DNA of 64,000 nt from Kofleriaceae bacterium (GTDB lineage Bacteria; Myxococcota_A; Polyangia; Haliangiales; Haliangiaceae): positions 62,001 through 126,000 of the forward strand of contig JANTGM010000001.1 in assembly GCA_024762925.1 (NCBI GenBank), written 5' to 3'. Shown here one piece after another: positions 1 through 64,000 of this stretch. Positions within the stretch are counted from its first letter, which is position 1; every line of letters starts with the position of its first letter. The position numbers and the translations under genes are program-made. The notes beneath the pieces are model-generated. The model did not search any database and had not been told where the DNA came from. It saw only the letters and a program-made list of their open reading frames with translations.

Positions 1-1122
1 GTTGTATGCGCGAGTGAAGGTCGTGGCTTTCTTGGCAAAGGCGTCGAGCTTTGGCGTGTAGATGCCGTTTTTCGCTTTGAAGGCCTCAAACTGATCGGAC
101 CGCGTTGTGTCCATGACCACCAGAACGAGGTTCTTTGCCTTCTTCGCGGTAGCAATGCTGTCCTGTGTGTCTTTGACCGGAGCAACAAAAAGTCCTGGCT
201 CACCCCATGCGCCACCTTTGCCCGCACCCTCAGTAGCAAACTCGATCCGAACGGCCTTTCCTGCCAATTCTGAAAGGTCAACCTTCGCGCTTTGCCACTC
301 ACTAGTGCTTGTTGCTCGAAATAGCTCTTTGGGATCGCCTTTGATTCCCTGCACGCGAACGATGTAGTCCTGTGGGGTCTTGGAGCCGTAGTCAAAGATG
401 AGGGTTGCCTTCTCGGGGACTTGAAGATAGTAGGAATAACTCTGAGCGCCAGGAGCCAGCAGCGAGCGACGCAAGCGCTTGCCAATTTTAACGGGCCCCG
501 CGTGCTCAACAACAAGCGGGGCTTCTTTGCCTGCCTCACCAGCAAGCCAAAGCCAATCCACCTCGAGCTTCTCGGCTTTGTGGGCCAGCTTGAACTTCTT
601 GCGGCCGAGGCCAAGCTCAGGCAGCGGCAGGCGATGTACGCCCCAATCCGCGCCCACCGTTACTTCGCCAATGCTGGTCTTGCCTGCAGAGATTGTGAGC
701 GGCTGGGAACCACTTGTGGAGCGAGCCCGAATAACGAGTTCTTTTGGCGTGGTGACAAGGAACGTGTTGAGCAATCCTGTGCTCGCAAGGCTGGCGGCGC
801 TCACAGATTTGTCATCGGATGCCGACCAACCACTCTCCCATCCACCGCGTGTGTACTTGCTCTGATCACCAGTACCGAAGTCGATGAACGGGCCACCAAA
901 GCGAAGTTCTGCCCGGCTCTGCTCCTCCAAGAGGCTTCGAAACAGCTGGTAGCCATCGCGAACGTCCGGAATCTTGGGCTCAGCTTTGGCGTTGTTCTTT
1001 GCTGTGCCGGATGATGTATCAGCAACCGCTTTTGGGCTGCTCTTGTCACCAGAGTTCTCCTTGCCACAGCTGGCGAGGAGCAAGAACATGGCTAGACTGG
1101 CGAACTTCGAAACACGCTGCAT
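1..1122 (-). CDS. Sulfatase-superfamily lipoprotein, 3' end cut off by window
   Basis: Only the first 374 codons are inside the window; reading stays open to base 1. The ATG at 1120-1122 gives a signal peptide with a clean lipobox LASC (Cys19), so I predict an exported lipoprotein. After a Lys/Ala-rich linker comes a region of about 270 residues, probably beta-rich. Near the window edge is the alkaline-phosphatase/sulfatase metal-site motif LVLVVMDTTRSDQ, where Asp normally binds the catalytic metal. The nucleophile region lies outside the window, so activity cannot be judged. Order and motifs match the lipoprotein at 55680-57950, which has the same N-terminal region followed by NVILLVVDALRSDH, so the two look like paralogues. 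Substrate unknown; the family includes sulfatases, phosphodiesterases and phosphotransferases. Confidence 0.8.
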   Translation of the reverse strand, partial: MQRVSKFASLAMFLLLASCGKENSGDKSSPKAVADTSSGTAKNNAKAEPKIPDVRDGYQLFRSLLEEQSRAELRFGGPFIDFGTGDQSKYTRGGWESGWSASDDKSVSAASLASTGLLNTFLVTTPKELVIRARSTSGSQPLTISAGKTSIGEVTVGADWGVHRLPLPELGLGRKKFKLAHKAEKLEVDWLWLAGEAGKEAPLVVEHAGPVKIGKRLRRSLLAPGAQSYSYYLQVPEKATLIFDYGSKTPQDYIVRVQGIKGDPKELFRATSTSEWQSAKVDLSELAGKAVRIEFATEGAGKGGAWGEPGLFVAPVKDTQDSIATAKKAKNLVLVVMDTTRSDQFEAFKAKNGIYTPKLDAFAKKATTFTRAYN

Positions 1123-1201
1123 GCAGCGAGGGTAGGGGCTCGCCAGCGATCCGTCGAGAATTTCGCGGATTTTCGCGAGCCGCCTGTGCGCGGGTGCCGC
1201 G

Positions 1202-1426
<225 letters not shown>

Positions 1427-1648
1427 TGCAGGAGTTTACCTCAAGCCAGGAGTCTGCAGGGCGCCTGGGGTGATTCCCACTCGCTTTCGAGCATAGAGAT
1501 CACACCAGTTTGCGAACACACCTAGAGCTGACGTTTGTCTTTGAGAGCGAGAGCGCTCCGTGAGATTGATCCCCGAAGCCAACTCGCTGTGGATGTTCCC
1601 TGAGGCGTTTAAGCAGCGCCTCAGGGTGTCGGCCATTAAGCGCGAACG
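1427..1648. other. Intergenic region without a recognisable gene
   Basis: These 222 bp separate cti from the poly-Gly lipoprotein, both on the minus strand. A 66-codon minus-strand frame at 1436-1636 is open, but has no signal peptide, domain or convincing ribosome site. I see no strong hairpin followed by a T-run. Confidence 0.4.
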
Positions 1649-4279
1649 CTAGAGAGGGCCGCAATCCTCAAAGCGATTGTTGCCGGCAAACCAAGCGTAC
1701 TCACTCAAGTCCAGAATTGCTGCTTCTGATTGTTCACTCACCGATGGATCTGAGAGGTAGTCGTGCATGTCATCTACGAAGGGCCAGAAGTCTTTGCTGT
1801 ACCGAGTAATCACCACACCATCAACGATGTACTTATTGGCGAGCGCGAGCCAGTTGAGCTCTCCAGGGCCAGGAACAGAGACGTTCTTTACGTTCTGCAC
1901 ATCTTTGAGAAACTCTGAAGCCTTCGAAAGTGGCAGGTCGACAAAGAGCTCGGGGTAGCTGCCCACAATTCCACGATGGGCCGAGAGGTAGTCGTCGTCG
2001 CAGGTTCTCGCTCGAGAGGAGCCAAAGGCAAAGTCATTGCTCGAGTAGGTGCGGTTCGAAATGACTGTGTAGAACTGGCGATTGCCCTGTCCATCGGAAA
2101 CGCGGAATACGGTGGCGTTTGGCAGGTTACGCGCGTGATCGCCAGTCATCCCGGTGAGCATGTCCATGCCCAACTCAAAGTCGGTGAAGGACGCAATCTC
2201 TGGAATTTCGCGTCCAGGAACCGAGCTGCGGTTGAGGATGTCATCGTAGCCTGGAGTGAAGCTTCGCCGTGCGTCCATCTTCTTTGCTAGCTTCGTAAAG
2301 CTAGGAAACCCATCAAAGCTAACTTGCGAGTCGCGCACTGTCTCGCCCTGTCCGTCGATATCGAGGTCATCCGCGGGCACGAGACTGAGAATGCGGCCCT
2401 CCTTAAAGGAGCCAATAGCATCGAAGAGTGCAGAGGTATCAAAGCCTGCAGTCCACTCATTGCGAACTTCTTCGCGCTGCTCGGCCGGCATGAGAGAGAG
2501 CATCAGGTCCTCTCCCTCTGTACGAATATTACTGAAGTAGGTCCACGTCTCGAGTTGGTCGAGAGCGCCTTGCCAATACAAGAAGTTGACCGTGAGATTG
2601 TAGTAGAGACGTTCAAAGTTGGTGTAGCTCAAGAGCCAACCTGTCTCGGGCTGCCCACCAACGGCGCCCCACTCAACCGTTGCCGACTTCTCGTGTCGCA
2701 ACACGGTGAGCCATGAGTTCGGGTCTTCGTTTGCTCCACTGCCAAGCCAGATGTCATCAAGTCCAAGGCCGTCGGGATGTAGGAGACGCATTTGCTTTTC
2801 AAGATCTTCCTGATAGGCGGCCTCGTCGTGAGTCTCGAGGATGCTGTGTAATGCGAAGGGATTGAGATTCCAGCCAATGAACGCCTCAGAGACTTCATCG
2901 GTGCTAATGGCCGACGGGTCAGAAGAGGGCTTGAGGAACCAGACCCAGAAGTGGTCACGAATTGCATAGGTCGCGGTCGATCCTGTGCAGACGTCGGCTT
3001 TGACCAACGACTCGATGAGCTTCTTTGAGTTCTCAATCATGAACTGCGAGCGAATCCGCCCTGGAATCTGACTGAAATAGCGGAATGGATTGCGGGCACC
3101 ATCGCCAAGTTTGTGGGTATAGCCCGGATCTTCGGTGACCTCGTAGTTCAAGACTCCATCCTCGGTGATTCCCTTGAGGAAAAGGTCATCATTGTGGGCC
3201 ATGACAGAAGCGTTGAGATCCCAAACGGTGTGAGTCTTGCGCACCATGACTGCGGTGATCTTTCGGAAGCGATAGAAGACTCGGTCATCGGGGTCATCCA
3301 TGATGAACTCCTCAACGATTTCATCGATGGGCTTGCCCGTTGGTGTTCTGGAGCGAACCATTTCGTAGAACTCGCCTGGGCTCTTTTCGAAGCGGATGTG
3401 AGCAAAGAACATGTGCTCGTAGAGGTAGCGAGCCATAAGATAGCGTTTGAGGTCGAGCTCAGCACCGTTTCGGCCGTTTAAGAATTCTTCCCACTCCTCG
3501 ATTTCTTGCGCGTTCTGGGGGGCAAGCAACACTTCTTGCGCGCCATCACTTGGACCGGGAGCCCCTCGAGAAATCCAGTCGACGATTGTTTCGAAGTCGC
3601 CAGGTTCCAAGGGCTCGAGCCCAAAAGGCATAGCGCGAGTTGCAAGGTCGGCGTTGCTGAGCTGGCTTACCTCTTGGGCACCCACACATTCAAAGGTGCG
3701 TTCTTCAAGGGTATTGGTGTAAAGATCGTGAGTGGCGGTGAGCAACTCGGAGTCGCGCTCTTGGGTTCGGAACTCGCGTGAGATGGTGAGCAGCTTGGTC
3801 ATCAGCGAGTTGTTTGGGTCGGGATCAACGATAGGGTAGTACCCTGAGTCGCGCCATTCTTCTTCGGTGGCAGCAAAGTCCACGATGCCATCGTCAACAA
3901 CTCGGCCATCTTTCAAACGACTTGGGTCTTGGGCGAAGACGGTTGGTGCAAAGAGGTTATTCGTGTTTGACCCGCGCAAGAGCCCCTCATAGGAACTGAG
4001 CTTGAGTTGACATGGAGAGTCGGTGCAGCCATGACAGGCGACGCAGCGCTTTGCGAGGATTGGTTGAATCTCATCGAGATACTCATCCTCCCCGCCCCAA
4101 CCAAAACGGTTGCCAGGTTGATAGAGATCAAACTCTCCTTGCCCGGTGTCGCACTTACCGCTAGCGCAACTTGGACCATCCAGATCAGACCCGCATCCTG
4201 ACACGGTCAGGGCAAGGGTGCTGAAGAGAGATAGGAGGAGGAGGAGGAGGAGGGTACGAGGAGCAGACATCCCGGTCAT
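1649..4279 (-). CDS. cti: Fatty acid cis/trans isomerase (heme c), predicted lipoprotein
   Basis: Cti isomerises cis-unsaturated acyl chains of membrane phospholipids to trans in the periplasm, a rapid response to solvent or heat known from Pseudomonas and Vibrio. Visible here: the heme-c motif CVACH (residues 79-83) followed by GCTDSPCQLKLSSYEG, a segment I recognise as typical of Cti, then a long body of about 790 residues. The start at 4279 gives MTGMSAPRT and seven Leu; ATG at 4270 is an alternative. The signal peptide ends in VSGC, a proper lipobox (Cys29), so this copy is predicted to be lipid-anchored, whereas the Pseudomonas enzyme is described as soluble periplasmic. At 876 residues it is longer than the roughly 770 of Pseudomonas. 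It diverges from the VWA lipoprotein at 4498. Confidence 0.9.
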   Translation of the reverse strand: MTGMSAPRTLLLLLLLSLFSTLALTVSGCGSDLDGPSCASGKCDTGQGEFDLYQPGNRFGWGGEDEYLDEIQPILAKRCVACHGCTDSPCQLKLSSYEGLLRGSNTNNLFAPTVFAQDPSRLKDGRVVDDGIVDFAATEEEWRDSGYYPIVDPDPNNSLMTKLLTISREFRTQERDSELLTATHDLYTNTLEERTFECVGAQEVSQLSNADLATRAMPFGLEPLEPGDFETIVDWISRGAPGPSDGAQEVLLAPQNAQEIEEWEEFLNGRNGAELDLKRYLMARYLYEHMFFAHIRFEKSPGEFYEMVRSRTPTGKPIDEIVEEFIMDDPDDRVFYRFRKITAVMVRKTHTVWDLNASVMAHNDDLFLKGITEDGVLNYEVTEDPGYTHKLGDGARNPFRYFSQIPGRIRSQFMIENSKKLIESLVKADVCTGSTATYAIRDHFWVWFLKPSSDPSAISTDEVSEAFIGWNLNPFALHSILETHDEAAYQEDLEKQMRLLHPDGLGLDDIWLGSGANEDPNSWLTVLRHEKSATVEWGAVGGQPETGWLLSYTNFERLYYNLTVNFLYWQGALDQLETWTYFSNIRTEGEDLMLSLMPAEQREEVRNEWTAGFDTSALFDAIGSFKEGRILSLVPADDLDIDGQGETVRDSQVSFDGFPSFTKLAKKMDARRSFTPGYDDILNRSSVPGREIPEIASFTDFELGMDMLTGMTGDHARNLPNATVFRVSDGQGNRQFYTVISNRTYSSNDFAFGSSRARTCDDDYLSAHRGIVGSYPELFVDLPLSKASEFLKDVQNVKNVSVPGPGELNWLALANKYIVDGVVITRYSKDFWPFVDDMHDYLSDPSVSEQSEAAILDLSEYAWFAGNNRFEDCGPL

Positions 4280-4497
4280 GATAGTGCTTCGCCCATCACC
4301 AGTACAAGCAACACATCTGAATTATGGTCATGCCACGCTGCTGTTTGAACTGGACGGACAGCGCGATGTCTCCTAAAAAGCTACATAAATGGGACCGTCG
4401 GGGGCGGGCACTGACCGTCGATTCAAGAGTGATGCTTTGTCCGCCACTACCGAGGCAAGGTGGGCTACTCTCGGCCGTTCCCCGCGGAAGCAACGTC
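4280..4497. promoter_or_regulatory. Divergent intergenic region cti / VWA lipoprotein
   Basis: The 218 bp between two genes transcribed away from each other must hold both promoters. I cannot pick a convincing -35/-10 pair. GACCGTCG occurs twice about 22 bp apart (near 4391 and 4413), a possible but weak operator-like direct repeat. Confidence 0.35.
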
Positions 4498-5454
4498 ATG
4501 CACAAACACACATCTACATTCATCTGGGGTCTTGGAATTGTTCTGTTGCTCGCTTGCGGGCCGAGCGCCGATGACGGGACTGGCGCCCAGACTGATGGCG
4601 GGGGAGGATCGGCTGACGCAAACGGCAATCCACCCACGTTTGCCGACGCAACTCCCCAACAAGCCCTGTGCGAGAAGATGGACATTCTCTTTGTGATCGA
4701 CGATTCCGGCTCAATGGGGGAGGAGCAGGCGAATCTCGCAACCAACTTTCCACTCTTCGTTGATGTGCTCAACGGCTTTGTATCTTCAGCGGGCTTGCCT
4801 ATCGACTATCACCTTGGCGTGACAACCACCTCGGTGAGCAAGAACTGGAGCATTGGCGGGCTCATTCCTGATAGCCAAGAGGGGCCCGATGGTGCCCTCA
4901 TCGACAATGAATGCACGATGCCCAGAAAGTGGCTTGAGCGGGACGATGCAGACGTGCCCGGGACCTTCTCGTGCGTGGCCCAAGCGGTTGGTGGCGCCAA
5001 TGAGGAAATGCCACTCGAGGCGATTCGTCTTGCGGTCCGTGATCGAGTGATGGATGGGCAGAACGCTGGTTTCTTCCGGGATGATGCTTTGCTGGCGGTT
5101 GTTGTGTTGACCGATGAGAACGATTGCTCGCGAATGGATAACAACTTCACGGTTGGACTCACCGATGATGTGTGTGACGACCTAGCCCCCGTTGACACCT
5201 ACATCTCTGCACTCGATCAAGTGAAGGGCGACCGGGGACGATGGGCGACCGCTTTCATCGCGGGACTTGGCCCTGGTGACTGCAGCTCGGATTTCGGAAA
5301 CGCAGATGAAGCGACTCGCCTTCTGAGCTTCGCGGCCTCGGCCGGCGATAACGCTGTGACGAGCTCAATCTGCGACGGCGACTTGGCCAGCGCACTGGGC
5401 GACGCGCTTTCTACCTTTGAAGAAGCGTGTCGCTCGTTTCCGCCGATTGAATAA
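4498..5454 (+). CDS. von Willebrand factor A domain lipoprotein
   Basis: The 318-residue protein starts at ATG 4498. The upstream part of the open frame lacks a signal peptide, whereas this start gives a signal peptide with lipobox LLAC (Cys20). A Gly/Asp/Ala-rich linker (about residues 21-56) precedes a VWA fold with the MIDAS motif DDSGS (residues 68-72) in MDILFVIDDSGSM, so metal-dependent ligand binding is likely. Several Cys in the domain suggest disulfides, fitting an exported protein. Partner unknown. Such VWA lipoproteins occur in many copies in myxobacteria; a second lies at 54299-55357. Three bp separate its stop from the convergent glycosyltransferase. Confidence 0.85.
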   Translation: MHKHTSTFIWGLGIVLLLACGPSADDGTGAQTDGGGGSADANGNPPTFADATPQQALCEKMDILFVIDDSGSMGEEQANLATNFPLFVDVLNGFVSSAGLPIDYHLGVTTTSVSKNWSIGGLIPDSQEGPDGALIDNECTMPRKWLERDDADVPGTFSCVAQAVGGANEEMPLEAIRLAVRDRVMDGQNAGFFRDDALLAVVVLTDENDCSRMDNNFTVGLTDDVCDDLAPVDTYISALDQVKGDRGRWATAFIAGLGPGDCSSDFGNADEATRLLSFAASAGDNAVTSSICDGDLASALGDALSTFEEACRSFPPIE

Positions 5455-5457
5455 TTC

Positions 5458-7065
5458 CTAGCTTGCGAGTTCTTCTGGGTCACAAACGATGAGCCCTTCG
5501 ATGCCGGGCAGCACGTCCTCATAGTGCACGGCCATCGATGCCAGCAGGCGCATCACGTCTGTGCGGCCGGTGCTTGAGACCATTTCGAGCCACTCCATCA
5601 GATGGGGCATCATCGCTGAAGGAGCAAGAGCGGGCGAGAGAGCCTCGGGCTGCTGCTGTGCCATCATTGCGAGTACAACGCGGCAGCTTGCTGCCTCGAG
5701 GCTCCAATCACGCAAGCTATCTCGCGCCTGCTCTGCATCGCGCCCCCAAACACAGGCCTCGGCCACAGCGACTCGGCACAGCGCATCTTGGCCAACATCG
5801 GTGCTCGAATTGGCTGCGTTCTTCCACATGGCAATCGCGGCTTCGTGGTCGCCCTGGCTCCACGCATGGTCGCCTATGAAGAGCTGCACACACGGCATGT
5901 GCACAAGCTCGCTTTCCATGAGGAGAGAAAGCTGCTCGAGCATGCTGTGGTGTTGCCCGCTGAGTGCGAGAGTTTCCAACGTGAGCGCCCGCTCAACACC
6001 GCTCTTGGGGGCCAGCAATCGCACCTTTCGCACAGCGCCCAGGGCATCGCGCAAGCGACGTCCAGCGAGCGCTGCTCGGGCGACGCCAATGGCAGCAGCA
6101 AGTCCCCTCATACTTGGGTCGGCGGGGTACTCCGGCGGTGGTGCAGGTGCGTTAAGGCAGTGAAAGAACACCTGCTGTGCACACTCGTCTTGGCCAAGTC
6201 GCAGGGCGAGGTCCGCTTGTTGGTATTGCAGCTCGCAGACTCCGGGAAAGTGCCCCAAGGCGACACCAATTGTGCGAAGTGCCCGGCAGAGGTCTCCGCT
6301 CATAATGAGCGCGGCTACGAAGTTTGCGTAGACGCGGGGTAGATAGGGAACCCGTTCGGCCTGGCGATTGGCGAACACATCCTCCGCGACAAGAAAGGCA
6401 CGCTCGTACAATTGAAGGCGTTCTTCGCAGTCGGCTGGAAGCATCATCGCAAGTTTATGAAGGCTGTAGAGGTTCTCGGGGTTTTTCTTAGTGTCACGCC
6501 GAAGAATGCGCTCGTTGCGTGCCCGTTTTGATTTCTCTTTCACGACATCGGGCAAGTATCCCTCATGCAGTAGATGCACAGCGGAGTTCATTGCGAGTCG
6601 AAGGTTGCCTTCTTCAATGCTGTCCACAACGCTCTCGTGCACAGGGCGTCGAAACTCGATGCCCTTGCCGTTGCGAAAAAAACGCACAATCTGTCGCGCG
6701 TGCAACTCGCCAAGGGTGTTGCGATTGTCCTGGCTCACAAGAAAGGCGTCTGCATCGCTGGTGACGAGCTCGCGCAATCTCGGACCACTGTTTGGGGCCA
6801 GTTGTTCATCCGCATCCACAACGAGGATCCACTCTCGTGTCGCCATCGCCAGTGAGGCATTTCGTGCTGCAGAGAAGTCGTCAGTCCACTCCACGTGCGC
6901 GATCTCTGCTCCAAACTCACGAGCGATCGCAACGGTTGAGTCCGTCGAGCCTGTGTCGACAATGCAAAGTTCGTCAATCCAGGGACGCAGCGACTCTAGG
7001 CATGAGCGTAGGAAGCGCTCTTCATCGCGAACAATCATGCATAGACTGATTTGTGGGGCTCGCAT
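5458..7065 (-). CDS. Family 2 glycosyltransferase with C-terminal TPR-like helices
   Basis: Starting at ATG 7063-7065, residue 1 leads straight into the GT-A fold: ISLCMIVRDEE (nucleotide site), VDTGSTDST, and the metal-binding DAD in ILVVDADEQL. The frame is open further upstream, but that extension overlaps egtD and has no domain. After about 230 residues the protein becomes helical with repeated Leu/Ala patterns (for example ALRTIGVALGHFPG), fitting tetratricopeptide-like repeats to the end (535 residues). This is the architecture of bacterial GT2-TPR glycosyltransferases that modify proteins or surface glycans. Donor and acceptor sugars are not predictable. It is divergent from egtD with a 73-bp gap. 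Confidence 0.85.
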   Translation of the reverse strand: MRAPQISLCMIVRDEERFLRSCLESLRPWIDELCIVDTGSTDSTVAIAREFGAEIAHVEWTDDFSAARNASLAMATREWILVVDADEQLAPNSGPRLRELVTSDADAFLVSQDNRNTLGELHARQIVRFFRNGKGIEFRRPVHESVVDSIEEGNLRLAMNSAVHLLHEGYLPDVVKEKSKRARNERILRRDTKKNPENLYSLHKLAMMLPADCEERLQLYERAFLVAEDVFANRQAERVPYLPRVYANFVAALIMSGDLCRALRTIGVALGHFPGVCELQYQQADLALRLGQDECAQQVFFHCLNAPAPPPEYPADPSMRGLAAAIGVARAALAGRRLRDALGAVRKVRLLAPKSGVERALTLETLALSGQHHSMLEQLSLLMESELVHMPCVQLFIGDHAWSQGDHEAAIAMWKNAANSSTDVGQDALCRVAVAEACVWGRDAEQARDSLRDWSLEAASCRVVLAMMAQQQPEALSPALAPSAMMPHLMEWLEMVSSTGRTDVMRLLASMAVHYEDVLPGIEGLIVCDPEELAS

Positions 7066-7138
7066 CCAACAAGCAATATCGGACACCTGGCCCCTGTCCT
7101 TGAGAAGCGATGTGCGATGACATGGTACACCTTCCCCC

Positions 7139-8137
7139 ATGACTGGGTACCACGTGCTGGAAGGGGAGGAACTGAGCCGCTTGAGGGATCCCAGGCGGGA
7201 TTTTGCGCTCGATGTTCTTTCGGGACTCTCGGAGCACCACAAGAAGCTCGACTCACGCTACTTCTACGACGACGAGGGCAGCCGGCTCTTTCAGGCGATC
7301 ATGAGTTGCAAGGACTACTACCCAACCGACTCGGAACGCGAGATCTTGCAGAACCATGGCCGCTCGATTGCGGCCACCTGTTCTGGCACACCGCTCAACG
7401 TCATCGATCTTGGGGCTGGCGACGGCGCAAAGACAAAGATCCTGCTACAGGCCCTCGTCGAACTGGGTGTGGACTGCCGGTACGTCCCGATCGACATTTC
7501 CGAGGGGGCGATTGGCGGGCTTGTCGAGACGATGAAACTCGACATGCCTGAGCTGGATGTGCAGGGATTGGTCTGTGAATACACCGATGGGCTCAACTGG
7601 TTGTCTTCGATGGGGGACAATCGCAAGAACCTGCTACTTTTTCTGGGATCCAATATCGGCAACTTCAACAAGGCGCGGGCTCGGGCGTTTCTGCGAAGGC
7701 AGTGGACTTCACTTCGCGACGGTGACTACGCGCTCATTGGATTCGACCTGAAGAAGGACATCGAGGTGCTGCTGCGCGCGTACAACGATTCTGATGGCTA
7801 CACGGCCGCCTTCAATCAGAACTTGCTTCGGCGCATCAATACCGAGCTTGGCGGTACGTTCGATACAAGCAAGTTTCGTCACTATGGCACCTACGACGTC
7901 TTCTCAGGAGCAATGGTGAGCTACCTTGTGAGCTTGGAAGAGCAGGTTGTAGAGATTGCGGCGCTTGGACGGAGCTTTGAGTTTGAAGCGTGGGAGCCGG
8001 TTCATACGGAATACTCGTACAAGTACCTAGAGCGCGATATCGAAGACCTTGCATCCGATACTGGCTACATAATTGAGGCGAAGTATCGCGACTCAAGGCA
8101 TTATTTTGTTGACGCTCTTTGGCGGGTCGCAAAGTAG
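7139..8137 (+). CDS. egtD: L-histidine N-alpha-methyltransferase (ergothioneine synthesis)
   Basis: EgtD trimethylates histidine to hercynine with three S-adenosylmethionine, the first step of ergothioneine synthesis. Visible: the N-terminal segment YFYDDEGSRLFQAI, the SAM site DLGAGDGAKT (about residues 89-98) and the family-specific FLGSNIGNF (about 168-176). Length 332 fits the family (about 320). egtB follows after 6 bp, so they form an operon. No egtA, egtC or egtE is nearby. Confidence 0.93.
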   Translation: MTGYHVLEGEELSRLRDPRRDFALDVLSGLSEHHKKLDSRYFYDDEGSRLFQAIMSCKDYYPTDSEREILQNHGRSIAATCSGTPLNVIDLGAGDGAKTKILLQALVELGVDCRYVPIDISEGAIGGLVETMKLDMPELDVQGLVCEYTDGLNWLSSMGDNRKNLLLFLGSNIGNFNKARARAFLRRQWTSLRDGDYALIGFDLKKDIEVLLRAYNDSDGYTAAFNQNLLRRINTELGGTFDTSKFRHYGTYDVFSGAMVSYLVSLEEQVVEIAALGRSFEFEAWEPVHTEYSYKYLERDIEDLASDTGYIIEAKYRDSRHYFVDALWRVAK

Positions 8138-8143
8138 GCGGGA

Positions 8144-9439
8144 ATGGGAAACCTGAGCAGCTCAGAGGAAACACGTGTGAGCGAATTTGCGCGCGCATCG
8201 TTAGACCGACAGTTCGCGGAAGTTCGCAAACAAACCATGTCGCTTGTCCTGCCTCTCGAGGTCGAGGACTTTGTCGTGCAGTCTATGCCAGACGTGAGCC
8301 CGACCAAGTGGCACATGGCCCACACGACGTGGTTTTTTGAGACCTTTGTGCTTACGCCTTTCGTGGCTGGCTACAAGCCCTACAACCCACAGTACGGGTT
8401 CCTCTTCAATAGCTACTATCTTCAAGTTGGCCAAATGCATGCAAGAGAACGGCGGGGCGTGCTGTCGAGGCCAACTGTCTCGGAGATTACCGCCTATCGG
8501 CTCTCTGTGGATGAGTGCATCCGTGGGTTGCTTGCGAATGCTCCCGCGGCGGATTGGGAAGAACTCTCACGCAGAGTCGTCTTGGGGCTACATCACGAGC
8601 AACAGCACCAAGAACTCCTTCTGATGGACATCAAGCACGTGCTCTCATGCAATCCGCTGAAGCCCGCGTACGATCGTAGCGGTGACTCATCGTCAGCAGG
8701 GCAGGATCCATCGCTTGTGATGCAAGCGGTAGCGGGCGGCGTGGTCGAAATTGGCTTTCAAGGGCCGGGCTTTGCATTCGACAATGAGGGGCCGCGCCAT
8801 CAGACTCTGCTTGAGGATTTTCGAATCGCGAATCGCTGCGTGACGAACGGCGAGTTCTCAGAGTTTATCGCAGATGGTGGCTATGAGAAGCCCGAATTGT
8901 GGCTCTCTGACGGCTGGGCGCAGGTTGTGGCGAACGGCTGGCAGACGCCCTTGTACTGGCAGAAGGAGGCGGGCGGCTGGCACGAATTCGGTATGCGTGG
9001 ACTGCTCCCGATCATCGCCGCCGCACCCGTTGCGCACGTGAGTTACTATGAAGCGGATGCGTATGCTCGGTGGGCAGGTGCTCGCTTGCCAACCGAGGCC
9101 GAGTGGGAATACGCAAATTGCGCAACCAAGGTCTCGGGGAATTTCTTAGAGTCTGGGGCGTTGCACCCGCGAATGGCTGCAGGCGAAGAGCCACTCTTGC
9201 AGAGCTTTGGTGATGTATGGGAGTTCACGCAAAGCTCATACTCCCCGTATCCAGGGTTCCGAATCTCCGAAGGCGCCCTCGGTGAGTACAACGGAAAATT
9301 CATGTCTGGACAAGTGGTCACGCGTGGTGGCAGCTGCTTCACGCCGAAGTCCCATATTCGCGTGAGCTATCGCAACTTCTTCAAGCCCCATCAGCGCTGG
9401 TGCGTGCAGGGATTTCGCCTGGCGATGGATGGCTGCTAG
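8144..9439 (+). CDS. egtB: Hercynine oxygenase / sulfoxide synthase EgtB
   Basis: EgtB is a non-heme iron enzyme that joins a thiol (cysteine or gamma-glutamylcysteine) to hercynine with O2. Visible: a DinB-like N-terminal domain whose iron ligands match the known H...HxxxH pattern, His57 in KWHMAHTTWFFE and the HHEQQH motif (about residues 150-155). A C-terminal FGE-sulfatase-like domain (about 190-430) contains RLPTEAEWEYA and ends GGSCFTPKSH...GFRLA. Length 431 is normal. Because no egtA or egtC lies nearby, direct use of cysteine, as in some other EgtB types, is possible but unproven. Its TAG stop shares bases with the stop of the convergent FkbM gene (CTAG at 9436-9439). Confidence 0.93.
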   Translation: MGNLSSSEETRVSEFARASLDRQFAEVRKQTMSLVLPLEVEDFVVQSMPDVSPTKWHMAHTTWFFETFVLTPFVAGYKPYNPQYGFLFNSYYLQVGQMHARERRGVLSRPTVSEITAYRLSVDECIRGLLANAPAADWEELSRRVVLGLHHEQQHQELLLMDIKHVLSCNPLKPAYDRSGDSSSAGQDPSLVMQAVAGGVVEIGFQGPGFAFDNEGPRHQTLLEDFRIANRCVTNGEFSEFIADGGYEKPELWLSDGWAQVVANGWQTPLYWQKEAGGWHEFGMRGLLPIIAAAPVAHVSYYEADAYARWAGARLPTEAEWEYANCATKVSGNFLESGALHPRMAAGEEPLLQSFGDVWEFTQSSYSPYPGFRISEGALGEYNGKFMSGQVVTRGGSCFTPKSHIRVSYRNFFKPHQRWCVQGFRLAMDGC

Positions 9440-10176
9440 CGCAAGCGGGCGTAGACATCGCCAGCAGGGGCGCTTCTAGAGAGCGTGCCGAGAAAGTTGC
9501 GCATCTCCGAACTATCAAGCCAGCGCTCCGAGGACCATCGCATCGTCTCGAGCTTTGAGTAGCGGTATTCGTAAGAGCCCAGGGCATCGAGCACTTCAAT
9601 GCAGCGTTGAGCGCGCTCGCGCATGGCCGCAACGCACTCAAAGGAAAGCGCCACAATCGGTGTTTGTAGCCCAAGGAGCGCTTCTTCTTCGCCGCCTTCA
9701 ATGTCGATCTTGCAGAAGTCGGGGACGCCATATTGATCGACGAGGTCTTGCAAGGTGCGCAGCTCGACTTCTTGTTTTTGATCCCACCGAATTCCCTCAA
9801 ACTTCTTGGCTTCACGGGCATCATCGACCCACTCGCCAGTGCAAGACGAGACGGTGGGTGTGGCGCTGCTAATCCACAGTGTTCCTTTGCCGTTTCGTGC
9901 GGCAATGCCACAGTTTTCGAGTGTGACCTTCGTATCGCGCCCGAAGAGCAACGAGAGGAATCGAAAGAAATCTGGCTGTGGTTCGACGGCGACCACACGT
10001 GCCCCGAGATGACGCCAGGCGCGAGTGCGATTTCCGACATGGGAGCCAATATCGAATGCCAGAGCGTGAGGGGGAAGGAACTGTCGGTAGAACGCTTCGA
10101 GCCGTCCGCGTCGCCACACTTGCCCGTAATAGACAGCCAGGGAGCGGGCGATGCCATATGTGCGGGCCAGATTCAT
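9436..10176 (-). CDS. FkbM-family SAM-dependent methyltransferase
   Basis: Visible: the SAM-binding segment ALAFDIGSHVGNRTRAW, AVEPQPDFFRFL (acidic end of strand 2), and DFCKIDIEGGEEEALLGL, the signature of FkbM methyltransferases, many of which O-methylate sugars of glycans or natural products. I chose ATG 10174-10176 (246 residues) because AGGA stands nine bases before it; ATG 10224 and TTG 10227 upstream would overlap the divergent glycosyltransferase start. The acceptor is probably a surface glycan, by neighbourhood. Confidence 0.82.
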   Translation of the reverse strand: MNLARTYGIARSLAVYYGQVWRRGRLEAFYRQFLPPHALAFDIGSHVGNRTRAWRHLGARVVAVEPQPDFFRFLSLLFGRDTKVTLENCGIAARNGKGTLWISSATPTVSSCTGEWVDDAREAKKFEGIRWDQKQEVELRTLQDLVDQYGVPDFCKIDIEGGEEEALLGLQTPIVALSFECVAAMRERAQRCIEVLDALGSYEYRYSKLETMRWSSERWLDSSEMRNFLGTLSRSAPAGDVYARLR

Positions 10177-10182
10177 GGGCAG

Positions 10183-10200
10183 CCATCCTACTGAGGATGG
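10183..10200. promoter_or_regulatory. 18-bp palindrome spanning two divergent gene starts
   Basis: CCATCCT-ACTG-AGGATGG has perfect 7-bp arms. On the minus strand its AGGA is the likely ribosome site of the FkbM gene; on the plus strand its ATG (10197-10199) is the chosen start of the GT4 gene. It could act as a DNA operator or as an mRNA hairpin masking both starts. Confidence 0.4.
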
Positions 10201-11261
10201 GTTCGAAAACCAATTCGGATACATCAAGTGCTAGCTTTCCAGTCGTGTCGACGCTTGTGTTTGTCATACCCGATGGCAGCGAAGAGATTTCCGGTGGCAA
10301 TCTCTACAACGCCGAACTACTTGCAGCCCTTGAGTCGGGCAGTGCTGTGCAGCGCATGACGCCGAGCGACTTTGCCTCGCGTCGGGTTGGCAAAGGTACG
10401 TATCTCATTGACACACTCAACCTTGACGTCGCGAAGGAAGCTCTTGCCCGTCGCCGGGTTGGACAGCGTTTCGTATTACTGGTGCACCATCTGCCGAGCT
10501 TCGAACCAGACCTTTCCGAGAATCACGCGTCGTGCTTGCTTGAACGTGAGATTCTTGGCGCCTTCGATGGCTATATCGCGACAGGCGAGTTCACACGCGC
10601 TTGGCTCGCAGAGCAAGGCTTTGCCAAGAGAACGATCTTAGTAGAGCCGGTAATGGCGAAAAAAACGTTTGCGGCGCGCGAGTTCGCAAGACCTACAAGG
10701 GCTGTCATGGTCTGCAACCTAATTCCTCGTAAGGGGGTATTGGCGTTTCTCGATGGCTTGGCCGAGAAAGCGCCTTCCGGACCAGACCACGCCGTATCGT
10801 TCTCCCTGGACATTATCGGAAGAACCGATTTGGATAGCGCGTACGCAAGAGAGTGCGCCCACCGATTGTCTTCAGATAAATTCCTAAGTCGGTACGTGAG
10901 ATTGCTTGGACCGCTTCCGCACTCAGCGGTGGATGGTCACTACGAACGCGCAAACCTCTTTCTGTCTGCTTCGCGAATGGAGACCTTCGGAATCTCTCTC
11001 CAAGAAGCACGCTTTCACGGGCTGCCCATACTCGCAGTGGGGGGTGGAAACTCCGGACAGCATGTCCGTTCCGAGGTTACGGGCGAAATTCATGAGACCC
11101 CCAGGGCTCTCGCCGGTGCATTTCTCCGACTCGTGCAGACTCCAAGGGTCCACGCATCGTATTTCCATGCGGCCCAGAGAAATCGCCCCGCTGAAACCGA
11201 AACGTGGAACGACGCAGCTAGGCGTCTTAGGAAGACCCTTGCGACCTGGGAAGCTCCATGA
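10197..11261 (+). CDS. GT4-type glycosyltransferase
   Basis: The 354-residue protein has the two-domain GT-B pattern. The N-terminal half holds FVIPDGSEEISGGNLYNAEL and a nucleotide-fold core. The C-terminal half has AVMVCNLIPRKGVLAFLDGL, LDIIGRTDLD and the donor-site stretch NLFLSASRMETFGISLQEA, where the second Glu corresponds to the EX7E motif of family 4. The start is uncertain: ATG 10197 sits inside a palindrome with no spaced Shine-Dalgarno; ATG 10158 and GTG 10245 are alternatives. The next gene overlaps by 4 bp (ATGA), so they are translated together. Confidence 0.8.
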   Translation: MGSKTNSDTSSASFPVVSTLVFVIPDGSEEISGGNLYNAELLAALESGSAVQRMTPSDFASRRVGKGTYLIDTLNLDVAKEALARRRVGQRFVLLVHHLPSFEPDLSENHASCLLEREILGAFDGYIATGEFTRAWLAEQGFAKRTILVEPVMAKKTFAAREFARPTRAVMVCNLIPRKGVLAFLDGLAEKAPSGPDHAVSFSLDIIGRTDLDSAYARECAHRLSSDKFLSRYVRLLGPLPHSAVDGHYERANLFLSASRMETFGISLQEARFHGLPILAVGGGNSGQHVRSEVTGEIHETPRALAGAFLRLVQTPRVHASYFHAAQRNRPAETETWNDAARRLRKTLATWEAP

Positions 11262-12184
11262 AGCGGCACGCGCTAAGCGCCGCTCGAATCGTTGGTGCGC
11301 TGGGCGTCCTGACGCTGACGTTCTACTTCGTCGATGCAAAGGCTGCACTCGACAAGCTTGCGAATTTGGAAGCGAAGTGGCTCGCTCTAGGAATTCTTCT
11401 GTCGGTTGCTAACTACCTGGTTCTCGCATTGCGCTGGTGGCATGTCGCCGATCGGCTTGGCGCACCACTGAGCCCCCGGCGTGCACTGGCCGACTACTAT
11501 CTCGCGGGGTTTGCGAACCAGGCCTTGCCAACAGGTCTCGCAGGAGCGGCCCTTCGAGCAGTTCGTCACGCTCGCCGACAGTGCCCCAATGGCGAGCCCG
11601 TGGGCGCGGGTAAGGCACTCACGATTGTCGTCTTGGAAAGGCTCGCGGGACTCGCGGTTCTCGCACTCGCAGCCCTTATCGGGGCAGCAGCACTGGCAAG
11701 CTCCAACCCCATGCTCGCAGCGATCTCCGGAGCCACGGTTTTTGGGCTCTCGGCTGTCTTGCTGCTTGTTTTCTCGTTGGCTGCGCGACGCAGTAGCTTG
11801 GGACGCGCGGGTTTTGTGACGCAAGCGAGGGGCGCTCTCGTTTCTCGTGGAGCTTGGCTGCATCATCTGGGGATCTCCGCGTGCAGCGTAGTCCTCCTCT
11901 GTCTTGGTTTCTACTGCGCGGCTCGGGCAGGCCATGTCGACGTTTCACTTGTGCGTTCACTCATCGTCACTCCCATCATCTTGGCATCTATGGTCATCCC
12001 TCTTGCTATTGCCGGTTGGGGCGTTCGCGAAGCTGCGGCCGCTGCGCTTTTCTCGGCGATGGGACTCGATGCTGCCAGTGGAGTTGCCGTGTCGATTTCG
12101 TTCGGACTCATTTCATTCGCTGCAAGCCTGCCAGGAGCGCTGGTATGGCTCGCTCCTGAGAGTCGCATGTCCTCCGAGTCGTAA
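11258..12184 (+). CDS. UPF0104 / lysylphosphatidylglycerol-synthase-like membrane protein
   Basis: A 308-residue integral membrane protein with about eight hydrophobic segments. Features of the YbhN/UPF0104 (LPG_synthase_TM) family are GFANQALPTGLAGAALRAVR after the second loop, and IPLAIAGWGVREAAAAALF plus GVAVSISFGLISFAASLPG near the end. It lacks the cytosolic aminoacyl-transfer domain of true MprF, so it is not itself an LPG synthase. Family members are thought to flip or handle lipids. It overlaps the upstream glycosyltransferase by 4 bp, which suggests handling of a lipid-linked sugar. Confidence 0.8.
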   Translation: MKRHALSAARIVGALGVLTLTFYFVDAKAALDKLANLEAKWLALGILLSVANYLVLALRWWHVADRLGAPLSPRRALADYYLAGFANQALPTGLAGAALRAVRHARRQCPNGEPVGAGKALTIVVLERLAGLAVLALAALIGAAALASSNPMLAAISGATVFGLSAVLLLVFSLAARRSSLGRAGFVTQARGALVSRGAWLHHLGISACSVVLLCLGFYCAARAGHVDVSLVRSLIVTPIILASMVIPLAIAGWGVREAAAAALFSAMGLDAASGVAVSISFGLISFAASLPGALVWLAPESRMSSES

Positions 12185-12224
12185 CGTAACCCCAAGTACA
12201 CCAGCCTCGTATGCAAGATGGGAT

Positions 12225-12989
12225 ATGAATTCGCTCCGTGAATATCAAACACTCTTGACCCGCTACTTGGCTGACGATGGAGGCGTGCGGTACGGCGAGT
12301 GGCAGGCAACGCCCAAAGACGTTCGCGCCCTCTCTGCCGTGCTCGACGCCTGGCTCGCAAAGAGCCCAGAGAGCCATCCAGAGTCGTATCAGAGCGCCTC
12401 GCATCGACTTGGATACTGGCTCAACCTCTACAACGCCTTGGTGATTCGCGAAATAGTGTGTCGTTGGCCGCTTGAATCCGTGAAAGACGTTCGTCCAACA
12501 CTGCTCTCCAAGGTTGCACCGCTAAAGGGGTTCTTCGTTGACCTGCGATTTGTCGTTGGGGGACGAACGATGAACCTGATGGCAATTGAGAACAAGATTG
12601 TTCGCGCTCAGTTCAAAGATGCACGCATTCACTTTGCTCTCAATTGTGGGTCTGCTGCGTGTCCCGTCTTGAGGCGCACCGTCTTTGATGGTGATGCACT
12701 TGAAGAACAACTCAACGAGGCGAGCCGCGATTTTGTAAACCAGGAAGAGAATGTTCGGGTGGACGACACAGTAGGGGTCGTGTGGTTGTCGAAACTCTTC
12801 AAGTGGTACGCAGGCGACTTTGAGAGACACGCCGCGGTGGAGTCTGCGATTGAGGGCAGTAGTCTCCTAGACTTTGTGGCGTACTTTGCGGAACCTGGGC
12901 TTTGTGAAGCCCTGCGAGCGGCGATGGCCCGTGGCTATCGCGTGCGTTTTCATGACTACGACTGGGGTGTGAATGCGAGTAGTTCTTAG
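12225..12989 (+). CDS. DUF547-domain protein
   Basis: I chose the ATG at 12225 (254 residues) because the longer open frame reads through the upstream gene in another frame. The protein has the DUF547 landmarks: LGYWLNLYNALVIREIV, the family-defining IHFALNCGSAACPVL with two Cys, and VWLSKLFKWYAGDF. There is no signal peptide from this start. The biochemical role of DUF547 is unknown. It lies 40 bp after the membrane protein, probably in the same transcript. Its stop shares bases with the convergent sulfotransferase (TTAG at 12986-12989). Confidence 0.82.
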   Translation: MNSLREYQTLLTRYLADDGGVRYGEWQATPKDVRALSAVLDAWLAKSPESHPESYQSASHRLGYWLNLYNALVIREIVCRWPLESVKDVRPTLLSKVAPLKGFFVDLRFVVGGRTMNLMAIENKIVRAQFKDARIHFALNCGSAACPVLRRTVFDGDALEEQLNEASRDFVNQEENVRVDDTVGVVWLSKLFKWYAGDFERHAAVESAIEGSSLLDFVAYFAEPGLCEALRAAMARGYRVRFHDYDWGVNASSS

Positions 12990-13822
12990 GCCTGCCGCCA
13001 AGGCAGTTCTCGCCCGAGCAGTTGTGCAAGCGAATCATCATGTGGCGCGAAGAATTCCCGAAGCTCCTCTTGAATTTGTGTGGGCATCGCCAAAGAGGGT
13101 GCTTGGTTGTAGCGTTGCTCAAGCTCGTAGGGATGGGCTGAGAGCGTCAGGTGCTCAAGGACGCGGGCCATGGTCTTTGGAAAGATCTCTGCATCGTCCA
13201 GTTCGCTGGTAAATAGAACGAGAAGCCTCTGCCCCCAGACGTTGCGCCATCGCTCAAGGTTCTGAGCGTACAGACCGGGCGTAATGCATGGCGTCTTCTC
13301 TCCAACGGCGACTCTCCGCATTTCCAAACGCATGTCTTCGGCAAAGTCCCCAACAGCAAACCCCAAGTCTCGGCCTTCTTCTTGAAACCGCCCCAACATT
13401 CGATGATGTGAGAAGGCACGCAGGCTCGGGTCGCGAAAGAGTAGAACTAGGTGAAGTTCTGGAAGGCACGATTTGAGAAGAGCCGGATCGACATCACAGT
13501 AGGTATCCGCGCTCGCCTCGCCCGTGGCGTAGTGAAGGTTCGGGTCACGTGTGAAGTCAATCCGCTCTTCATAGAGCACGCCCTTCTCGTCAAGTTCGGG
13601 CCAGTCAAGGACCACCTTACCGTCTCCCTGAAGGGCGGGAAACTGGCCCAAATACTCACCCCAGTGGGCTTTGACGTGTGCTGACCCTTTTGTGAAGAAC
13701 TGCATTTCCTTGCGCCTTCCAGGCAGCACAGATGGGTGCTCAAGCAAGTATCTGTAGAGAGATGAGGTGCCGCATTTGCGCTCTCCAATGATGAAGAAGC
13801 TGGGACGCAAGTACGCACTCAT
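12986..13822 (-). CDS. PAPS-dependent sulfotransferase
   Basis: The protein (278 residues) transfers sulfate from PAPS to an acceptor, probably a glycan or lipid. Visible: the 5'-phosphosulfate loop FIIGERKCGTSSLYRYLLEHP (residues 10-30; Lys17, Thr19, Ser20) and the 3'-phosphate-binding pattern LLFRDPSLRAFSHH (about 130-143). It has no signal peptide, so it is cytosolic, as PAPS supply requires. It overlaps the upstream methyltransferase by 4 bp. Sulfate activation genes (cysDN) are at 45-48 kb, but the APS-kinase-like part there looks degenerate. Confidence 0.88.
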   Translation of the reverse strand: MSAYLRPSFFIIGERKCGTSSLYRYLLEHPSVLPGRRKEMQFFTKGSAHVKAHWGEYLGQFPALQGDGKVVLDWPELDEKGVLYEERIDFTRDPNLHYATGEASADTYCDVDPALLKSCLPELHLVLLFRDPSLRAFSHHRMLGRFQEEGRDLGFAVGDFAEDMRLEMRRVAVGEKTPCITPGLYAQNLERWRNVWGQRLLVLFTSELDDAEIFPKTMARVLEHLTLSAHPYELEQRYNQAPSLAMPTQIQEELREFFAPHDDSLAQLLGRELPWRQA

Positions 13823-14634
13823 GGGCTCGATCCCGCGAAGTCGAGTTGGTGCGCAATGTAGACCAACTCGGCTCTCTCGATTTGCTCGTGGCGTGCGGTG
13901 ATCCAGCGAGCGAAGAGCACAGAGTCGACCGGCGGGGCGGCGCGGAGCTCATGATCAACCGTGTCGACAATGTGGTGCAGAAAATACGCCTCATCGTGTG
14001 GGTAGCTGCCATCCCTTGCATGCACGACCCAATCCGAGCTGCCTGAGGCATCGATGCTGGCGCCAGAGTCCGAAAGCTGGGTAAAGAGCTTTCTTCCGGA
14101 ATGACAAGACCCAGGACGACGGTTCATGCTCAGGTGGTATGCATGCCAGATTTTGGTATCTTCAGGCATCTGTGGCATGAAGACACTCTCGCCGTCAAAG
14201 TTGATCGTGAACCAGTAGCGCGCCGAAGGTGCACAACAACTCCAGAGCAGCGGTAAGAACTCTTCTAGGTCAATGAGGTCGAGCACTGCATGAGCGAGGA
14301 CCAGGTCGAACTTCTTGTTGGTCTCCTTGAGAAACTCCGTGATGTCGCTATGAATTGGTTGTAGCGAAAAGCCTGCCGGCGCTCTTGGCATCGCTGCCAG
14401 CGATTCTGCATCGCAATCGACAAGTGTGTAGTCGGCTTCCGAAACCACACCCCAGTTCGCAAGGCGGCGAACCATACTGCCAGTGCCACCACCTATCTCC
14501 AAGATGCGAAGGAGTGCGTCACCTTTGCGTGCAAGAGCGTCCCGCACAACTTGCAGGACGCCTTGGTTGAGCGCTCGATCATCAACGCTGCGCTTTGCTT
14601 CTAGGTAGCGCGAGTAGTTGTACTGAAGTTCCAC
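13819..14634 (-). CDS. Class I SAM methyltransferase
   Basis: The 271-residue protein has the SAM-binding core LRILEIGGGTGSMVRRL (about residues 43-59), then YTLVDCDAESL with the acidic ribose-binding residue, and FDLVLAHAVLDLIDLEEFLPLL as the motif after strand 4. No substrate-specific family is recognisable. It is the first gene of a two-gene operon with the sulfotransferase (ATGA overlap at 13819-13822), so methylation and sulfation of one acceptor is a reasonable guess. Confidence 0.8.
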   Translation of the reverse strand: MELQYNYSRYLEAKRSVDDRALNQGVLQVVRDALARKGDALLRILEIGGGTGSMVRRLANWGVVSEADYTLVDCDAESLAAMPRAPAGFSLQPIHSDITEFLKETNKKFDLVLAHAVLDLIDLEEFLPLLWSCCAPSARYWFTINFDGESVFMPQMPEDTKIWHAYHLSMNRRPGSCHSGRKLFTQLSDSGASIDASGSSDWVVHARDGSYPHDEAYFLHHIVDTVDHELRAAPPVDSVLFARWITARHEQIERAELVYIAHQLDFAGSSP

Positions 14635-14678
14635 TAGTGTCTAGTTCATTGACATTGGTCATCAGAAACGAAGAGACA

Positions 14679-15926
14679 CTAGTTCACAGCAATTGCGCGG
14701 GAGACCATAGCTCCCATGAGTACGTTTGCCCCTGCGGTGATCCATTCGGGCTTTGCATCTTCGATCTCGTTGTGGCTGATGCCACCAATGCAAGGAACGA
14801 AGACCATAGCTGCCGGGGCAACCTTGGACAGGTAGCAGGCATCGTGGCCAGCGCCGGCGACAATGTCCCGGTGCGAGTATCCGCATTCTTCTGAAGCATC
14901 ACGAACAGCGGAGACGCAGCCTTCGTCGAATGGGATTGGCGCGTAGTAGAAGATTTGCTCAAGCTCGTAGGTGAGTCCGAGCTCCTTGGCAATCGCATCA
15001 ACCCCGTCTCGCATCGCCTTGTCCATGCCGGCGAGCACGTCATCCTTGGGGTGACGGAAGTCGATTGTCGAGAAGACCTTGCCGGGAATCACGTTGCGCG
15101 AATTGGGATGCACGTTGACCATGCCAACGGTCGCGCACGCAACCGGAGCATTCTCGAGACCGATCTTGTTGACGAGCTCGATGACCCGCGCTGTGCCGAG
15201 CAGCGCATCTTTGCGCCGATTCATTGGCGTTGGCCCTGCGTGCGACTCAACACCGTTAAAGGTAAGTTCGTACCAGCGCTGTCCCTGACCATCCGTGACG
15301 ACACCAATCGTTGTGTCCTCCTCTTCGAGAATCGGTCCCTGCTCGATATGCACTTCAAAAAATGCGTGCACGTCTCGCCCACCGACATCATCGGGACCGG
15401 CGTAGCCGATGCGTTCAAGCTCTTCGCCCATGGTCTTGCCATCGGCGTCTTCACGGGAGAGTCCGTACTCAAGTTCGTAGACGCCTGCAAAGACTCCGGA
15501 GGCGACCATCGCGGGGGCAAATCTCGAGCCTTCCTCGTTGGTCCAAATCGACGTCTCGATGGGGTGCTTGGTTTTCACGCCCAGGTCGTTGAGTGCACGA
15601 ATGACTTCGAGGCCGGCCATGACGCCATAGACTCCATCGAATCTCCCGCCAGTGGGCTGCGTATCAATGTGACTTCCTGTCATCACGGGTGGCAGTGAGT
15701 TGTCCTCGCCATCGCGGCGAGCAAAGACATTGCCCATCTTGTCGATGCGAATTGAGCAGCCAGCTTCCTTGCACCATTTGACATAGAGATCTCGAGCTTC
15801 CTTGTCGAGGTCCGTTAGCGCAAGCCGACAGCATCCACCCTTTTCGGTGGCGCCAATCTTTGCCATCTGCATTAGGGTGTCCCAAATTCTGTCTCCATTG
15901 ACCCTGAGTTTCTTGCTCTCGCTCAT
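14679..15926 (-). CDS. M20-family N-carbamoyl-amino-acid hydrolase / allantoate amidohydrolase type
   Basis: A binuclear zinc hydrolase of the carbamoylase/AllC group. Metal and catalytic motifs in order: GSHIDTQPTGGRFDGVYG, TNEEGSRF, FEVHIEQGP, then a dimerisation domain beginning GQGQRWYELTFNG, and AGAGHDACY with GGISHNE near the end. Length 415 from ATG 15926 fits the family; an in-frame GTG at 16031 would add 35 Pro-rich residues and seems less likely. Members cleave N-carbamoyl amino acids, allantoate or ureidoglycine. No hydantoinase, allantoinase or other purine gene is adjacent, so the substrate is open. It stands alone. Confidence 0.85.
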   Translation of the reverse strand: MSESKKLRVNGDRIWDTLMQMAKIGATEKGGCCRLALTDLDKEARDLYVKWCKEAGCSIRIDKMGNVFARRDGEDNSLPPVMTGSHIDTQPTGGRFDGVYGVMAGLEVIRALNDLGVKTKHPIETSIWTNEEGSRFAPAMVASGVFAGVYELEYGLSREDADGKTMGEELERIGYAGPDDVGGRDVHAFFEVHIEQGPILEEEDTTIGVVTDGQGQRWYELTFNGVESHAGPTPMNRRKDALLGTARVIELVNKIGLENAPVACATVGMVNVHPNSRNVIPGKVFSTIDFRHPKDDVLAGMDKAMRDGVDAIAKELGLTYELEQIFYYAPIPFDEGCVSAVRDASEECGYSHRDIVAGAGHDACYLSKVAPAAMVFVPCIGGISHNEIEDAKPEWITAGANVLMGAMVSRAIAVN

Positions 15927-16170
15927 GGCAGGAATGATCTCGAATTTTGAGGGCTCGTCAAAGGGAGCTTGGCGCAAATCTGAGGGGTTCTCGGTTGGTG
16001 GCTGGACCCAAATCGCCAAGTTTGGATTCACGGAAACCGGCTAGAGCACGCAAGGCGCGGCCAACTGGCTCTAAACATACTGTCTCCCTCATCAAGGCGC
16101 AGCGCGAGAGTCGTTCTCGCAGATGCCATCAAAGCCGAGAGTCGCCCTCCGTGTGACGGGCTCTGCTAAG

Positions 16171-16197
16171 TCGGGGGGACACCTGCGGTGTTCCCGA
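16171..16197. other. Imperfect hairpin
   Basis: TCGGG...ACACC-TGC-GGTGT...CCCGA can fold into two 5-bp stems around an internal bulge with a TGC loop. No T-run follows on either strand, so it is not a clear terminator. Confidence 0.35.
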
Positions 16198-16338
16198 TGA
16201 GTGAGCTTCGCTTGGTTCGCTCGCTTACGAGCCCACTAGCGCGTGGCTCAAAGAGATTGAGCGTGCTCAATGGTCTTCTCGCCGCTGAACGCGTTGACGA
16301 GCCAACGCCTCATTTGTTGCTTGATTGGTCACTTGCCC

Positions 16339-16551
16339 CAGCAAGCTCCCTTCGCGCGCCTTGTCGGCAAACGAGCGTACTTCGCGATCCCATCTCCACC
16401 TCTGGATCACGCACTCGTGCGCGATTCATGAATATAGAACGCGCTCACTCGCCTTCTCGCCCGCTGGACAGACTGGCTCAGCCAGTCTTCTTCGTTGTTC
16501 CTGCAAACTCCCTCTTCCCGCCTCGCCAGCAAACGAGCTGACTTCGCGATC
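16339..16551. repeat. Degenerate direct repeat, 162-bp period
   Basis: Bases 16339-16389 and 16501-16551 align without gaps at roughly 40 of 51 positions (counted by hand). Both contain GCAAACGAGC and end ACTTCGCGATC. Flanking bits (CTTCTCGCC.GCTG before, GATTGCGCACT / GATCACGCACT after) are also alike. Origin unknown. Confidence 0.5.
16470..16488. terminator. Palindromic hairpin downstream of the nuo operon
   Basis: AGACTGGCT-C-AGCCAGTCT is a perfect 9-bp inverted repeat. As RNA it gives a 7-bp stem with a CTCAG/CTGAG loop. On the plus strand a T-rich TCTTCGTTGTT follows; on the minus strand, the direction of nuoN, no T-run follows. It may be a terminator or a 3' stability element; weak call. 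Confidence 0.35.
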
Positions 16552-16577
16552 ACGAATCAATGTCTATGGATTGCGCA

Positions 16578-17984
16578 CTAGAACAACACTGCTGCGGCGC
16601 TGCTCGCCATGGACCAAATTGGTGCTGGGTAAAAGCCCATGAAGACAACCAGGGCAACCGAGACAAACGCAGTGATCGAGTAGGTTGGTGACAGCTTGAT
16701 GTCTGGGTACTCGCCCGGAGGATCTAGATATGCCGCCTTGACCACTAAGAGATAGTAGTAGAGCGAGATGGTGGCATTTACGGCTGCAACAAGAACGAGC
16801 CAAAGATGACCGGCGTCAATCACTGCTGAGAAGAGAAACCACTTGCCAGCGAGACCTGGGGTCGGAGGAATGCCGGCAAGGCCAAACATGGCAACAAGCA
16901 GAACCAGGCCCAAGAATGGCGAGCGCTTGTAGAGCCCTGCGAGGCTTGCAATGCTTGGATTGGCTCCGTTGTGACTAACTGCTGCAACCACGAGGAATGC
17001 ACAGACGACAATCGGTACATAGGTGAGAACGTAAAAGATAGCCGCAGCAGCCCCCAGCTTGGAGAAGGACAGCAGACCGAGTAGCAAGTACCCTGCATGC
17101 GCGACAGCGGAGAATCCCAATAGCCGCTTGAAGTCCTTCTGAAACAGGGCGGAGAGATTTCCGACGCTCATGGAGAGGATAGCGACGACGATCAGCATCG
17201 TTCTTAGATGCTCTGTGTTTCCTCCAGCCATGCTGAGGACACGAAGCAAGAGACCGACCGCAGCGACCTTGGAAGCGGTTGCCAAGAACGTAGAGGCTTC
17301 GTGTGGAGCTCCTTGATATGTGTCCGGTGCCCAAGAATGCACGGGGAATGCTGCCAGTTTGTACAAGACGCCAGCGAGCGTTAAGACGACTCCGGCGATG
17401 AGCAATGGGCTTCCACCCGAAGCGGCAATGGCTGGAATGTAGGTGGTCTGAGCAGCGCCGTAGATGAGACTAATGCCGTAGAGGGAGATGGCTGAGGCGG
17501 CGGCTCCAAAGAGAATGTACTTGGCCGCAGCTTCGCTCCCAAGTCGCTCACGTCGGTGCAGTGCCGCTAGAATGTAGAGGCCATAGGCAGAGAGCTCTAG
17601 TGCGATGTAGAGGGTGAGCAGTTCGGTCGCGCTCACAAGCATCATCATGCCGAGAGCTGATAGGTAGAAGAAGAAGTGCACCTCGGTACGGGCCGATGCG
17701 CGAGTTGAGTCTTGTCGCTGGGAAATCGCGATTGCGAAGGCGAGTGCCAAGCTGATTCCAAGCTTGAGAACCTGCGAGAACGAATCAACGGCATAGATGT
17801 CTGTTGCGAAGGGGTGCCCTTGATAAGGCAGAGCGAGGGCCGAGGTTCCAACGGTGATGATAGCCGCAGCCAGTGAGACGAGCCACGCGGTCCGAGCTTT
17901 GGTCCCGATCGCTGCGCAAGCGAAGGAGAGGAGCGCGCCGAGCAGCAGTGCGAATTCAGGACAGAAAAGTTCTGGGTGACTCAT
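16578..17984 (-). CDS. nuoN: NADH-quinone oxidoreductase subunit N
   Basis: An antiporter-like membrane subunit of respiratory complex I that helps pump protons. The 468 residues form about 14 hydrophobic segments. Visible: LELSAYGLYILAALHRRE with the conserved Glu in helix 5, the Lys-containing DFKRLLGFSAVAHAGYLL, and YKLAAFPVHSWAPDTYQGAP, the proton-channel helix signature of the Mrp-antiporter family. It is the last gene of the operon and begins directly after the nuoM stop. Confidence 0.95.
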   Translation of the reverse strand: MSHPELFCPEFALLLGALLSFACAAIGTKARTAWLVSLAAAIITVGTSALALPYQGHPFATDIYAVDSFSQVLKLGISLALAFAIAISQRQDSTRASARTEVHFFFYLSALGMMMLVSATELLTLYIALELSAYGLYILAALHRRERLGSEAAAKYILFGAAASAISLYGISLIYGAAQTTYIPAIAASGGSPLLIAGVVLTLAGVLYKLAAFPVHSWAPDTYQGAPHEASTFLATASKVAAVGLLLRVLSMAGGNTEHLRTMLIVVAILSMSVGNLSALFQKDFKRLLGFSAVAHAGYLLLGLLSFSKLGAAAAIFYVLTYVPIVVCAFLVVAAVSHNGANPSIASLAGLYKRSPFLGLVLLVAMFGLAGIPPTPGLAGKWFLFSAVIDAGHLWLVLVAAVNATISLYYYLLVVKAAYLDPPGEYPDIKLSPTYSITAFVSVALVVFMGFYPAPIWSMASSAAAVLF

Positions 17985-19436
17985 CTACTTGCCTCCTGTG
18001 ACGGAGCCAATCATGTCGAGCATGACACTTGGCGCAAAGCCAAAGAAGAGAAGCACCGCTATCAAGATGATGCGCGGAAGTGTGAGCCATGCTGTTGGCT
18101 CCACCAAGTGGTCCCAGTCGGGATTCTTTGGGCCAAAGATGGCCTGTCCCAGGACACGGAGAATGTATGCCGCGGTGAAGATGAGGCCCGCAATAGCGGC
18201 GATTCCCAAGAGCGGAAAGACGCGCAGTGCTTCGATGAAGACCAGGAGCTCAGCCCAGAAGCTAGCGAAGCCGGGCACGCCCATGCCACAGAGTGCTGCG
18301 ACAATGAAGAAGCTCGAAGCAACAGGGATTTGCCCGACAAGGCCACCAAAGTGGCGGATGTCCCGGTCGTGTGTTTGGTCGTAGATAAAGCCAACAGCGC
18401 TAAAGAAGAGCGCGGTCATGACGCCATGAGCGAACATCTGAAAAACAGCGCCATTGGTGCCATCGATGCCGAGTGTGTTGAGTCCAAGAAGCACGATTCC
18501 CATGTGCGATACGCTTGAGAAGCCAATGACGTACTTGAAGTCAGTTTGCCGCATTGCAACGAATGCCCCATAGACAATGCCAACGGTGGCCATGAAGGCA
18601 AAGGTTGGCGCCCAATACGCTGCGCCCAATGGCAACACACCAATCGCGATGCGGAGAATGCCAAACGCGCCGAGCTTCATGAGAACACCAGCGTGGAGCA
18701 TGGAGACAGCCGTTGGAGCCGCTACGTGCCCAATGGGCGACCAGCTGTGGAATGGCCACATGCCGGCGAGAATGCCGAAGCCCACGTAGAGTAGCGGGTA
18801 GACGAAGATCTGAAATCCTTCGGAGAACGTGCCCGGCTCGGAGAGCGCGACAAGGTTCCAGGTTTGTCCACCCGACTCGACAAAGAGAGCAATGAGTCCA
18901 GGAAAGAGCAGAGCGGAACCCACCATCAAGAAGAGGGTGAGTTTCATTGCCGAGTACTCTTTACGAGTGCTTCCCCAAATAGCGATCAGCGGATACATGG
19001 GCAAGACGGCGACTTCGTAGAAGAAGAAGAAGACGAAGATGTCGAGAGAAATGAAGACACCGAAGACGCCGAAGACCAAGAGGCCCATGAAGGCGAAGAA
19101 CTCTTTGACGCGCTTTTCTAGCGTCCACATCGAGAGCACACCTGTAAAGAAGACGATGGCGTTTAGGAGTGTAAGAACAACACTGACTCCATCAACAGCC
19201 ACAGTGTAGCGAATCCCTAGATCTGCAACCCAAGGGATGTCCTCCACCATTTGGTAGCCGCCCGCGGTCTCGTCGTACTGTGCCCAGACGATGACACTGA
19301 GGACGAGGGTCACGAGCCCAGCAACCGCATTGACCGCTTTGATGGCTGTTGCCTTGCTCTCGGGCAACACGAGTGTGACGAGAAACGCGACGAGCGGGCA
19401 CAAAAGAAGGATGCTGAGGATTGGAAGCTCGCTCAT
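17985..19436 (-). CDS. nuoM: NADH-quinone oxidoreductase subunit M
   Basis: Second antiporter-like proton-pumping subunit of complex I (483 residues from ATG 19436). The start is fixed by the ATGA overlap with the nuoL stop; the longer frame adds 15 residues inside nuoL. Typical features are FYEVAVLPMYPLIAIWG with the helix-5 Glu, MWPFHSWSPIGHVAAPTAVS, and DFKYVIGFSSVSHMGIVLLG with the central Lys. About 14 membrane segments. Confidence 0.95.
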   Translation of the reverse strand: MSELPILSILLLCPLVAFLVTLVLPESKATAIKAVNAVAGLVTLVLSVIVWAQYDETAGGYQMVEDIPWVADLGIRYTVAVDGVSVVLTLLNAIVFFTGVLSMWTLEKRVKEFFAFMGLLVFGVFGVFISLDIFVFFFFYEVAVLPMYPLIAIWGSTRKEYSAMKLTLFLMVGSALLFPGLIALFVESGGQTWNLVALSEPGTFSEGFQIFVYPLLYVGFGILAGMWPFHSWSPIGHVAAPTAVSMLHAGVLMKLGAFGILRIAIGVLPLGAAYWAPTFAFMATVGIVYGAFVAMRQTDFKYVIGFSSVSHMGIVLLGLNTLGIDGTNGAVFQMFAHGVMTALFFSAVGFIYDQTHDRDIRHFGGLVGQIPVASSFFIVAALCGMGVPGFASFWAELLVFIEALRVFPLLGIAAIAGLIFTAAYILRVLGQAIFGPKNPDWDHLVEPTAWLTLPRIILIAVLLFFGFAPSVMLDMIGSVTGGK

Positions 19437-21295
19437 CGCATCATCTCCAAGCCAAGTGCGATGATTGCCCCAGAGAAACACAGAGCTGCGAGTCCGATGT
19501 AAAGAGGCAGTCGACCGCTCTGGGCTTTGCCCGTGGTTTCGCCAATTGTGAGTGTGCCCTGCCCAAGCATATCGCTCGCCTTGTCGAGCACGTGATTCTC
19601 GGTTCCAAAGAGAAGACCAGCAACGGCTTGTGCTGCACCCACAAAGAGCTTTTTGTAAATGACGTCGAGGTACCAGCCGTTCTTGAACAGGGTGTGAAGC
19701 GGTGCGAGTTTAGAGATGAAGCCGGTTTGTGGGGCACTCTTTCTCCCAAAGTCAAACCAGGCGATCAGAATTCCTCCGAGAGCCACTCCGATCGCCGGGG
19801 CCATCTCTGGAAGGCTTGGATGGTAGGCAACAAGGCCGAGCACGCTTGCAATCGAGTCACCAAACCAACCAACTGCAATGGCGCCCACTGTGAGCAATAG
19901 AATCGGAGCGTGAAGGGGCAGCGAGCTGCTGTGATGATCGTCGTGAGAGTCGGCTGGTGGCTCTTCAACCTGCACTGCGGAGTCTTGGTTTGGAAAGACG
20001 ACTAGGAAAATCACCCGGAAGGTGTAGTAGGCCGTCATGAAGCTAGCGAGGTAGGCGCCGGCCAAGAAGAGGGGCTTGTCGTGCAAGCTGTGGATGATGA
20101 GCTCTTTCGAGAAGAAGCCAGCAAGCAACGGGAAGCCAGCGAGCGCACCCCCACCAATGATGAGGCCAAGGGTGATAACGCGAAGCTTTCGGGCCCCCGC
20201 CCGGCCAATGGCAACGGTGTCGTTTGTGCCATATTCGTGAATGAAGGCACCGGCGCAGAGGAAGAGCAGGGCCTTGAAGATCGCGTGTGTCGTGAGGTGA
20301 AAGTAGCCGGCGAAGAGGCTGCCTGCCCCAAGCCCCATGAGCATGAAGCCAAGCTGGCTGATCGAGGAGTAGGCAAAGACGCGCTTCATATCGCTTGCGA
20401 CCATCGCCATCGTTGAGGAGAGCACGGCCGTGAAGGTTGCAACGCAGAGCACAACGGTGAGGGTGAGTTCCGCCTGCATGAAGAGCGGGTGAAAGCGGGC
20501 AAAGAGAAATACGCCAGCCGCGACCATGGTGGCCGAGTGAAGAAGTGCACTCACCGGCGTTGGACCTTCCATCGCGTCGGGTAGCCAGGTGTGAAGAGGA
20601 AACTGCGCGCTCTTGCCAACGATGCCCACGAAGAGCAGCAAGGTGATGAGTTCGATGCGGCCGGAGTCGAAGTTCCCCGTCGCAACGCTCATCGTGTTGA
20701 GCGTTTGAATATCCAAGGTGTGTGCTGTTTGGAAGAGCAGGATCAATCCAATGAAGAGCCCGACATCGCCAATGCGCGTCATGATGAAGGCTTTCTTGGC
20801 TGCGGCAATGGCCGAGGGCTTTCGATACCAGAAGCCAATGAGGAAGAATGAAGACAGGCCGACGAGTTCCCAGAAAACGAACGTCTGCATGAGGCTTGGT
20901 GAGTAGACGAAGCTCAGCATGGCCCACTCAAAGAGGGCGAGAAATGCAAAGAAGCGTCCACGCCCTGGATCGTGGCTCATGTAGCTTAGGGAGTAGACCT
21001 GCACGCATAGCGTGATGACGCTAACAACGGTGCCCATGATCAGAGTTTTCCCGTCCAACAGAATTCCAAACTCGATGCTGGTGCCACCGGCGTGAATCCA
21101 AGCTCGCGAAGCTTGTTCTGCTGGCGTGCCGCCTTTGGTAGCCAAGAGGAAAACGGCGCTTGCACAGGTCGCAGCACCCGAGAGCAATACCGTCATCATT
21201 GCCGCCAGGTGGTTCTTGCGAAAGACCACCAGCGCGACAAAGAACGCCATCAGTGGGGCGCCGAGAAGCACAAGCCCGATAGAGGTGCTACTCAT
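19433..21295 (-). CDS. nuoL: NADH-quinone oxidoreductase subunit L
   Basis: The largest antiporter-like subunit, carrying the long amphipathic lateral helix and the terminal transmembrane helix. From ATG 21295 the protein has 620 residues and overlaps nuoK by 8 bp. Motifs: FFAFLALFEWAMLSFVYSPS, FWELVGLSSFFLIGFWY, QFPLHTWLPDAMEGPTPVSA, DMKRVFAYSSISQLGFMLMG. A His/Asp-rich loop (SHDDHHSSS) lies in the C-terminal third. Confidence 0.95.
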   Translation of the reverse strand: MSSTSIGLVLLGAPLMAFFVALVVFRKNHLAAMMTVLLSGAATCASAVFLLATKGGTPAEQASRAWIHAGGTSIEFGILLDGKTLIMGTVVSVITLCVQVYSLSYMSHDPGRGRFFAFLALFEWAMLSFVYSPSLMQTFVFWELVGLSSFFLIGFWYRKPSAIAAAKKAFIMTRIGDVGLFIGLILLFQTAHTLDIQTLNTMSVATGNFDSGRIELITLLLFVGIVGKSAQFPLHTWLPDAMEGPTPVSALLHSATMVAAGVFLFARFHPLFMQAELTLTVVLCVATFTAVLSSTMAMVASDMKRVFAYSSISQLGFMLMGLGAGSLFAGYFHLTTHAIFKALLFLCAGAFIHEYGTNDTVAIGRAGARKLRVITLGLIIGGGALAGFPLLAGFFSKELIIHSLHDKPLFLAGAYLASFMTAYYTFRVIFLVVFPNQDSAVQVEEPPADSHDDHHSSSLPLHAPILLLTVGAIAVGWFGDSIASVLGLVAYHPSLPEMAPAIGVALGGILIAWFDFGRKSAPQTGFISKLAPLHTLFKNGWYLDVIYKKLFVGAAQAVAGLLFGTENHVLDKASDMLGQGTLTIGETTGKAQSGRLPLYIGLAALCFSGAIIALGLEMMR

Positions 21296-21617
21296 TGCTG
21301 GCCTCCGCTCCTGTGCTTCGCAACAGTTGCATGGCATCTACGTCGACGGAATTTCGCTGGCGGTAGAGCTTGAGAATGATCGCGAGCGCGATGGCAGCCT
21401 CGGCCGCTGCAAGGCCGATGACTACCAGCACGATGATCTGAGCCACTGCAGGATCTGTCGGAATGAAGTAATTGAACGCCAAGAAATTGATGTTGGCGGC
21501 GTTGAGCATGAGTTCGATGCCGATGAGTATGCCGATGAGGTTGCGGCGAGCAAGCACGGCGTAGAGGCCCAACGAGAAGAGCATCAGACCAAGGAGCAGT
21601 GCGCCTTCGAGAGTCAT
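21288..21617 (-). CDS. nuoK: NADH-quinone oxidoreductase subunit K
   Basis: Small three-helix membrane subunit of complex I (109 residues). It contains the conserved LIGIELMLNAANINFLAF with the functional Glu in helix 2, and AAAEAAIALAIILKLYR with the second Glu in helix 3. It overlaps nuoJ by 4 bp and nuoL by 8 bp, so translation is coupled. Confidence 0.95.
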   Translation of the reverse strand: MTLEGALLLGLMLFSLGLYAVLARRNLIGILIGIELMLNAANINFLAFNYFIPTDPAVAQIIVLVVIGLAAAEAAIALAIILKLYRQRNSVDVDAMQLLRSTGAEASNE

Positions 21618-22132
21618 GAGGCCTCCTCGTCCGCGTTGGCAGGCATGGCAGATTCCTTGCGAACGATGACGATTGCCCCAACGATTGCGAGAAGCAGAAC
21701 GATCGACAGAGTCTCAAAGGCCAAGTTGAAGCGACCCAAGAGGTCTCGACCAACTTGCTCCAGCCCCCACGCACTTGGCGGTAGCTTCTTACCGGGACCG
21801 AAGTCTGCGTGTGCAATGACCAGGGCACCTCCCACGAAAAATGCAACCGCAACTAGAGCAGCCAGGAGTCTTCGTCCAGCGCTCTCGCGTTCCTTTGGGT
21901 TGCTAACGGAACTGAGCATGACAGCAAAGATCATGGTGACCGCAATGCCGCCCACGTAGATCAGAACTTCCATGATTGCGACGAACGGGCTATCGAGTGT
22001 GAAGAAGACACCTGCAACTCCGACAAGGGCGATGGCAAGCCCAAAGACAGCGTGAAGAATGTTTGCTTGCGTTACCGCGAGAAGCGCACCTACGAGCGAA
22101 ACTACAGCCGCGATGGCGAAGTGAAGACTCAT
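21614..22132 (-). CDS. nuoJ: NADH-quinone oxidoreductase subunit J
   Basis: Five-helix membrane subunit at the quinone-module end of the membrane arm (172 residues). The pi-bulge helix is visible as MEVLIYVGGIAVTMIFAVML with the conserved Tyr and Gly pair. It has 4-bp overlaps with nuoI and nuoK. Confidence 0.93.
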   Translation of the reverse strand: MSLHFAIAAVVSLVGALLAVTQANILHAVFGLAIALVGVAGVFFTLDSPFVAIMEVLIYVGGIAVTMIFAVMLSSVSNPKERESAGRRLLAALVAVAFFVGGALVIAHADFGPGKKLPPSAWGLEQVGRDLLGRFNLAFETLSIVLLLAIVGAIVIVRKESAMPANADEEAS

Positions 22133-22728
22133 GAGAGTTCCTCCTTGGAGTCGTTGTCGGCTTTTTCGTCGGCCTCCGCCTTCTTCTTTGCTTCCTTGGC
22201 CTTCTTCGCTGCTTCGGCCTTGGCTTTCTTTTCAGCCGCTGCCTTTTCTTCGATCACACGCTGCTTCGCTACGAACTCTTCTTCGTAGTCGCGAAACTCT
22301 GCGAGCAAATCTACGCGCCAGTCTCGATTGTACCCGGCCTCTTCGTAGACCTTGGAGTACTCAAGCGTGTCGGTTGGGCAAACGTCGAGGCAGAGGCCGC
22401 AAAGGCTGCAAAGCGCAAAGTCCATCTCAAACTCAGCAACGCGCTTTTTCTTGATGCCCTCGACTTTGCCTCCGCTTAGCTTGATGCAGTACGAAGGACA
22501 GATGCGCTCGCAAGCCTTGCAGGCAACACAGTCGTGGCTGTTGCTTTCCTCGAAGCGAATCAGCTTGATAGCCGATCGGTAGGCGGGCGCTAGCTCTGGC
22601 AGTTCTTTCGGGTATTGCATCGTGACAGCTTTGCGCCGAATCACGGTTTGCGAGAATTTCCGCAGAGTGACGCTCATGCCCGAGAGAAGAGAGCCAAAAC
22701 CGCCGAAGACGTTTCCGAAGTAACCCAT
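22129..22728 (-). CDS. nuoI: NADH-quinone oxidoreductase subunit I (two 4Fe-4S ferredoxin) with Lys/Ala tail
   Basis: Carries clusters N6a and N6b that pass electrons toward NuoB. Two ferredoxin motifs are clear: CVACKACERICP and CSLCGLCLDVCP. Typical NuoI ends soon after these; here about 60 more residues follow, ending in a highly charged stretch built of EKKAKAEAAKKAKEAKKKAEA-like sequence. This is probably an exposed helix or coiled coil of unknown use. It abuts nuoH (1 bp). Confidence 0.93.
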   Translation of the reverse strand: MGYFGNVFGGFGSLLSGMSVTLRKFSQTVIRRKAVTMQYPKELPELAPAYRSAIKLIRFEESNSHDCVACKACERICPSYCIKLSGGKVEGIKKKRVAEFEMDFALCSLCGLCLDVCPTDTLEYSKVYEEAGYNRDWRVDLLAEFRDYEEEFVAKQRVIEEKAAAEKKAKAEAAKKAKEAKKKAEADEKADNDSKEELS

Positions 22729-23760
22729 CTAGAGAACCGCGATAACGAAGGCTGTGGCCAGCAAGTTGAGGATGGACAGGGGAATCAGAACCTTCCAACA
22801 GAAGGTCATGAGTTGATCAAAACGCAGCCGAGGAAAGGTCCAGCGGACCCACATCATCACGAAGATGACGGCATAGCTCTTGAGGAAGAACCACGCTGGA
22901 CCAGGCAGTACCGGGCCATCCCAACCACCGAAGAAGAGCACTACTGCAAGCATGCTAACGATGAGCATGTTCGTGTACTCCGCGAAGAAGAAGAGCGAGA
23001 AACGCATGCCAGAGTACTCAGTGTGGAAGCCAGCGACGAGTTCGCTCTCAGCCTCAGGGATGTCGAATGGTGCGCGATTGGTTTCGGCAAGGGCACTGAT
23101 GAAGTAGATGATTGCCGCGATGGGCTGCAAGACCACGAACCAAATCCCCTGCTGATCTTGGGTCATCACAATGTGACTGAGGTCGAGGCCGTTGATGGCG
23201 ACAACTCCATCGCCCGAGCTCAAGGTGGGCCCCATGGCGTTGACGACAAGCACCACCGATAGGGCCGAGAGAATTAGGGGAACTTCGTAGCTGATGTTTT
23301 GCGCAACCGAGCGAATTGCGCCAAGGAGAGCGTACTTGTTGTTGGACCCCCACCCAGCCATGAAGATGGCAATCACGGCGATGCCTCCAAAGGCAAAGAC
23401 AAAGAGCAAGCCATAGTCGTTTTGCACCAAGATTGTGCTCTCGGAGAATGGAAAGAGCGCGACGGCGGCAACAACTGGTGCGAACGCGAGAAGCGGCGCC
23501 AGGTGATAGAGCGGCTTGTCGACATTGCTGGGCGTGATGAGCTGCTTTGAGATGAGCTTGAGCATGTCGGCTAGCGTTTGCAGCAACCCGAATGGACCGA
23601 CTTCGGTTGGCCCCATGCGCATTTGAATCCACGCTGATACTTTCCGCTCCGCCCAAACCAGCATCAAGACATTAACGGTGAGCATGCCCATGATGAGCCC
23701 AGCCGCGATGGGCATGGCCAGCACGCTGCCGTCTAGTAGTTGTGTGAGGGTTTGTGGCAC
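22729..23760 (-). CDS. nuoH: NADH-quinone oxidoreductase subunit H
   Basis: Membrane subunit that forms the quinone chamber with NuoB and NuoD (343 residues, about eight helices). Visible: [21 protein letters not shown] near the N terminus, DMLKLISKQ, and the loop [28 protein letters not shown] with the conserved acidic residues lining the proton entry path. A 15-bp gap separates it from nuoD. Confidence 0.95.
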
Positions 23761-23775
23761 GGTCTTTTCAATTCT

Positions 23776-24894
23776 CTAGCGATCAATCTCAGGCATGACC
23801 ACGTCGATGCTTCCGACGATTGCGATGGTGTCGGCGAGCATTGTGCCAGCAAGGGTCTCGGGCATAGCGCTCAGGTTCGAGAATGAGGGCGTGCGGAGCT
23901 TGAGCTTGACGGGAATGTCAGAACCATCGCCCACGATGTACATGCCGAAGTGTCCTCGAGCTGATTCCACCGCGAAGTAGTACTCGCCCTCGGGCAGCTT
24001 GAAGCGCTTGGGCATCTTCTTAGGAAGAATTTCGCCCTCGGGAATTGCCTCGATGGCTTGCTCGATGATCTTGCAGCTTTCCTCAATTTCGCGAATGCGA
24101 ATGTGGAAGCGAGCCATCGTGTCGCCCTCGTGAAGCACCGGAACCTCAAAATCGAAGCGGTCGTAGCCACCATAAGGCTCGGCTTTGCGCACGTCGTAAG
24201 CCACGCCGCTTGCTCGCAGACTCGGACCTGTAACTCCGTAGCTCTTGGCAAGTGCTTCGCTCACGACTCCAACACCCGTGCAGCGCTCACGGAGAATCAC
24301 GTTGTCGGTAACCAGCTGCTTATACATGTGCAAGCGTTCGCGGATACGAGCTAGGAAGGCTGTGGCTCGTGTGAGAAACGTTTCATCAACATCCCACGTC
24401 ACCCCACCAAAGCGGCCGTAGCAGTACGTGAGGCGAGAGCCCGTCACTTGATCCAAAATGTCGAGGATCTCTTCTCGATCATCAAAACTGTAGAGGAATG
24501 GCGTGATGCCACCAAGATCCAATAGGAAGGTACCAAACCAAAGCAGGTGGCTGGCGATGCGATTGAGTTCGTTGACAATGACGCGGATGTAGATGGCTCG
24601 CTCGGGGACATCTATTCCTAAGAGTTTTTCTATCGCCTGGCAGTAGCCCAGGTTGTATATCATGCCGCTGAGGTAGTCGACGCGAGAGGTGTTGGGAAGA
24701 AACTGCAGCGTGTTGCGATTCTCGGCCATCTTCTCGTGCGCGCGGTGGCTATAGCCAATGACCGGTTTCGCTCGAATGACCTCCTCGCCGCGCAGATCCA
24801 GCAAGAGACGCAAAACGCCATGCATGCTCGGGTGCTGCGGCCCCATGTTGAGACTGTAGACTTCGCCTTCACTCGCTTGGGAGTCGCTACTCAT
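23776..24894 (-). CDS. nuoD: NADH-quinone oxidoreductase subunit D
   Basis: 49-kDa-type subunit of the Q module (372 residues from ATG 24894, which overlaps nuoC by 8 bp). Motifs: NMGPQHPSMHG, with His and Tyr positions near the quinone site, GYSHRAHEKMAE, and DYLSGMIYNLGY. The C terminus IGSIDVVMPEIDR is the usual family ending. Confidence 0.95.
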   Translation of the reverse strand: MSSDSQASEGEVYSLNMGPQHPSMHGVLRLLLDLRGEEVIRAKPVIGYSHRAHEKMAENRNTLQFLPNTSRVDYLSGMIYNLGYCQAIEKLLGIDVPERAIYIRVIVNELNRIASHLLWFGTFLLDLGGITPFLYSFDDREEILDILDQVTGSRLTYCYGRFGGVTWDVDETFLTRATAFLARIRERLHMYKQLVTDNVILRERCTGVGVVSEALAKSYGVTGPSLRASGVAYDVRKAEPYGGYDRFDFEVPVLHEGDTMARFHIRIREIEESCKIIEQAIEAIPEGEILPKKMPKRFKLPEGEYYFAVESARGHFGMYIVGDGSDIPVKLKLRTPSFSNLSAMPETLAGTMLADTIAIVGSIDVVMPEIDR

Positions 24895-25351
24895 CTGCGT
24901 CCTCGATGCGCCCAAAGTCCTTGCGAAGCGGGAAGAAATCTGCGTCCTCTGGCAGCAGCAGGCGCTCGAGCTCGTTATGCCCAGTGAAGGTCACGCCATA
25001 CATTTCGAAGACCTCGCGTTCCTGCCAGTTTGCGCCGCCTGTCAAGTTTGACATGGTGGGTGCTTCGAATTGTTCTGATGCAAGGCCGCCAGCGATATCA
25101 ACATGAACGAGATGGCGGTCTACGGCATCAAGCGAGTTGAAGGTGTAACAAAGCCGCATGACCTCCTCCTTCTCACGAAGGTCTTGGCAGGTCAGCATCT
25201 CGAGAATGTAGCCCTCGTCGAGGAAGGTCTTTCCCACTTTGAGCACGTTCTCCAAAGATGCGGTGTGGCGCTGGTGGAGGCCAGTCTTGCCGTAGTCCAT
25301 CTCCTCAGAGGCAGACGTGAGGTCTGCGAGCGCTTGAAGGCCATCGCTCAT
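24887..25351 (-). CDS. nuoC: NADH-quinone oxidoreductase subunit C
   Basis: 30-kDa-type subunit (154 residues). It contains the signature [21 protein letters not shown] and ends [15 protein letters not shown], both typical. It is separate from NuoD, not fused as in Escherichia coli. Overlaps: 4 bp with nuoB and 8 bp with nuoD. Confidence 0.94.
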
Positions 25352-25932
25352 GGATTGAATTTCCTGCCCGCCTTGACCTTCTCTTTGAGCTGTAAAATTC
25401 CTGCAATGAGAGCTTCGGGGCGAGGTGGGCAGCCCGGAATGTAAATGTCGACAGGTACGATCTTGTCGGCACCTTCGACAATGGCGTATTGATTGGGATA
25501 CTTGAACGGTCCGCCGTCAATGGTGCATCCGCCCATCGCGATGGCCCACTTGGGGCCAGGCATCTGATCCCACAGCTGGCGAATCACGGGAGCCATTTTC
25601 CGCGAGATGGTTCCCGCGAGAATCATCACATCCGCTTGCCTTGCGCTCGGTCGAAACACGCCTGCGCCAAACCGATCGAGGTCGTACTTAGAGGCCCCAG
25701 CAGCCATCATTTCCATTGCGCAACATGCCAGGCCAAAGGTGAGCGGCCACAGGGAATTTGCGCGGCCCATGTTGAGTAGGTCGTCAAGCAAAGCCAAGCG
25801 TACAACGGCAGGGTCTGCGCTGGCGTCGGCTCCAGCAGGGTCCACAACCGGTGTCGCGCTTCGATTGACCAAAGGCAGAAATCGCTTTGGGTCCTTGTCT
25901 ATTTTGCCCAATGAAAGACTCCTTTGCGCCAC
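25348..25932 (-). CDS. nuoB: NADH-quinone oxidoreductase subunit B
   Basis: Holds cluster N2, the last iron-sulfur centre before quinone (194 residues). The tandem Cys pair is in [13 protein letters not shown], the third Cys in [12 protein letters not shown], the fourth in [15 protein letters not shown]. An N-terminal extension of about 50 residues precedes the core. The start overlaps nuoA by 34 bp, more than other junctions here; no closer in-frame ATG leaves the domain intact. Confidence 0.95.
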
Positions 25933-26255
25933 GCATAGACCACCGCCAACGAGAGGATGCTCAGGAATAGGGCAATCTCAACGAACCCTCGCCATCCGAA
26001 ATCTTCGTAGACGAGTGCAATGGGAAACAGGTAGAGGATGTCAACTTCAAAGGCGACAAAGATGAGCGCAAACACGTAGAAGCCGATGCCAAATCGCAGC
26101 CAGCTGGACCCGACTGGGTCGACACCACACTCATAGGTGCTCTCCGTGTCTTTGCCCTTGTAGCGGGGGCCAATGAGAAGCGGCAACACCAACGGCATCG
26201 CGCCCAGAGCGATGCCCAGGCCCAGTAACAGTGCTAATTGCGCGTAACTGCTCAT
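25899..26255 (-). CDS. nuoA: NADH-quinone oxidoreductase subunit A
   Basis: Three-helix membrane subunit (118 residues). It contains the conserved loop [21 protein letters not shown], with the exposed Cys, and the acidic helix [16 protein letters not shown]. It is the first gene of the operon; the promoter must lie in the 71 bp shared with the divergent gene at 26327. Confidence 0.94.
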
Positions 26256-26326
26256 CTTCTTATCAGGGCAGAAGCATTCTGCCGTCGTGACCAGCCGACT
26301 TCAATAGGCAAGCTGCGGGTTTTTGT

Positions 26327-27403
26327 ATGATTCTCCTCCCAGCAGCGCTTTCCTCGATCTCGGGCTTTGCTGGATTGGTCGTTATGGCTCTTATCTCGCG
26401 AAAGAAGTGCGTTTACGAGCCCAGTGATGGGCTGCGTGACTATCTAGAAACCCATGGCCGGCTGGTCGCATTGCCCATTTTGTACGAGGGGCTTGGGGCG
26501 TATGCAGAGACGATTCCGGTGTATGACAAATACGGTGAGGATACACTTTGGGAGACTGCCTTGTATCGAGGCACCGATCGAGAAGTGATCTCTCGGGCTC
26601 TTGTGAAGATCTACGCCGATTTGAAGGTGATGGGAAATATGTCTCTCATCGAACACCTTGTGACTGATCGGGTAGATGTTTGTACTTGGGGAAATACCAA
26701 GCCCTATCGCGTAAGAATTCTGAACACCCTCAATGAGAACTTCGACTACTTCTACGTGAAGAAGGCTGATGCATCGCGCATCTATGGTCTCGAACTTGAG
26801 CATGTCTTAGCGCCAAGTCGCATCGAGTTCATGTGTGATGGGCAGACCGTCGTGGAGCAACACGTCGCAGGAATTCCTGCACAGGACTTTATGAAGCACT
26901 ACCTAAAGGACACGCGACTGGATGAAGTGCGCCTTGCCAAGGAGTTTGTGAAGTTCAATGAACGCTGCATGCTGCGCCTTTTGGGCGACATGCATGCTGG
27001 CAACTTCGTGGTCGACATAACGCCAGACTTTGATGAGACGGTTTACAGCATGCGTGCAATCGACTTTGATCAGCAGTCGTATGAAGGCCGCAGCCATGTC
27101 TACTTGCCGCAGTACTACAAGGTAAACAATCCGCTCGTTTTCTTGGGCATGCGATGCATGACGGTCGAGACGGTGAAGCAATATCGCAATGAAGAGCGAA
27201 CGCTCATGGGAAATCGCGCCAAGGTTGAGGAGGCTCGACTGTCGGCGCTTCTCGATGCGATGTGTGAGGATGAGTTGGCGCCCCGAGACAATGTCTTGCA
27301 GCTCCGTGCTGAGCTTGCGGAATATCACCAGCAGCCGCGATTTCTCGCGGGTGAGTCGATGGGGGATTTGGTTCGCATTTCGCTTGAACAACTCGCGCTG
27401 TAG
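26327..27403 (+). CDS. Orphan protein with kinase-like (ABC1/APH-type) active-site motifs
   Basis: The 358-residue protein matches no family I can name. Seen: LLGDMHAGNFVVDI (about residues 218-231), resembling the catalytic loop HGDLHPGN of ABC1/UbiB and aminoglycoside-type kinases, and 25 residues later AIDFDQQSYEG, at the place of the metal-binding DFG-equivalent. Earlier YFYVKKADASRIYG and VVEQHVAGIPAQDF resemble the ATP-lysine and hinge regions. A short hydrophobic N terminus disappears if the ATG at 26384 is used, giving MALISRKKCVYEP. Neither start has a clear ribosome site. It is divergent from nuoA. It could be a small-molecule or protein kinase, or a pseudokinase. Confidence 0.7.
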   Translation: MILLPAALSSISGFAGLVVMALISRKKCVYEPSDGLRDYLETHGRLVALPILYEGLGAYAETIPVYDKYGEDTLWETALYRGTDREVISRALVKIYADLKVMGNMSLIEHLVTDRVDVCTWGNTKPYRVRILNTLNENFDYFYVKKADASRIYGLELEHVLAPSRIEFMCDGQTVVEQHVAGIPAQDFMKHYLKDTRLDEVRLAKEFVKFNERCMLRLLGDMHAGNFVVDITPDFDETVYSMRAIDFDQQSYEGRSHVYLPQYYKVNNPLVFLGMRCMTVETVKQYRNEERTLMGNRAKVEEARLSALLDAMCEDELAPRDNVLQLRAELAEYHQQPRFLAGESMGDLVRISLEQLAL

Positions 27404-27637
27404 CTTGAGCCAGCTTGCCAAGGCTGGACCCTCCATTTGGGGGGGCACAAATCGAATGAGCGCTGGATTTTCGGCAGACCTACAAGTGCTCTGCGGTGAG
27501 GGGGTAGATGCATGACTTTGTTACGGAAAAAACAGCCCCAAACCGATTTCCCCTTACTACTTTGGACTGTTTCTGGGTAAGCTCTATTACGGGTTCGCGG
27601 TCGATCTTCGATCAGCATTGCAAGAAGGGCAGGTGCC
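27404..27637. other. Intergenic region, no gene seen
   Basis: A weak 5-bp stem (CCAGC...GCTGG near 27407-27425) follows the orphan kinase-like gene. The rest must contain the promoter of the repeat lipoprotein; no strong consensus is visible. Confidence 0.35.
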
Positions 27638-28471
27638 ATGGGCACAAGAAGGTTTCGAGAGATAGTGGCTATTGCAGCGGCAGCAACCGCTCTCTCCTTG
27701 GGAGCATGCGCTCTCGAAGACGATATTGAGAGCGAGCGCGAGGCTCTCGCTGAGTGCTTTGATACCGGGGATGGCGTTGTGTGCGTTGACCGTGACGAGT
27801 TTTCTGCCGCGAGTTTGGTTGCAGGCAATAGCTCCGAAACGATGGTTGCTGCAGCGCACGCAGGTTCTGCTTCAGAGGAGTCTTCGGAGTCGTCTGCTTC
27901 AGAGGAATCTTCTGCTTCAGAGGAATCTTCGGAGTCATCTGCTTCAGAGGAATCTTCGGAGTCGTCTGCTTCAGAGGAATCTTCCGAGTCGTCTGCTTCA
28001 GAGGAATCTTCGGAGTCGTCTGCTTCAGAGGAATCTTCGGAGTCGTCTGCTTCAGAGGAATCTTCGGAGTCGTCTGCTTCAGAGGAATCTGGATGCTCTG
28101 GCGGCAGCGATCCAACGACCGGTACAGAGGAGACCCTAGGCTTCGCCGAAGCCATTGAATTCGACACCGCGACGCTAGTGAACCAAGTTGCTGTCACAGT
28201 GGACATCGCGTGGCTCACGTCACCCGATCACTCGTTGGCAATCGACATCACAGGACTCAATGGAGGGTTTGAGGTGCATGGTGATCAAGTGGTCGCAGTG
28301 CAAGATGCAACAGTCTTTAGCACCGACGTAGATACAGCCTTTATCGTGGTTGACTGGACAGCTGACACGACACCGAGGAACGTCAACGAAGTCTACACAG
28401 TATGTATTCAGGTGCTCGTCACTGGAACACCTGTGGGACCGCTCAAATGCACAGACTTCGGCCCTTTCTAG
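27638..28471 (+). CDS. Lipoprotein with Ser/Glu tandem repeat and C-terminal beta-type domain
   Basis: The signal peptide ends in LSLGAC, a lipobox (Cys25). A short acidic region leads into a tandem repeat of SSESSASEE (seven full copies and one six-residue copy, about residues 82-150). Then SGCSGG and a domain of about 120 residues rich in Val, Thr and Asp (for example VAVTVDIAWLTSPDHSLAIDI) looks like a secreted beta-sandwich. The repeat is probably an extended, highly negative stalk holding the domain away from the membrane. GGCAGG upstream of ATG 27638 may serve as ribosome site. Function unknown. It is convergent with leuB across 46 bp. Confidence 0.8.
   Translation: MGTRRFREIVAIAAAATALSLGACALEDDIESEREALAECFDTGDGVVCVDRDEFSAASLVAGNSSETMVAAAHAGSASEESSESSASEESSASEESSESSASEESSESSASEESSESSASEESSESSASEESSESSASEESSESSASEESGCSGGSDPTTGTEETLGFAEAIEFDTATLVNQVAVTVDIAWLTSPDHSLAIDITGLNGGFEVHGDQVVAVQDATVFSTDVDTAFIVVDWTADTTPRNVNEVYTVCIQVLVTGTPVGPLKCTDFGPF
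27881..28087 (+). repeat. 27-bp coding minisatellite (7 full and 1 short unit)
   Basis: The unit is TCTTCGGAGTCGTCTGCTTC followed by AGAGGAA, with single-base variants in copies. The second position holds an 18-bp short unit. All units are multiples of three, so copy-number change keeps the frame. Confidence 0.95.
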
Positions 28472-28517
28472 CTAGGATGTTGCTAGATCTCCAAGGGCAA
28501 ACCCGCGCCTAGGTCGC

Positions 28518-29582
28518 TTAGCTCGCAAGCTTGGCACAGATCGCATCACCTGCGGCTGTGGTGCCAAGCGAACCACCAAGGTCCTTGGTGCGGGTACCGT
28601 CGGTGACTGCGTCGAACACTGCCTGCTCGACTGCAGCAGCCTCGGTCTCCAGGTCTAGCGAGTGCCGGAGGAGCATAGCCGCACTGAGAATTGTTCCCAT
28701 TGGATTGGCAATGCCCTTGCCGGCGATGTCGGGAGCTGAACCGTGAATCGGCTCATAGAGCCCCAGACTACCGTCTCCGAGCGATGCACTTGGCAATAAC
28801 CCAAGTGATCCTGTTAGCACAGAGGCCTCGTCGCTCAGAATATCACCAAACATATTTCCCGTGACAATAACGTCGAAGCTTGAGGCTTGGGTAATCAGCC
28901 TCATGGCAGCCGAATCGACTAACTGGTGGTCTAGGGTGATTCGAGGGTGTTGGGCTGCGACTTCTTCGGCAACCTGTCGCCAGAGTCTTGAGGACTCCAA
29001 TACGTTTGCTTTGTCGACCGAAGTGACGCGCTTTTTCCGGCCTTCCGCAATCTTGCAGGCCAAAGTCACCATGCGACGGATCTCGTAGTCACTGTATGCA
29101 AGAGTGTCGATGGCACGAACGACCCCATTCTTCTCCTCGCGGCACCGCGGCGTGCCAAAGTAGATGCCGCCTGTGAGTTCTCGAACCACCATGATGTCCA
29201 CGCCCGCGAGACGCTCTTGCTTTAGTGGCGAGGCTGAGGCAAGGGAGGGATGCAGAGTAACGGGCCTTAGGTTCGCAAAAAGTTCCAGACCTTTGCGAAG
29301 AGCCAACAACCCCTGCTCTGGGCGAACGGCTGCCGTTGGGTCATCCCACTTTGGGCCACCAACCGCTCCAAGCAAGACACCATCGCTTTCCTTGCAAGAT
29401 TGCAGACTGGCATCCGGTAGGGCCGATCCCGTTGCATCAATCGCACAGCCGCCTACGAGTTGTTCTGAGTAGGTGAATGTGTGGCCGAATCGGCTTGCGA
29501 CAACATCGAGCACACGGCACGCTTGGGAGGTGATTTCTGGTCCAATGCCGTCGCCTGCGAGGATGGTAATGGTTGCCTGCAT
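28518..29582 (-). CDS. leuB: 3-isopropylmalate dehydrogenase
   Basis: Oxidises and decarboxylates 3-isopropylmalate to 2-oxoisocaproate with NAD+, the third step of leucine synthesis. Visible: [11 protein letters not shown] at the N terminus, [20 protein letters not shown], the metal-site Asp in [21 protein letters not shown], and [20 protein letters not shown]. Length 354 is normal. It is the last gene of the ilv-leu operon, 3 bp after leuD. Confidence 0.96.
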
Positions 29583-29585
29583 CGC

Positions 29586-30161
29586 CTACTGCCCTCTCTC
29601 ATACGCTTCGATGGCTTCTTGAAAGCTCTGCAAGTACCCGAGTTGGTCCAAGCCATCAGCCAAGCAGCGCTTGGAAAATGCATCAATGGGAAACTCGATT
29701 GGCTCTTTGTCGGCCAGCTGCAGCGTTCGAGTGCTGAGGTCGATGTGTACCTCCGCATCGGAATCAGCCACAGTGAGTTCTTTGTGGTGCTCTTTGCTCA
29801 CTTCAACCAGAAGCAGGCCGTTCTTCAGGGCATTGCTGCGGAAGATGTCCGCAAAGGAGGTGGAAATGATGACGCGAAAGCCCCAAGCGGACAACGCCCA
29901 AGGGGCATGCTCTCTTGAGGAACCACAGCCAAAGTTGTCTCCGGAGAGCAAGACCTTGCGTCCTTTCATCGCCGCTTGATTGAGCGCGAAGTCGCCGTTC
30001 TCGCTGCCATCTTCGTTGTAGCGCCAGTTCGAAAAGAGGTGCTGCCCGAGCCCAAGCTTGTCCGTCGTCTTCAGAAAACGGGCAGGGATGATCTGATCGG
30101 TGTCGATGTCATCAACCAGAAGCTTGATGAGTTTTGAGTTGAGCGTGGTGAATGACTGCAT
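29586..30161 (-). CDS. leuD: 3-isopropylmalate dehydratase small subunit
   Basis: Swivelling domain of isopropylmalate isomerase, working with LeuC to convert 2- to 3-isopropylmalate (191 residues). Visible: DIDTDQIIPARFLK and LSGDNFGCGSSREHAPWAL, the substrate-binding loop. It lies between leuC and leuB with 3-bp gaps. Confidence 0.96.
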   Translation of the reverse strand: MQSFTTLNSKLIKLLVDDIDTDQIIPARFLKTTDKLGLGQHLFSNWRYNEDGSENGDFALNQAAMKGRKVLLSGDNFGCGSSREHAPWALSAWGFRVIISTSFADIFRSNALKNGLLLVEVSKEHHKELTVADSDAEVHIDLSTRTLQLADKEPIEFPIDAFSKRCLADGLDQLGYLQSFQEAIEAYERGQ

Positions 30162-30164
30162 GGT

Positions 30165-31592
30165 TTACTTGTCGGTGCCTAGAAGAGTTCTTACGTCGGT
30201 GATCTGCCCTGTGACTGCTGCCGCCGCGGCTGTGAGTGGCGAGGCCAAGAAGGTTCTGCTGCCTTTCCCCTGGCGGCCCTCGAAATTGCGGTTGGAGGTG
30301 CTAACCGCGTATTGGCCAGCCTCCAACGCGTCCCCATTCATGGCGATGCACATCGAACACCCAGGCTCTCGCCACTCTGCGCCGGCATCTTGGAAGATAT
30401 GATCCAGTCCTTCGGCCTCAGCCTCTCGCTTGATCGCGGCCGAACCGGGCACAACCAAGACTCGCGTTCCCTCGGCCACCTTGCGGCCCTTCATCACGCT
30501 AGCCGCATCTCGCAAGTCTTGCATCCGGGAGTTTGTGCACGAGCCAACAAAGACGACATCAATTGGTTGGCCGACTAGTGGCCTGCTCGCTTCGAGCCCC
30601 ATGTAGTGCAACGCCTTGGTAAGTGCATCGACATCTGAGGAGGAGCTCGCATCCTTGGGATTGGGAATACTCTGAGATACGCCTATGCCCATGCCTGGGT
30701 TGGTGCCAAAGGTGAGCATTGGTTCTAGAGCCGAAACATCCAAATGCACGGTTCTATCAAAGGTTGCTCCCGCATCTGTGCAGAGCTCTTTCCAGGTTTC
30801 AACCGCCGCTGTCCATTCGCCACCCTTTGGGGCCATCGGGCGCCCCTTCAAGTACGCAAAGGTTGTCTCGTCTGGTGCGATCATGCCTGCTCTTGCGCCA
30901 ACCTCGATTGACATATTGCAAATCGTCATGCGTTCGTCCATCGACAAGGCGGCGATTGCTTCACCGCGATACTCAATGACGTGACCCGTCGCCCCGCCGA
31001 TACCAATCTGTGCACACAGCCCCAAGATGATGTCTTTGGCACCGACCCCTGGTCCAGGAGTCCCCGTGAGCACAACCTCAAGAGTCTTTGGACGCTCCTG
31101 CAATAGGCATTGCGTGGCCAAGACATGACCGACCTCGCTGGTTCCGATTCCAAACGCCAGTGCGCCAAACGCTCCATGTGTTGCTGTGTGGCTGTCACCG
31201 CAAACAATCGTTTTGCCCGGCTGTGTGGCGCCGAGCTCAGGGCCGATCACGTGCACAATGCCCTCGCTGCCCGAGCCCCATGGGAAGAGCTCAATGCCAT
31301 GCTCCTCGCAGTTCCGCTCAAGAGTGTCGAGTAGGTTCTTTGCGCTTTCGTCCAGAACCGCGAGCTTCTTTGGTAGCGTTGGCGTCAAGTGATCCATCGT
31401 CGCAACGGTCCGGTCCGGGCGCCGCACTTTGAGACCTCGAGTGGCAAGCTCCGCGAACGCTTGTGGTGAGGTGACTTCGTGAATGAGGTGGAGGTCGATG
31501 TAGAGAACAGAGGGGCAGTCTGGCTCTTGCGCAACGACATGAGCCGCCCAGACCTTCTCAAACAGCGTCTGAGGTGTAGATGCGTCGTTCAC
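30165..31592 (-). CDS. leuC: 3-isopropylmalate dehydratase large subunit
   Basis: Aconitase-family iron-sulfur subunit (475 residues). The three cluster Cys are in [17 protein letters not shown] and in [11 protein letters not shown]. Other marks are [16 protein letters not shown] at the N terminus and [21 protein letters not shown]. It overlaps leuA by 4 bp. Confidence 0.96.
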
Positions 31593-33238
31593 GCTTGTTT
31601 CTCCTCTTCGTTCACGCCAGGTGTTTGATCGTTTGCTGCCTCTTCGCGTTTTTCCGCAATGAGCAGCTTGTTGAGTGCGGCGATATAGGCTTGAGCTCCT
31701 GCAACCACGATATCGGTCGCTGTGCCGTGCCCAATGTATGTGCGCTTGGCATCAACGCCGCTTTGCGGGTTGATGAAGCCATCGGAGGACTGCAAGCTCT
31801 CAACCCGGACGGTGACCTCACCAAGCGCGTCAATCCCGCCTGTTACCGATTGAACGTTGAACTCAAGCAAGGTGCCGTGTTTGCCCATGATTTGATCAAT
31901 GGCTTTGTAGATCGCATCAACAGGACCAGCTCCGACTGCCGCTTGCACATGAATCTCACCATCAGGTCCCGCCAACCGCACGGTCGCAGTGGGCATGTCA
32001 GTGGTGCCACTGGCAACCTGAAGATCTGCCAAACTCCAAAGCTGGCTGGCTTGCCGCAGCTCGTCGGTAACAAGGGCCTCTAGGTCTGCATCCGTGATGT
32101 TCTTCTTCTTGTCGGCGAGCTTCTTGAATCGTTCAAATGCTTTGTGCAGGTCTTCATCAGTGAGGTGATAGCCGAGAACGGCGAGACGCGTCTTTACCGC
32201 ATGGCGCCCAGAGTGCTTACCCAAGACGAGTTGGCTTTCCGCAACTCCAACCGTTTCCGGGCGCATGATCTCGTAGGTCTCTTCGTGTTTGAGCATGCCG
32301 TCTTGGTGAATGCCTGCTTCATGTGCAAAGGCATTGGCCCCAACGATCGACTTGTTGGGCTGCACATGCATTCCGGTGCAACTGGAGACAAGCTTGCTCG
32401 TGCGCATGATTTGGGTTGTGTCGATACCGGTCGTTTTTCCGTAAAAGGGCGCTCTTGTGCGCATTGCCATCACGACTTCTTCGAGAGCTGTGTTGCCTGC
32501 TCGTTCACCGATCCCATTCACCGCGACTTCTATCTGGCGGGCCCCATTGACGACACCCGCAAGGCTGTTGGCTGTTGCAAGCCCCAAGTCGTTGTGACAA
32601 TGCACCGAAATGATGATGTCATCGGTCATGCCGGCTGTCTTCTCTTTGATGCCCTTGATGAGCGCGCCAAATTCCTCTGGGGTCGTGTATCCCACCGTGT
32701 CGGGGATGTTCAGGGTTGTGGCACCTGCGTCGATGGCTACTGCCAAGACTTCGTAGAGGAACGCTGGGTCTGAGCGACCGGCGTCCTCAGGCGAGAACTC
32801 GACATCAGGGCAGAGCTTGGCGGCATACCCGACCATGTCGTGCACTTGTGCAACAACCTCGCTTCGGCTCATGCGCAACTTGTGCTCTAGGTGAATATCT
32901 GAGGTGGCGAGAAACGTGTGAATTCGTGGTCGTTTGGCTGCTTTTACGCCCTCCCACGCTTTGTCAATGTCAGTCACTTTGGCGCGCGCAAGGCCACAAA
33001 TCACAGGTGGCTCGCCGCTTGGCGTGTCTTGCCCAACGCCGACAGTTTCGGCGATGCTCTGGACGGCCTCCAGGTCCCCTGGAGATGCAGCGGGAAAGCC
33101 TGCCTCAATTACATCCACACCAAGTCGCGCCAAGCTCTCGGCGATTAACTGCTTTTCAGCTTTTGTCATGGTGGCGCCAGGCGATTGCTCGCCATCGCGC
33201 AGGGTAGTGTCGAAGATGCGGATGTAATTGGTGTCCAT
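31589..33238 (-). CDS. leuA: 2-isopropylmalate synthase
   Basis: Condenses acetyl-CoA with 2-oxoisovalerate, the committed step of leucine synthesis. The TIM barrel shows [16 protein letters not shown], the metal-site HCHNDLG and [10 protein letters not shown]. The C-terminal about 160 residues form the LeuA regulatory domain that normally binds leucine for feedback inhibition. Length 549 indicates the full regulated form. An extra tail ([13 protein letters not shown]...) follows the domain. Eleven bp follow ilvC. Confidence 0.95.
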
Positions 33239-33249
33239 GGAAGTGCTGC

Positions 33250-34864
<1,615 letters not shown>

Positions 34865-34873
34865 GGCGAACTC

Positions 34874-36586
34874 TTAGGTGTCCTGTCGAATTGCGGGCTC
34901 CTTGCGAGGCCGCCGAATCATCTTGTCCAAAGCCTTGCCGCTTGGAACCATCGGATACACCGCATCCTCGGGCACGACGCGAAACTCCGTCAGAATTGTG
35001 CGGGCGTTACCTTGTGATGCTTGCACAGCAGGTGCGACCTCTTGCACTGTTTCGACGCGAGCACCTGTGAGTCCATGAGCCTCGGCGAGCTTCACAAAGT
35101 CGGGCGACGAAATGGGCGTCTCTGAGTAGCGCTTGTCGTAAAACATCTCTTGCCACTGGCGAACCATGCCGAGATAGCCGTTGTTGATCACTGCGATGTT
35201 GAGGTCGAGACCTTCTTGCGCACAGGTTTGCAGTTCGCAAGCAGTCATCTGAAAGCCGCCATCACCAGCAATGACCCAGACTTCTTTTTCTGGGCAGGCC
35301 ATTTTTGCGCCAATTGCCGCAGGCAACGCAAACCCCATAGTTCCAAGACCACCTGAGGTGATCAGTGTGCGCGGTTGGTTGTGCGCGTAGTACTGAGCTT
35401 CCCACATTTGATGCTGGCCGACATCGGTAACGATGATCGAGTCGTCTCTCGTAAGTTTTCTGAGTTCGTCAATGACGTGGGCTGCATACAGAGTTCCCTC
35501 ATCAGCGGCCTGCAAGATGTCGTGCTGTTCTGCTTCGCCACGCGACTCATCAATGTACTTCGCCCACGCCTCGCGTTTTTGCGGTTTGAGGCGCTCGTTG
35601 AAGGTGGCGATCACCGTCTTGAGGTCGCCGACGATGCCCACATCAACTTTCACGTTCTTGTCAATTTCTGCCGGATCGATGTCGACATGAATCTTCTTTG
35701 CGTTTTGCGCGTACGTCGCCAAGTCACCGGTAACCCGATCATCAAAGCGCATGCCTAGAGCGATGAGCAAGTCGGCCTCTTGAATGGCGGTGTTCACCCA
35801 GGCCTCGCCGTGCATCCCCATCATTCCAATGTTGCACGCATGGCCATCTGGCAGCCCACCAAGGCCGAGAAGCGTGAGAGCAACGGGAACGTGCGCGGCC
35901 TCAACAAGCTTGCGCAGCTCTTCCTCTGCGCCCGACATGATAATACCTTGCCCCGCGAGAATAATGGGGCGCTTTGATTCGCTGAGCAGTTGCATCGCTC
36001 GGTCGAACTCTTCGGGAAGCGCGCTTAGGTCTGGGCGGTAGCCGGGTAGCGCAATAGGGGCTTCGTTCCAGATAAACTCAACTTCCTGGTTTTGTGCATC
36101 TTTGGTGATGTCCACGAGAACTGGGCCCGGGCGACCTGAGCGGGCAACGTAAAACGCCTCGCGAAGAACGCGTACGATGTCTTCTGCACGCGTTACAAGA
36201 TAGTTGTGTTTGGTAACTGGCTGGGTGATGCCTGTGATGTCACATTCTTGAAAAGCGTCTTTGCCAATGACTGCTGAACCCACTTGCCCAGTGATGCAAA
36301 CGATGGGCGAGGAGTCCATGTTTGCCGTTGCAATGCCTGTGACGAGGTTGGTTGCACCAGGGCCCGAGGTGGCAATGGCAACGCCAACCTTTCCCGACGC
36401 ACGCGCGTACCCGTCGGCAGCATGCGAAGCTCCCTGCTCGTGACGCGTTAGCACATGGTGAATGTTCTCGTACCCTACAAGCGCATCATATGCCGGCAGA
36501 ATGGCGCCCCCAGGATAGCCAAAAACTGTGTCCACTCCCTCGCGGGTGAGAACCTCCCAGATTAGTTGTGCTCCAGTGCGCTTCAT
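34874..36586 (-). CDS. ilvB: Acetolactate synthase large (catalytic) subunit
   Basis: Thiamin-diphosphate enzyme that condenses two pyruvates, or pyruvate with 2-oxobutyrate (570 residues). Marks: VDTVFGYPGGAILPAYDAL, the catalytic Glu region TRHEQGASHAADGYAR, and the ThDP motif VIAGDGGFQMTACELQT. It is the first gene of a seven-gene operon ilvB-ilvN-ilvC-leuA-leuC-leuD-leuB of about 8 kb. I see no classic leader peptide with Leu/Val/Ile runs upstream. Confidence 0.96.
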   Translation of the reverse strand: MKRTGAQLIWEVLTREGVDTVFGYPGGAILPAYDALVGYENIHHVLTRHEQGASHAADGYARASGKVGVAIATSGPGATNLVTGIATANMDSSPIVCITGQVGSAVIGKDAFQECDITGITQPVTKHNYLVTRAEDIVRVLREAFYVARSGRPGPVLVDITKDAQNQEVEFIWNEAPIALPGYRPDLSALPEEFDRAMQLLSESKRPIILAGQGIIMSGAEEELRKLVEAAHVPVALTLLGLGGLPDGHACNIGMMGMHGEAWVNTAIQEADLLIALGMRFDDRVTGDLATYAQNAKKIHVDIDPAEIDKNVKVDVGIVGDLKTVIATFNERLKPQKREAWAKYIDESRGEAEQHDILQAADEGTLYAAHVIDELRKLTRDDSIIVTDVGQHQMWEAQYYAHNQPRTLITSGGLGTMGFALPAAIGAKMACPEKEVWVIAGDGGFQMTACELQTCAQEGLDLNIAVINNGYLGMVRQWQEMFYDKRYSETPISSPDFVKLAEAHGLTGARVETVQEVAPAVQASQGNARTILTEFRVVPEDAVYPMVPSGKALDKMIRRPRKEPAIRQDT

Positions 36587-36745
36587 TGCTTGCTGCGGGG
36601 AATGGTAGCGGGACTCGTTCGAGTTTCTCTACTGCGGATCCGGCTAAGAACCCGTCAGGAGCGCATTTGCGCCCGATGTTGGCGTCCCCAGGTGTAGGCC
36701 TGTATCGTTCATTTGAAGGCGCGAGGTGGATGTCGCGAACACGAA
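36587..36745. promoter_or_regulatory. Divergent control region ilvB / ilvD
   Basis: These 159 bp must hold the promoters of the ilv-leu operon and of ilvD. Two 12-bp palindromes of the same shape are seen: ACTCG-TT-CGAGT at 36613-36624 and GCGCA-TT-TGCGC at 36661-36672. They differ in sequence, so a common regulator is not proven. Confidence 0.4.
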
Positions 36746-38449
36746 ATGGCAGATGACAACAATAGTGATAGTGGCAATCGACGCAGCAAGGCAGCTACCG
36801 GAGGTGTACAGCGTTCACCAAACCGGGCGATGTTGCGAGCCGTTGGTTTCGGCGACGATGATTTTCGCAAGCCCATTGTTGGCGTTGCCAATGCCCATAG
36901 CACCCTAACGCCCTGCAACCTTGGCATCGGTGACCTGGTAACGCGGGGTGAGCAAGCTCTGCGTGAGGCAGGTGCGATGCCGCTGATGTTTGGCACAATC
37001 ACCATCGCAGATGGAATCTCTATGGGCACCGAGGGAATGAAGTATTCGCTCGTCTCACGGGAGGTGATTGCAGACTCCATTGAGACCGTTTGCACTGGAC
37101 AGAGCATGGATGCGGTTCTCGCCTTCGGTGGCTGCGACAAGAATATGCCAGGTGCGATGATTGCGATCGCGCGCATGAATATCCCGGCGGTCTTCGTCTA
37201 TGGCGGGACCATCAAACCCGGTCGCTTAGATGGTCGCGACTTGAACGTCGTGAGTGTGTTCGAAGCCGTCGGTCAGCACGCTGCTGGAACCATCGATGAT
37301 GAAGAGCTTGGCAAGATCGAACGCAATGCATGCCCAGGTCCCGGGTCTTGCGGAGGTATGTACACGGCCAACACAATGTCTTCTGCGATCGAGGCGATGG
37401 GCATGAGCTTGCCGTATTCATCGACAATGGCGGCAGTTGACGAAGAGAAGGCCGATAGTGCCGCCGTCTCCGCTGGCATTCTCGTCGAGTGTGTTCACGC
37501 CCAGCGGTTGCCTCGCGAGATCATGACACGCGAGGCGTTGCTAAACGCGGTCGCTGTCGTCATGGCTGTTGGAGGATCCACCAACGCCGTCTTGCACTTG
37601 CCAGCGATCGCCCACGCTGCCGGCGTCGAGCTCACCCTTGAGGACTTTGAAGCCGTTGCTGCAAAGGTCCCCGTGCTCTGCGATCTCAAGCCATCTGGAC
37701 GTTTTGTGACGGTCGATTTCCACCGTGCAGGTGGGGTTCCGCAGGTAATGAAGATGTTGCTCACGCATGGCGTCATCGACGGAAACTGCATGACCGTGAC
37801 GGGGAAAACTGTGGCCGAGAATCTCGCTGATGTTCCGGACGTTCCGCGGGTAGACCAAGACGTGATCCGCCCTTGGGATTTTCCCTTGTACGAGCAAGGC
37901 CACCTCTCGATCCTTCGCGGCAATCTAGCGCCCGGCGGTTGCGTTGCGAAAACTTCTGGTGTGAAGAATCGTTGCATCAAAGGGCCGGCCAAGGTGTTTG
38001 ATTGCGAGGAGGACAGCTTGCACGCAATCCTCGCAGGCGAGGTGGTCGCGGGCGACGTGCTCGTGATTCGATACGAGGGCCCTGTGGGTGGACCTGGCAT
38101 GCGAGAAATGTTGGCCCCAACATCAGCCATCATTGGCGCTGGACTTGGAGATAGCGTCGGTCTCATCACTGATGGTCGCTTCTCCGGAGGCACCTACGGA
38201 ATGGTTGTCGGGCACGTCGTTCCCGAGGCCGCGTTGGGGGGAACCATCGGGCTGGTTGAGAACGGGGACATGGTCACGATTGACGCTGACGCCCGCAGCC
38301 TCACGCTCCACGTTGAGGATTCCGAGCTTGCGCAGCGCCAGCGGCAGTGGAAGAAACCCGAGCCTCGCTACACACGCGGGGTTTTGGCCAAGTACGCGCG
38401 TTTGGTCTCCCCTGCGAATACGGGGGCGGTGACCGACCTTGTCGAATAG
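36746..38449 (+). CDS. ilvD: Dihydroxy-acid dehydratase
   Basis: Dehydrates 2,3-dihydroxy acids to the 2-oxo acids of valine and isoleucine using an iron-sulfur cluster. Cluster Cys are in [26 protein letters not shown] and [18 protein letters not shown]; the end shows [21 protein letters not shown] chose ATG 36746 (567 residues); a TTG at 36713 would add 11 residues. It completes the branched-chain pathway with the divergent operon. Confidence 0.95.
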
Positions 38450-38700
38450 ATCGGGGGAAATGCGGTTTTGGTAGCGCTTGCGTCCTACAAAAGAGCCGCA
38501 AGACAAAACGAAATTACACCGAACCGCAGACTCGTGCTTTGTCTTTCACTCATGGTCGAACGTTCGTCGAAGGGTGGCTCGTGTCTTGGACAACAAGGGC
38601 TACCTCAAGAGGCGAGCTTTGATGCCAACGAGGCCCAGCGACGTCTCACCATTTGCCTACGCCCTGAGGGCTCCGAAGTAGGAGAAGCTGGGCAGGTCGG
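38450..38700. other. Intergenic region, no gene seen
   Basis: These 251 bp lie between convergent genes (ilvD and the zinc-ribbon membrane protein). Short frames cross it on the plus strand without a start context. I see no T-tailed hairpin. Confidence 0.4.
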
Positions 38701-39165
38701 CTATCGCTTCTTGACGAACTCTAGGCGATGTTCGGCCTTTGCAATGTGCGACAGTTCGTAGACCACAAGGCCACCGATGGTGACAACCTCGATCGCGCGC
38801 AACCAGGAAGGCATGCTCTTGCCTGTCGCCAGAATAACTCCTACGAGCGCAAAGACGCCTGCGAAGAGCAGGCACCGCAGCGCAAGGAAGAAGAGCGCAC
38901 CACCGAGTGCACCGGGCTGCCGTTTGCGACACGCTGGGCACTTGCTGAGCCTCAGACTGCGCAGCCCGTCTTTGCGCACAGCCGCTTCCGCCGCTTCAGA
39001 CGCGCGTGTTCGCGCTCCATCGCTTTCAAGTCCCAGCATGCTGAACCCTGCACCGCTTCCTTGCGCCTTGACCATGGCGAGACCTCGATGGTCGCAATGT
39101 GCGCAATGGAATGACAGCTCCAGAGTGCGTTGTTGCCTCTCGCTGTGTTTGTTGCCTACGTACAT
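38701..39165 (-). CDS. Zinc-ribbon membrane protein of unknown function
   Basis: A 154-residue protein with paired Cys: FHCAHCDHRG (about residues 19-28) and KCPACRKRQ (about 75-83), the layout of a four-Cys zinc ribbon. Two hydrophobic helices follow (GALFFLALRCLLFAGVFALV and LRAIEVVTIGGLVVYEL), then a basic tail. No family recognised. No ribosome site is obvious upstream, but codon structure and domain layout argue it is real. Confidence 0.65.
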   Translation of the reverse strand: MYVGNKHSERQQRTLELSFHCAHCDHRGLAMVKAQGSGAGFSMLGLESDGARTRASEAAEAAVRKDGLRSLRLSKCPACRKRQPGALGGALFFLALRCLLFAGVFALVGVILATGKSMPSWLRAIEVVTIGGLVVYELSHIAKAEHRLEFVKKR

Positions 39166-39296
39166 GGTTGAGGAGACGGTTGCATGTCAGTCAAGAGTCT
39201 TGCTGAGCACGACCGAGTAGCTCAAAGGCACAAGCCTACCAGCAATTCGAGGACGATGAAGCGGGGAGCAAGGCGCGATAACTCATTTAGCGGCAA

Positions 39297-40649
39297 CTAC
39301 GAGCGGTGCACACTCGCGACAAAGCGCTCGGCCGGAGTTCCTTCGATTGTCATCAGCGTGGCCTCTGAGATGGTGTTGTCGAGTCCATCGCCTTGGGCAA
39401 CGACGCGCAGGTAGTTGTCAGTGTAGCCCTGATATGAGGTTTGGCCGTTGCTGCCAAGCCGTCCAGCCTCCCACAAAACCGAGCGGCGAGTGCCAAGATA
39501 ACGCGACATGTGCGTTTGCTTCATACGAGCGGCCACACGGTGCATGGCGCGACTTCGCTCCCGAATGGTGGGACCGTCAATGCGGCCGCTGAGTTTCTCG
39601 GCTCGTGTGCCCTCTCGGGGGGAGAAACCAAAGATGTGCATGTGCCCAAAGCCAATCTCCTGCACATACTCCAGAGACTCGGAAAACTCGTATTCGGTCT
39701 CGCCAGGGAAGCCGACGATCAAGTCGGTGGTGATGTTGAGGTTCGGGACGTCGGCGCGCAGCGTTGCCACGAGCTCTCGAAACTCATCCGTAAAACACCG
39801 TCGAGACATGCGACGCAAAACCGTATCGCTACCGCTCTGTAGCGGGAGGTGGAGGTGAGGCATCAATCTTGGGCTCTGCCAGAGTTCGGAAAAATTCTTA
39901 GGTAGATCCCATGGCTCTAGTGATGAGAGGCGGAGTCGCTCGATGCTCGTTTCGCGCAAGAGTGAATGAACGAGTGCCGAGAGATCTGTGTCCAAGTCGT
40001 GGCCGTAGCCGCCAAGGTGAACACCTGTGAGCACCGCTTCCTTGTAGCCCTTCTCATGGAGTGCGTTAATTTCATCCACGAGATTCGCAATGCTGCTGCT
40101 GCGCTCCTCGCCGCGCGCAATGGTGACGACGCAATAGCTGCAGTGATTGCGGCAGCCGTCTTGGACTTTGATGAATGCACGACTTCGTGGCGTAGAACGC
40201 TTGCCGAGTTGTAGGAGCGGACCTGAAGCGTGTGGGGGATCACTGGGCTCGGCATATGGATGGGCGCTATCCGGTTCCGTCGCCATTTCGGGCATCGCCT
40301 GCAAGTCGAGTTTCTCGAGCACCCTGTCGACGAGCTCATCTTTGGCCATGTTTGAAACCACCAAGTCAACGCCGGCGAGGGCGGCCGCACGATCTGGTTC
40401 AAGTTCGGCCATGCACCCGGTCACAACGAGCCGTGCATTGGGGTTTTTCCTATGTAGCGATCCGGCGAGCTTGCGCGACTTGCGCGACGCTTCCTGCGTG
40501 ACAGCACAGGTGTTAAGCACGATCAAATTCGCATCCTGCACGCGAGGCACGACCTGGTGGCCACGTGCCTCTAAGGCGCCCGTCCAGGAAACGAGCTCAG
40601 CCTCGTTGAGTCGACATCCTAGAGTGCTTAGGTAGACAGCGGCCTTCAT
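39297..40649 (-). CDS. mtaB: tRNA t6A37 methylthiotransferase
   Basis: A radical-SAM enzyme that adds a methylthio group to t6A37 of tRNAs reading ANN codons. Cluster-II Cys of the N-terminal UPF0004 domain are Cys12 (STLGCRLNE), Cys48 (NTCAVT) and Cys79 (TGCMAE). The radical-SAM motif is CRNHCSYC. The C-terminal part fits a TRAM-like RNA-binding domain. Length 450 and the motifs favour MtaB over MiaB or RimO. ATG 40649 is preferred over GTG 40658 because it overlaps the upstream stop as ATGA. Confidence 0.9.
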   Translation of the reverse strand: MKAAVYLSTLGCRLNEAELVSWTGALEARGHQVVPRVQDANLIVLNTCAVTQEASRKSRKLAGSLHRKNPNARLVVTGCMAELEPDRAAALAGVDLVVSNMAKDELVDRVLEKLDLQAMPEMATEPDSAHPYAEPSDPPHASGPLLQLGKRSTPRSRAFIKVQDGCRNHCSYCVVTIARGEERSSSIANLVDEINALHEKGYKEAVLTGVHLGGYGHDLDTDLSALVHSLLRETSIERLRLSSLEPWDLPKNFSELWQSPRLMPHLHLPLQSGSDTVLRRMSRRCFTDEFRELVATLRADVPNLNITTDLIVGFPGETEYEFSESLEYVQEIGFGHMHIFGFSPREGTRAEKLSGRIDGPTIRERSRAMHRVAARMKQTHMSRYLGTRRSVLWEAGRLGSNGQTSYQGYTDNYLRVVAQGDGLDNTISEATLMTIEGTPAERFVASVHRS

Positions 40650-42118
40650 GGGGTCCACGCTGGGGCAGTTAGTCGTCGGCGACCCGAGTGATCGAGGGTG
40701 ACACCTTCTTCATCGAGTTGTTTTCGATCCCAGAGCTTGCATGTGACCTGCTTGTGTTTTTGGTCGAGGCCTTCGCAGTAGTTTGTGTACTCGCATCGGC
40801 GCACACTCTCACCTTGGCCCAAGCGCACTTTGAGAAACCAGTCAGGGTCGGCGATGCATTGTCTCGCGGATCCAATGATGTCAGCTTCGCCGCGATCCAG
40901 AATTGCTTCCGCCATCGCGAAGGTTCCAATGCCTCCAGCTGTCACCACGGGAATCTCATAGCCCGCTTCGTTGATGGTGCGTTTGACAGCATCTGCGAGG
41001 CCCACATTGCGACCAAAAGGACCCCTGGCATCAGAATAGACCGAAGGCATGCACTCATAGCCCGACGGACCTGTGTAGGGGTAGACTGCGTCGCCAACCT
41101 TGGGAATCTTGGCGTCTTCAAACTTGCCACCTTTTGAGACCGAGAGAAAGTCGACTCCAGATTCAGCAAATCTCTTAGCGTAGTAGAGCGCGTCATCAAG
41201 ACGGCTGCCGCCTTCAATAACTTCATCGCCGAGAAAGCGCAGGCCGAGTACTCTGTCACTGGGTACTACGTCACGCACTGCCTTGATTACCTCCAGGGGC
41301 AATCGAACGCGGTTCTCTCTCGATCCGCCGTAGCCATCATCGCGGTTGTTGAGTGCGGATAGAAACGATGCCATCGTGTAGGCATGCGCGTAGTGAAGCT
41401 CTACGCCATCAAAGCCCGCCTCTAGTACTCGACTCGTCGCATCGGCGAAGAGTCCAGGCAGCGTCTGCGGCAGCTCACGAATATGCTCAAGGTGCGTGTC
41501 CCAAACACGCTCCCGATAGCCCTTCTGTAGCGCGTCAAGCTCTCGGGCATCCAAGATCGATGCGAGCTTTTCTGGTTCAAGAGTGGTGAGGTGATCGCGA
41601 ATTATGCTCTCGTCGCAGGTATGAAACGAGGGGCGTTCTTCTGCTTTGGCGAGGGCTTCCCGATGTTCGGGGCGAATCCTGAGGAAACGCGAGAAGTATT
41701 TGTCTGCGGGTGGTCTCCGTCGAATCTGCAGGAAGTCGATGAGTTGGATGAAGAGGGTAGTTTCGCCATTTGAGGCGTTCTTTACCGCTTCGACCAGCCG
41801 CCGAAGGCCTGGTACAAATCGCTCATGCCCAGCGCGCATAAGTGGGCCGGATGGCACATCGCGGATTCCTGTTGCCTCGACAACGATGGCACCTGGGCGC
41901 CCCTTGGCAAAGCGTGCATACCAATCGACCACATCGTCGGTAACGAGACCTTCGCTCGTGGCTCGCCAGGGAACCATTGCGGGAATCCAAGTGCGAGAGG
42001 TGAGTGTCTTGGGCCCAAGACGCACAGGCGAGAAGAGCCTTGAGGCGGATGCCTCTTTAGCGCTGGGCCAGTTGGTGACGGGTAGGGCGTGCTTGATTCG
42101 CTCGGGCGGTTGCCACAT
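40646..42118 (-). CDS. Old-yellow-enzyme family NADH:flavin oxidoreductase
   Basis: An FMN TIM-barrel protein (490 residues) related to 2,4-dienoyl-CoA reductase and enoate reductases. Seen: LFSPVRLGPKTLTSRTWIPAMVPWRA (strand 1 and FMN site), FDGVELHYAHAYTMASFLSALNNRDDGYGGSRENRVR (the family hallmark region), and VVTAGGIGTFAMAEAILDRGEADIIGSAR (FMN phosphate site). The second half of large dienoyl-CoA reductases, the FAD/NAD domain, is absent. A Cys cluster near the end (CEYTNYCEGL...CKLW) might hold an iron-sulfur centre. Substrate unknown. It overlaps mtaB by 4 bp. Confidence 0.85.
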   Translation of the reverse strand: MWQPPERIKHALPVTNWPSAKEASASRLFSPVRLGPKTLTSRTWIPAMVPWRATSEGLVTDDVVDWYARFAKGRPGAIVVEATGIRDVPSGPLMRAGHERFVPGLRRLVEAVKNASNGETTLFIQLIDFLQIRRRPPADKYFSRFLRIRPEHREALAKAEERPSFHTCDESIIRDHLTTLEPEKLASILDARELDALQKGYRERVWDTHLEHIRELPQTLPGLFADATSRVLEAGFDGVELHYAHAYTMASFLSALNNRDDGYGGSRENRVRLPLEVIKAVRDVVPSDRVLGLRFLGDEVIEGGSRLDDALYYAKRFAESGVDFLSVSKGGKFEDAKIPKVGDAVYPYTGPSGYECMPSVYSDARGPFGRNVGLADAVKRTINEAGYEIPVVTAGGIGTFAMAEAILDRGEADIIGSARQCIADPDWFLKVRLGQGESVRRCEYTNYCEGLDQKHKQVTCKLWDRKQLDEEGVTLDHSGRRRLTAPAWTP

Positions 42119-42191
42119 TTCGTGGCCTCTATAGCACGCAGATCTTCGCGTGGCGCAAGCCCTTTGCCGTGTTCGCGCTAGGGATACCGCA

Positions 42192-42533
42192 CTATTCAGG
42201 GGGGCCGAGAGGGGCGCCGTTGTCGATCCAAATGCCGAGAATCTCTTTTTGATCGTTGCTCAGGTACGAATCGGGTGGCATTTGGCGAGCGCCAGTCTCC
42301 TCGTAGGTCACGGCACGAGCTCGGATGCGCTCGCGGAACTCGAAGGCATCGTCATAGGTATCGAGACGCAGATCGGGTGGCACGCCTGGGGCCATAGTTT
42401 CGCCGTGGCAGCGACCACAGTTAGCAGTTAACAACACCTCGATTTCGCCGTGCCAGGTTGGATCATCGGGAATGTCCTCTGCGCAACCACCAATGAGCAG
42501 GGCTAGGAGTGCTATGGGAATTCGCGTTTTCAT
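42192..42533 (-). CDS. Monoheme c-type lipoprotein (CxxCH)
   Basis: ATG 42533 has AGGA eight bases upstream (GCAGGAAACT), so I prefer it to the longer frame starting in the upstream gene. The 113-residue protein has lipobox IGGC (Cys17), heme motif CGRCH (39-43) and the C-terminal pattern QMPPDSYLSNDQKEILGIWIDNGAP. MPP is the probable distal Met ligand, as in planctomycete-type and related cytochrome-c domains. It is the third gene of a heme lipoprotein / heme porin / heme lipoprotein operon. A role in electron transfer across the outer membrane is inferred. Confidence 0.78.
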   Translation of the reverse strand: MKTRIPIALLALLIGGCAEDIPDDPTWHGEIEVLLTANCGRCHGETMAPGVPPDLRLDTYDDAFEFRERIRARAVTYEETGARQMPPDSYLSNDQKEILGIWIDNGAPLGPPE

Positions 42534-42546
42534 AGTTTCCTGCATT

Positions 42547-43716
42547 CTATAGGTAGTAGTGAAGTTGCAGCATGCCAGTGAAGCTGCGACCAGGTGGACC
42601 AATGCGCTCTGCGCGTCCCATTAAGAAGATTTCGTAGTGCGCTCGAGGAAGAAAGGAAATCGTGCTGGTTATTGCGTGCCGCTCAACATATCTGGTTAGC
42701 AAGTCTTCGTCGTAAAGCTCGTAGGCAATGGAGGCGCTCACTCCATCGGTGGGAAACCAGACTGGGCCAGCGTATCCGAGTAGCTGTAGCCGCGAGTTGT
42801 CGGGGGATTCTGTGAAGCGCTGATAGCCCGCATTGACTTCGGCCATCAGCAAGAGCTTTGGCCCCTCAAACCAGTGCTTGTAGTGACCTCCTGCCCACGC
42901 CTGCATAGTGCTCTCTGTGATGCGAAGACGCGTTCCCGTACCCAGCGCATGTGAATCTCCTCGCTTCTCGTGCATCGCCGTTACGCCAAGCGTTAGGTTC
43001 TGCGATCCGAGAATCGGATCCGAGGCATGGGCGGTAACATGTGTCTCGGATGCGTCACCGCGCCGACTCACTCCCAGGCCGTACGTCTCTTGCAGCATTC
43101 CAAAGCCCGCATATCGTCGAATGTAGCTCGTGTGATCTGCGAGCCTTAAGCCGTAGGGAGCGTAGAAACGTCCTGCACGCACCGTGTACCTGGAATCATC
43201 GGGTGCGTAGGTCATGAAGTGCTCGCGGGAAACCAGGCGGGAGAGCGCGCCCGATTCCGAGCGCATGCTGCCGTCAGGAGGCGCAGACTTGCGTGCCTTG
43301 CCCCGCAACCCCACAACTGCCGTGAGTGCAAAACCCCCGTGTTCTGCGCGCGCGCTCAGGTCAGCTTGCATCGGAAAAAGATGCAGCTTGCCGCTCTCGT
43401 TTACCGTGCCTTCAGAGGTCTCCACTCCCTTCATCAGCGCTGCGGCTCGCAGGTCACCACCAAGCGCGAGCCACGATGGCATCTCGACAAGACCGTGCAA
43501 GGCCGCGCCATCTCCCCCGCGGCTGAGGGTGTCCCCCGCTTCCTCGCGCCCCCAGCCGTTGATGAGACCACCACCTGCGGGAGCATAGTGGCATGTACTG
43601 CAGGCATCGGTATCGCTCGAGAACTGAAAGTGTGGATACGCCTGAGCTCTTGGCGCTAGGACTGACATCAGTACAAGAACTGCGACGCCGAGAATCAGAT
43701 GTCTTGCAAGGTTCAT
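42547..43716 (-). CDS. Outer-membrane beta-barrel with N-terminal heme-c motif
   Basis: Start ATG 43716 is set by the ATGA overlap with the upstream gene. A signal peptide cleaving near RAQA (residue 26) is followed by DACSTCHYAPAGGGLINGWGR, a CxxCH heme site (39-43) with a Gly-rich plug. The remaining about 320 residues alternate hydrophobic and polar residues with Gly turns (for example YTVRAGRFYAPYGLRLADHTSY), typical of a porin-like barrel. The C terminus (MLQLHYYL) ends in aromatics plus Leu. It resembles heme-fused barrels of deltaproteobacteria; one heme at the periplasmic mouth could pass electrons through the pore. 389 residues. Confidence 0.78.
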   Translation of the reverse strand: MNLARHLILGVAVLVLMSVLAPRAQAYPHFQFSSDTDACSTCHYAPAGGGLINGWGREEAGDTLSRGGDGAALHGLVEMPSWLALGGDLRAAALMKGVETSEGTVNESGKLHLFPMQADLSARAEHGGFALTAVVGLRGKARKSAPPDGSMRSESGALSRLVSREHFMTYAPDDSRYTVRAGRFYAPYGLRLADHTSYIRRYAGFGMLQETYGLGVSRRGDASETHVTAHASDPILGSQNLTLGVTAMHEKRGDSHALGTGTRLRITESTMQAWAGGHYKHWFEGPKLLLMAEVNAGYQRFTESPDNSRLQLLGYAGPVWFPTDGVSASIAYELYDEDLLTRYVERHAITSTISFLPRAHYEIFLMGRAERIGPPGRSFTGMLQLHYYL

Positions 43717-44081
43717 CGCAGAGCTCCATCGGCGATCCAAGCCTTGATGAGATCAACATCGGCCTTGGGCAGTGGTCCGTCGGGGGGCATAAGCGGTCGC
43801 TCGACGCCGTTCAGAAGAAATAGTAGGTTGCTGTTCTGCTCGAAGGGAACGACGAAGAATTGATCGACCAAGAAATCGTAGGAAGAATCGACGTCTTCAA
43901 AGTCGATGCCCGCAGTCTTTGAGAGGGAACTGTGGCAGCTCGCGGTTGCACAGTTTGGTTCAATGATTGCGGCGTGAATGAACTCCCAATCCGCTTCGCG
44001 CTCGCCAGGGTCGGTACAGCTCGCCAAGGTCGCTAGCAGAACTAGCGAACCTGCACTTGCCAGGTGTCTCGTGGTGCTCAC
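43713..44081 (-). CDS. Lipoprotein with CX4CH variant heme motif
   Basis: 122 residues with lipobox LASC (Cys22). The sequence IIEPNCATASCHSS holds a CX4CH motif (Cys44, Cys49, His50) instead of CXXCH, and the C terminus carries RPLMPPDGPLPKADVDLIKAWIADGA, the same Met-Pro-Pro and helix pattern as the lipoprotein at 42192. So it is probably a c-type cytochrome with a longer loop; heme attachment is not certain. It is the first gene of the three-gene operon. Confidence 0.75.
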   Translation of the reverse strand: MSTTRHLASAGSLVLLATLASCTDPGEREADWEFIHAAIIEPNCATASCHSSLSKTAGIDFEDVDSSYDFLVDQFFVVPFEQNSNLLFLLNGVERPLMPPDGPLPKADVDLIKAWIADGALR

Positions 44082-44136
44082 GCCGAGACGCTAGCACTTT
44101 TTTTGGGGCGTCATGAGCTTCGCAAGCGGGGTAGCG

Positions 44137-44835
44137 CTACGATTCTTCGGCGGGGGCAAATCGCCAGGGACCGAGTCGGGTGGGCGCCTTGAGCGAGGTC
44201 TGCAAGCGAGCGAGAAAGTCGTGTCGCGGAATCTCTAGCGCCCCAAAGTGCTCAAGATGCTCGGTGTGCACTTGGCAATCCACCAAATCCACGCCCCAGG
44301 CCCGAAGTTGTCCAACGAGCGATGCAAAGGCGATCTTGGAAGCATCCGGTGCCTTGGCAAACATCGACTCTCCGAAAAACGCTGAACCCAGGGAAACTCC
44401 ATAGAGACCGCCTACCAGTTCTTGCCCTCGCCAAGCTTCGACAGAATGCGCATAGCCTTGACGGTGTAGCTCGTCGTACGCTGTGATCATGTCTTCGGTG
44501 ATCCAGGTGCCACCTTGACCGGGGCGGTAGATGCTTGCACAGGCGCTGATCACATCGTGGAATGCCGTGTCCAGGGTGATGCGATAGGGAGCTCGGCGGA
44601 TTGCTTTTCGCAGGCTGCGGTTGATCCGCAACTCTTCAGGCAGAAGAACCATGCGCGGGTCGGGGCTGTGCCACATGATTGGCAAGTCTTCATCGAACCA
44701 AGGAAAGATGCCCATGCTGTAGGCCAGTCGCAGTCTCTCGGCGGACAGATCGCCACCAACAGCGAGCAGGCCGCTTTCATCAGCGAGATTGGGGGGCGGA
44801 AATACCAGCCGGTGGTCGAGGCGAAAGACGGTCAA
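44137..44835 (-). CDS. aat: Leucyl/phenylalanyl-tRNA--protein transferase
   Basis: Adds Leu or Phe from aminoacyl-tRNA to proteins with N-terminal Arg or Lys, marking them for ClpS/ClpAP degradation (N-end rule). Marks: GLLAVGGDLSAERLRLAYSMGIFPWF, MWHSPDPRMVL, GYAHSVEAWRGQELVGGLYGV and VDCQVHTEHLEHFGA. Length 232 equals the family's. It stands between the heme-lipoprotein operon and a membrane protein on the same strand. Confidence 0.95.
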   Translation of the reverse strand: MTVFRLDHRLVFPPPNLADESGLLAVGGDLSAERLRLAYSMGIFPWFDEDLPIMWHSPDPRMVLLPEELRINRSLRKAIRRAPYRITLDTAFHDVISACASIYRPGQGGTWITEDMITAYDELHRQGYAHSVEAWRGQELVGGLYGVSLGSAFFGESMFAKAPDASKIAFASLVGQLRAWGVDLVDCQVHTEHLEHFGALEIPRHDFLARLQTSLKAPTRLGPWRFAPAEES

Positions 44836-44865
44836 GGCGCGGGCACATTACTGGCCCGAGCGCGG

Positions 44866-45399
44866 CTATTCAAACCAGTCATCTTCATCTGTGGGAAGGC
44901 TGCGCCCCAAGAAGAGGGCGGCAACGAGAGCTGCCACGTCACCCCCGCCGAGCATCATAAAGCCGGGCCCGGTGCCCCATCCCGCAGATTTAAAGGGGTG
45001 AAGTGCCAATGTCAGCACCCCTACGACAAGTAGCACGATGCTGAGCAACAGTGAGATGGAGCCCGGATGAACGGGCCATCTTGGAGCTTTCTTGCTTATG
45101 CCATAGCCAAGAAGCACGAGCATGAAGCCAGCGGTTATCAGAGCGGTGAAGAACGAGATTGTTCCCAAGGTAATGTAGGTCGAAAGCCCCTTGGGAGCGT
45201 AGGGGCTCTCGGCCCATGTAGACAGGTCCACGCGTTCGCAGCTGCTCTCATTTGCACAAATGTCGACACTGCGGAGGCCAACCTTTGACGTGATTTCGTA
45301 GTTCTCGCCAATCAGCCATGCGCTGGAAAACGCTGCCATCACGAGAAGCACCGCAGCAAGTGCCGCAGCGCCTAGACCGAGTTTCGTCGTGGAATCCAT
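44866..45399 (-). CDS. Four-helix membrane protein of unknown function
   Basis: 177 residues with four hydrophobic segments: near the N terminus (LGAAALAAVLLVMAAFSSAW), two in the middle (YITLGTISFFTALITAGFML and ISLLLSIVLLVVGVLTLAL) and one near the end (FMMLGGGDVAALVAALFL). The loop between helices 1 and 2 has two Cys seven residues apart (CANESSC), perhaps a disulfide outside the membrane. No family recognised. It precedes aat by 30 bp and follows cysN by 36 bp. Confidence 0.65.
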   Translation of the reverse strand: MDSTTKLGLGAAALAAVLLVMAAFSSAWLIGENYEITSKVGLRSVDICANESSCERVDLSTWAESPYAPKGLSTYITLGTISFFTALITAGFMLVLLGYGISKKAPRWPVHPGSISLLLSIVLLVVGVLTLALHPFKSAGWGTGPGFMMLGGGDVAALVAALFLGRSLPTDEDDWFE

Positions 45400-45435
45400 G
45401 ATCGATGTTCAGCCTAGCACCCTTGCGCCTTGTGT

Positions 45436-47229
45436 TTAGCCTGCGCTGTTGGTGAACGCCGCCAAGATCGTGGCTACCCCCTCTTTGGGCGCTACCTTGC
45501 CATCAATACAAACATCTGCCCGGTCGGCAAGCTCATCACTCTTTGCGCCGACGTGCACGAGGAACATTGGTGCGGGCGCTATTTGCGTTGCGATTTGGCG
45601 GTGGTCAGCGAGCCCGATGACGTTGGTTGTCGAAATGACCAGTAACCCCGCATCGAGTAGAATGTTCGCGACTTCGCCAAAGCGTCTGACCAACTCATCA
45701 ATATCGTCAAAGGCGATGTCGGCATCGATTCCCAAGACAACGTTCTTTCCGTCGAGGAGATAGGCGTGGTTGCCTGCTTTGACGAGGGCAGCCTCGAGGG
45801 CGCGGGCGACATCGTGTTTGCCCGCCTCCGAGCTGCCGCTGAACATGATCATCGCCGCTTCATGCCCCGTTAGCTCTTCGCGCATGGCCGGGGTCACGTC
45901 ACCGCGCACCCACTCCATGTCTCGAAGCTGGCGCTCAAGCCTGCGGGTCTCAAGGTTGTCCCGAAGAGCCTCGCGCACGATGCCCCCTCCCGCAATGTCG
46001 TAGCCGTCGACAATCACAAATCGCCCCGTACTCTCAAGCTCGGCGCTCAAGTCGAAGGCGACGGGCTTGCGCGTTCGCAACGTCAACTCAGCGACGTCGT
46101 GGCGTTCGATTTGCGCCTTGTCGCTCGACGAGCCCAGTTCGCTTGCATCGAGGACTCGGTCGATCGAATCGATGGTGACTTCCACTGCAGACGTTGCGAG
46201 CTTGAGCTTGTAGCGCTTGCCTGGCTCCATGGGAGCTTTGCCCAACCAAAAGAGATTCACCTTCAGGCGTGTGCTGACGTGCGGCTTTGCTTGCGGGTGA
46301 CAGAGCAATTCGCCACGGCTCACAAAGAGTTGCTCTGTGAGGGTGATGCTTGCGCACTCACCCGGAGTAAGCCGCTCAGGGGTGGGGGCACTGAAGACCT
46401 CAAGGGATGCGACATGTGAGCGCTTGCCTGAAGGCAAGAAGAGCACCTCGTCTCCCTGCTTTAGGGTGCCGCTCTCTATGCGTCCGGCGACAATACGTCG
46501 GTCATCACCTGCCTCGTTAAACTTGTAGACGTCCTGGACAGGCATGCGCAAAGGCAGCTCTGCATCGGTTGCGGCCTTCTTTAGACCGTCGAGCGCCTGC
46601 AAGATTGTCGGGCCTTCGTACCAATGAAGCCTCTCACCAGGGGCGGCGATATTGTCGCCCTCACGTGCACTAACGGGGATGAATCGCAGAGGCTCGACCC
46701 CAATGCCTGAGAGAAATTCTTGGTACTCCTCGACAATGGCACGGAAGGCGTGCTCGTCGTAGTCAACCAGATCGATCTTGTTAACCGCCACGACGATCTG
46801 CTTGATGCCGAGCATGGAGAGCAAATAGCCGTGTCGCCGCGAGTTTTCTTGAACGCCTTCTTTTGCGTCGATGAGTAGGACGGCAGCTTCCGCACGAGCT
46901 GCTCCTGTGACCATGTTTTTGAGAAACTCGATATGCCCAGGCGCGTCGATGATGATGTAGTCGCGCAGGTCTGTTCGAAAGAACACGCGGGCCGCATCGA
47001 TCGTGATGCCTTGGCCTTGTTCTTCTTCCAGGGCATCGAGCAAGAACGCGTACTCAAACTGCTTTCCGCTGCGCCTACAGGTCTCTTGGACCTTCTCGAG
47101 CTTTCCATCGCCAAGCGTGTTGGTGTCGGCTAGCAAGCGCCCCACAAGCGTCGATTTTCCGTGGTCCACGTGGCCCACAATAACGACGTTCATGGTTTGT
47201 CGTTCGGTACTATTCTGATCGTCTGCCAT
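45436..47229 (-). CDS. cysN: Sulfate adenylyltransferase subunit 1 (GTPase) with degenerate APS-kinase-like domain
   Basis: CysN couples GTP hydrolysis to APS formation by CysD. From ATG 47229 (597 residues) the EF-Tu-like GTPase is intact: GHVDHGKST (19-27), IDAPGH (switch II), NKIDLVDY. The C-terminal about 145 residues align with APS kinase as in NodQ/CysNC fusions, but the Walker A reads GSSEAGKH (465-472) with His where Ser or Thr should bind Mg-ATP. DGKN replaces the usual DGDN, and the expected FISP substrate motif is not found. APS kinase activity is therefore doubtful. It starts 1 bp after the cysD stop. Confidence 0.9.
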
Positions 47230-47230
47230 G

Positions 47231-48091
47231 TTACATGTACCCATCGCGGCGGAGCTTTTCCATCGCATAGGTGTCCTCTTGGTCTTGCGCGCGTCCGGCA
47301 CGCTCAGGAACGGTGGTTTTGCCGAGTTCGACGATAATCTCTTGCGGCGAGCGAGCCTTCGACTCGATCATTCCGGTACAGGTTTCACAGCCAATGGAGC
47401 GATAGCGCTTCCCTGTGCCTTTGTCGAAGTAGAGATCGATAATCGGGATTTGCTCTCGATCGATGTACTCCCAGATGTTTGTCTCCGTCCAATCCAACAG
47501 AGGGTGAATGCGAACGTGCGTGTTCGGAGCAAAGTCCGTCTTAAACTGATTCCACATCTCTGGCGGTTGGTCTGCAACGTCCCAGTCATTGTTGTGGTCT
47601 CGTGGCGAGAAATATCGCTCTTTGGCCCGGCTGCCTTCTTCGTCCGCACGGGCTCCGACAATCACGCCAGTGTAGGGCTCTCCGTCTAAGACATCTTCGT
47701 AGACGCCGTCACGGTTCATCGCCCGTCTGGGCCAGGTACCATCGAGCGTGTGCTTGAGCCCTTCGGTCTTGAGTGCTGAGCAGCAGGTGAGACGGCCCTT
47801 TTCGGGGCCCATGCCAGCCGCCAAGGCATCGCGGTTTTGCCCAACGACCATCTTGAGCTTCCACTCGCGTGCGAGTCGGTCTCGATATTCGATCATCGCT
47901 GGCACCTTGTATGAGGTGTCGATGTGTACGAGGGGAAAGGGCACGTGGCCCAGAAACGCCTTGCGCGTGAGCCACAACATCACCGTTGAGTCTTTGCCAA
48001 TGGACCACAGCATGCAGACTTCTTTGAAGTGTTTGTAGGCCTCGCGGAGAATGTAGACGCTTTGGCTTTCTAGGTCATCGAGATGGTTCAT
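47231..48091 (-). CDS. cysD: Sulfate adenylyltransferase subunit 2
   Basis: Catalytic ATP-pyrophosphatase subunit that makes adenosine 5'-phosphosulfate. Visible: PP-loop [53 protein letters not shown], and the C-terminal [18 protein letters not shown]. Length 286 is slightly short of the usual about 300, with no motif missing. On the minus strand a TATACT box (48116-48121) lies 25 bp before the start. It heads a two-gene operon with cysN. Confidence 0.95.
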
Positions 48092-48160
48092 TTGTATTCC
48101 CCAGCATATAACTCTAGTATAAAACCAAGAAAAAACAACTAGTCATAGCTCTTAGGCTGG

Positions 48161-48185
48161 ATACTACGATACTCTGCCGTAGTAT
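48161..48185. promoter_or_regulatory. Inverted repeat in the cysD/maeB divergent region
   Basis: ATACTACG-(9 bp)-CGTAGTAT has perfect 8-bp arms, with centres 17 bp apart. It lies about 70 bp before cysD and 47 bp before maeB, in the 140-bp region between divergent genes, a good place for a transcription-factor operator. The regulator is not identifiable here. Confidence 0.5.
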
Positions 48186-48231
48186 ATGGCGCGAGAAGCC
48201 GTTCCATGGCTATAGTTCGCGCCGAAGACCG

Positions 48232-50499
48232 ATGGAAAACAGCAACAAGTTTCGAGAAGCACTGGACTATCACCAAAAGGGACGTCCCGGAAAAACCCAA
48301 ATCCAGGCAACCAAACCCACGGCGACCCAGAATGATCTGAGTCTTGCGTACTCCCCAGGAGTTGCAGGCCCGTGTCTCGAGATTGCGGATAACCCCGACG
48401 ACGTTTTCAAGTACACCAACCGCTCAAACCTCGTGGCCGTCATCACCAACGGGACCGCCGTTCTTGGTCTGGGAAACATTGGCCCGGCTGCATCGAAGCC
48501 TGTGATGGAGGGCAAAGCCGTTCTCTTCAAGCGCTTCGCTGATATCGACGTTTTCGATCTTGAACTGGATACCGAGGACCCACAAGAAATCATTCGGGCT
48601 TGCCAACTTCTCGAGCCAACGTTTGGCGGCATCAATCTCGAGGACATCAAAGCTCCTGACAGTTTCATCATCGAAGACACTCTCCGCAAGACGATGGGGA
48701 TTCCCGTATTTCACGACGACCAACACGGAACTGCGATCATCGCGGGTGCGGGCTTGCTCAACGCCTGTCAGCTGACAAATCGAGACATCAGCAAGATCAG
48801 CGTGGTCGTCAATGGTGCTGGAGCGGCGGGCATCGCAACGGCCAAGTTTGTCCTTGAACTCGGTGTTTCACCTGAAAACCTGCTGATGTGCGACTCTCGT
48901 GGCGTAATTCACGCCGGGCGCGACGGGCTCAATGAATACAAACAGCAGTTTGCAATCGAGACCGAAGCGAGAACTCTGGCCGATGCGCTCCAGGGGGCGG
49001 ACTGCTTCATTGGCGTCTCGGTCAAGGATGCTGTTACTCAGGACATGGTCAAGAGCATGGCTGCTGATTGCATCGTCTTTGCGTTGGCAAATCCCGATCC
49101 GGAAATTCCCTACGAGAAAGTCAAAGAGGTTCGCCCGGATGCAATCGTCGCCACGGGTCGCACCGACTACCCAAATCAGGTGAACAACGTCTTGGGCTTT
49201 CCCTACATTTTCCGGGGCGCGCTCGATGTACATGCTACGACGGTTACCGAGTCGATGAAGGTTGCGGCGGCCAACGCCATCGCAGCGCTGGCTCGTGAAC
49301 CCGTTCCCGACTCTGTGCTTTCTGCCTACGAAATGAATTCCATCGAATATGGCAGGGACTACATCATTCCCAAGCCGTTCGACCCGCGAGTTCTTGGCAT
49401 TGTCGCCCCAGCGGTTGCGTCAGCTGCAAGCGAAGCTGGTGTTGCCCGACGGCCACTTGAATCTGTTAAGGCATACCAAGAAGAGCTGCAAGCGCGCTTT
49501 GAGTCGCGTTACGGGGTCATGCGCAGCATCACGGTTCGGGCAAAGAAGGAGCCTCAGACCATTGTCTTCCCGCAGGGAGCCGACCTCAGAATTCTTCGGG
49601 CGGCGCGAAGGCTTGTTGATGAGCGAATTGCCCAGCCGGTGATCCTCGGTCGAAAGCACAAGTTTGAGGCAGCGCTGGCGGAATTGGGCATCAGCGGCGA
49701 AGGCATCGAATGCATCGATCCACGCAACCGCGATGAGCGTCGCAAGCAGTACGCCGATGCCTACTTTGCCAAGCGTGGGCGCCGAGGCATCACCTTCTCG
49801 GACGCTCAGGCCGAAATGAGCAATCCCTACCTCTATGCTGCGGTCATGCTGGAGCAAGGTGGGGCGGACGGGCTCATCGGTGGCCTTACGACCTACTACC
49901 CAAAGACCATCAAGCCGGTGCTAGGCATGATTCCGCTCGAAGAGGGGCGAACAACGGTGAGTGCCGTCTACATCCTCCTCATCAACGGCCAGCCCTACTT
50001 CTTGGCCGACTGTGCAGTGAACCCCGAGCCAACTTCCGAGCAGCTTGCGGAAATCGCGCTCTCTGCAGCCAAGCTAGCCTGTGACTTCGATATTACCCCT
50101 CGAGTCGCGATGATCAGCTACTCGAACTTCGGATCCGCACGAGGCGAGGAAGTTGGTCGATTGCGCAAGGCCATCGAGTTGTGTCGGGCTCAAGACCCGG
50201 ATTTGGTAATCGATGGAGAGATGCAGGCAGACACGGCAGTTGATACTGCGCTGCTGCGACGAAGACATCCGTTCTCGACTCTCAAGAGTGCGGCGAATGT
50301 CTTGGTCTTCCCCAATCTCACAGCATCCAATGCGGCCTACAAGCTGTTGCACAGACTTGGTGGCGCAGAAGTTATCGGCCCGATTCTTACAGGGCCATCC
50401 AAGGCCGTCCATGTTGCGCAACGGGATGCCGAGGTGGGAGACATCGTCAACTTAGCGGCTTTCGCGGTCATCGACGCTCAGCACAAGCGCGATCTGTAG
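48232..50499 (+). CDS. maeB: NADP-dependent malic enzyme with phosphotransacetylase-like domain
   Basis: MaeB decarboxylates malate to pyruvate; its C-terminal domain is usually a regulatory, catalytically inactive relative of phosphotransacetylase that senses acetyl-CoA. Seen: [38 protein letters not shown], the metal-site [12 protein letters not shown], the nucleotide fold [16 protein letters not shown] (residues 1-425), then [17 protein letters not shown] and [22 protein letters not shown] (430-755). Length 755 is typical. It is monocistronic. Confidence 0.95.
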
Positions 50500-50504
50500 C
50501 ATTC

Positions 50505-50540
50505 CGCGAGGACCTGGGGAAAACTCCTAGGCTCCTCGCG
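50505..50540 (+). terminator. Hairpin after maeB
   Basis: CGCGAGGA (50505-50512) pairs perfectly with TCCTCGCG (50533-50540). The interior CCTGGGGA/TCCTAGG extends the stem with wobble pairs around an AAAC loop. CTTTGCCTCCTTT follows. It lies 6 bp past the maeB stop, between convergent genes. Confidence 0.6.
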
Positions 50541-50611
50541 CTTTGCCTCCTTTGAGGAGCGAACCTCCGCACGTCCTGAGCGTGGACGAGCGAGCGTTTC
50601 ACACCAGTGAG

Positions 50612-51013
50612 CTAGGTGCCCCTAGCGATCTTCTTCGCTCCGGCATTCTCAAACCAAGAGACTGCGCGTTCGACGAGGTCGCCCAAGAGTATTAAGTCCA
50701 TCTCTTCGATCGTGGCTCCGCAACCGAGTGCTTTCTTCAGCTCCTTGCCGAGGGCCACTAGCTCTTTCGACGGAACTCCACTGATTCGAGTAACGGTCTT
50801 TCCCCGTCGTCCCTTCTTTTCCATGCGAACCACGAGCTTGTTGGGAAAGCGGGGCTTGCCAACGGGGGCGGGTTGTGGGGCTGCTTGAGCTTCGGAGGAG
50901 GGCGAGTTTGGCAGGCCCGATGCCAACGCCGATAATCCCGAGAACGCGTTGTTGGAGAAGGGTGTGCTTGCTGGCGGTTGCGCCTTGCCCTTCTTGCCGC
51001 CCCGTTTGCTCAT
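50612..51013 (-). CDS. eIF1/SUI1-like translation factor (YciH type)
   Basis: 133 residues: a Lys/Gly/Pro/Ala-rich N-terminal about 55 residues of low complexity, then the SUI1 fold with [35 protein letters not shown] and [18 protein letters not shown], the typical C-terminal helix. Bacterial SUI1 proteins bind the small ribosomal subunit; their cellular role is poorly understood. It overlaps kbl by 4 bp, so it is translated with the threonine-degradation genes, an odd pairing. Confidence 0.85.
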
Positions 51014-52200
51014 GCGCTTCTTTCGCCTAGCGTGGCCTTCACCTTGGCAAAGGCTGCGATAGCAGCATCCACTTCCTCTTCGGTATGGGCTGCGGAGATT
51101 TGCACGCGAATGCGGGCCTTGCCTTTGGGCACCACGGGATAGCTGAAGCCAATGACATAGATGCCCTCATCGAGAAGCATCTTCGCCATCGTGACGGCAA
51201 GACGGGCATCACCGAGCATGATGGGCACAATGGCATGATCGCCAACGGCAATATCAAAGCCTGCAGCCTTCATGCCGTCGCGAAACCGGCGAGTGTTACG
51301 CTCAAGAGTATCGCGGAGCTCAGTAGAGTTCGTAAGAATTCTTAGGGCCTCCAAGCTTCCACCAACGATTGGTGGGGCCAAGGTGTTGGAGAAGAGGTAG
51401 GGGCGGGAGCGATTGCGCAGCAGGTCGACGATTTCTTTGCGTGCACTCGTAAACCCACCAGAGGCCCCTCCAAGAGCCTTTCCAAGCGTCGACGTAATGA
51501 TGTCCACGCGGTCGATGCAGCCTCGGTACTCATGAGTGCCACGGCCCGTCTTTCCAACAAAACCGGTTGCATGACTATCGTCAACCATGACCATTGCGTC
51601 GTATTTGTCAGCCAGGTCGCAGATCTTGTCGATGCGGGCAATGGTGCCATCCATGCTGAAGACGCCATCGGTCGCGATAAGCCGCATTCTCGCTCCGGTG
51701 CTCGCCTTGAGTTTCTCCTCAAGGTCCTGCATATCGTCGTTCTTGTATCGGTGGCGTTGTGCTTTGCACAGGCGGATACCGTCGATGATGGAGGCGTGGT
51801 TCAGTTCGTCGGAAATAATGGCATCGTCTGGCCCGAGAAGGGTCTCAAAGAGGCCACCATTGGCGTCAAAACAAGACGTGTAGAGGATTGTATCTTCCAT
51901 GCCGAGAAACGAACTGATGGCCGATTCGAGCTCTTTGTGCGTGTCTTGGGTACCACAAATGAAACGCACACTAGACATGCCGTAGCCTCGGGTCTCAAGC
52001 GCAGCGGCCGCAGCAGCCACGAGTTTGGGATGGCTTGAGAGGCCTAGGTAGTTGTTGGCGCAGAAGTTAATAACGCCCGTATCGCCGACGCGGATCGAAC
52101 TCGCCTGGGGAGACTCGATGATTCGCTCCTCCTTCCAAAGGCCCGCTTCTCGGATCTCATCTAGCGCAACCTGAAAGTGCTCTCTTGCTGTCTTGAACAT
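51010..52200 (-). CDS. kbl: Glycine C-acetyltransferase (2-amino-3-ketobutyrate CoA ligase)
   Basis: PLP enzyme that splits 2-amino-3-oxobutyrate into glycine and acetyl-CoA. Seen: [68 protein letters not shown] and the PLP lysine in [15 protein letters not shown]. Length 396 equals the E. coli enzyme's. The adjacent SDR dehydrogenase (19-bp gap) makes its substrate. Confidence 0.95.
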
Positions 52201-52218
52201 GGATGGTGTCTTTCGTCT

Positions 52219-53181
52219 TTAGAAACGGCCGGGGGGTGGGGTTTGGATATGATCATCAAGCAGGTCGCGAATCTTGGGAATCAGGTCCGCACTCATTGCT
52301 TCGAGGTCGAAGTTGGGACTCCAACCCCAGTCCTCTCTAGCGCAGGTGTCGTCGAGGGCATTGGGCCACGAGTCGAGGATTGCTTGGCGGCCTGGGTCGG
52401 GGCGGAAGCTTAGCTTGACTCCAGGCACGTGCTTGGCAACTACATCCGCAATCTCTTGCGCCGGCGGGCTAAAGGCAGCGATGTTGTACACGCAGCGGCC
52501 GAGTCGATCCCGTGGAGCTTCACTCAACTCGACAATGGCGCGCAGTGCGTCGGGCATGTACATCAGTGGAATTCTGGTGTCGGGCCTGCAAAAGGACTCG
52601 TATGCCCCAATACGCACACCGTTGACGTACATGAAGAGTGCGTAGTCGGAAGTGCCTCCACCGGGCAATGTCGCGGAGATGAGCCCTGGGAATCGCACGC
52701 CCCGAAAGTCAAAACCCCAGCGGGAGTGATAGTAGTTGCCGAGCAGCTCTCCACCCACCTTGGTTACGCCGTACATCGTCGTTGGTTGCAGGAAGCAATC
52801 GTCAGGGGTTGGGTCGGGGGTGCCTGGACCAAAGACAGCGATGCTACTGCAGTACATCAGCTGTCGCACATGCGCTTCGCGACAGGCCTCAAGCACATTG
52901 AAGGTGCCAATCTCGTTGACCTTGTAGGTCTGTTGCGGAATCTCCTCGCCTCGTGCAGAGAGTATCGCTGCCAGGTGATAGACCACTTCGGGTTCATCTT
53001 GGCGGAATAGGGAAATTACGGAGTTTTTGTCAGAGACATCGAGGTGATGCCATTGGTCTGCGCACATCGCCAAGGGGCGCGAGGCGATGTCAGTCGCGAT
53101 GACATAGTGGCCGCGCTCCTTGAGCATGTGCGCGAGGTCGCAGCCTATTTGTCCGCCGGCGCCAGTGATGAGTACCTTCAT
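52219..53181 (-). CDS. L-threonine 3-dehydrogenase, short-chain (UDP-epimerase-like) type
   Basis: An extended SDR of 320 residues with MKVLITGAGGQIGCDLAHML (NAD site) and the catalytic pattern CSSIAVFG...YGVTKVGGE (Ser, Tyr, Lys). It also has PGLISATLPGGGTSDYALFMY, a stretch I associate with the SDR-type threonine dehydrogenases described in Cupriavidus, Flavobacterium and animals. With kbl it would convert threonine to glycine and acetyl-CoA. ATG 53181 is preferred to TTG 53193. A sugar epimerase is the main alternative, less likely beside kbl. Confidence 0.85.
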   Translation of the reverse strand: MKVLITGAGGQIGCDLAHMLKERGHYVIATDIASRPLAMCADQWHHLDVSDKNSVISLFRQDEPEVVYHLAAILSARGEEIPQQTYKVNEIGTFNVLEACREAHVRQLMYCSSIAVFGPGTPDPTPDDCFLQPTTMYGVTKVGGELLGNYYHSRWGFDFRGVRFPGLISATLPGGGTSDYALFMYVNGVRIGAYESFCRPDTRIPLMYMPDALRAIVELSEAPRDRLGRCVYNIAAFSPPAQEIADVVAKHVPGVKLSFRPDPGRQAILDSWPNALDDTCAREDWGWSPNFDLEAMSADLIPKIRDLLDDHIQTPPPGRF

Positions 53182-53235
53182 GATTTGCCGCAAATCTGAG
53201 CCGATTTGCCCGTTGGCGCAAGGGCAAGCGCGGGT

Positions 53236-54243
53236 CTATTGGTTGACAACGACGAGCTTGCCCCAGGATCGGCGCTCGGCAATCTGCGCAAGTGCCTCCG
53301 GCAGTTGACCCATGGCACGTTCAGCGCAGATCAGTGGGCGAATTTTTTGGCTCTCGTAGAGTGCGAGAATGCGTTCATGTGTCTTGTGTACAAGCTCTGG
53401 TGCTCTTTTGTAGTAGTTGCCCCAGTGCAGGCCAACGACACTGATGTTCTTAAGGAGGATGCGGTTGGCAGCGATCTCGGGAATGCGGCCACTGGCGAAG
53501 CCAATCACCAGTAGGCGACCGCCAAAGGCAATGCACCGGCTACTCTGATCAAAGACGTCGCCACCGACCGGATCGTAGATTACGTCAGCTCCGCGGCCGC
53601 TTGTCTCTTCCTTCACAGCGCTGACAAAGTCGGTTGCTTTGTAGTTGATGAGGACGTCGGCCCCAGCACGCCGGCACACCTCCAGCTTCTCTTCACTGCT
53701 GGCTGTGGCAATGACGGTGGCGCCCAAGGCCTTGCCAATCTGAATGGCCGAGGTTCCAACGCCACCACTGCCACCGTGCACGAGGAGAGTTTCACCAGGC
53801 TGGAGATTGCAGCGATACACCAGGCCCATGTACGACGTTTGATAGATGACGTGAAGCGCAGCAGCATCCACGTCGCTCATAGTGTTGGGCACCTCAAAGG
53901 TGTACACGTCCTGGGCGGCCATTCGAGTTGCGAACGCACCCCAAATTCCATTGGTGAGAACTCGCTGACCTACGCGGTGTTTGCTCTTTGCACCAACAGC
54001 GATGATTGTGCCAGCTGCTTCCATGCCAGGCACGAAGGGAAATGACGGATTCGCTTGGTACTTGCCAGCAATGAGCAGCAGGTCGGGAAAGTTGAGACCC
54101 GCAGCCGCAACATCAATGACAACTCCATCCTCAGGTGGCGTTGGATCTACGCACTCTTCCCAGCGCATCACAGAGCGCAGCATTGACGCTGTTCCGGTCT
54201 TTGCCCCCATCGTGCCGTGCTCGTGAACTCGCCAAGCTTTCAT
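53236..54243 (-). CDS. Quinone oxidoreductase-like MDR-family dehydrogenase
   Basis: 335 residues from ATG 54243; the longer frame reads back through unrelated sequence. A zinc-free medium-chain reductase: GLNFPDLLLIAGKYQ, PFVPGMEAAGTIIAVG, and the NADPH site LLVHGGSGGVGTSAIQIGKALG (about residues 150-171), then RGADVIYDPVGGDVF. Likely substrates are quinones or enones; the exact one is unknown. It follows tdh/kbl on the same strand (54-bp gap) and may or may not be co-transcribed. Confidence 0.88.
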   Translation of the reverse strand: MKAWRVHEHGTMGAKTGTASMLRSVMRWEECVDPTPPEDGVVIDVAAAGLNFPDLLLIAGKYQANPSFPFVPGMEAAGTIIAVGAKSKHRVGQRVLTNGIWGAFATRMAAQDVYTFEVPNTMSDVDAAALHVIYQTSYMGLVYRCNLQPGETLLVHGGSGGVGTSAIQIGKALGATVIATASSEEKLEVCRRAGADVLINYKATDFVSAVKEETSGRGADVIYDPVGGDVFDQSSRCIAFGGRLLVIGFASGRIPEIAANRILLKNISVVGLHWGNYYKRAPELVHKTHERILALYESQKIRPLICAERAMGQLPEALAQIAERRSWGKLVVVNQ

Positions 54244-54298
54244 GGGATGATGGTAGGCGCAGCGGCGGCCCGAGCCAAGGGCCGTGGTCTCTGAGTCG

Positions 54299-55357
54299 CT
54301 ATTCGATAACGATCGTTCCGCAGGGGAATGCCGCAGAGACGTGATGCAGGCTGCCATCCTTGATGATCTCGCATGAGTCGCCGAGAACCTCAAACGTCTT
54401 GCCATCGAGCATGGTCCACTCTGTGCCGTGCTCAAGCTCGTCTCCATCAAGCGCCACCAACCCTTGCGAGGCCTTCGCTGGGTCGACTTGACCGTTGATC
54501 GTAAAGACGCATCCCGCCACACCACCGACAATCGTGCCAAATGCATCAACCAGATCTTGCGGGTTGAGAGCTACGAAATATTCTGCATTGTCAGCTCCAC
54601 CCACGGGGATGCCAGAGCCTGCGTTCGCCATGTCCTGTAGGTGCTGGGCACCAACATCGTCGCCAACACTCACGACGTAGACTCGAATGCCAGCATCAAA
54701 TGCGCGTTGTGCAGCCGCAATCGACTCAGCTTGCCCATTCTGCGGATTTGGCTCGGCGCAGGTATCGGGCTCTCCATCGGTTCCCAAGACAATGACTTTG
54801 CGGCCCGGGTTTGGATCGGCCTGCAGTTGCGCAACCACCGCATCGATGGACTCGCCGGTTGGTGTATCTCCTTCGGGACCCGAGCCACCGAAGATGGTGT
54901 CGATGGCGGCGAAGTTGTTCAGGTCGGCATTGACGCTGGTGATGACAGGGCATTGGCCACCCGCATTGCCACCGTTGGAGGTAAAGAGACTGAGGCCAAA
55001 GCGAATCGTCGACTGCAATTCGCCAACGACGCCACCATTGCCCATGAGGGTCGAGTAGACCGAGTCCCATCGATCGCTATTACCGAAATTGGCGTCCATG
55101 CTTCCCGACTGATCAATGAGAAGTTGAACTGTGGGAGTTAGGCCATCAACAACGGCATTGATATCACCGCACGTTCCATCCTCGGGAAATGGCTCTTCGG
55201 GAAAGGGGCTCGGAGGTGGATTGTTTGGATCGAGATCCTCCCCGTTTTCGTCGGTGCCATTGTTGGCAACGTTACCGGCACCGCAGCCGGTCAGCGCAGC
55301 AGCGGAGGTCAGGCCGGCAGCAAGGAAGAGGGCGAAAGGTATGGTCAGCTTGGTCAC
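54299..55357 (-). CDS. von Willebrand factor A domain lipoprotein
   Basis: 352 residues, lipobox LTGC (Cys25). An Asn/Asp/Pro/Glu-rich linker (for example PNNPPPSPFPEEPFPEDG) leads to a VWA domain with the MIDAS LLIDQSGSMD (about residues 80-89) and, further on, TPTGESIDAV with the conserved Thr, and VLGTDGEPDTC. Two Cys-containing segments follow. Its ligand is unknown. It is probably a surface or periplasmic metal-dependent binding protein. It differs from the VWA lipoprotein at 4498 in linker and length. Confidence 0.85.
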   Translation of the reverse strand: MTKLTIPFALFLAAGLTSAAALTGCGAGNVANNGTDENGEDLDPNNPPPSPFPEEPFPEDGTCGDINAVVDGLTPTVQLLIDQSGSMDANFGNSDRWDSVYSTLMGNGGVVGELQSTIRFGLSLFTSNGGNAGGQCPVITSVNADLNNFAAIDTIFGGSGPEGDTPTGESIDAVVAQLQADPNPGRKVIVLGTDGEPDTCAEPNPQNGQAESIAAAQRAFDAGIRVYVVSVGDDVGAQHLQDMANAGSGIPVGGADNAEYFVALNPQDLVDAFGTIVGGVAGCVFTINGQVDPAKASQGLVALDGDELEHGTEWTMLDGKTFEVLGDSCEIIKDGSLHHVSAAFPCGTIVIE

Positions 55358-55679
55358 AACATGTACAAAAGCAAGTTCGATGCCGCCTGCAAGGGCTTGT
55401 AACCAATAAACCCACCCTCTAGATCGGGTGGGGGAGTCGCACCAAGATCGGCGAGTGCACTCACAAACTGAGGCGAGGTGTAGGTGTCTTGCCTACGCTT
55501 CTGCCTGATGGAGTGCCTTCGCTCGCACACACCATCGGTCTCAACGATCGGTCACCGTTTGGCCAGCAATTTCCTGTTGCGCTGGCGGCGTGGGGACGTT
55601 CCGCAGAGGAGTCTCCGAGCGTTGATCGAGTGCCCGTGGGAAGTTGCCCAGGACTGCAGGCGCGCCCCATCATCGACAC
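55358..55679. other. Divergent intergenic region VWA lipoprotein / sulfatase-like lipoprotein
   Basis: 322 bp without a credible gene. It contains the hairpin at 55411-55432. A plus-strand frame from 55489 stays open into the sulfatase-like gene but lacks a signal sequence or domain and ends inside it. Both flanking promoters must lie here; no consensus stands out. Confidence 0.4.
55411..55432 (-). promoter_or_regulatory. GC-rich hairpin in the 5' region of the VWA lipoprotein
   Basis: CCCACCC-TCTAGATC-GGGTGGG gives a 7-bp stem. Read on the minus strand it is followed by TTTATTGG, so it resembles an intrinsic terminator placed 54 bp before the VWA start. It may be an attenuator-like leader element or a protein site. 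Confidence 0.35.
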
Positions 55680-57950
55680 ATGCGGACGTCGTCGATTGCC
55701 ATCTTGCTTATGTTGGGATTTGCCTGCGGTGATAGTGCGCCCAGTGCGGAAGCTCCCCAGCCCACAGCGCAAACCGGAGAAACTGACACCAATGACCACA
55801 GCGTAGACTCAGAACAACCCCAGGATTCCGAGCCGCAGATCTCGTTCGCTGATTCTCCGCAGATCGATCTGGTGGCCAATCGCTTCTTGTGGCACGTGTT
55901 TCGTGATGGGCTCGTTTTGCCACTCGCCTCCGAAGGGATGCGAAAGTACAACCACGAGTACGCAAGGCCCTGGCGTGGCAACGCCAGCATCGATGGTGAT
56001 GTGGGGCGTGTGCTTCATAGCCGTCAATCCGTGCTGACATTTGGGTGGTTTGACGAGGCGCCCGCTGGGCCCACAACGCTTCGAATTCGCGTTCATGGTC
56101 TCGTCACCGGCCAGCGTGTAAGTATTTCTCTGAATGGAAAGCCGGTTTCAAATACAAACCTTGAAGCATCGTGGCAGGACGTTGATGTCACCGTGCCAAA
56201 GGGGGTGCTGCGCCGAGGGGAAAATGCTCTCAAGCTTCACGTTGGCAAGGCTGGAAAGGCAGGCGCAAGCAAGTCCTACGCGCTCTGGCGATCACTTGAG
56301 GTTATCGCTGGGTCAGCGTCCCCTGCTGAAAGCGCGAAGATACTCGAGCCTGCATCCGAGGAGCCCGAACCGAGCCTTCGAGGCTTTCCGCGAATGGTTC
56401 AGCTGGTGGAAGTCCCAGTGCGAGCATGGCTTCGTTTTCAGACACGGGGAAATGGACACTTCGAGATTCACCTCACTGATGCTGCGGGGAACGAGCACAA
56501 ACTCTATGATCGCGGCGATCCCAAGTCTGGTGAAGCGCAGGTTTCACTGGCGGAGTTTGCCGGCCAACTCGTGCGCTTGGAGCTTCGAACTCCCAAGGGC
56601 GGCATCTGGGTTCGGCCGAGGATATCGCTGGAAGCTGCCCCTGCGAAGGAACGGCCTGCGCCCGCGAAGAACGTCATCCTCCTGGTCGTTGATGCGCTGC
56701 GATCCGATCATGTACCTCTCTACTCTACGGTCTACAAAAACTCAGCCGCTGTCTCTATGCCCAATACCGAGGCCCTAGCCCAACTCGGCAGTGTCGTCTT
56801 TCTCAACAATCAAGCGGCCTCGCCGTCATCGCCACCGTCACATGGCAGCATTCAGACCGGCATGATTCCGCGTGTTCACGGCGTCGATGGTGATCGCGGA
56901 AAACTAAAAGCCGGAACTCCCATGATCAGCACGCAGACGGTGGCTGCAGGCATCTCGGCTGGCTACTTCGGGAACAATCCATTTGGAATGGGCCGGCTTG
57001 AGGCGCCGGGCAAGTGGACAGAATTTCACCAACCGGGCCAGGAGGGCAAGAGCAACGATTGCACAACATTGGTTGCCATGATGACCGACTTTGCGACACA
57101 GCAAGACGCCGCCCAGAAGCGCTTCTTCATTTCGTCACTGCCCTACGAGACGCATACACCGTATCGATTTCACGAAGGGATTAGCAGCAAGTACTACCAG
57201 GGGAAGTGGGCTCCACCTGTTGGGAAAAACGTCGGTGGCGAATTTCTCAGCTCGATTGCGGCCGGTTCAACGCAACTCAACGAGACACAGTGGAAGCAAC
57301 TCAAGGCTCTCTACAAAGGGGAAGCGGAGTACTGGGATCAGTGTTTTGGAACTCTTGTCCGCAACCTCGAAGAGGCAGGTCTTTTGAAGGACACGGTGCT
57401 CGTTCTCACCTCCGACCACGGCGAGGGCATGTTCGAGCACGGACGGATGGGGCACGCCTTTGGGCACTATCGCGAACTGGGCGATGTACCCTTTGTGATT
57501 TTTTGGCCGGCGCTCGGGGATGGGGTTCGCAAGGTTGAAACCGTCACAAGCCACCGCGACATCGCACCAACTGTTTTGGATTTGCTTGGTGTTTCCGTTG
57601 ACCCAAAGGTGCAGGGAGAGAGTGTTTTGCCCTTGGTGTTGCGCTCGGCACCATGGACAGAACGCGTGGTATCGCTCGAGTACGGGCGAAGTTACAGCAT
57701 TCGCTCAAAACGCTACAAGCTCATTGCCGACTACAATGGCTCCCAAGAGATTTACGACCTGGGGACCGATCCGTGGGAGAAGCACGACATCAAGGAAGGC
57801 GGCTCAGACGCTGTTCGCTATCTTCGCGATATGGCCGGTTTTTTCTTGGAGTATCGATCGGATTGGCGCTATTCGGAATGGGGCACGCTCAACAACCACA
57901 AGGGCGGGTTGCTCAAAGCTGCTCGTGCTCGGGCCAAGACACGTCGATAA
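55680..57950 (+). CDS. Sulfatase-superfamily lipoprotein with Ser at the nucleophile position
   Basis: 756 residues from ATG 55680; a TTG at 55644 adds nothing. The signal peptide ends LGFAC (Cys16), an imperfect lipobox. An N-terminal region of about 300 residues, beta-rich by pattern (VRIHG/ISLNGKPVS, LKLHVGK), precedes the catalytic fold: NVILLVVDALRSDH (Asp338), SSPPSHGSIQTG with Ser384 where formylglycine Cys/Ser sits and His388 in place of the usual Arg, and LTSDHGEGMFEHG (metal ligands near 579-580). The Ser-x-Pro-Ser-His pattern suggests no FGly conversion, so it may be a phosphatase, phosphodiesterase or transferase rather than a sulfatase. Paralogue of the gene at 1-1122. Confidence 0.85.
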   Translation: MRTSSIAILLMLGFACGDSAPSAEAPQPTAQTGETDTNDHSVDSEQPQDSEPQISFADSPQIDLVANRFLWHVFRDGLVLPLASEGMRKYNHEYARPWRGNASIDGDVGRVLHSRQSVLTFGWFDEAPAGPTTLRIRVHGLVTGQRVSISLNGKPVSNTNLEASWQDVDVTVPKGVLRRGENALKLHVGKAGKAGASKSYALWRSLEVIAGSASPAESAKILEPASEEPEPSLRGFPRMVQLVEVPVRAWLRFQTRGNGHFEIHLTDAAGNEHKLYDRGDPKSGEAQVSLAEFAGQLVRLELRTPKGGIWVRPRISLEAAPAKERPAPAKNVILLVVDALRSDHVPLYSTVYKNSAAVSMPNTEALAQLGSVVFLNNQAASPSSPPSHGSIQTGMIPRVHGVDGDRGKLKAGTPMISTQTVAAGISAGYFGNNPFGMGRLEAPGKWTEFHQPGQEGKSNDCTTLVAMMTDFATQQDAAQKRFFISSLPYETHTPYRFHEGISSKYYQGKWAPPVGKNVGGEFLSSIAAGSTQLNETQWKQLKALYKGEAEYWDQCFGTLVRNLEEAGLLKDTVLVLTSDHGEGMFEHGRMGHAFGHYRELGDVPFVIFWPALGDGVRKVETVTSHRDIAPTVLDLLGVSVDPKVQGESVLPLVLRSAPWTERVVSLEYGRSYSIRSKRYKLIADYNGSQEIYDLGTDPWEKHDIKEGGSDAVRYLRDMAGFFLEYRSDWRYSEWGTLNNHKGGLLKAARARAKTRR

Positions 57951-57965
57951 TGCTATCGTGAAGGA

Positions 57966-58646
57966 GTGAAGTGGTTCCATCACATCGCAGAGAAGATCGG
58001 ACGAGTCGAGCACACCCCGGCCGAGCACGGCGACGCCATATCAGAACTTTTCTATCGTCGTTCACTCTACGAAACGAGCGAAGAGTTTCTACGCGACCTT
58101 TTGGCGGTGTTTCCCGAGGGGGAGCCACTTGCCGATGCAGATTTGCGAGTCCTGCTCCAAAAACTTCGTGGAATCTGGGGTGCCGAGCAGGCTCTGGCTC
58201 TTGGAGAGCTTGCGGAGCAACGTGCGTTTTGGCTTGGCCTGGCTGACCACACAGGGTCGGCATATGCGCATGCATGCTACGGAGATACCCTACTTGTAGG
58301 TGGGCAACATGCGGAGGCAGTGGAAGCGTTCGCGCTTTCGCTAGAGCTTGCCCCCGAACTGCTGCCGGAAATCGCTCAGGACCTCGACGATGTCGCTCGA
58401 GAAGTGGGTGGGTCAGTCTGGCTACACTTCTGCTTGGCCAAGCTGGCCGCACTCATTGGGGGACAAGCGAACCCTGACGACGATGAGAGCCGTGAGCTGT
58501 ATTCCGAACTTCTAGAGGAGTTTTCTGGAGATAGTGAGGCGCTTGAGCGGATTCACTACCACGGTCAGGTACTCGAAGAGGCGGTCAAACGTGGCGAGAT
58601 GCCGAGGGCTATGGTGCTGCGCTCTGGTAAGCGTACCGAAAACTGA
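57966..58646 (+). CDS. TPR-like cytosolic protein
   Basis: 226 residues, no signal peptide, mostly helical. SAYAHACYGDTLLVGGQHAEAVEAFALSLELAP fits one or two tetratricopeptide repeats (about residues 97-129). The probable start is GTG 57966, although GGA lies unusually close to it. An acidic C-terminal part follows (DDDESRELYSELLEEFSGD). It lies 15 bp after the sulfatase-like gene and 45 bp before a Ser/Thr kinase, so it may be part of the kinase signalling unit. Specific function unknown. Confidence 0.7.
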   Translation: MKWFHHIAEKIGRVEHTPAEHGDAISELFYRRSLYETSEEFLRDLLAVFPEGEPLADADLRVLLQKLRGIWGAEQALALGELAEQRAFWLGLADHTGSAYAHACYGDTLLVGGQHAEAVEAFALSLELAPELLPEIAQDLDDVAREVGGSVWLHFCLAKLAALIGGQANPDDDESRELYSELLEEFSGDSEALERIHYHGQVLEEAVKRGEMPRAMVLRSGKRTEN

Positions 58647-58691
58647 TAGCGCGTTGCGGTCGCGCCACAGGATTGTCCGTATACTCTGGGC

Positions 58692-60287
58692 GTGACCTCG
58701 CTTGTTGGAAGTCTGCTGCCACGCGCAGAGCGGCCTTTCGGTAAGTACGAGCTGTGCGCAAAGATCGCCACTGGAGGCATGGCGGAAATTCTGCTTGCCC
58801 GTGAGACAACGGATGATGAGTCCAGGCTTGTTGTCATCAAACGAGTCCTCCCGCACTTGCTTGATGAGTCTCGCTTCATTGCGATGTTTCGCGACGAAGG
58901 CCGGTTGGCTGCGCAGATCATTCACGAGAATGTGTGTCGGGTTTTTGGCTCGGGAGCGCACCAGCAAACCTACTTCATCGCTATGGAATACCTACACGGG
59001 GTTCCGCTCTCACGGTTGCTGATTCGCGCTGCTCGCACCAAGAAGCCCGTTGACATCGCGATCGCGGTCGGCATTGTGATGCAATGTGCAAGAGGGCTTC
59101 ACCACGCGCATGAACTTACGTCCCGTGATGGCCGCCCACTCGACGTCGTGCACCGAGACGTTTCACCGCCTAACATTCTGGTGACAGTAGACGGCGTCGC
59201 CAAGATGCTCGATTTTGGAGTGGCCAAGGCTCGTGGTGCTACACAAAAGACCCGCACTGGCACGGTCAAGGGGAAAAACTCCTACATGTCGCCTGAACAG
59301 ATCCTGGGCGAGGCGGTGGATAGGCGCAGTGACGTCTTTTCCCTAGGTATTGTTCTTTGGGAGTCGCTCACGACAAAGCGCCTGTTTAGCCGAGAGACAG
59401 ATTTTCTGACCTTTACGGCGATAACAAAGGCGGAGATTCCTGACGTCCAAGAGCTACGAGCTGATGTGAGCGACGAGTTGGCGATGGTTGTCAAGAAGGC
59501 GCTAGCCCAGGATCGAGAGGCGCGCTATGCAACCGCCAAGGAATTCTGCGAAGCCTTGGAGCAAGCGCTCGATGGCGAAGAAGCGACCCGTGAGACCATC
59601 GGCGAGTTCATTTGCGCGTCCTTTTCGAAGGAGCTCGCTGCTAATGAAGCTCTAGCAAACACCATTGCCAACGGTGGGATGGACGCGGTCGCTGAAGAGC
59701 CAACCGAGCAGCCCGCTCGCCCCCGCCCATCAACACAGCCCCTCAGCCAGGCGGCGATTGAAAACGCGCTCGCGGAAGCCACCTCCTCGCCGCCGCTCGA
59801 GACAACGAATACCGAGCAGCTTCGGGGCGCGCCAAACGAACACCGAAAGCTCGTCGTTCCGGTTGTTCTCGCAAGTCTCGTCTCTGGGGCAGCCGTCCTA
59901 TATTTCACCCGCAACGGCGCCCCAAAGCCCGCTGCCTCTGCGCTCGCGGTGGTCGTCGATGCTGGCCTGGAATCGACAAGAGTCGAGCCGAGACTTGTTG
60001 CGACGCCCGCGAAGATCGCAATGGATGCTGCCCCCAAGGTCGAGAAGGTGACAAGCGTTGACCCGCCCAAGGTGGACAAACGCCCAGCCTATCTCACGAT
60101 TGATTCAGCGCCGTACGCGACGATTTTTGTTGATGGAAAGAAGCTCGGTGTGACCCCGATCTTCAAAGCCAAGCTGTCACCCGGAAGTCACAAACTCAAG
60201 GCTGTGTCTGCCACCGGGGCGAAACAGCACATAAGAGTCAAGCTAAAACCGGGGCGAACCAAGAATCTAGGTCGCCTGCACTGGTAG
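58692..60287 (+). CDS. Ser/Thr protein kinase with C-terminal PEGA domain
   Basis: 531 residues, starting with GTG. The N-terminal kinase domain is complete: glycine loop IATGGMAEILLA, Lys50 in VVIKR, HRDVSPPN (154-161), DFGVAKA (from 174), YMSPEQ. After an Ala/Thr/Pro-rich linker comes one membrane helix (VPVVLASLVSGAAVLYF), then an extracytoplasmic Ala/Pro-rich stalk and a PEGA domain (LTIDSAPYATIFVDGKKLG, about 475-531). This is the standard myxobacterial membrane kinase layout. Its target is unknown; the downstream TPR membrane protein is the first candidate partner. Confidence 0.92.
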   Translation: MTSLVGSLLPRAERPFGKYELCAKIATGGMAEILLARETTDDESRLVVIKRVLPHLLDESRFIAMFRDEGRLAAQIIHENVCRVFGSGAHQQTYFIAMEYLHGVPLSRLLIRAARTKKPVDIAIAVGIVMQCARGLHHAHELTSRDGRPLDVVHRDVSPPNILVTVDGVAKMLDFGVAKARGATQKTRTGTVKGKNSYMSPEQILGEAVDRRSDVFSLGIVLWESLTTKRLFSRETDFLTFTAITKAEIPDVQELRADVSDELAMVVKKALAQDREARYATAKEFCEALEQALDGEEATRETIGEFICASFSKELAANEALANTIANGGMDAVAEEPTEQPARPRPSTQPLSQAAIENALAEATSSPPLETTNTEQLRGAPNEHRKLVVPVVLASLVSGAAVLYFTRNGAPKPAASALAVVVDAGLESTRVEPRLVATPAKIAMDAAPKVEKVTSVDPPKVDKRPAYLTIDSAPYATIFVDGKKLGVTPIFKAKLSPGSHKLKAVSATGAKQHIRVKLKPGRTKNLGRLHW

Positions 60288-60320
60288 GGAGCCCAACCAC
60301 TGCTGGTATGATCTCGGGCT

Positions 60321-61349
60321 ATGGGCGGCTTTGGGAGAACAGTAAGACGCTTAGCGATGGTCGCGATGTTGTTGGCTGCAGGAGTTGCTTCAAGCTCTGC
60401 GGATCCAAGAGTCGAGCCGCCATCACTGATTGAGGCTCGTAGCGCAATGGAAGCCGCCGAGTTTTCCCAGGTTCTGACGTTGACCGCCAAGGCGATCGCT
60501 GCTGGTGGTCTTACTTCGTTGCAGCTACAGGAATGTTACCGGTTTGAAGGCGAAGCGTTGGTTGCTGTAGGCAAGGCATCCGAAGCACGCGGCGTATTCG
60601 CAAAGCTCTTGATACTCAATCCAGACGCCCAACTCGGTGAGTTCGTTTCTCCGAAGATCACCGAGGAGCTTGAAGCCGCCCGGGCCGAGCTTGGTGGACA
60701 GCAGCTGCAAGCCAGTGCCGAGGCGCTAGCCAGCGGTGGTGTCTCGATTCGGGTCGAGGCCGATCCGCAGTCGATGTCGAGTGAAGCCGAGATGGTCTAC
60801 GAAGGCAGTGGCGGTGCTGTGGCTCAGGTGCGCAGCAAGCTCACAAATGGCTCGGCAACCTTTGATGTTCCCACCGGGGCCTCTGAGACGATCGAAGTCC
60901 GGATCTTGGACGGCAGCGGCAATGCCCTCGCGAGCTACAGGGTTGCTCGCAAGGAGCCAATCAAAGCCGTCACCAAGCTCAGTGCAGGACCGAAAGCTCC
61001 ACAATCGAGCCAACCAGTTTGGTCTCGTTGGTGGGTTTGGGCCGCAGGCAGCGCGACGATGGGCGTCATTGGAGGAGGCTTTGGCGTGGCATCACAGCAG
61101 GCACAGGACGATCTTGATGAGGTGTTGCAATCCCCTGGCGATCACTTCTTTGCGGACGCGAGCAAGCTTGAAGACAAAGCCCGCTCAAGAGCCACCTTTG
61201 CCAACATCAGTTTTGTTGCGGCCGGTGGGCTCGCAGCTGCATCAGCGTACTTCTACTTTCGTGGTCGCTCCACCGAATCTGCTGCCACGATCATTCCCTC
61301 CGTGGATGCATCTGGGACTTCTTCCTTGCAGCTTGTGGGGATGTTCTAG
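60321..61349 (+). CDS. Exported TPR-type protein with two C-terminal membrane helices
   Basis: 342 residues. A signal peptide (LAMVAMLLAAGVASSSA) is followed by a helical tetratricopeptide-like region (EARSAMEAAEFSQVLTL, YRFEGEALVAVGKASEARGVF), then a small beta domain (about residues 140-210). Two hydrophobic helices come near the end (WWVWAAGSATMGVIGGGFGV and FVAAGGLAAASAYFYF). Proteins of this outline often follow PEGA kinases in myxobacteria. It sits 33 bp after the kinase gene and is probably in its operon. No enzymatic motif is seen. Confidence 0.75.
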   Translation: MGGFGRTVRRLAMVAMLLAAGVASSSADPRVEPPSLIEARSAMEAAEFSQVLTLTAKAIAAGGLTSLQLQECYRFEGEALVAVGKASEARGVFAKLLILNPDAQLGEFVSPKITEELEAARAELGGQQLQASAEALASGGVSIRVEADPQSMSSEAEMVYEGSGGAVAQVRSKLTNGSATFDVPTGASETIEVRILDGSGNALASYRVARKEPIKAVTKLSAGPKAPQSSQPVWSRWWVWAAGSATMGVIGGGFGVASQQAQDDLDEVLQSPGDHFFADASKLEDKARSRATFANISFVAAGGLAAASAYFYFRGRSTESAATIIPSVDASGTSSLQLVGMF

Positions 61350-62212
61350 TGCGAGCTTCATCGGCATTGAATCGCTGTGGCCACGGACCCTGCGCGAGAT
61401 TTGAACCGATTCGAAGAAGGGACGTGGGAGCGCACCTGCTCGCTCTCATGGCGTTTTTGTTGCTTGGCTGCGCGGCAAATGCCTGCACCGTCAACGGCAA
61501 CTACTCGGCCGAGGGCTTTGCGTGCGATGAGCAACAACCGTGTCCAGTGGGCTTTGATTGCCTAGCTGGCGTGTGTAGCGCCATGCCATCGTCCTTCGAT
61601 GGAGGAGATGCGCCCGACGCAGGCGAACTCGCTTGTCTTCCGTTCGTCGAACTCAGCGACACCTTTGACGGACCTGACATCGATGCTCAATGGATCCAAG
61701 CCGTCGGCAATGGCACCAGCTTGGAACTCATGAGTGGTGCCGTCGTGCTCACTCCTGGAACTGTCAATCCCACGCGCTTTGCAAGACTTCGCTCGGAGAA
61801 ACTCAACTTCGCAGATAGGCGAGTGGCCTTGGAAGTCGTTCAGATGGTCAACACCGCCACTGCGGCGATTGGTGAGTTGCGGGTCGCGATCACCGCCAGT
61901 GACTACTTCGTGATTCGCCAAAGCGCTGGTGTCTTGCAGTTTGGCCGAGTTGAGCTTGAGAGTCTCGATGTCCTGGCCGCCGTGCCCTACGACGCCGTAG
62001 CACACCGGTGGTTGCAGTTCCGCGAGATCGACGGCGAGCTCTTTGGCGACACCTCGTCCGATGGCCAGACTTGGACCCAGCTCGGTTCGGTGGCCCACAA
62101 TGAAATCCCAGAATTTCGGGTCACAATTGCTGCTGGAACCGAAGAGCGCATTGATGAGCCAGGTTCTCTTCACATTGACAACGTGAATTCTGGTAGTTCT
62201 CTTTGTGAATGA
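61349..62212 (+). CDS. Lipoprotein with Cys-rich segment and beta-sandwich-like domain
   Basis: 287 residues if the GTG at 61349 is used, sharing one base with the upstream stop; GTG 61424 gives a more standard short signal peptide ending LLLGC. Next is CTVNGNYSAEGFACDEQQ with a Cys-rich CPVGFDCLAGVC motif that recurs in myxobacterial surface proteins. An acidic linker and a domain of about 190 residues follow, beginning LSDTFDGPDIDAQWIQAVG, which resembles DUF1349/LamG-type glycan-binding beta-sandwiches. Ligand unknown. Its stop overlaps the ABC-F start (ATGA). Confidence 0.7.
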   Translation: MRASSALNRCGHGPCARFEPIRRRDVGAHLLALMAFLLLGCAANACTVNGNYSAEGFACDEQQPCPVGFDCLAGVCSAMPSSFDGGDAPDAGELACLPFVELSDTFDGPDIDAQWIQAVGNGTSLELMSGAVVLTPGTVNPTRFARLRSEKLNFADRRVALEVVQMVNTATAAIGELRVAITASDYFVIRQSAGVLQFGRVELESLDVLAAVPYDAVAHRWLQFREIDGELFGDTSSDGQTWTQLGSVAHNEIPEFRVTIAAGTEERIDEPGSLHIDNVNSGSSLCE

Positions 62213-64000
62213 GTCTTCTGGTTCTGGAAAACGCCGGCCTGAGTTTCGGCGATCGCGATATCTTCAGCGAGCTTGACCTGCGCATCAGCGAAGGGGAGCG
62301 CATTGGTCTTGTGGGACCCAACGGTTCGGGTAAGTCAACGTTGCTCAAAGTCATGGGCAATCATCAGGCTCTCGATAAAGGCAAGCTGCAGGTGAGTCGC
62401 GGTGCACGCATTGGCTATCTCCCTCAGGACATCGAACTCACAAGTGACCTTAGCCTTCGAGATTATGTTCTTAGCAGTGTGCCTGGACGGACCGAACTCG
62501 ACGAGCAGCTGGCAACTTGCGAGGCGGAACTCGAAGAGGCGACGAAGGTAGGTGGCGACGACGAGCTCATGATGGAGCTAGCGACTCGGCTCTCCGAATT
62601 GCACGAGCGAATTGATCACTTTGAGCGATTCTATTCCGAACACGAGGCCATGCGCATTTTAGGTGGCCTTGGGTTTGAGACCGGCGATCGTGACCGAGGC
62701 ATGGGGGAGTTCTCGGGTGGTTGGAAAATGCGTGGCGTTCTTGCCGCGCTGCTCTTTCAACAACCTGATTTGATGCTTCTCGACGAGCCGACTAACCACC
62801 TCGATATGCCAAGCGTGGCGTGGTTCAGTGAATTTCTGAAGCGCTACAAGCGGTCCTTTATTCTAATCTCCCACGATAGAGATTTTCTGAATGAGCAAAT
62901 CAGTAAGGTGGTTAGTTTCGAGGTGGAGGGCGTCCGATCGTACCGAGGTGACTACGAAGCCTACAAGAAGCAGCGCGCGGAAGAGGCCGAGATTCTCACC
63001 AACAAGGCCGAGAACCTGGCCCGGGAACGCGAGCACATGCAGAAATTCATCGATCGCTTTCGAGCGCAGGCCAACAAGGCCGCCGCCGTGCAAAGCCGCG
63101 TAAAGGCGCTCGCCAAGATGGAGAACGTTGAGCGCTATCAAGAGAGGCGCACGATGCGCTTTCACTTTGCCCCTGTCGAACGCACCGTGAACGAAGTATT
63201 GCGCGTCTCGGAACTCGCAAAGTCTTACGACGATGTAGAGGTCTTCAAGAACGTAGACCTCACAGTGAAACGCGGCGAGAAGATCGGCATCATTGGGCCC
63301 AACGGCACCGGTAAGACGACCCTCCTGCGCATTGTCGCGGGGGAACTCGCTCCCACTGCTGGCAAGACCAAGATCGGAAACAAAGTGGATGTCGGCTACT
63401 ACGCGCAGCATCACGCCGACACCTTGCACCGCGAGTCAACGGTGTTTGAGGAGGTGCAGCGGGCAGGCAAGGGCGCTTCTCCCAATCGTGTTCGCAGTGT
63501 GCTCGGCGCGTTCCTCTTTAGCGGCGACGACGTTGACAAGCCGATTAGCGTGCTTTCCGGTGGGGAGCGTGCTCGCGTGGCGCTAGCGAGGCTGCTCATT
63601 CGTCCCGGCCACCTCTTACTCATGGATGAGCCGACAAACCACTTGGATCTCGAGTCGAGTGAATCGCTCGCCCAGGCTCTTAGCGAGTTCGAAGGAACCC
63701 TTGTGTTCGTCTCGCACAACCGAAGCCTCATTCGCACACTGGCGACCACCATCTGGAACGTGGAGGATGGGGCCGTTGAGAGCTATGGCGGCACGTTGGA
63801 TGAGTATATGCACAGCTGCCGTCTTCGGCTCGAAGCGAATGGTGAGGCAAATGGCGCGTCTGCAATTCCGACTGCGGTGTCGACAGCGCCAGAACTCGCC
63901 AAAGCCAAGAACGTGTCGAGCAAGAAAGAGGATGCTCAAGCGCGCAAACGCCGGGAGGCAGAAGCTCGCAAGCATCGCGCAAAGGTCATTGGGCCGCTAG
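62209..64000 (+). CDS. ABC-F family ATPase, C terminus beyond window
   Basis: Soluble twin-ATPase; ABC-F proteins act on ribosomes in translation rescue or antibiotic protection. ATG 62209 overlaps the upstream stop as ATGA; 597 codons are visible and the frame is still open at the edge. Domain 1: GPNGSGKST (36-44), FSGGWKMR signature, LLLDEPTNHLD. An arm/linker follows with KAAAVQSRVKALAKMENVE. Domain 2: GPNGTGKTT, LSGGERARVALARL, LLMDEPTNHLD. The visible end becomes Lys/Ala/Arg-rich (KKEDAQARKRREAEARK), the start of the usual C-terminal coiled coil. Subfamily Uup/YheS-like; I cannot assign a specific name. Confidence 0.92.
   Translation, partial: MSLLVLENAGLSFGDRDIFSELDLRISEGERIGLVGPNGSGKSTLLKVMGNHQALDKGKLQVSRGARIGYLPQDIELTSDLSLRDYVLSSVPGRTELDEQLATCEAELEEATKVGGDDELMMELATRLSELHERIDHFERFYSEHEAMRILGGLGFETGDRDRGMGEFSGGWKMRGVLAALLFQQPDLMLLDEPTNHLDMPSVAWFSEFLKRYKRSFILISHDRDFLNEQISKVVSFEVEGVRSYRGDYEAYKKQRAEEAEILTNKAENLAREREHMQKFIDRFRAQANKAAAVQSRVKALAKMENVERYQERRTMRFHFAPVERTVNEVLRVSELAKSYDDVEVFKNVDLTVKRGEKIGIIGPNGTGKTTLLRIVAGELAPTAGKTKIGNKVDVGYYAQHHADTLHRESTVFEEVQRAGKGASPNRVRSVLGAFLFSGDDVDKPISVLSGGERARVALARLLIRPGHLLLMDEPTNHLDLESSESLAQALSEFEGTLVFVSHNRSLIRTLATTIWNVEDGAVESYGGTLDEYMHSCRLRLEANGEANGASAIPTAVSTAPELAKAKNVSSKKEDAQARKRREAEARKHRAKVIGPL

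Follow-up and report, generated by a model that had tools for sequence, protein, structure and literature searches.

How electrons might pass the outer membrane where every protein at hand carries a single heme motif is the question raised by three neighboring genes of Kofleriaceae bacterium (GCA_024762925.1, contig JANTGM010000001.1, positions 62,001-126,000 of the forward strand). All coordinates below are positions in this 64,000-nt stretch, referred to as the window. An earlier note on this DNA had suggested that the genes, here called A, B and C, form a minimal electron conduit built of monoheme parts. The gene order, strand, coordinates, overlap and heme motifs (CX4CH, CxxCH and CxxCH) that it described are all recovered from the sequence and the open reading frames (Table 1), and a monoheme outer-membrane redox operon is the part of its proposal that we find likely. 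We will argue, with moderate confidence, that the operon encodes an outer-membrane redox module of a Cyc2-like type, served by lipoprotein partners of its own, in which A is the next carrier and inward electron flow is favored.

Table 1. Features of the A-B-C operon, in window coordinates.
Feature	Position	Strand	Basis
Gene A, small lipoprotein cytochrome, 122 aa, one CX4CH motif	43713..44081	-	ORF, sequence, profiles, AF2
CATASCH heme motif of A, residues 44-50	43932..43952	-	translation
ATGA overlap, B start on A stop	43713..43716	-	sequence
Gene B, signal peptide, N-terminal CXXCH, predicted 16-stranded outer-membrane barrel, 389 aa	42547..43716	-	ORF, sequence, AF2, fold matches
CSTCH heme motif of B	43588..43602	-	translation, alignment
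Predicted barrel part of B, mature residues 62-367	42553..43470	-	DSSP of AF2 model
Gene C, lipoprotein cytochrome, 113 aa, one CGRCH and MPP	42192..42533	-	ORF, sequence, profiles
CGRCH heme motif of C	42405..42419	-	translation

The overlap between the stop codon of A and the start codon of B makes translational coupling of the two genes likely, and only 13 bp separate the stop of B from the start of C. The operon is flanked by aat upstream and a flavin oxidoreductase gene downstream, neither of which looks related to it, and genes for a terminal oxidase, a rusticyanin-like protein or metal handling do not occur beside it within the window. We infer that heme is attached to A, B and C and that the proteins reside at the outer membrane.

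B starts with the ATG at 43716, and its signal peptide, judged by eye, ends in PRAQA and is followed by YPHFQFSSDTDACSTCH. Both cysteines and the histidine of the CXXCH motif are invariant in an alignment of 50 B proteins (A1), the others being 29-59% identical to B of the window. The AF2 model of the mature protein, based on 39 sequences, has exactly 16 strands from residue 62 (pLDDT 81, pTM 0.82), and the heme segment (residues 1-40) is mostly of low confidence. A Foldseek search with this model returns general porins, OprP and OprO among them, in agreement with the earlier description of B as a porin-like barrel, and B is thus predicted to be a beta barrel in the outer membrane. Pfam and NCBIfam contain nothing for B, and no relative of it was found among the PDB sequences. 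The conserved polar residues in A1 (R69, R159, H174, H339, E341 and H365) would fit a polar lumen, and the invariant pair P94-M95 is a possible candidate for a Met ligand.

The earlier note had also stated that known conduits use multiheme cytochromes. This does not hold in general, as Cyc2 is a monoheme 16-stranded cytochrome-porin with demonstrated Fe(II) oxidation (PMC8406198). Cyc2 is defined by a 16-strand porin, one N-terminal CXXCH and the motifs AXPXFAR[QK][TY] and PXL; the published length filter is at least 365 aa, the protein itself being about 400 aa long, and OprO is named as its structural homologue (PMC8406198). B resembles Cyc2 in having a signal peptide, a single CXXCH right after it and, in the AF2 prediction, a 16-strand barrel, its 389 aa lie above the length filter, and the spacing of AxPxF...C..CH is similar. 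It differs in that AXPXFAR[QK][TY] is absent, the window having AYPHFQFSSDTDAC and FAR occurring in 0 of 62 loci, and in that PXL is absent downstream of CXXCH, where the window reads CHYAPAGGGL. In place of the Cyc2 motifs, the B proteins carry the signature AYPxF...C..CH..P.GGGL. The partners are also different: B has a near-constant CX4CH lipoprotein, whereas Cyc2, to which Cyt572 is related, is accompanied by Cyc1/rusticyanin genes in the rus operon.

To relate B to Cyc2 at the level of profiles, the Cyc2 side of the comparisons was represented by Cyc2-motif proteins of the phylum. A pattern search of the phylum finds nine such proteins with the upstream motif (L087-L095; AIPAFAR[QK]YG..C..CH) in 9 of 284 genomes. 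Direct alignment of B with Cyc2-motif proteins by hhalign covers 45 columns only (E 0.005), which is too weak alone. A bridging family with the motif PRFAxRxGxxCxxCHVNPxGGGMR aligns with B over the full length (E 1.6e-39, or 1.7e-29 for the barrel alone) and with the Cyc2-motif proteins over 324 columns (E 1.8e-7). Importantly, the match between the bridging family and the Cyc2-motif proteins hinges on the heme segment: upon its removal the E value is 0.035, and a non-heme porin control matches the bridging family better (5e-4 to 6e-4). Kinship with Cyc2, for which the link lies in the heme segment, is therefore likely rather than demonstrated, and B is not classed as a Cyc2.

The MtrCAB, MtoAB, PioAB and Geobacter PCC systems employ multiheme cytochromes with about 8-12 hemes, and the MtrAB barrel has 26 strands. 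The present operon is like them in that an outer-membrane barrel is encoded beside c-type cytochromes, but it has one heme motif per protein and 16 predicted strands, and we reject its membership in the multiheme PCC group on these grounds. The genome contains no member of the MtrB/PioB family (PF11854).

We now turn to the small lipoproteins, whose membrane location is read from the lipoboxes alone. A starts with a GTG codon at 44081 and has the lipobox LASC with Cys22. The CX4CH spacing is constant across the alignment of A relatives (A4), and the MPP that follows the heme motif likely provides the Met ligand. With the Pfam profile, A proteins are PSCyt1-like in 25 of 28 relatives; these reach E 5e-8, and A of the window scores 15 bits against a gathering cut-off of 22. 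Among solved structures, profile searches place FoxE (5mab, E 7e-9), an Fe(II) oxidase of Rhodobacter, closest to the A family. Both FoxE heme domains align with the A profile, but FoxE has two CXXCH hemes, while A is a monoheme CX4CH lipoprotein. The AF2 model of A is all-alpha, or mainly helical (pLDDT 84), and a fold search with it gives weak matches, mostly cytochromes c, with E values of 1.5 or worse.

C most likely starts with the ATG at 42533, which has AGGA ahead of it, and its lipobox is IGGC. The C, R, C and H of CGRCH are invariant in the alignment of C relatives (A6), and C of the window matches Cytochrome_CBB3 with E 1.8e-4, under the Pfam cut-off. Profile A6 gives PccH (4rlr) as the best solved relative of the C family, with an E value of 1.4e-4 and coverage of the heme-motif surroundings only. 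PccH is a Geobacter monoheme cytochrome for electron uptake, described as periplasmic. C is likewise monoheme, but it differs from PccH in its lipobox and adjacent barrel gene, and C of the window has no match to the PccH family PF22297 up to E 1, one relative matching it under the cut-off. Both matches, to FoxE and to PccH, are remote, and general cytochrome c kinship may be all that they reflect.

The earlier note had held that homologues that never co-occur would argue against a conduit; in the relatives, the genes do co-occur. In a search of 36 genomes, namely that of the window and its relatives, B is found in 27. All 22 genomes sampled from the window's family (Kofleriaceae-like Myxococcota) are among these, and multiple copies are frequent, with as many as six B matches in one genome. 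A single-protein scan of the genome contigs gave no confirmed relative, and alignment A1 was too diverse for this search; the tighter alignment A2 did find relatives, those with names being mostly Myxococcota, with several Kofleriaceae MAGs. The sample scored by script consists of 62 distinct B loci, mostly from fragmentary MAGs, and 61 of these have room upstream of B. A CX4CH open reading frame ends 41-128 bp ahead of the AYP of B in 59 of the 61, and with one CX5CH protein counted A adjoins B in 60; L109 is without A. The CX5CH protein (L119, 4518-4944; CARAGFCH) is otherwise a normal A. In three additional loci (L059/L129, L036/L110 and L099) the B motif is slightly different, and A and C are present there too. 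C follows B in 32 of the 62 loci and D, a further gene discussed below, occurs in 16.

In a tree, 61 B proteins fall into two groups (100/100), one of 36 rows with mostly A-B-C(-D) loci and the other of 25 rows with mostly A-B. This split makes A and B the core and C an accessory. An A-B-C wire is not what is conserved as a unit, as the 25-protein clade keeps A mostly without C. In close pairs, dN is well below dS for all four genes, which are thus under purifying selection. DUF1592-like and DUF1552-like genes recur near 8-9 of the loci (for example L075, 261-2400, and L050, 8669-10256, both on the minus strand); the output of a screen for further recurrent flank genes was dominated by antisense ORFs.

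Some C relatives are diheme proteins with an Ig-like middle, a domain that is missing from C of the window. The same genome has a second A-B-C set (contig C85, 93-2968; L002/L062), in which C is of this diheme type with the Ig-like middle. Within the A-B-C(-D) clade, B of the window falls together with two loci that have a diheme C (100/99). The small C of the window could thus have arisen by reduction; alternatively, the diheme C may be derived. Gene D follows C in L100 (6778-7173), L103, L107, L115, L133 and others, and is missing from the window. It is P460-like (PF16694 in 8 of 10 D proteins), with a CWx[RK]CH (CX3CH) motif close to its C-terminal end and a lysine (VKE) that is invariant, and it differs from the cytochrome P460 family in being a probable lipoprotein and in having CX3CH where P460 has CXXCH.

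On this basis, the following mechanism can be proposed. The N-terminal c-heme segment of B would probably plug the periplasmic mouth of the 16-stranded pore. The Cyc2 models place the heme at this mouth, so that a dissolved donor has to pass into the pore. By analogy, what enters the pore of B from outside and exchanges an electron with the heme would be a small reductant or oxidant, for which dissolved Fe(II), other metals and small redox molecules are candidates. A, which is probably anchored in the outer membrane on its inner leaflet, would take the electron from the B heme and pass it to carriers in the periplasm. C, together with D in the loci that have it, would be accessories that widen the range of partners or offer a second docking site. 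The nature of the substrate, electron flow and its direction, the position of the plug and the membrane side of C are what we infer in this scheme. Inward flow, i.e. an oxidase or uptake function, appears more likely than outward flow, since the Cyc2 layout, FoxE and PccH all point to electron uptake, each of these links being weak.

An alternative is a linear wire with A inside, the B heme in the lumen and C on the surface, carrying electrons to or from external solids. The presence of three heme proteins in one operon speaks for it, as does the 60-residue segment ahead of strand 1 in the AF2 model of B, which could reach the lumen. Ig-like domains are common in surface proteins, and the larger C relatives combine such middle domains with two hemes. 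However, C of the window has just 113 aa and no Ig-like domain, the clade of 25 B proteins mostly dispenses with C, and the heme of the Cyc2 models sits at the periplasmic mouth. If B resembles Cyc2, the distance to a C on the outside of the cell would be too great for direct transfer. We consider this wire improbable. The broader idea is a full trans-outer-membrane conduit in which all proteins are monoheme and a heme-bearing pore is flanked on either side by a lipoprotein cytochrome, and which would be widespread among Myxococcota that are not known to oxidise iron. It is slightly less improbable, but still unlikely.

The second alternative has the same parts running in the opposite direction, from the periplasm through A and B to a small extracellular oxidant, as a respiratory or detoxifying reductase. 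The direction is unreadable from the sequence, and the P460-like D hints at nitrogen oxides in some relatives. On the other hand, neither the window nor the majority of loci has D, and for all three proteins of the window the nearest characterized relatives are tied to electron uptake, which leaves outward flow with a low probability.

We have also considered that the operon is a redox or metal sensor, in which B would sense the exterior through its heme, with A and C relaying the signal. The low number of hemes and the several B paralogues in a genome would suit such a role, but the neighbors in the window are aat and the flavin oxidoreductase gene, and no signalling gene adjoins the set there, making a sensor very unlikely. 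Finally, the single motif per protein could mean that the CXXCH of B is structural or due to chance, in an ordinary porin that lies by unrelated heme lipoproteins, but its invariance in 50 B proteins and the linkage to A in nearly every locus contradict this, and we reject it as hardly credible.

The Cyc2-like module favored here would extend the monoheme cytochrome-porins past the Cyc2 motif definition, and searches by the published Cyc2 motif would miss the B family. The literature searched contains no account of the operon in Myxococcota and describes no extracellular redox metabolism in this lineage. A is a candidate for a missing piece, namely a cytochrome that serves the pore as its dedicated partner and is encoded by a gene overlapping the pore gene. 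The A and B pair is small and hence easy to express, so that the question of the electron carrier from pore to periplasm becomes directly testable.

A wider family in the phylum (L136-L147, L149-L155, L159, L162 and L163) consists of barrels that start with AYPWMIRHGYTxCxxCHxDPSGG, with a separate monoheme gene downstream (YPxxVxxxLGMxCxPxCxxCH). Related barrels in L148, L157, L158, L160 and L161 have two CXXCH motifs ahead of the barrel, some of them with an upstream heme-motif gene.
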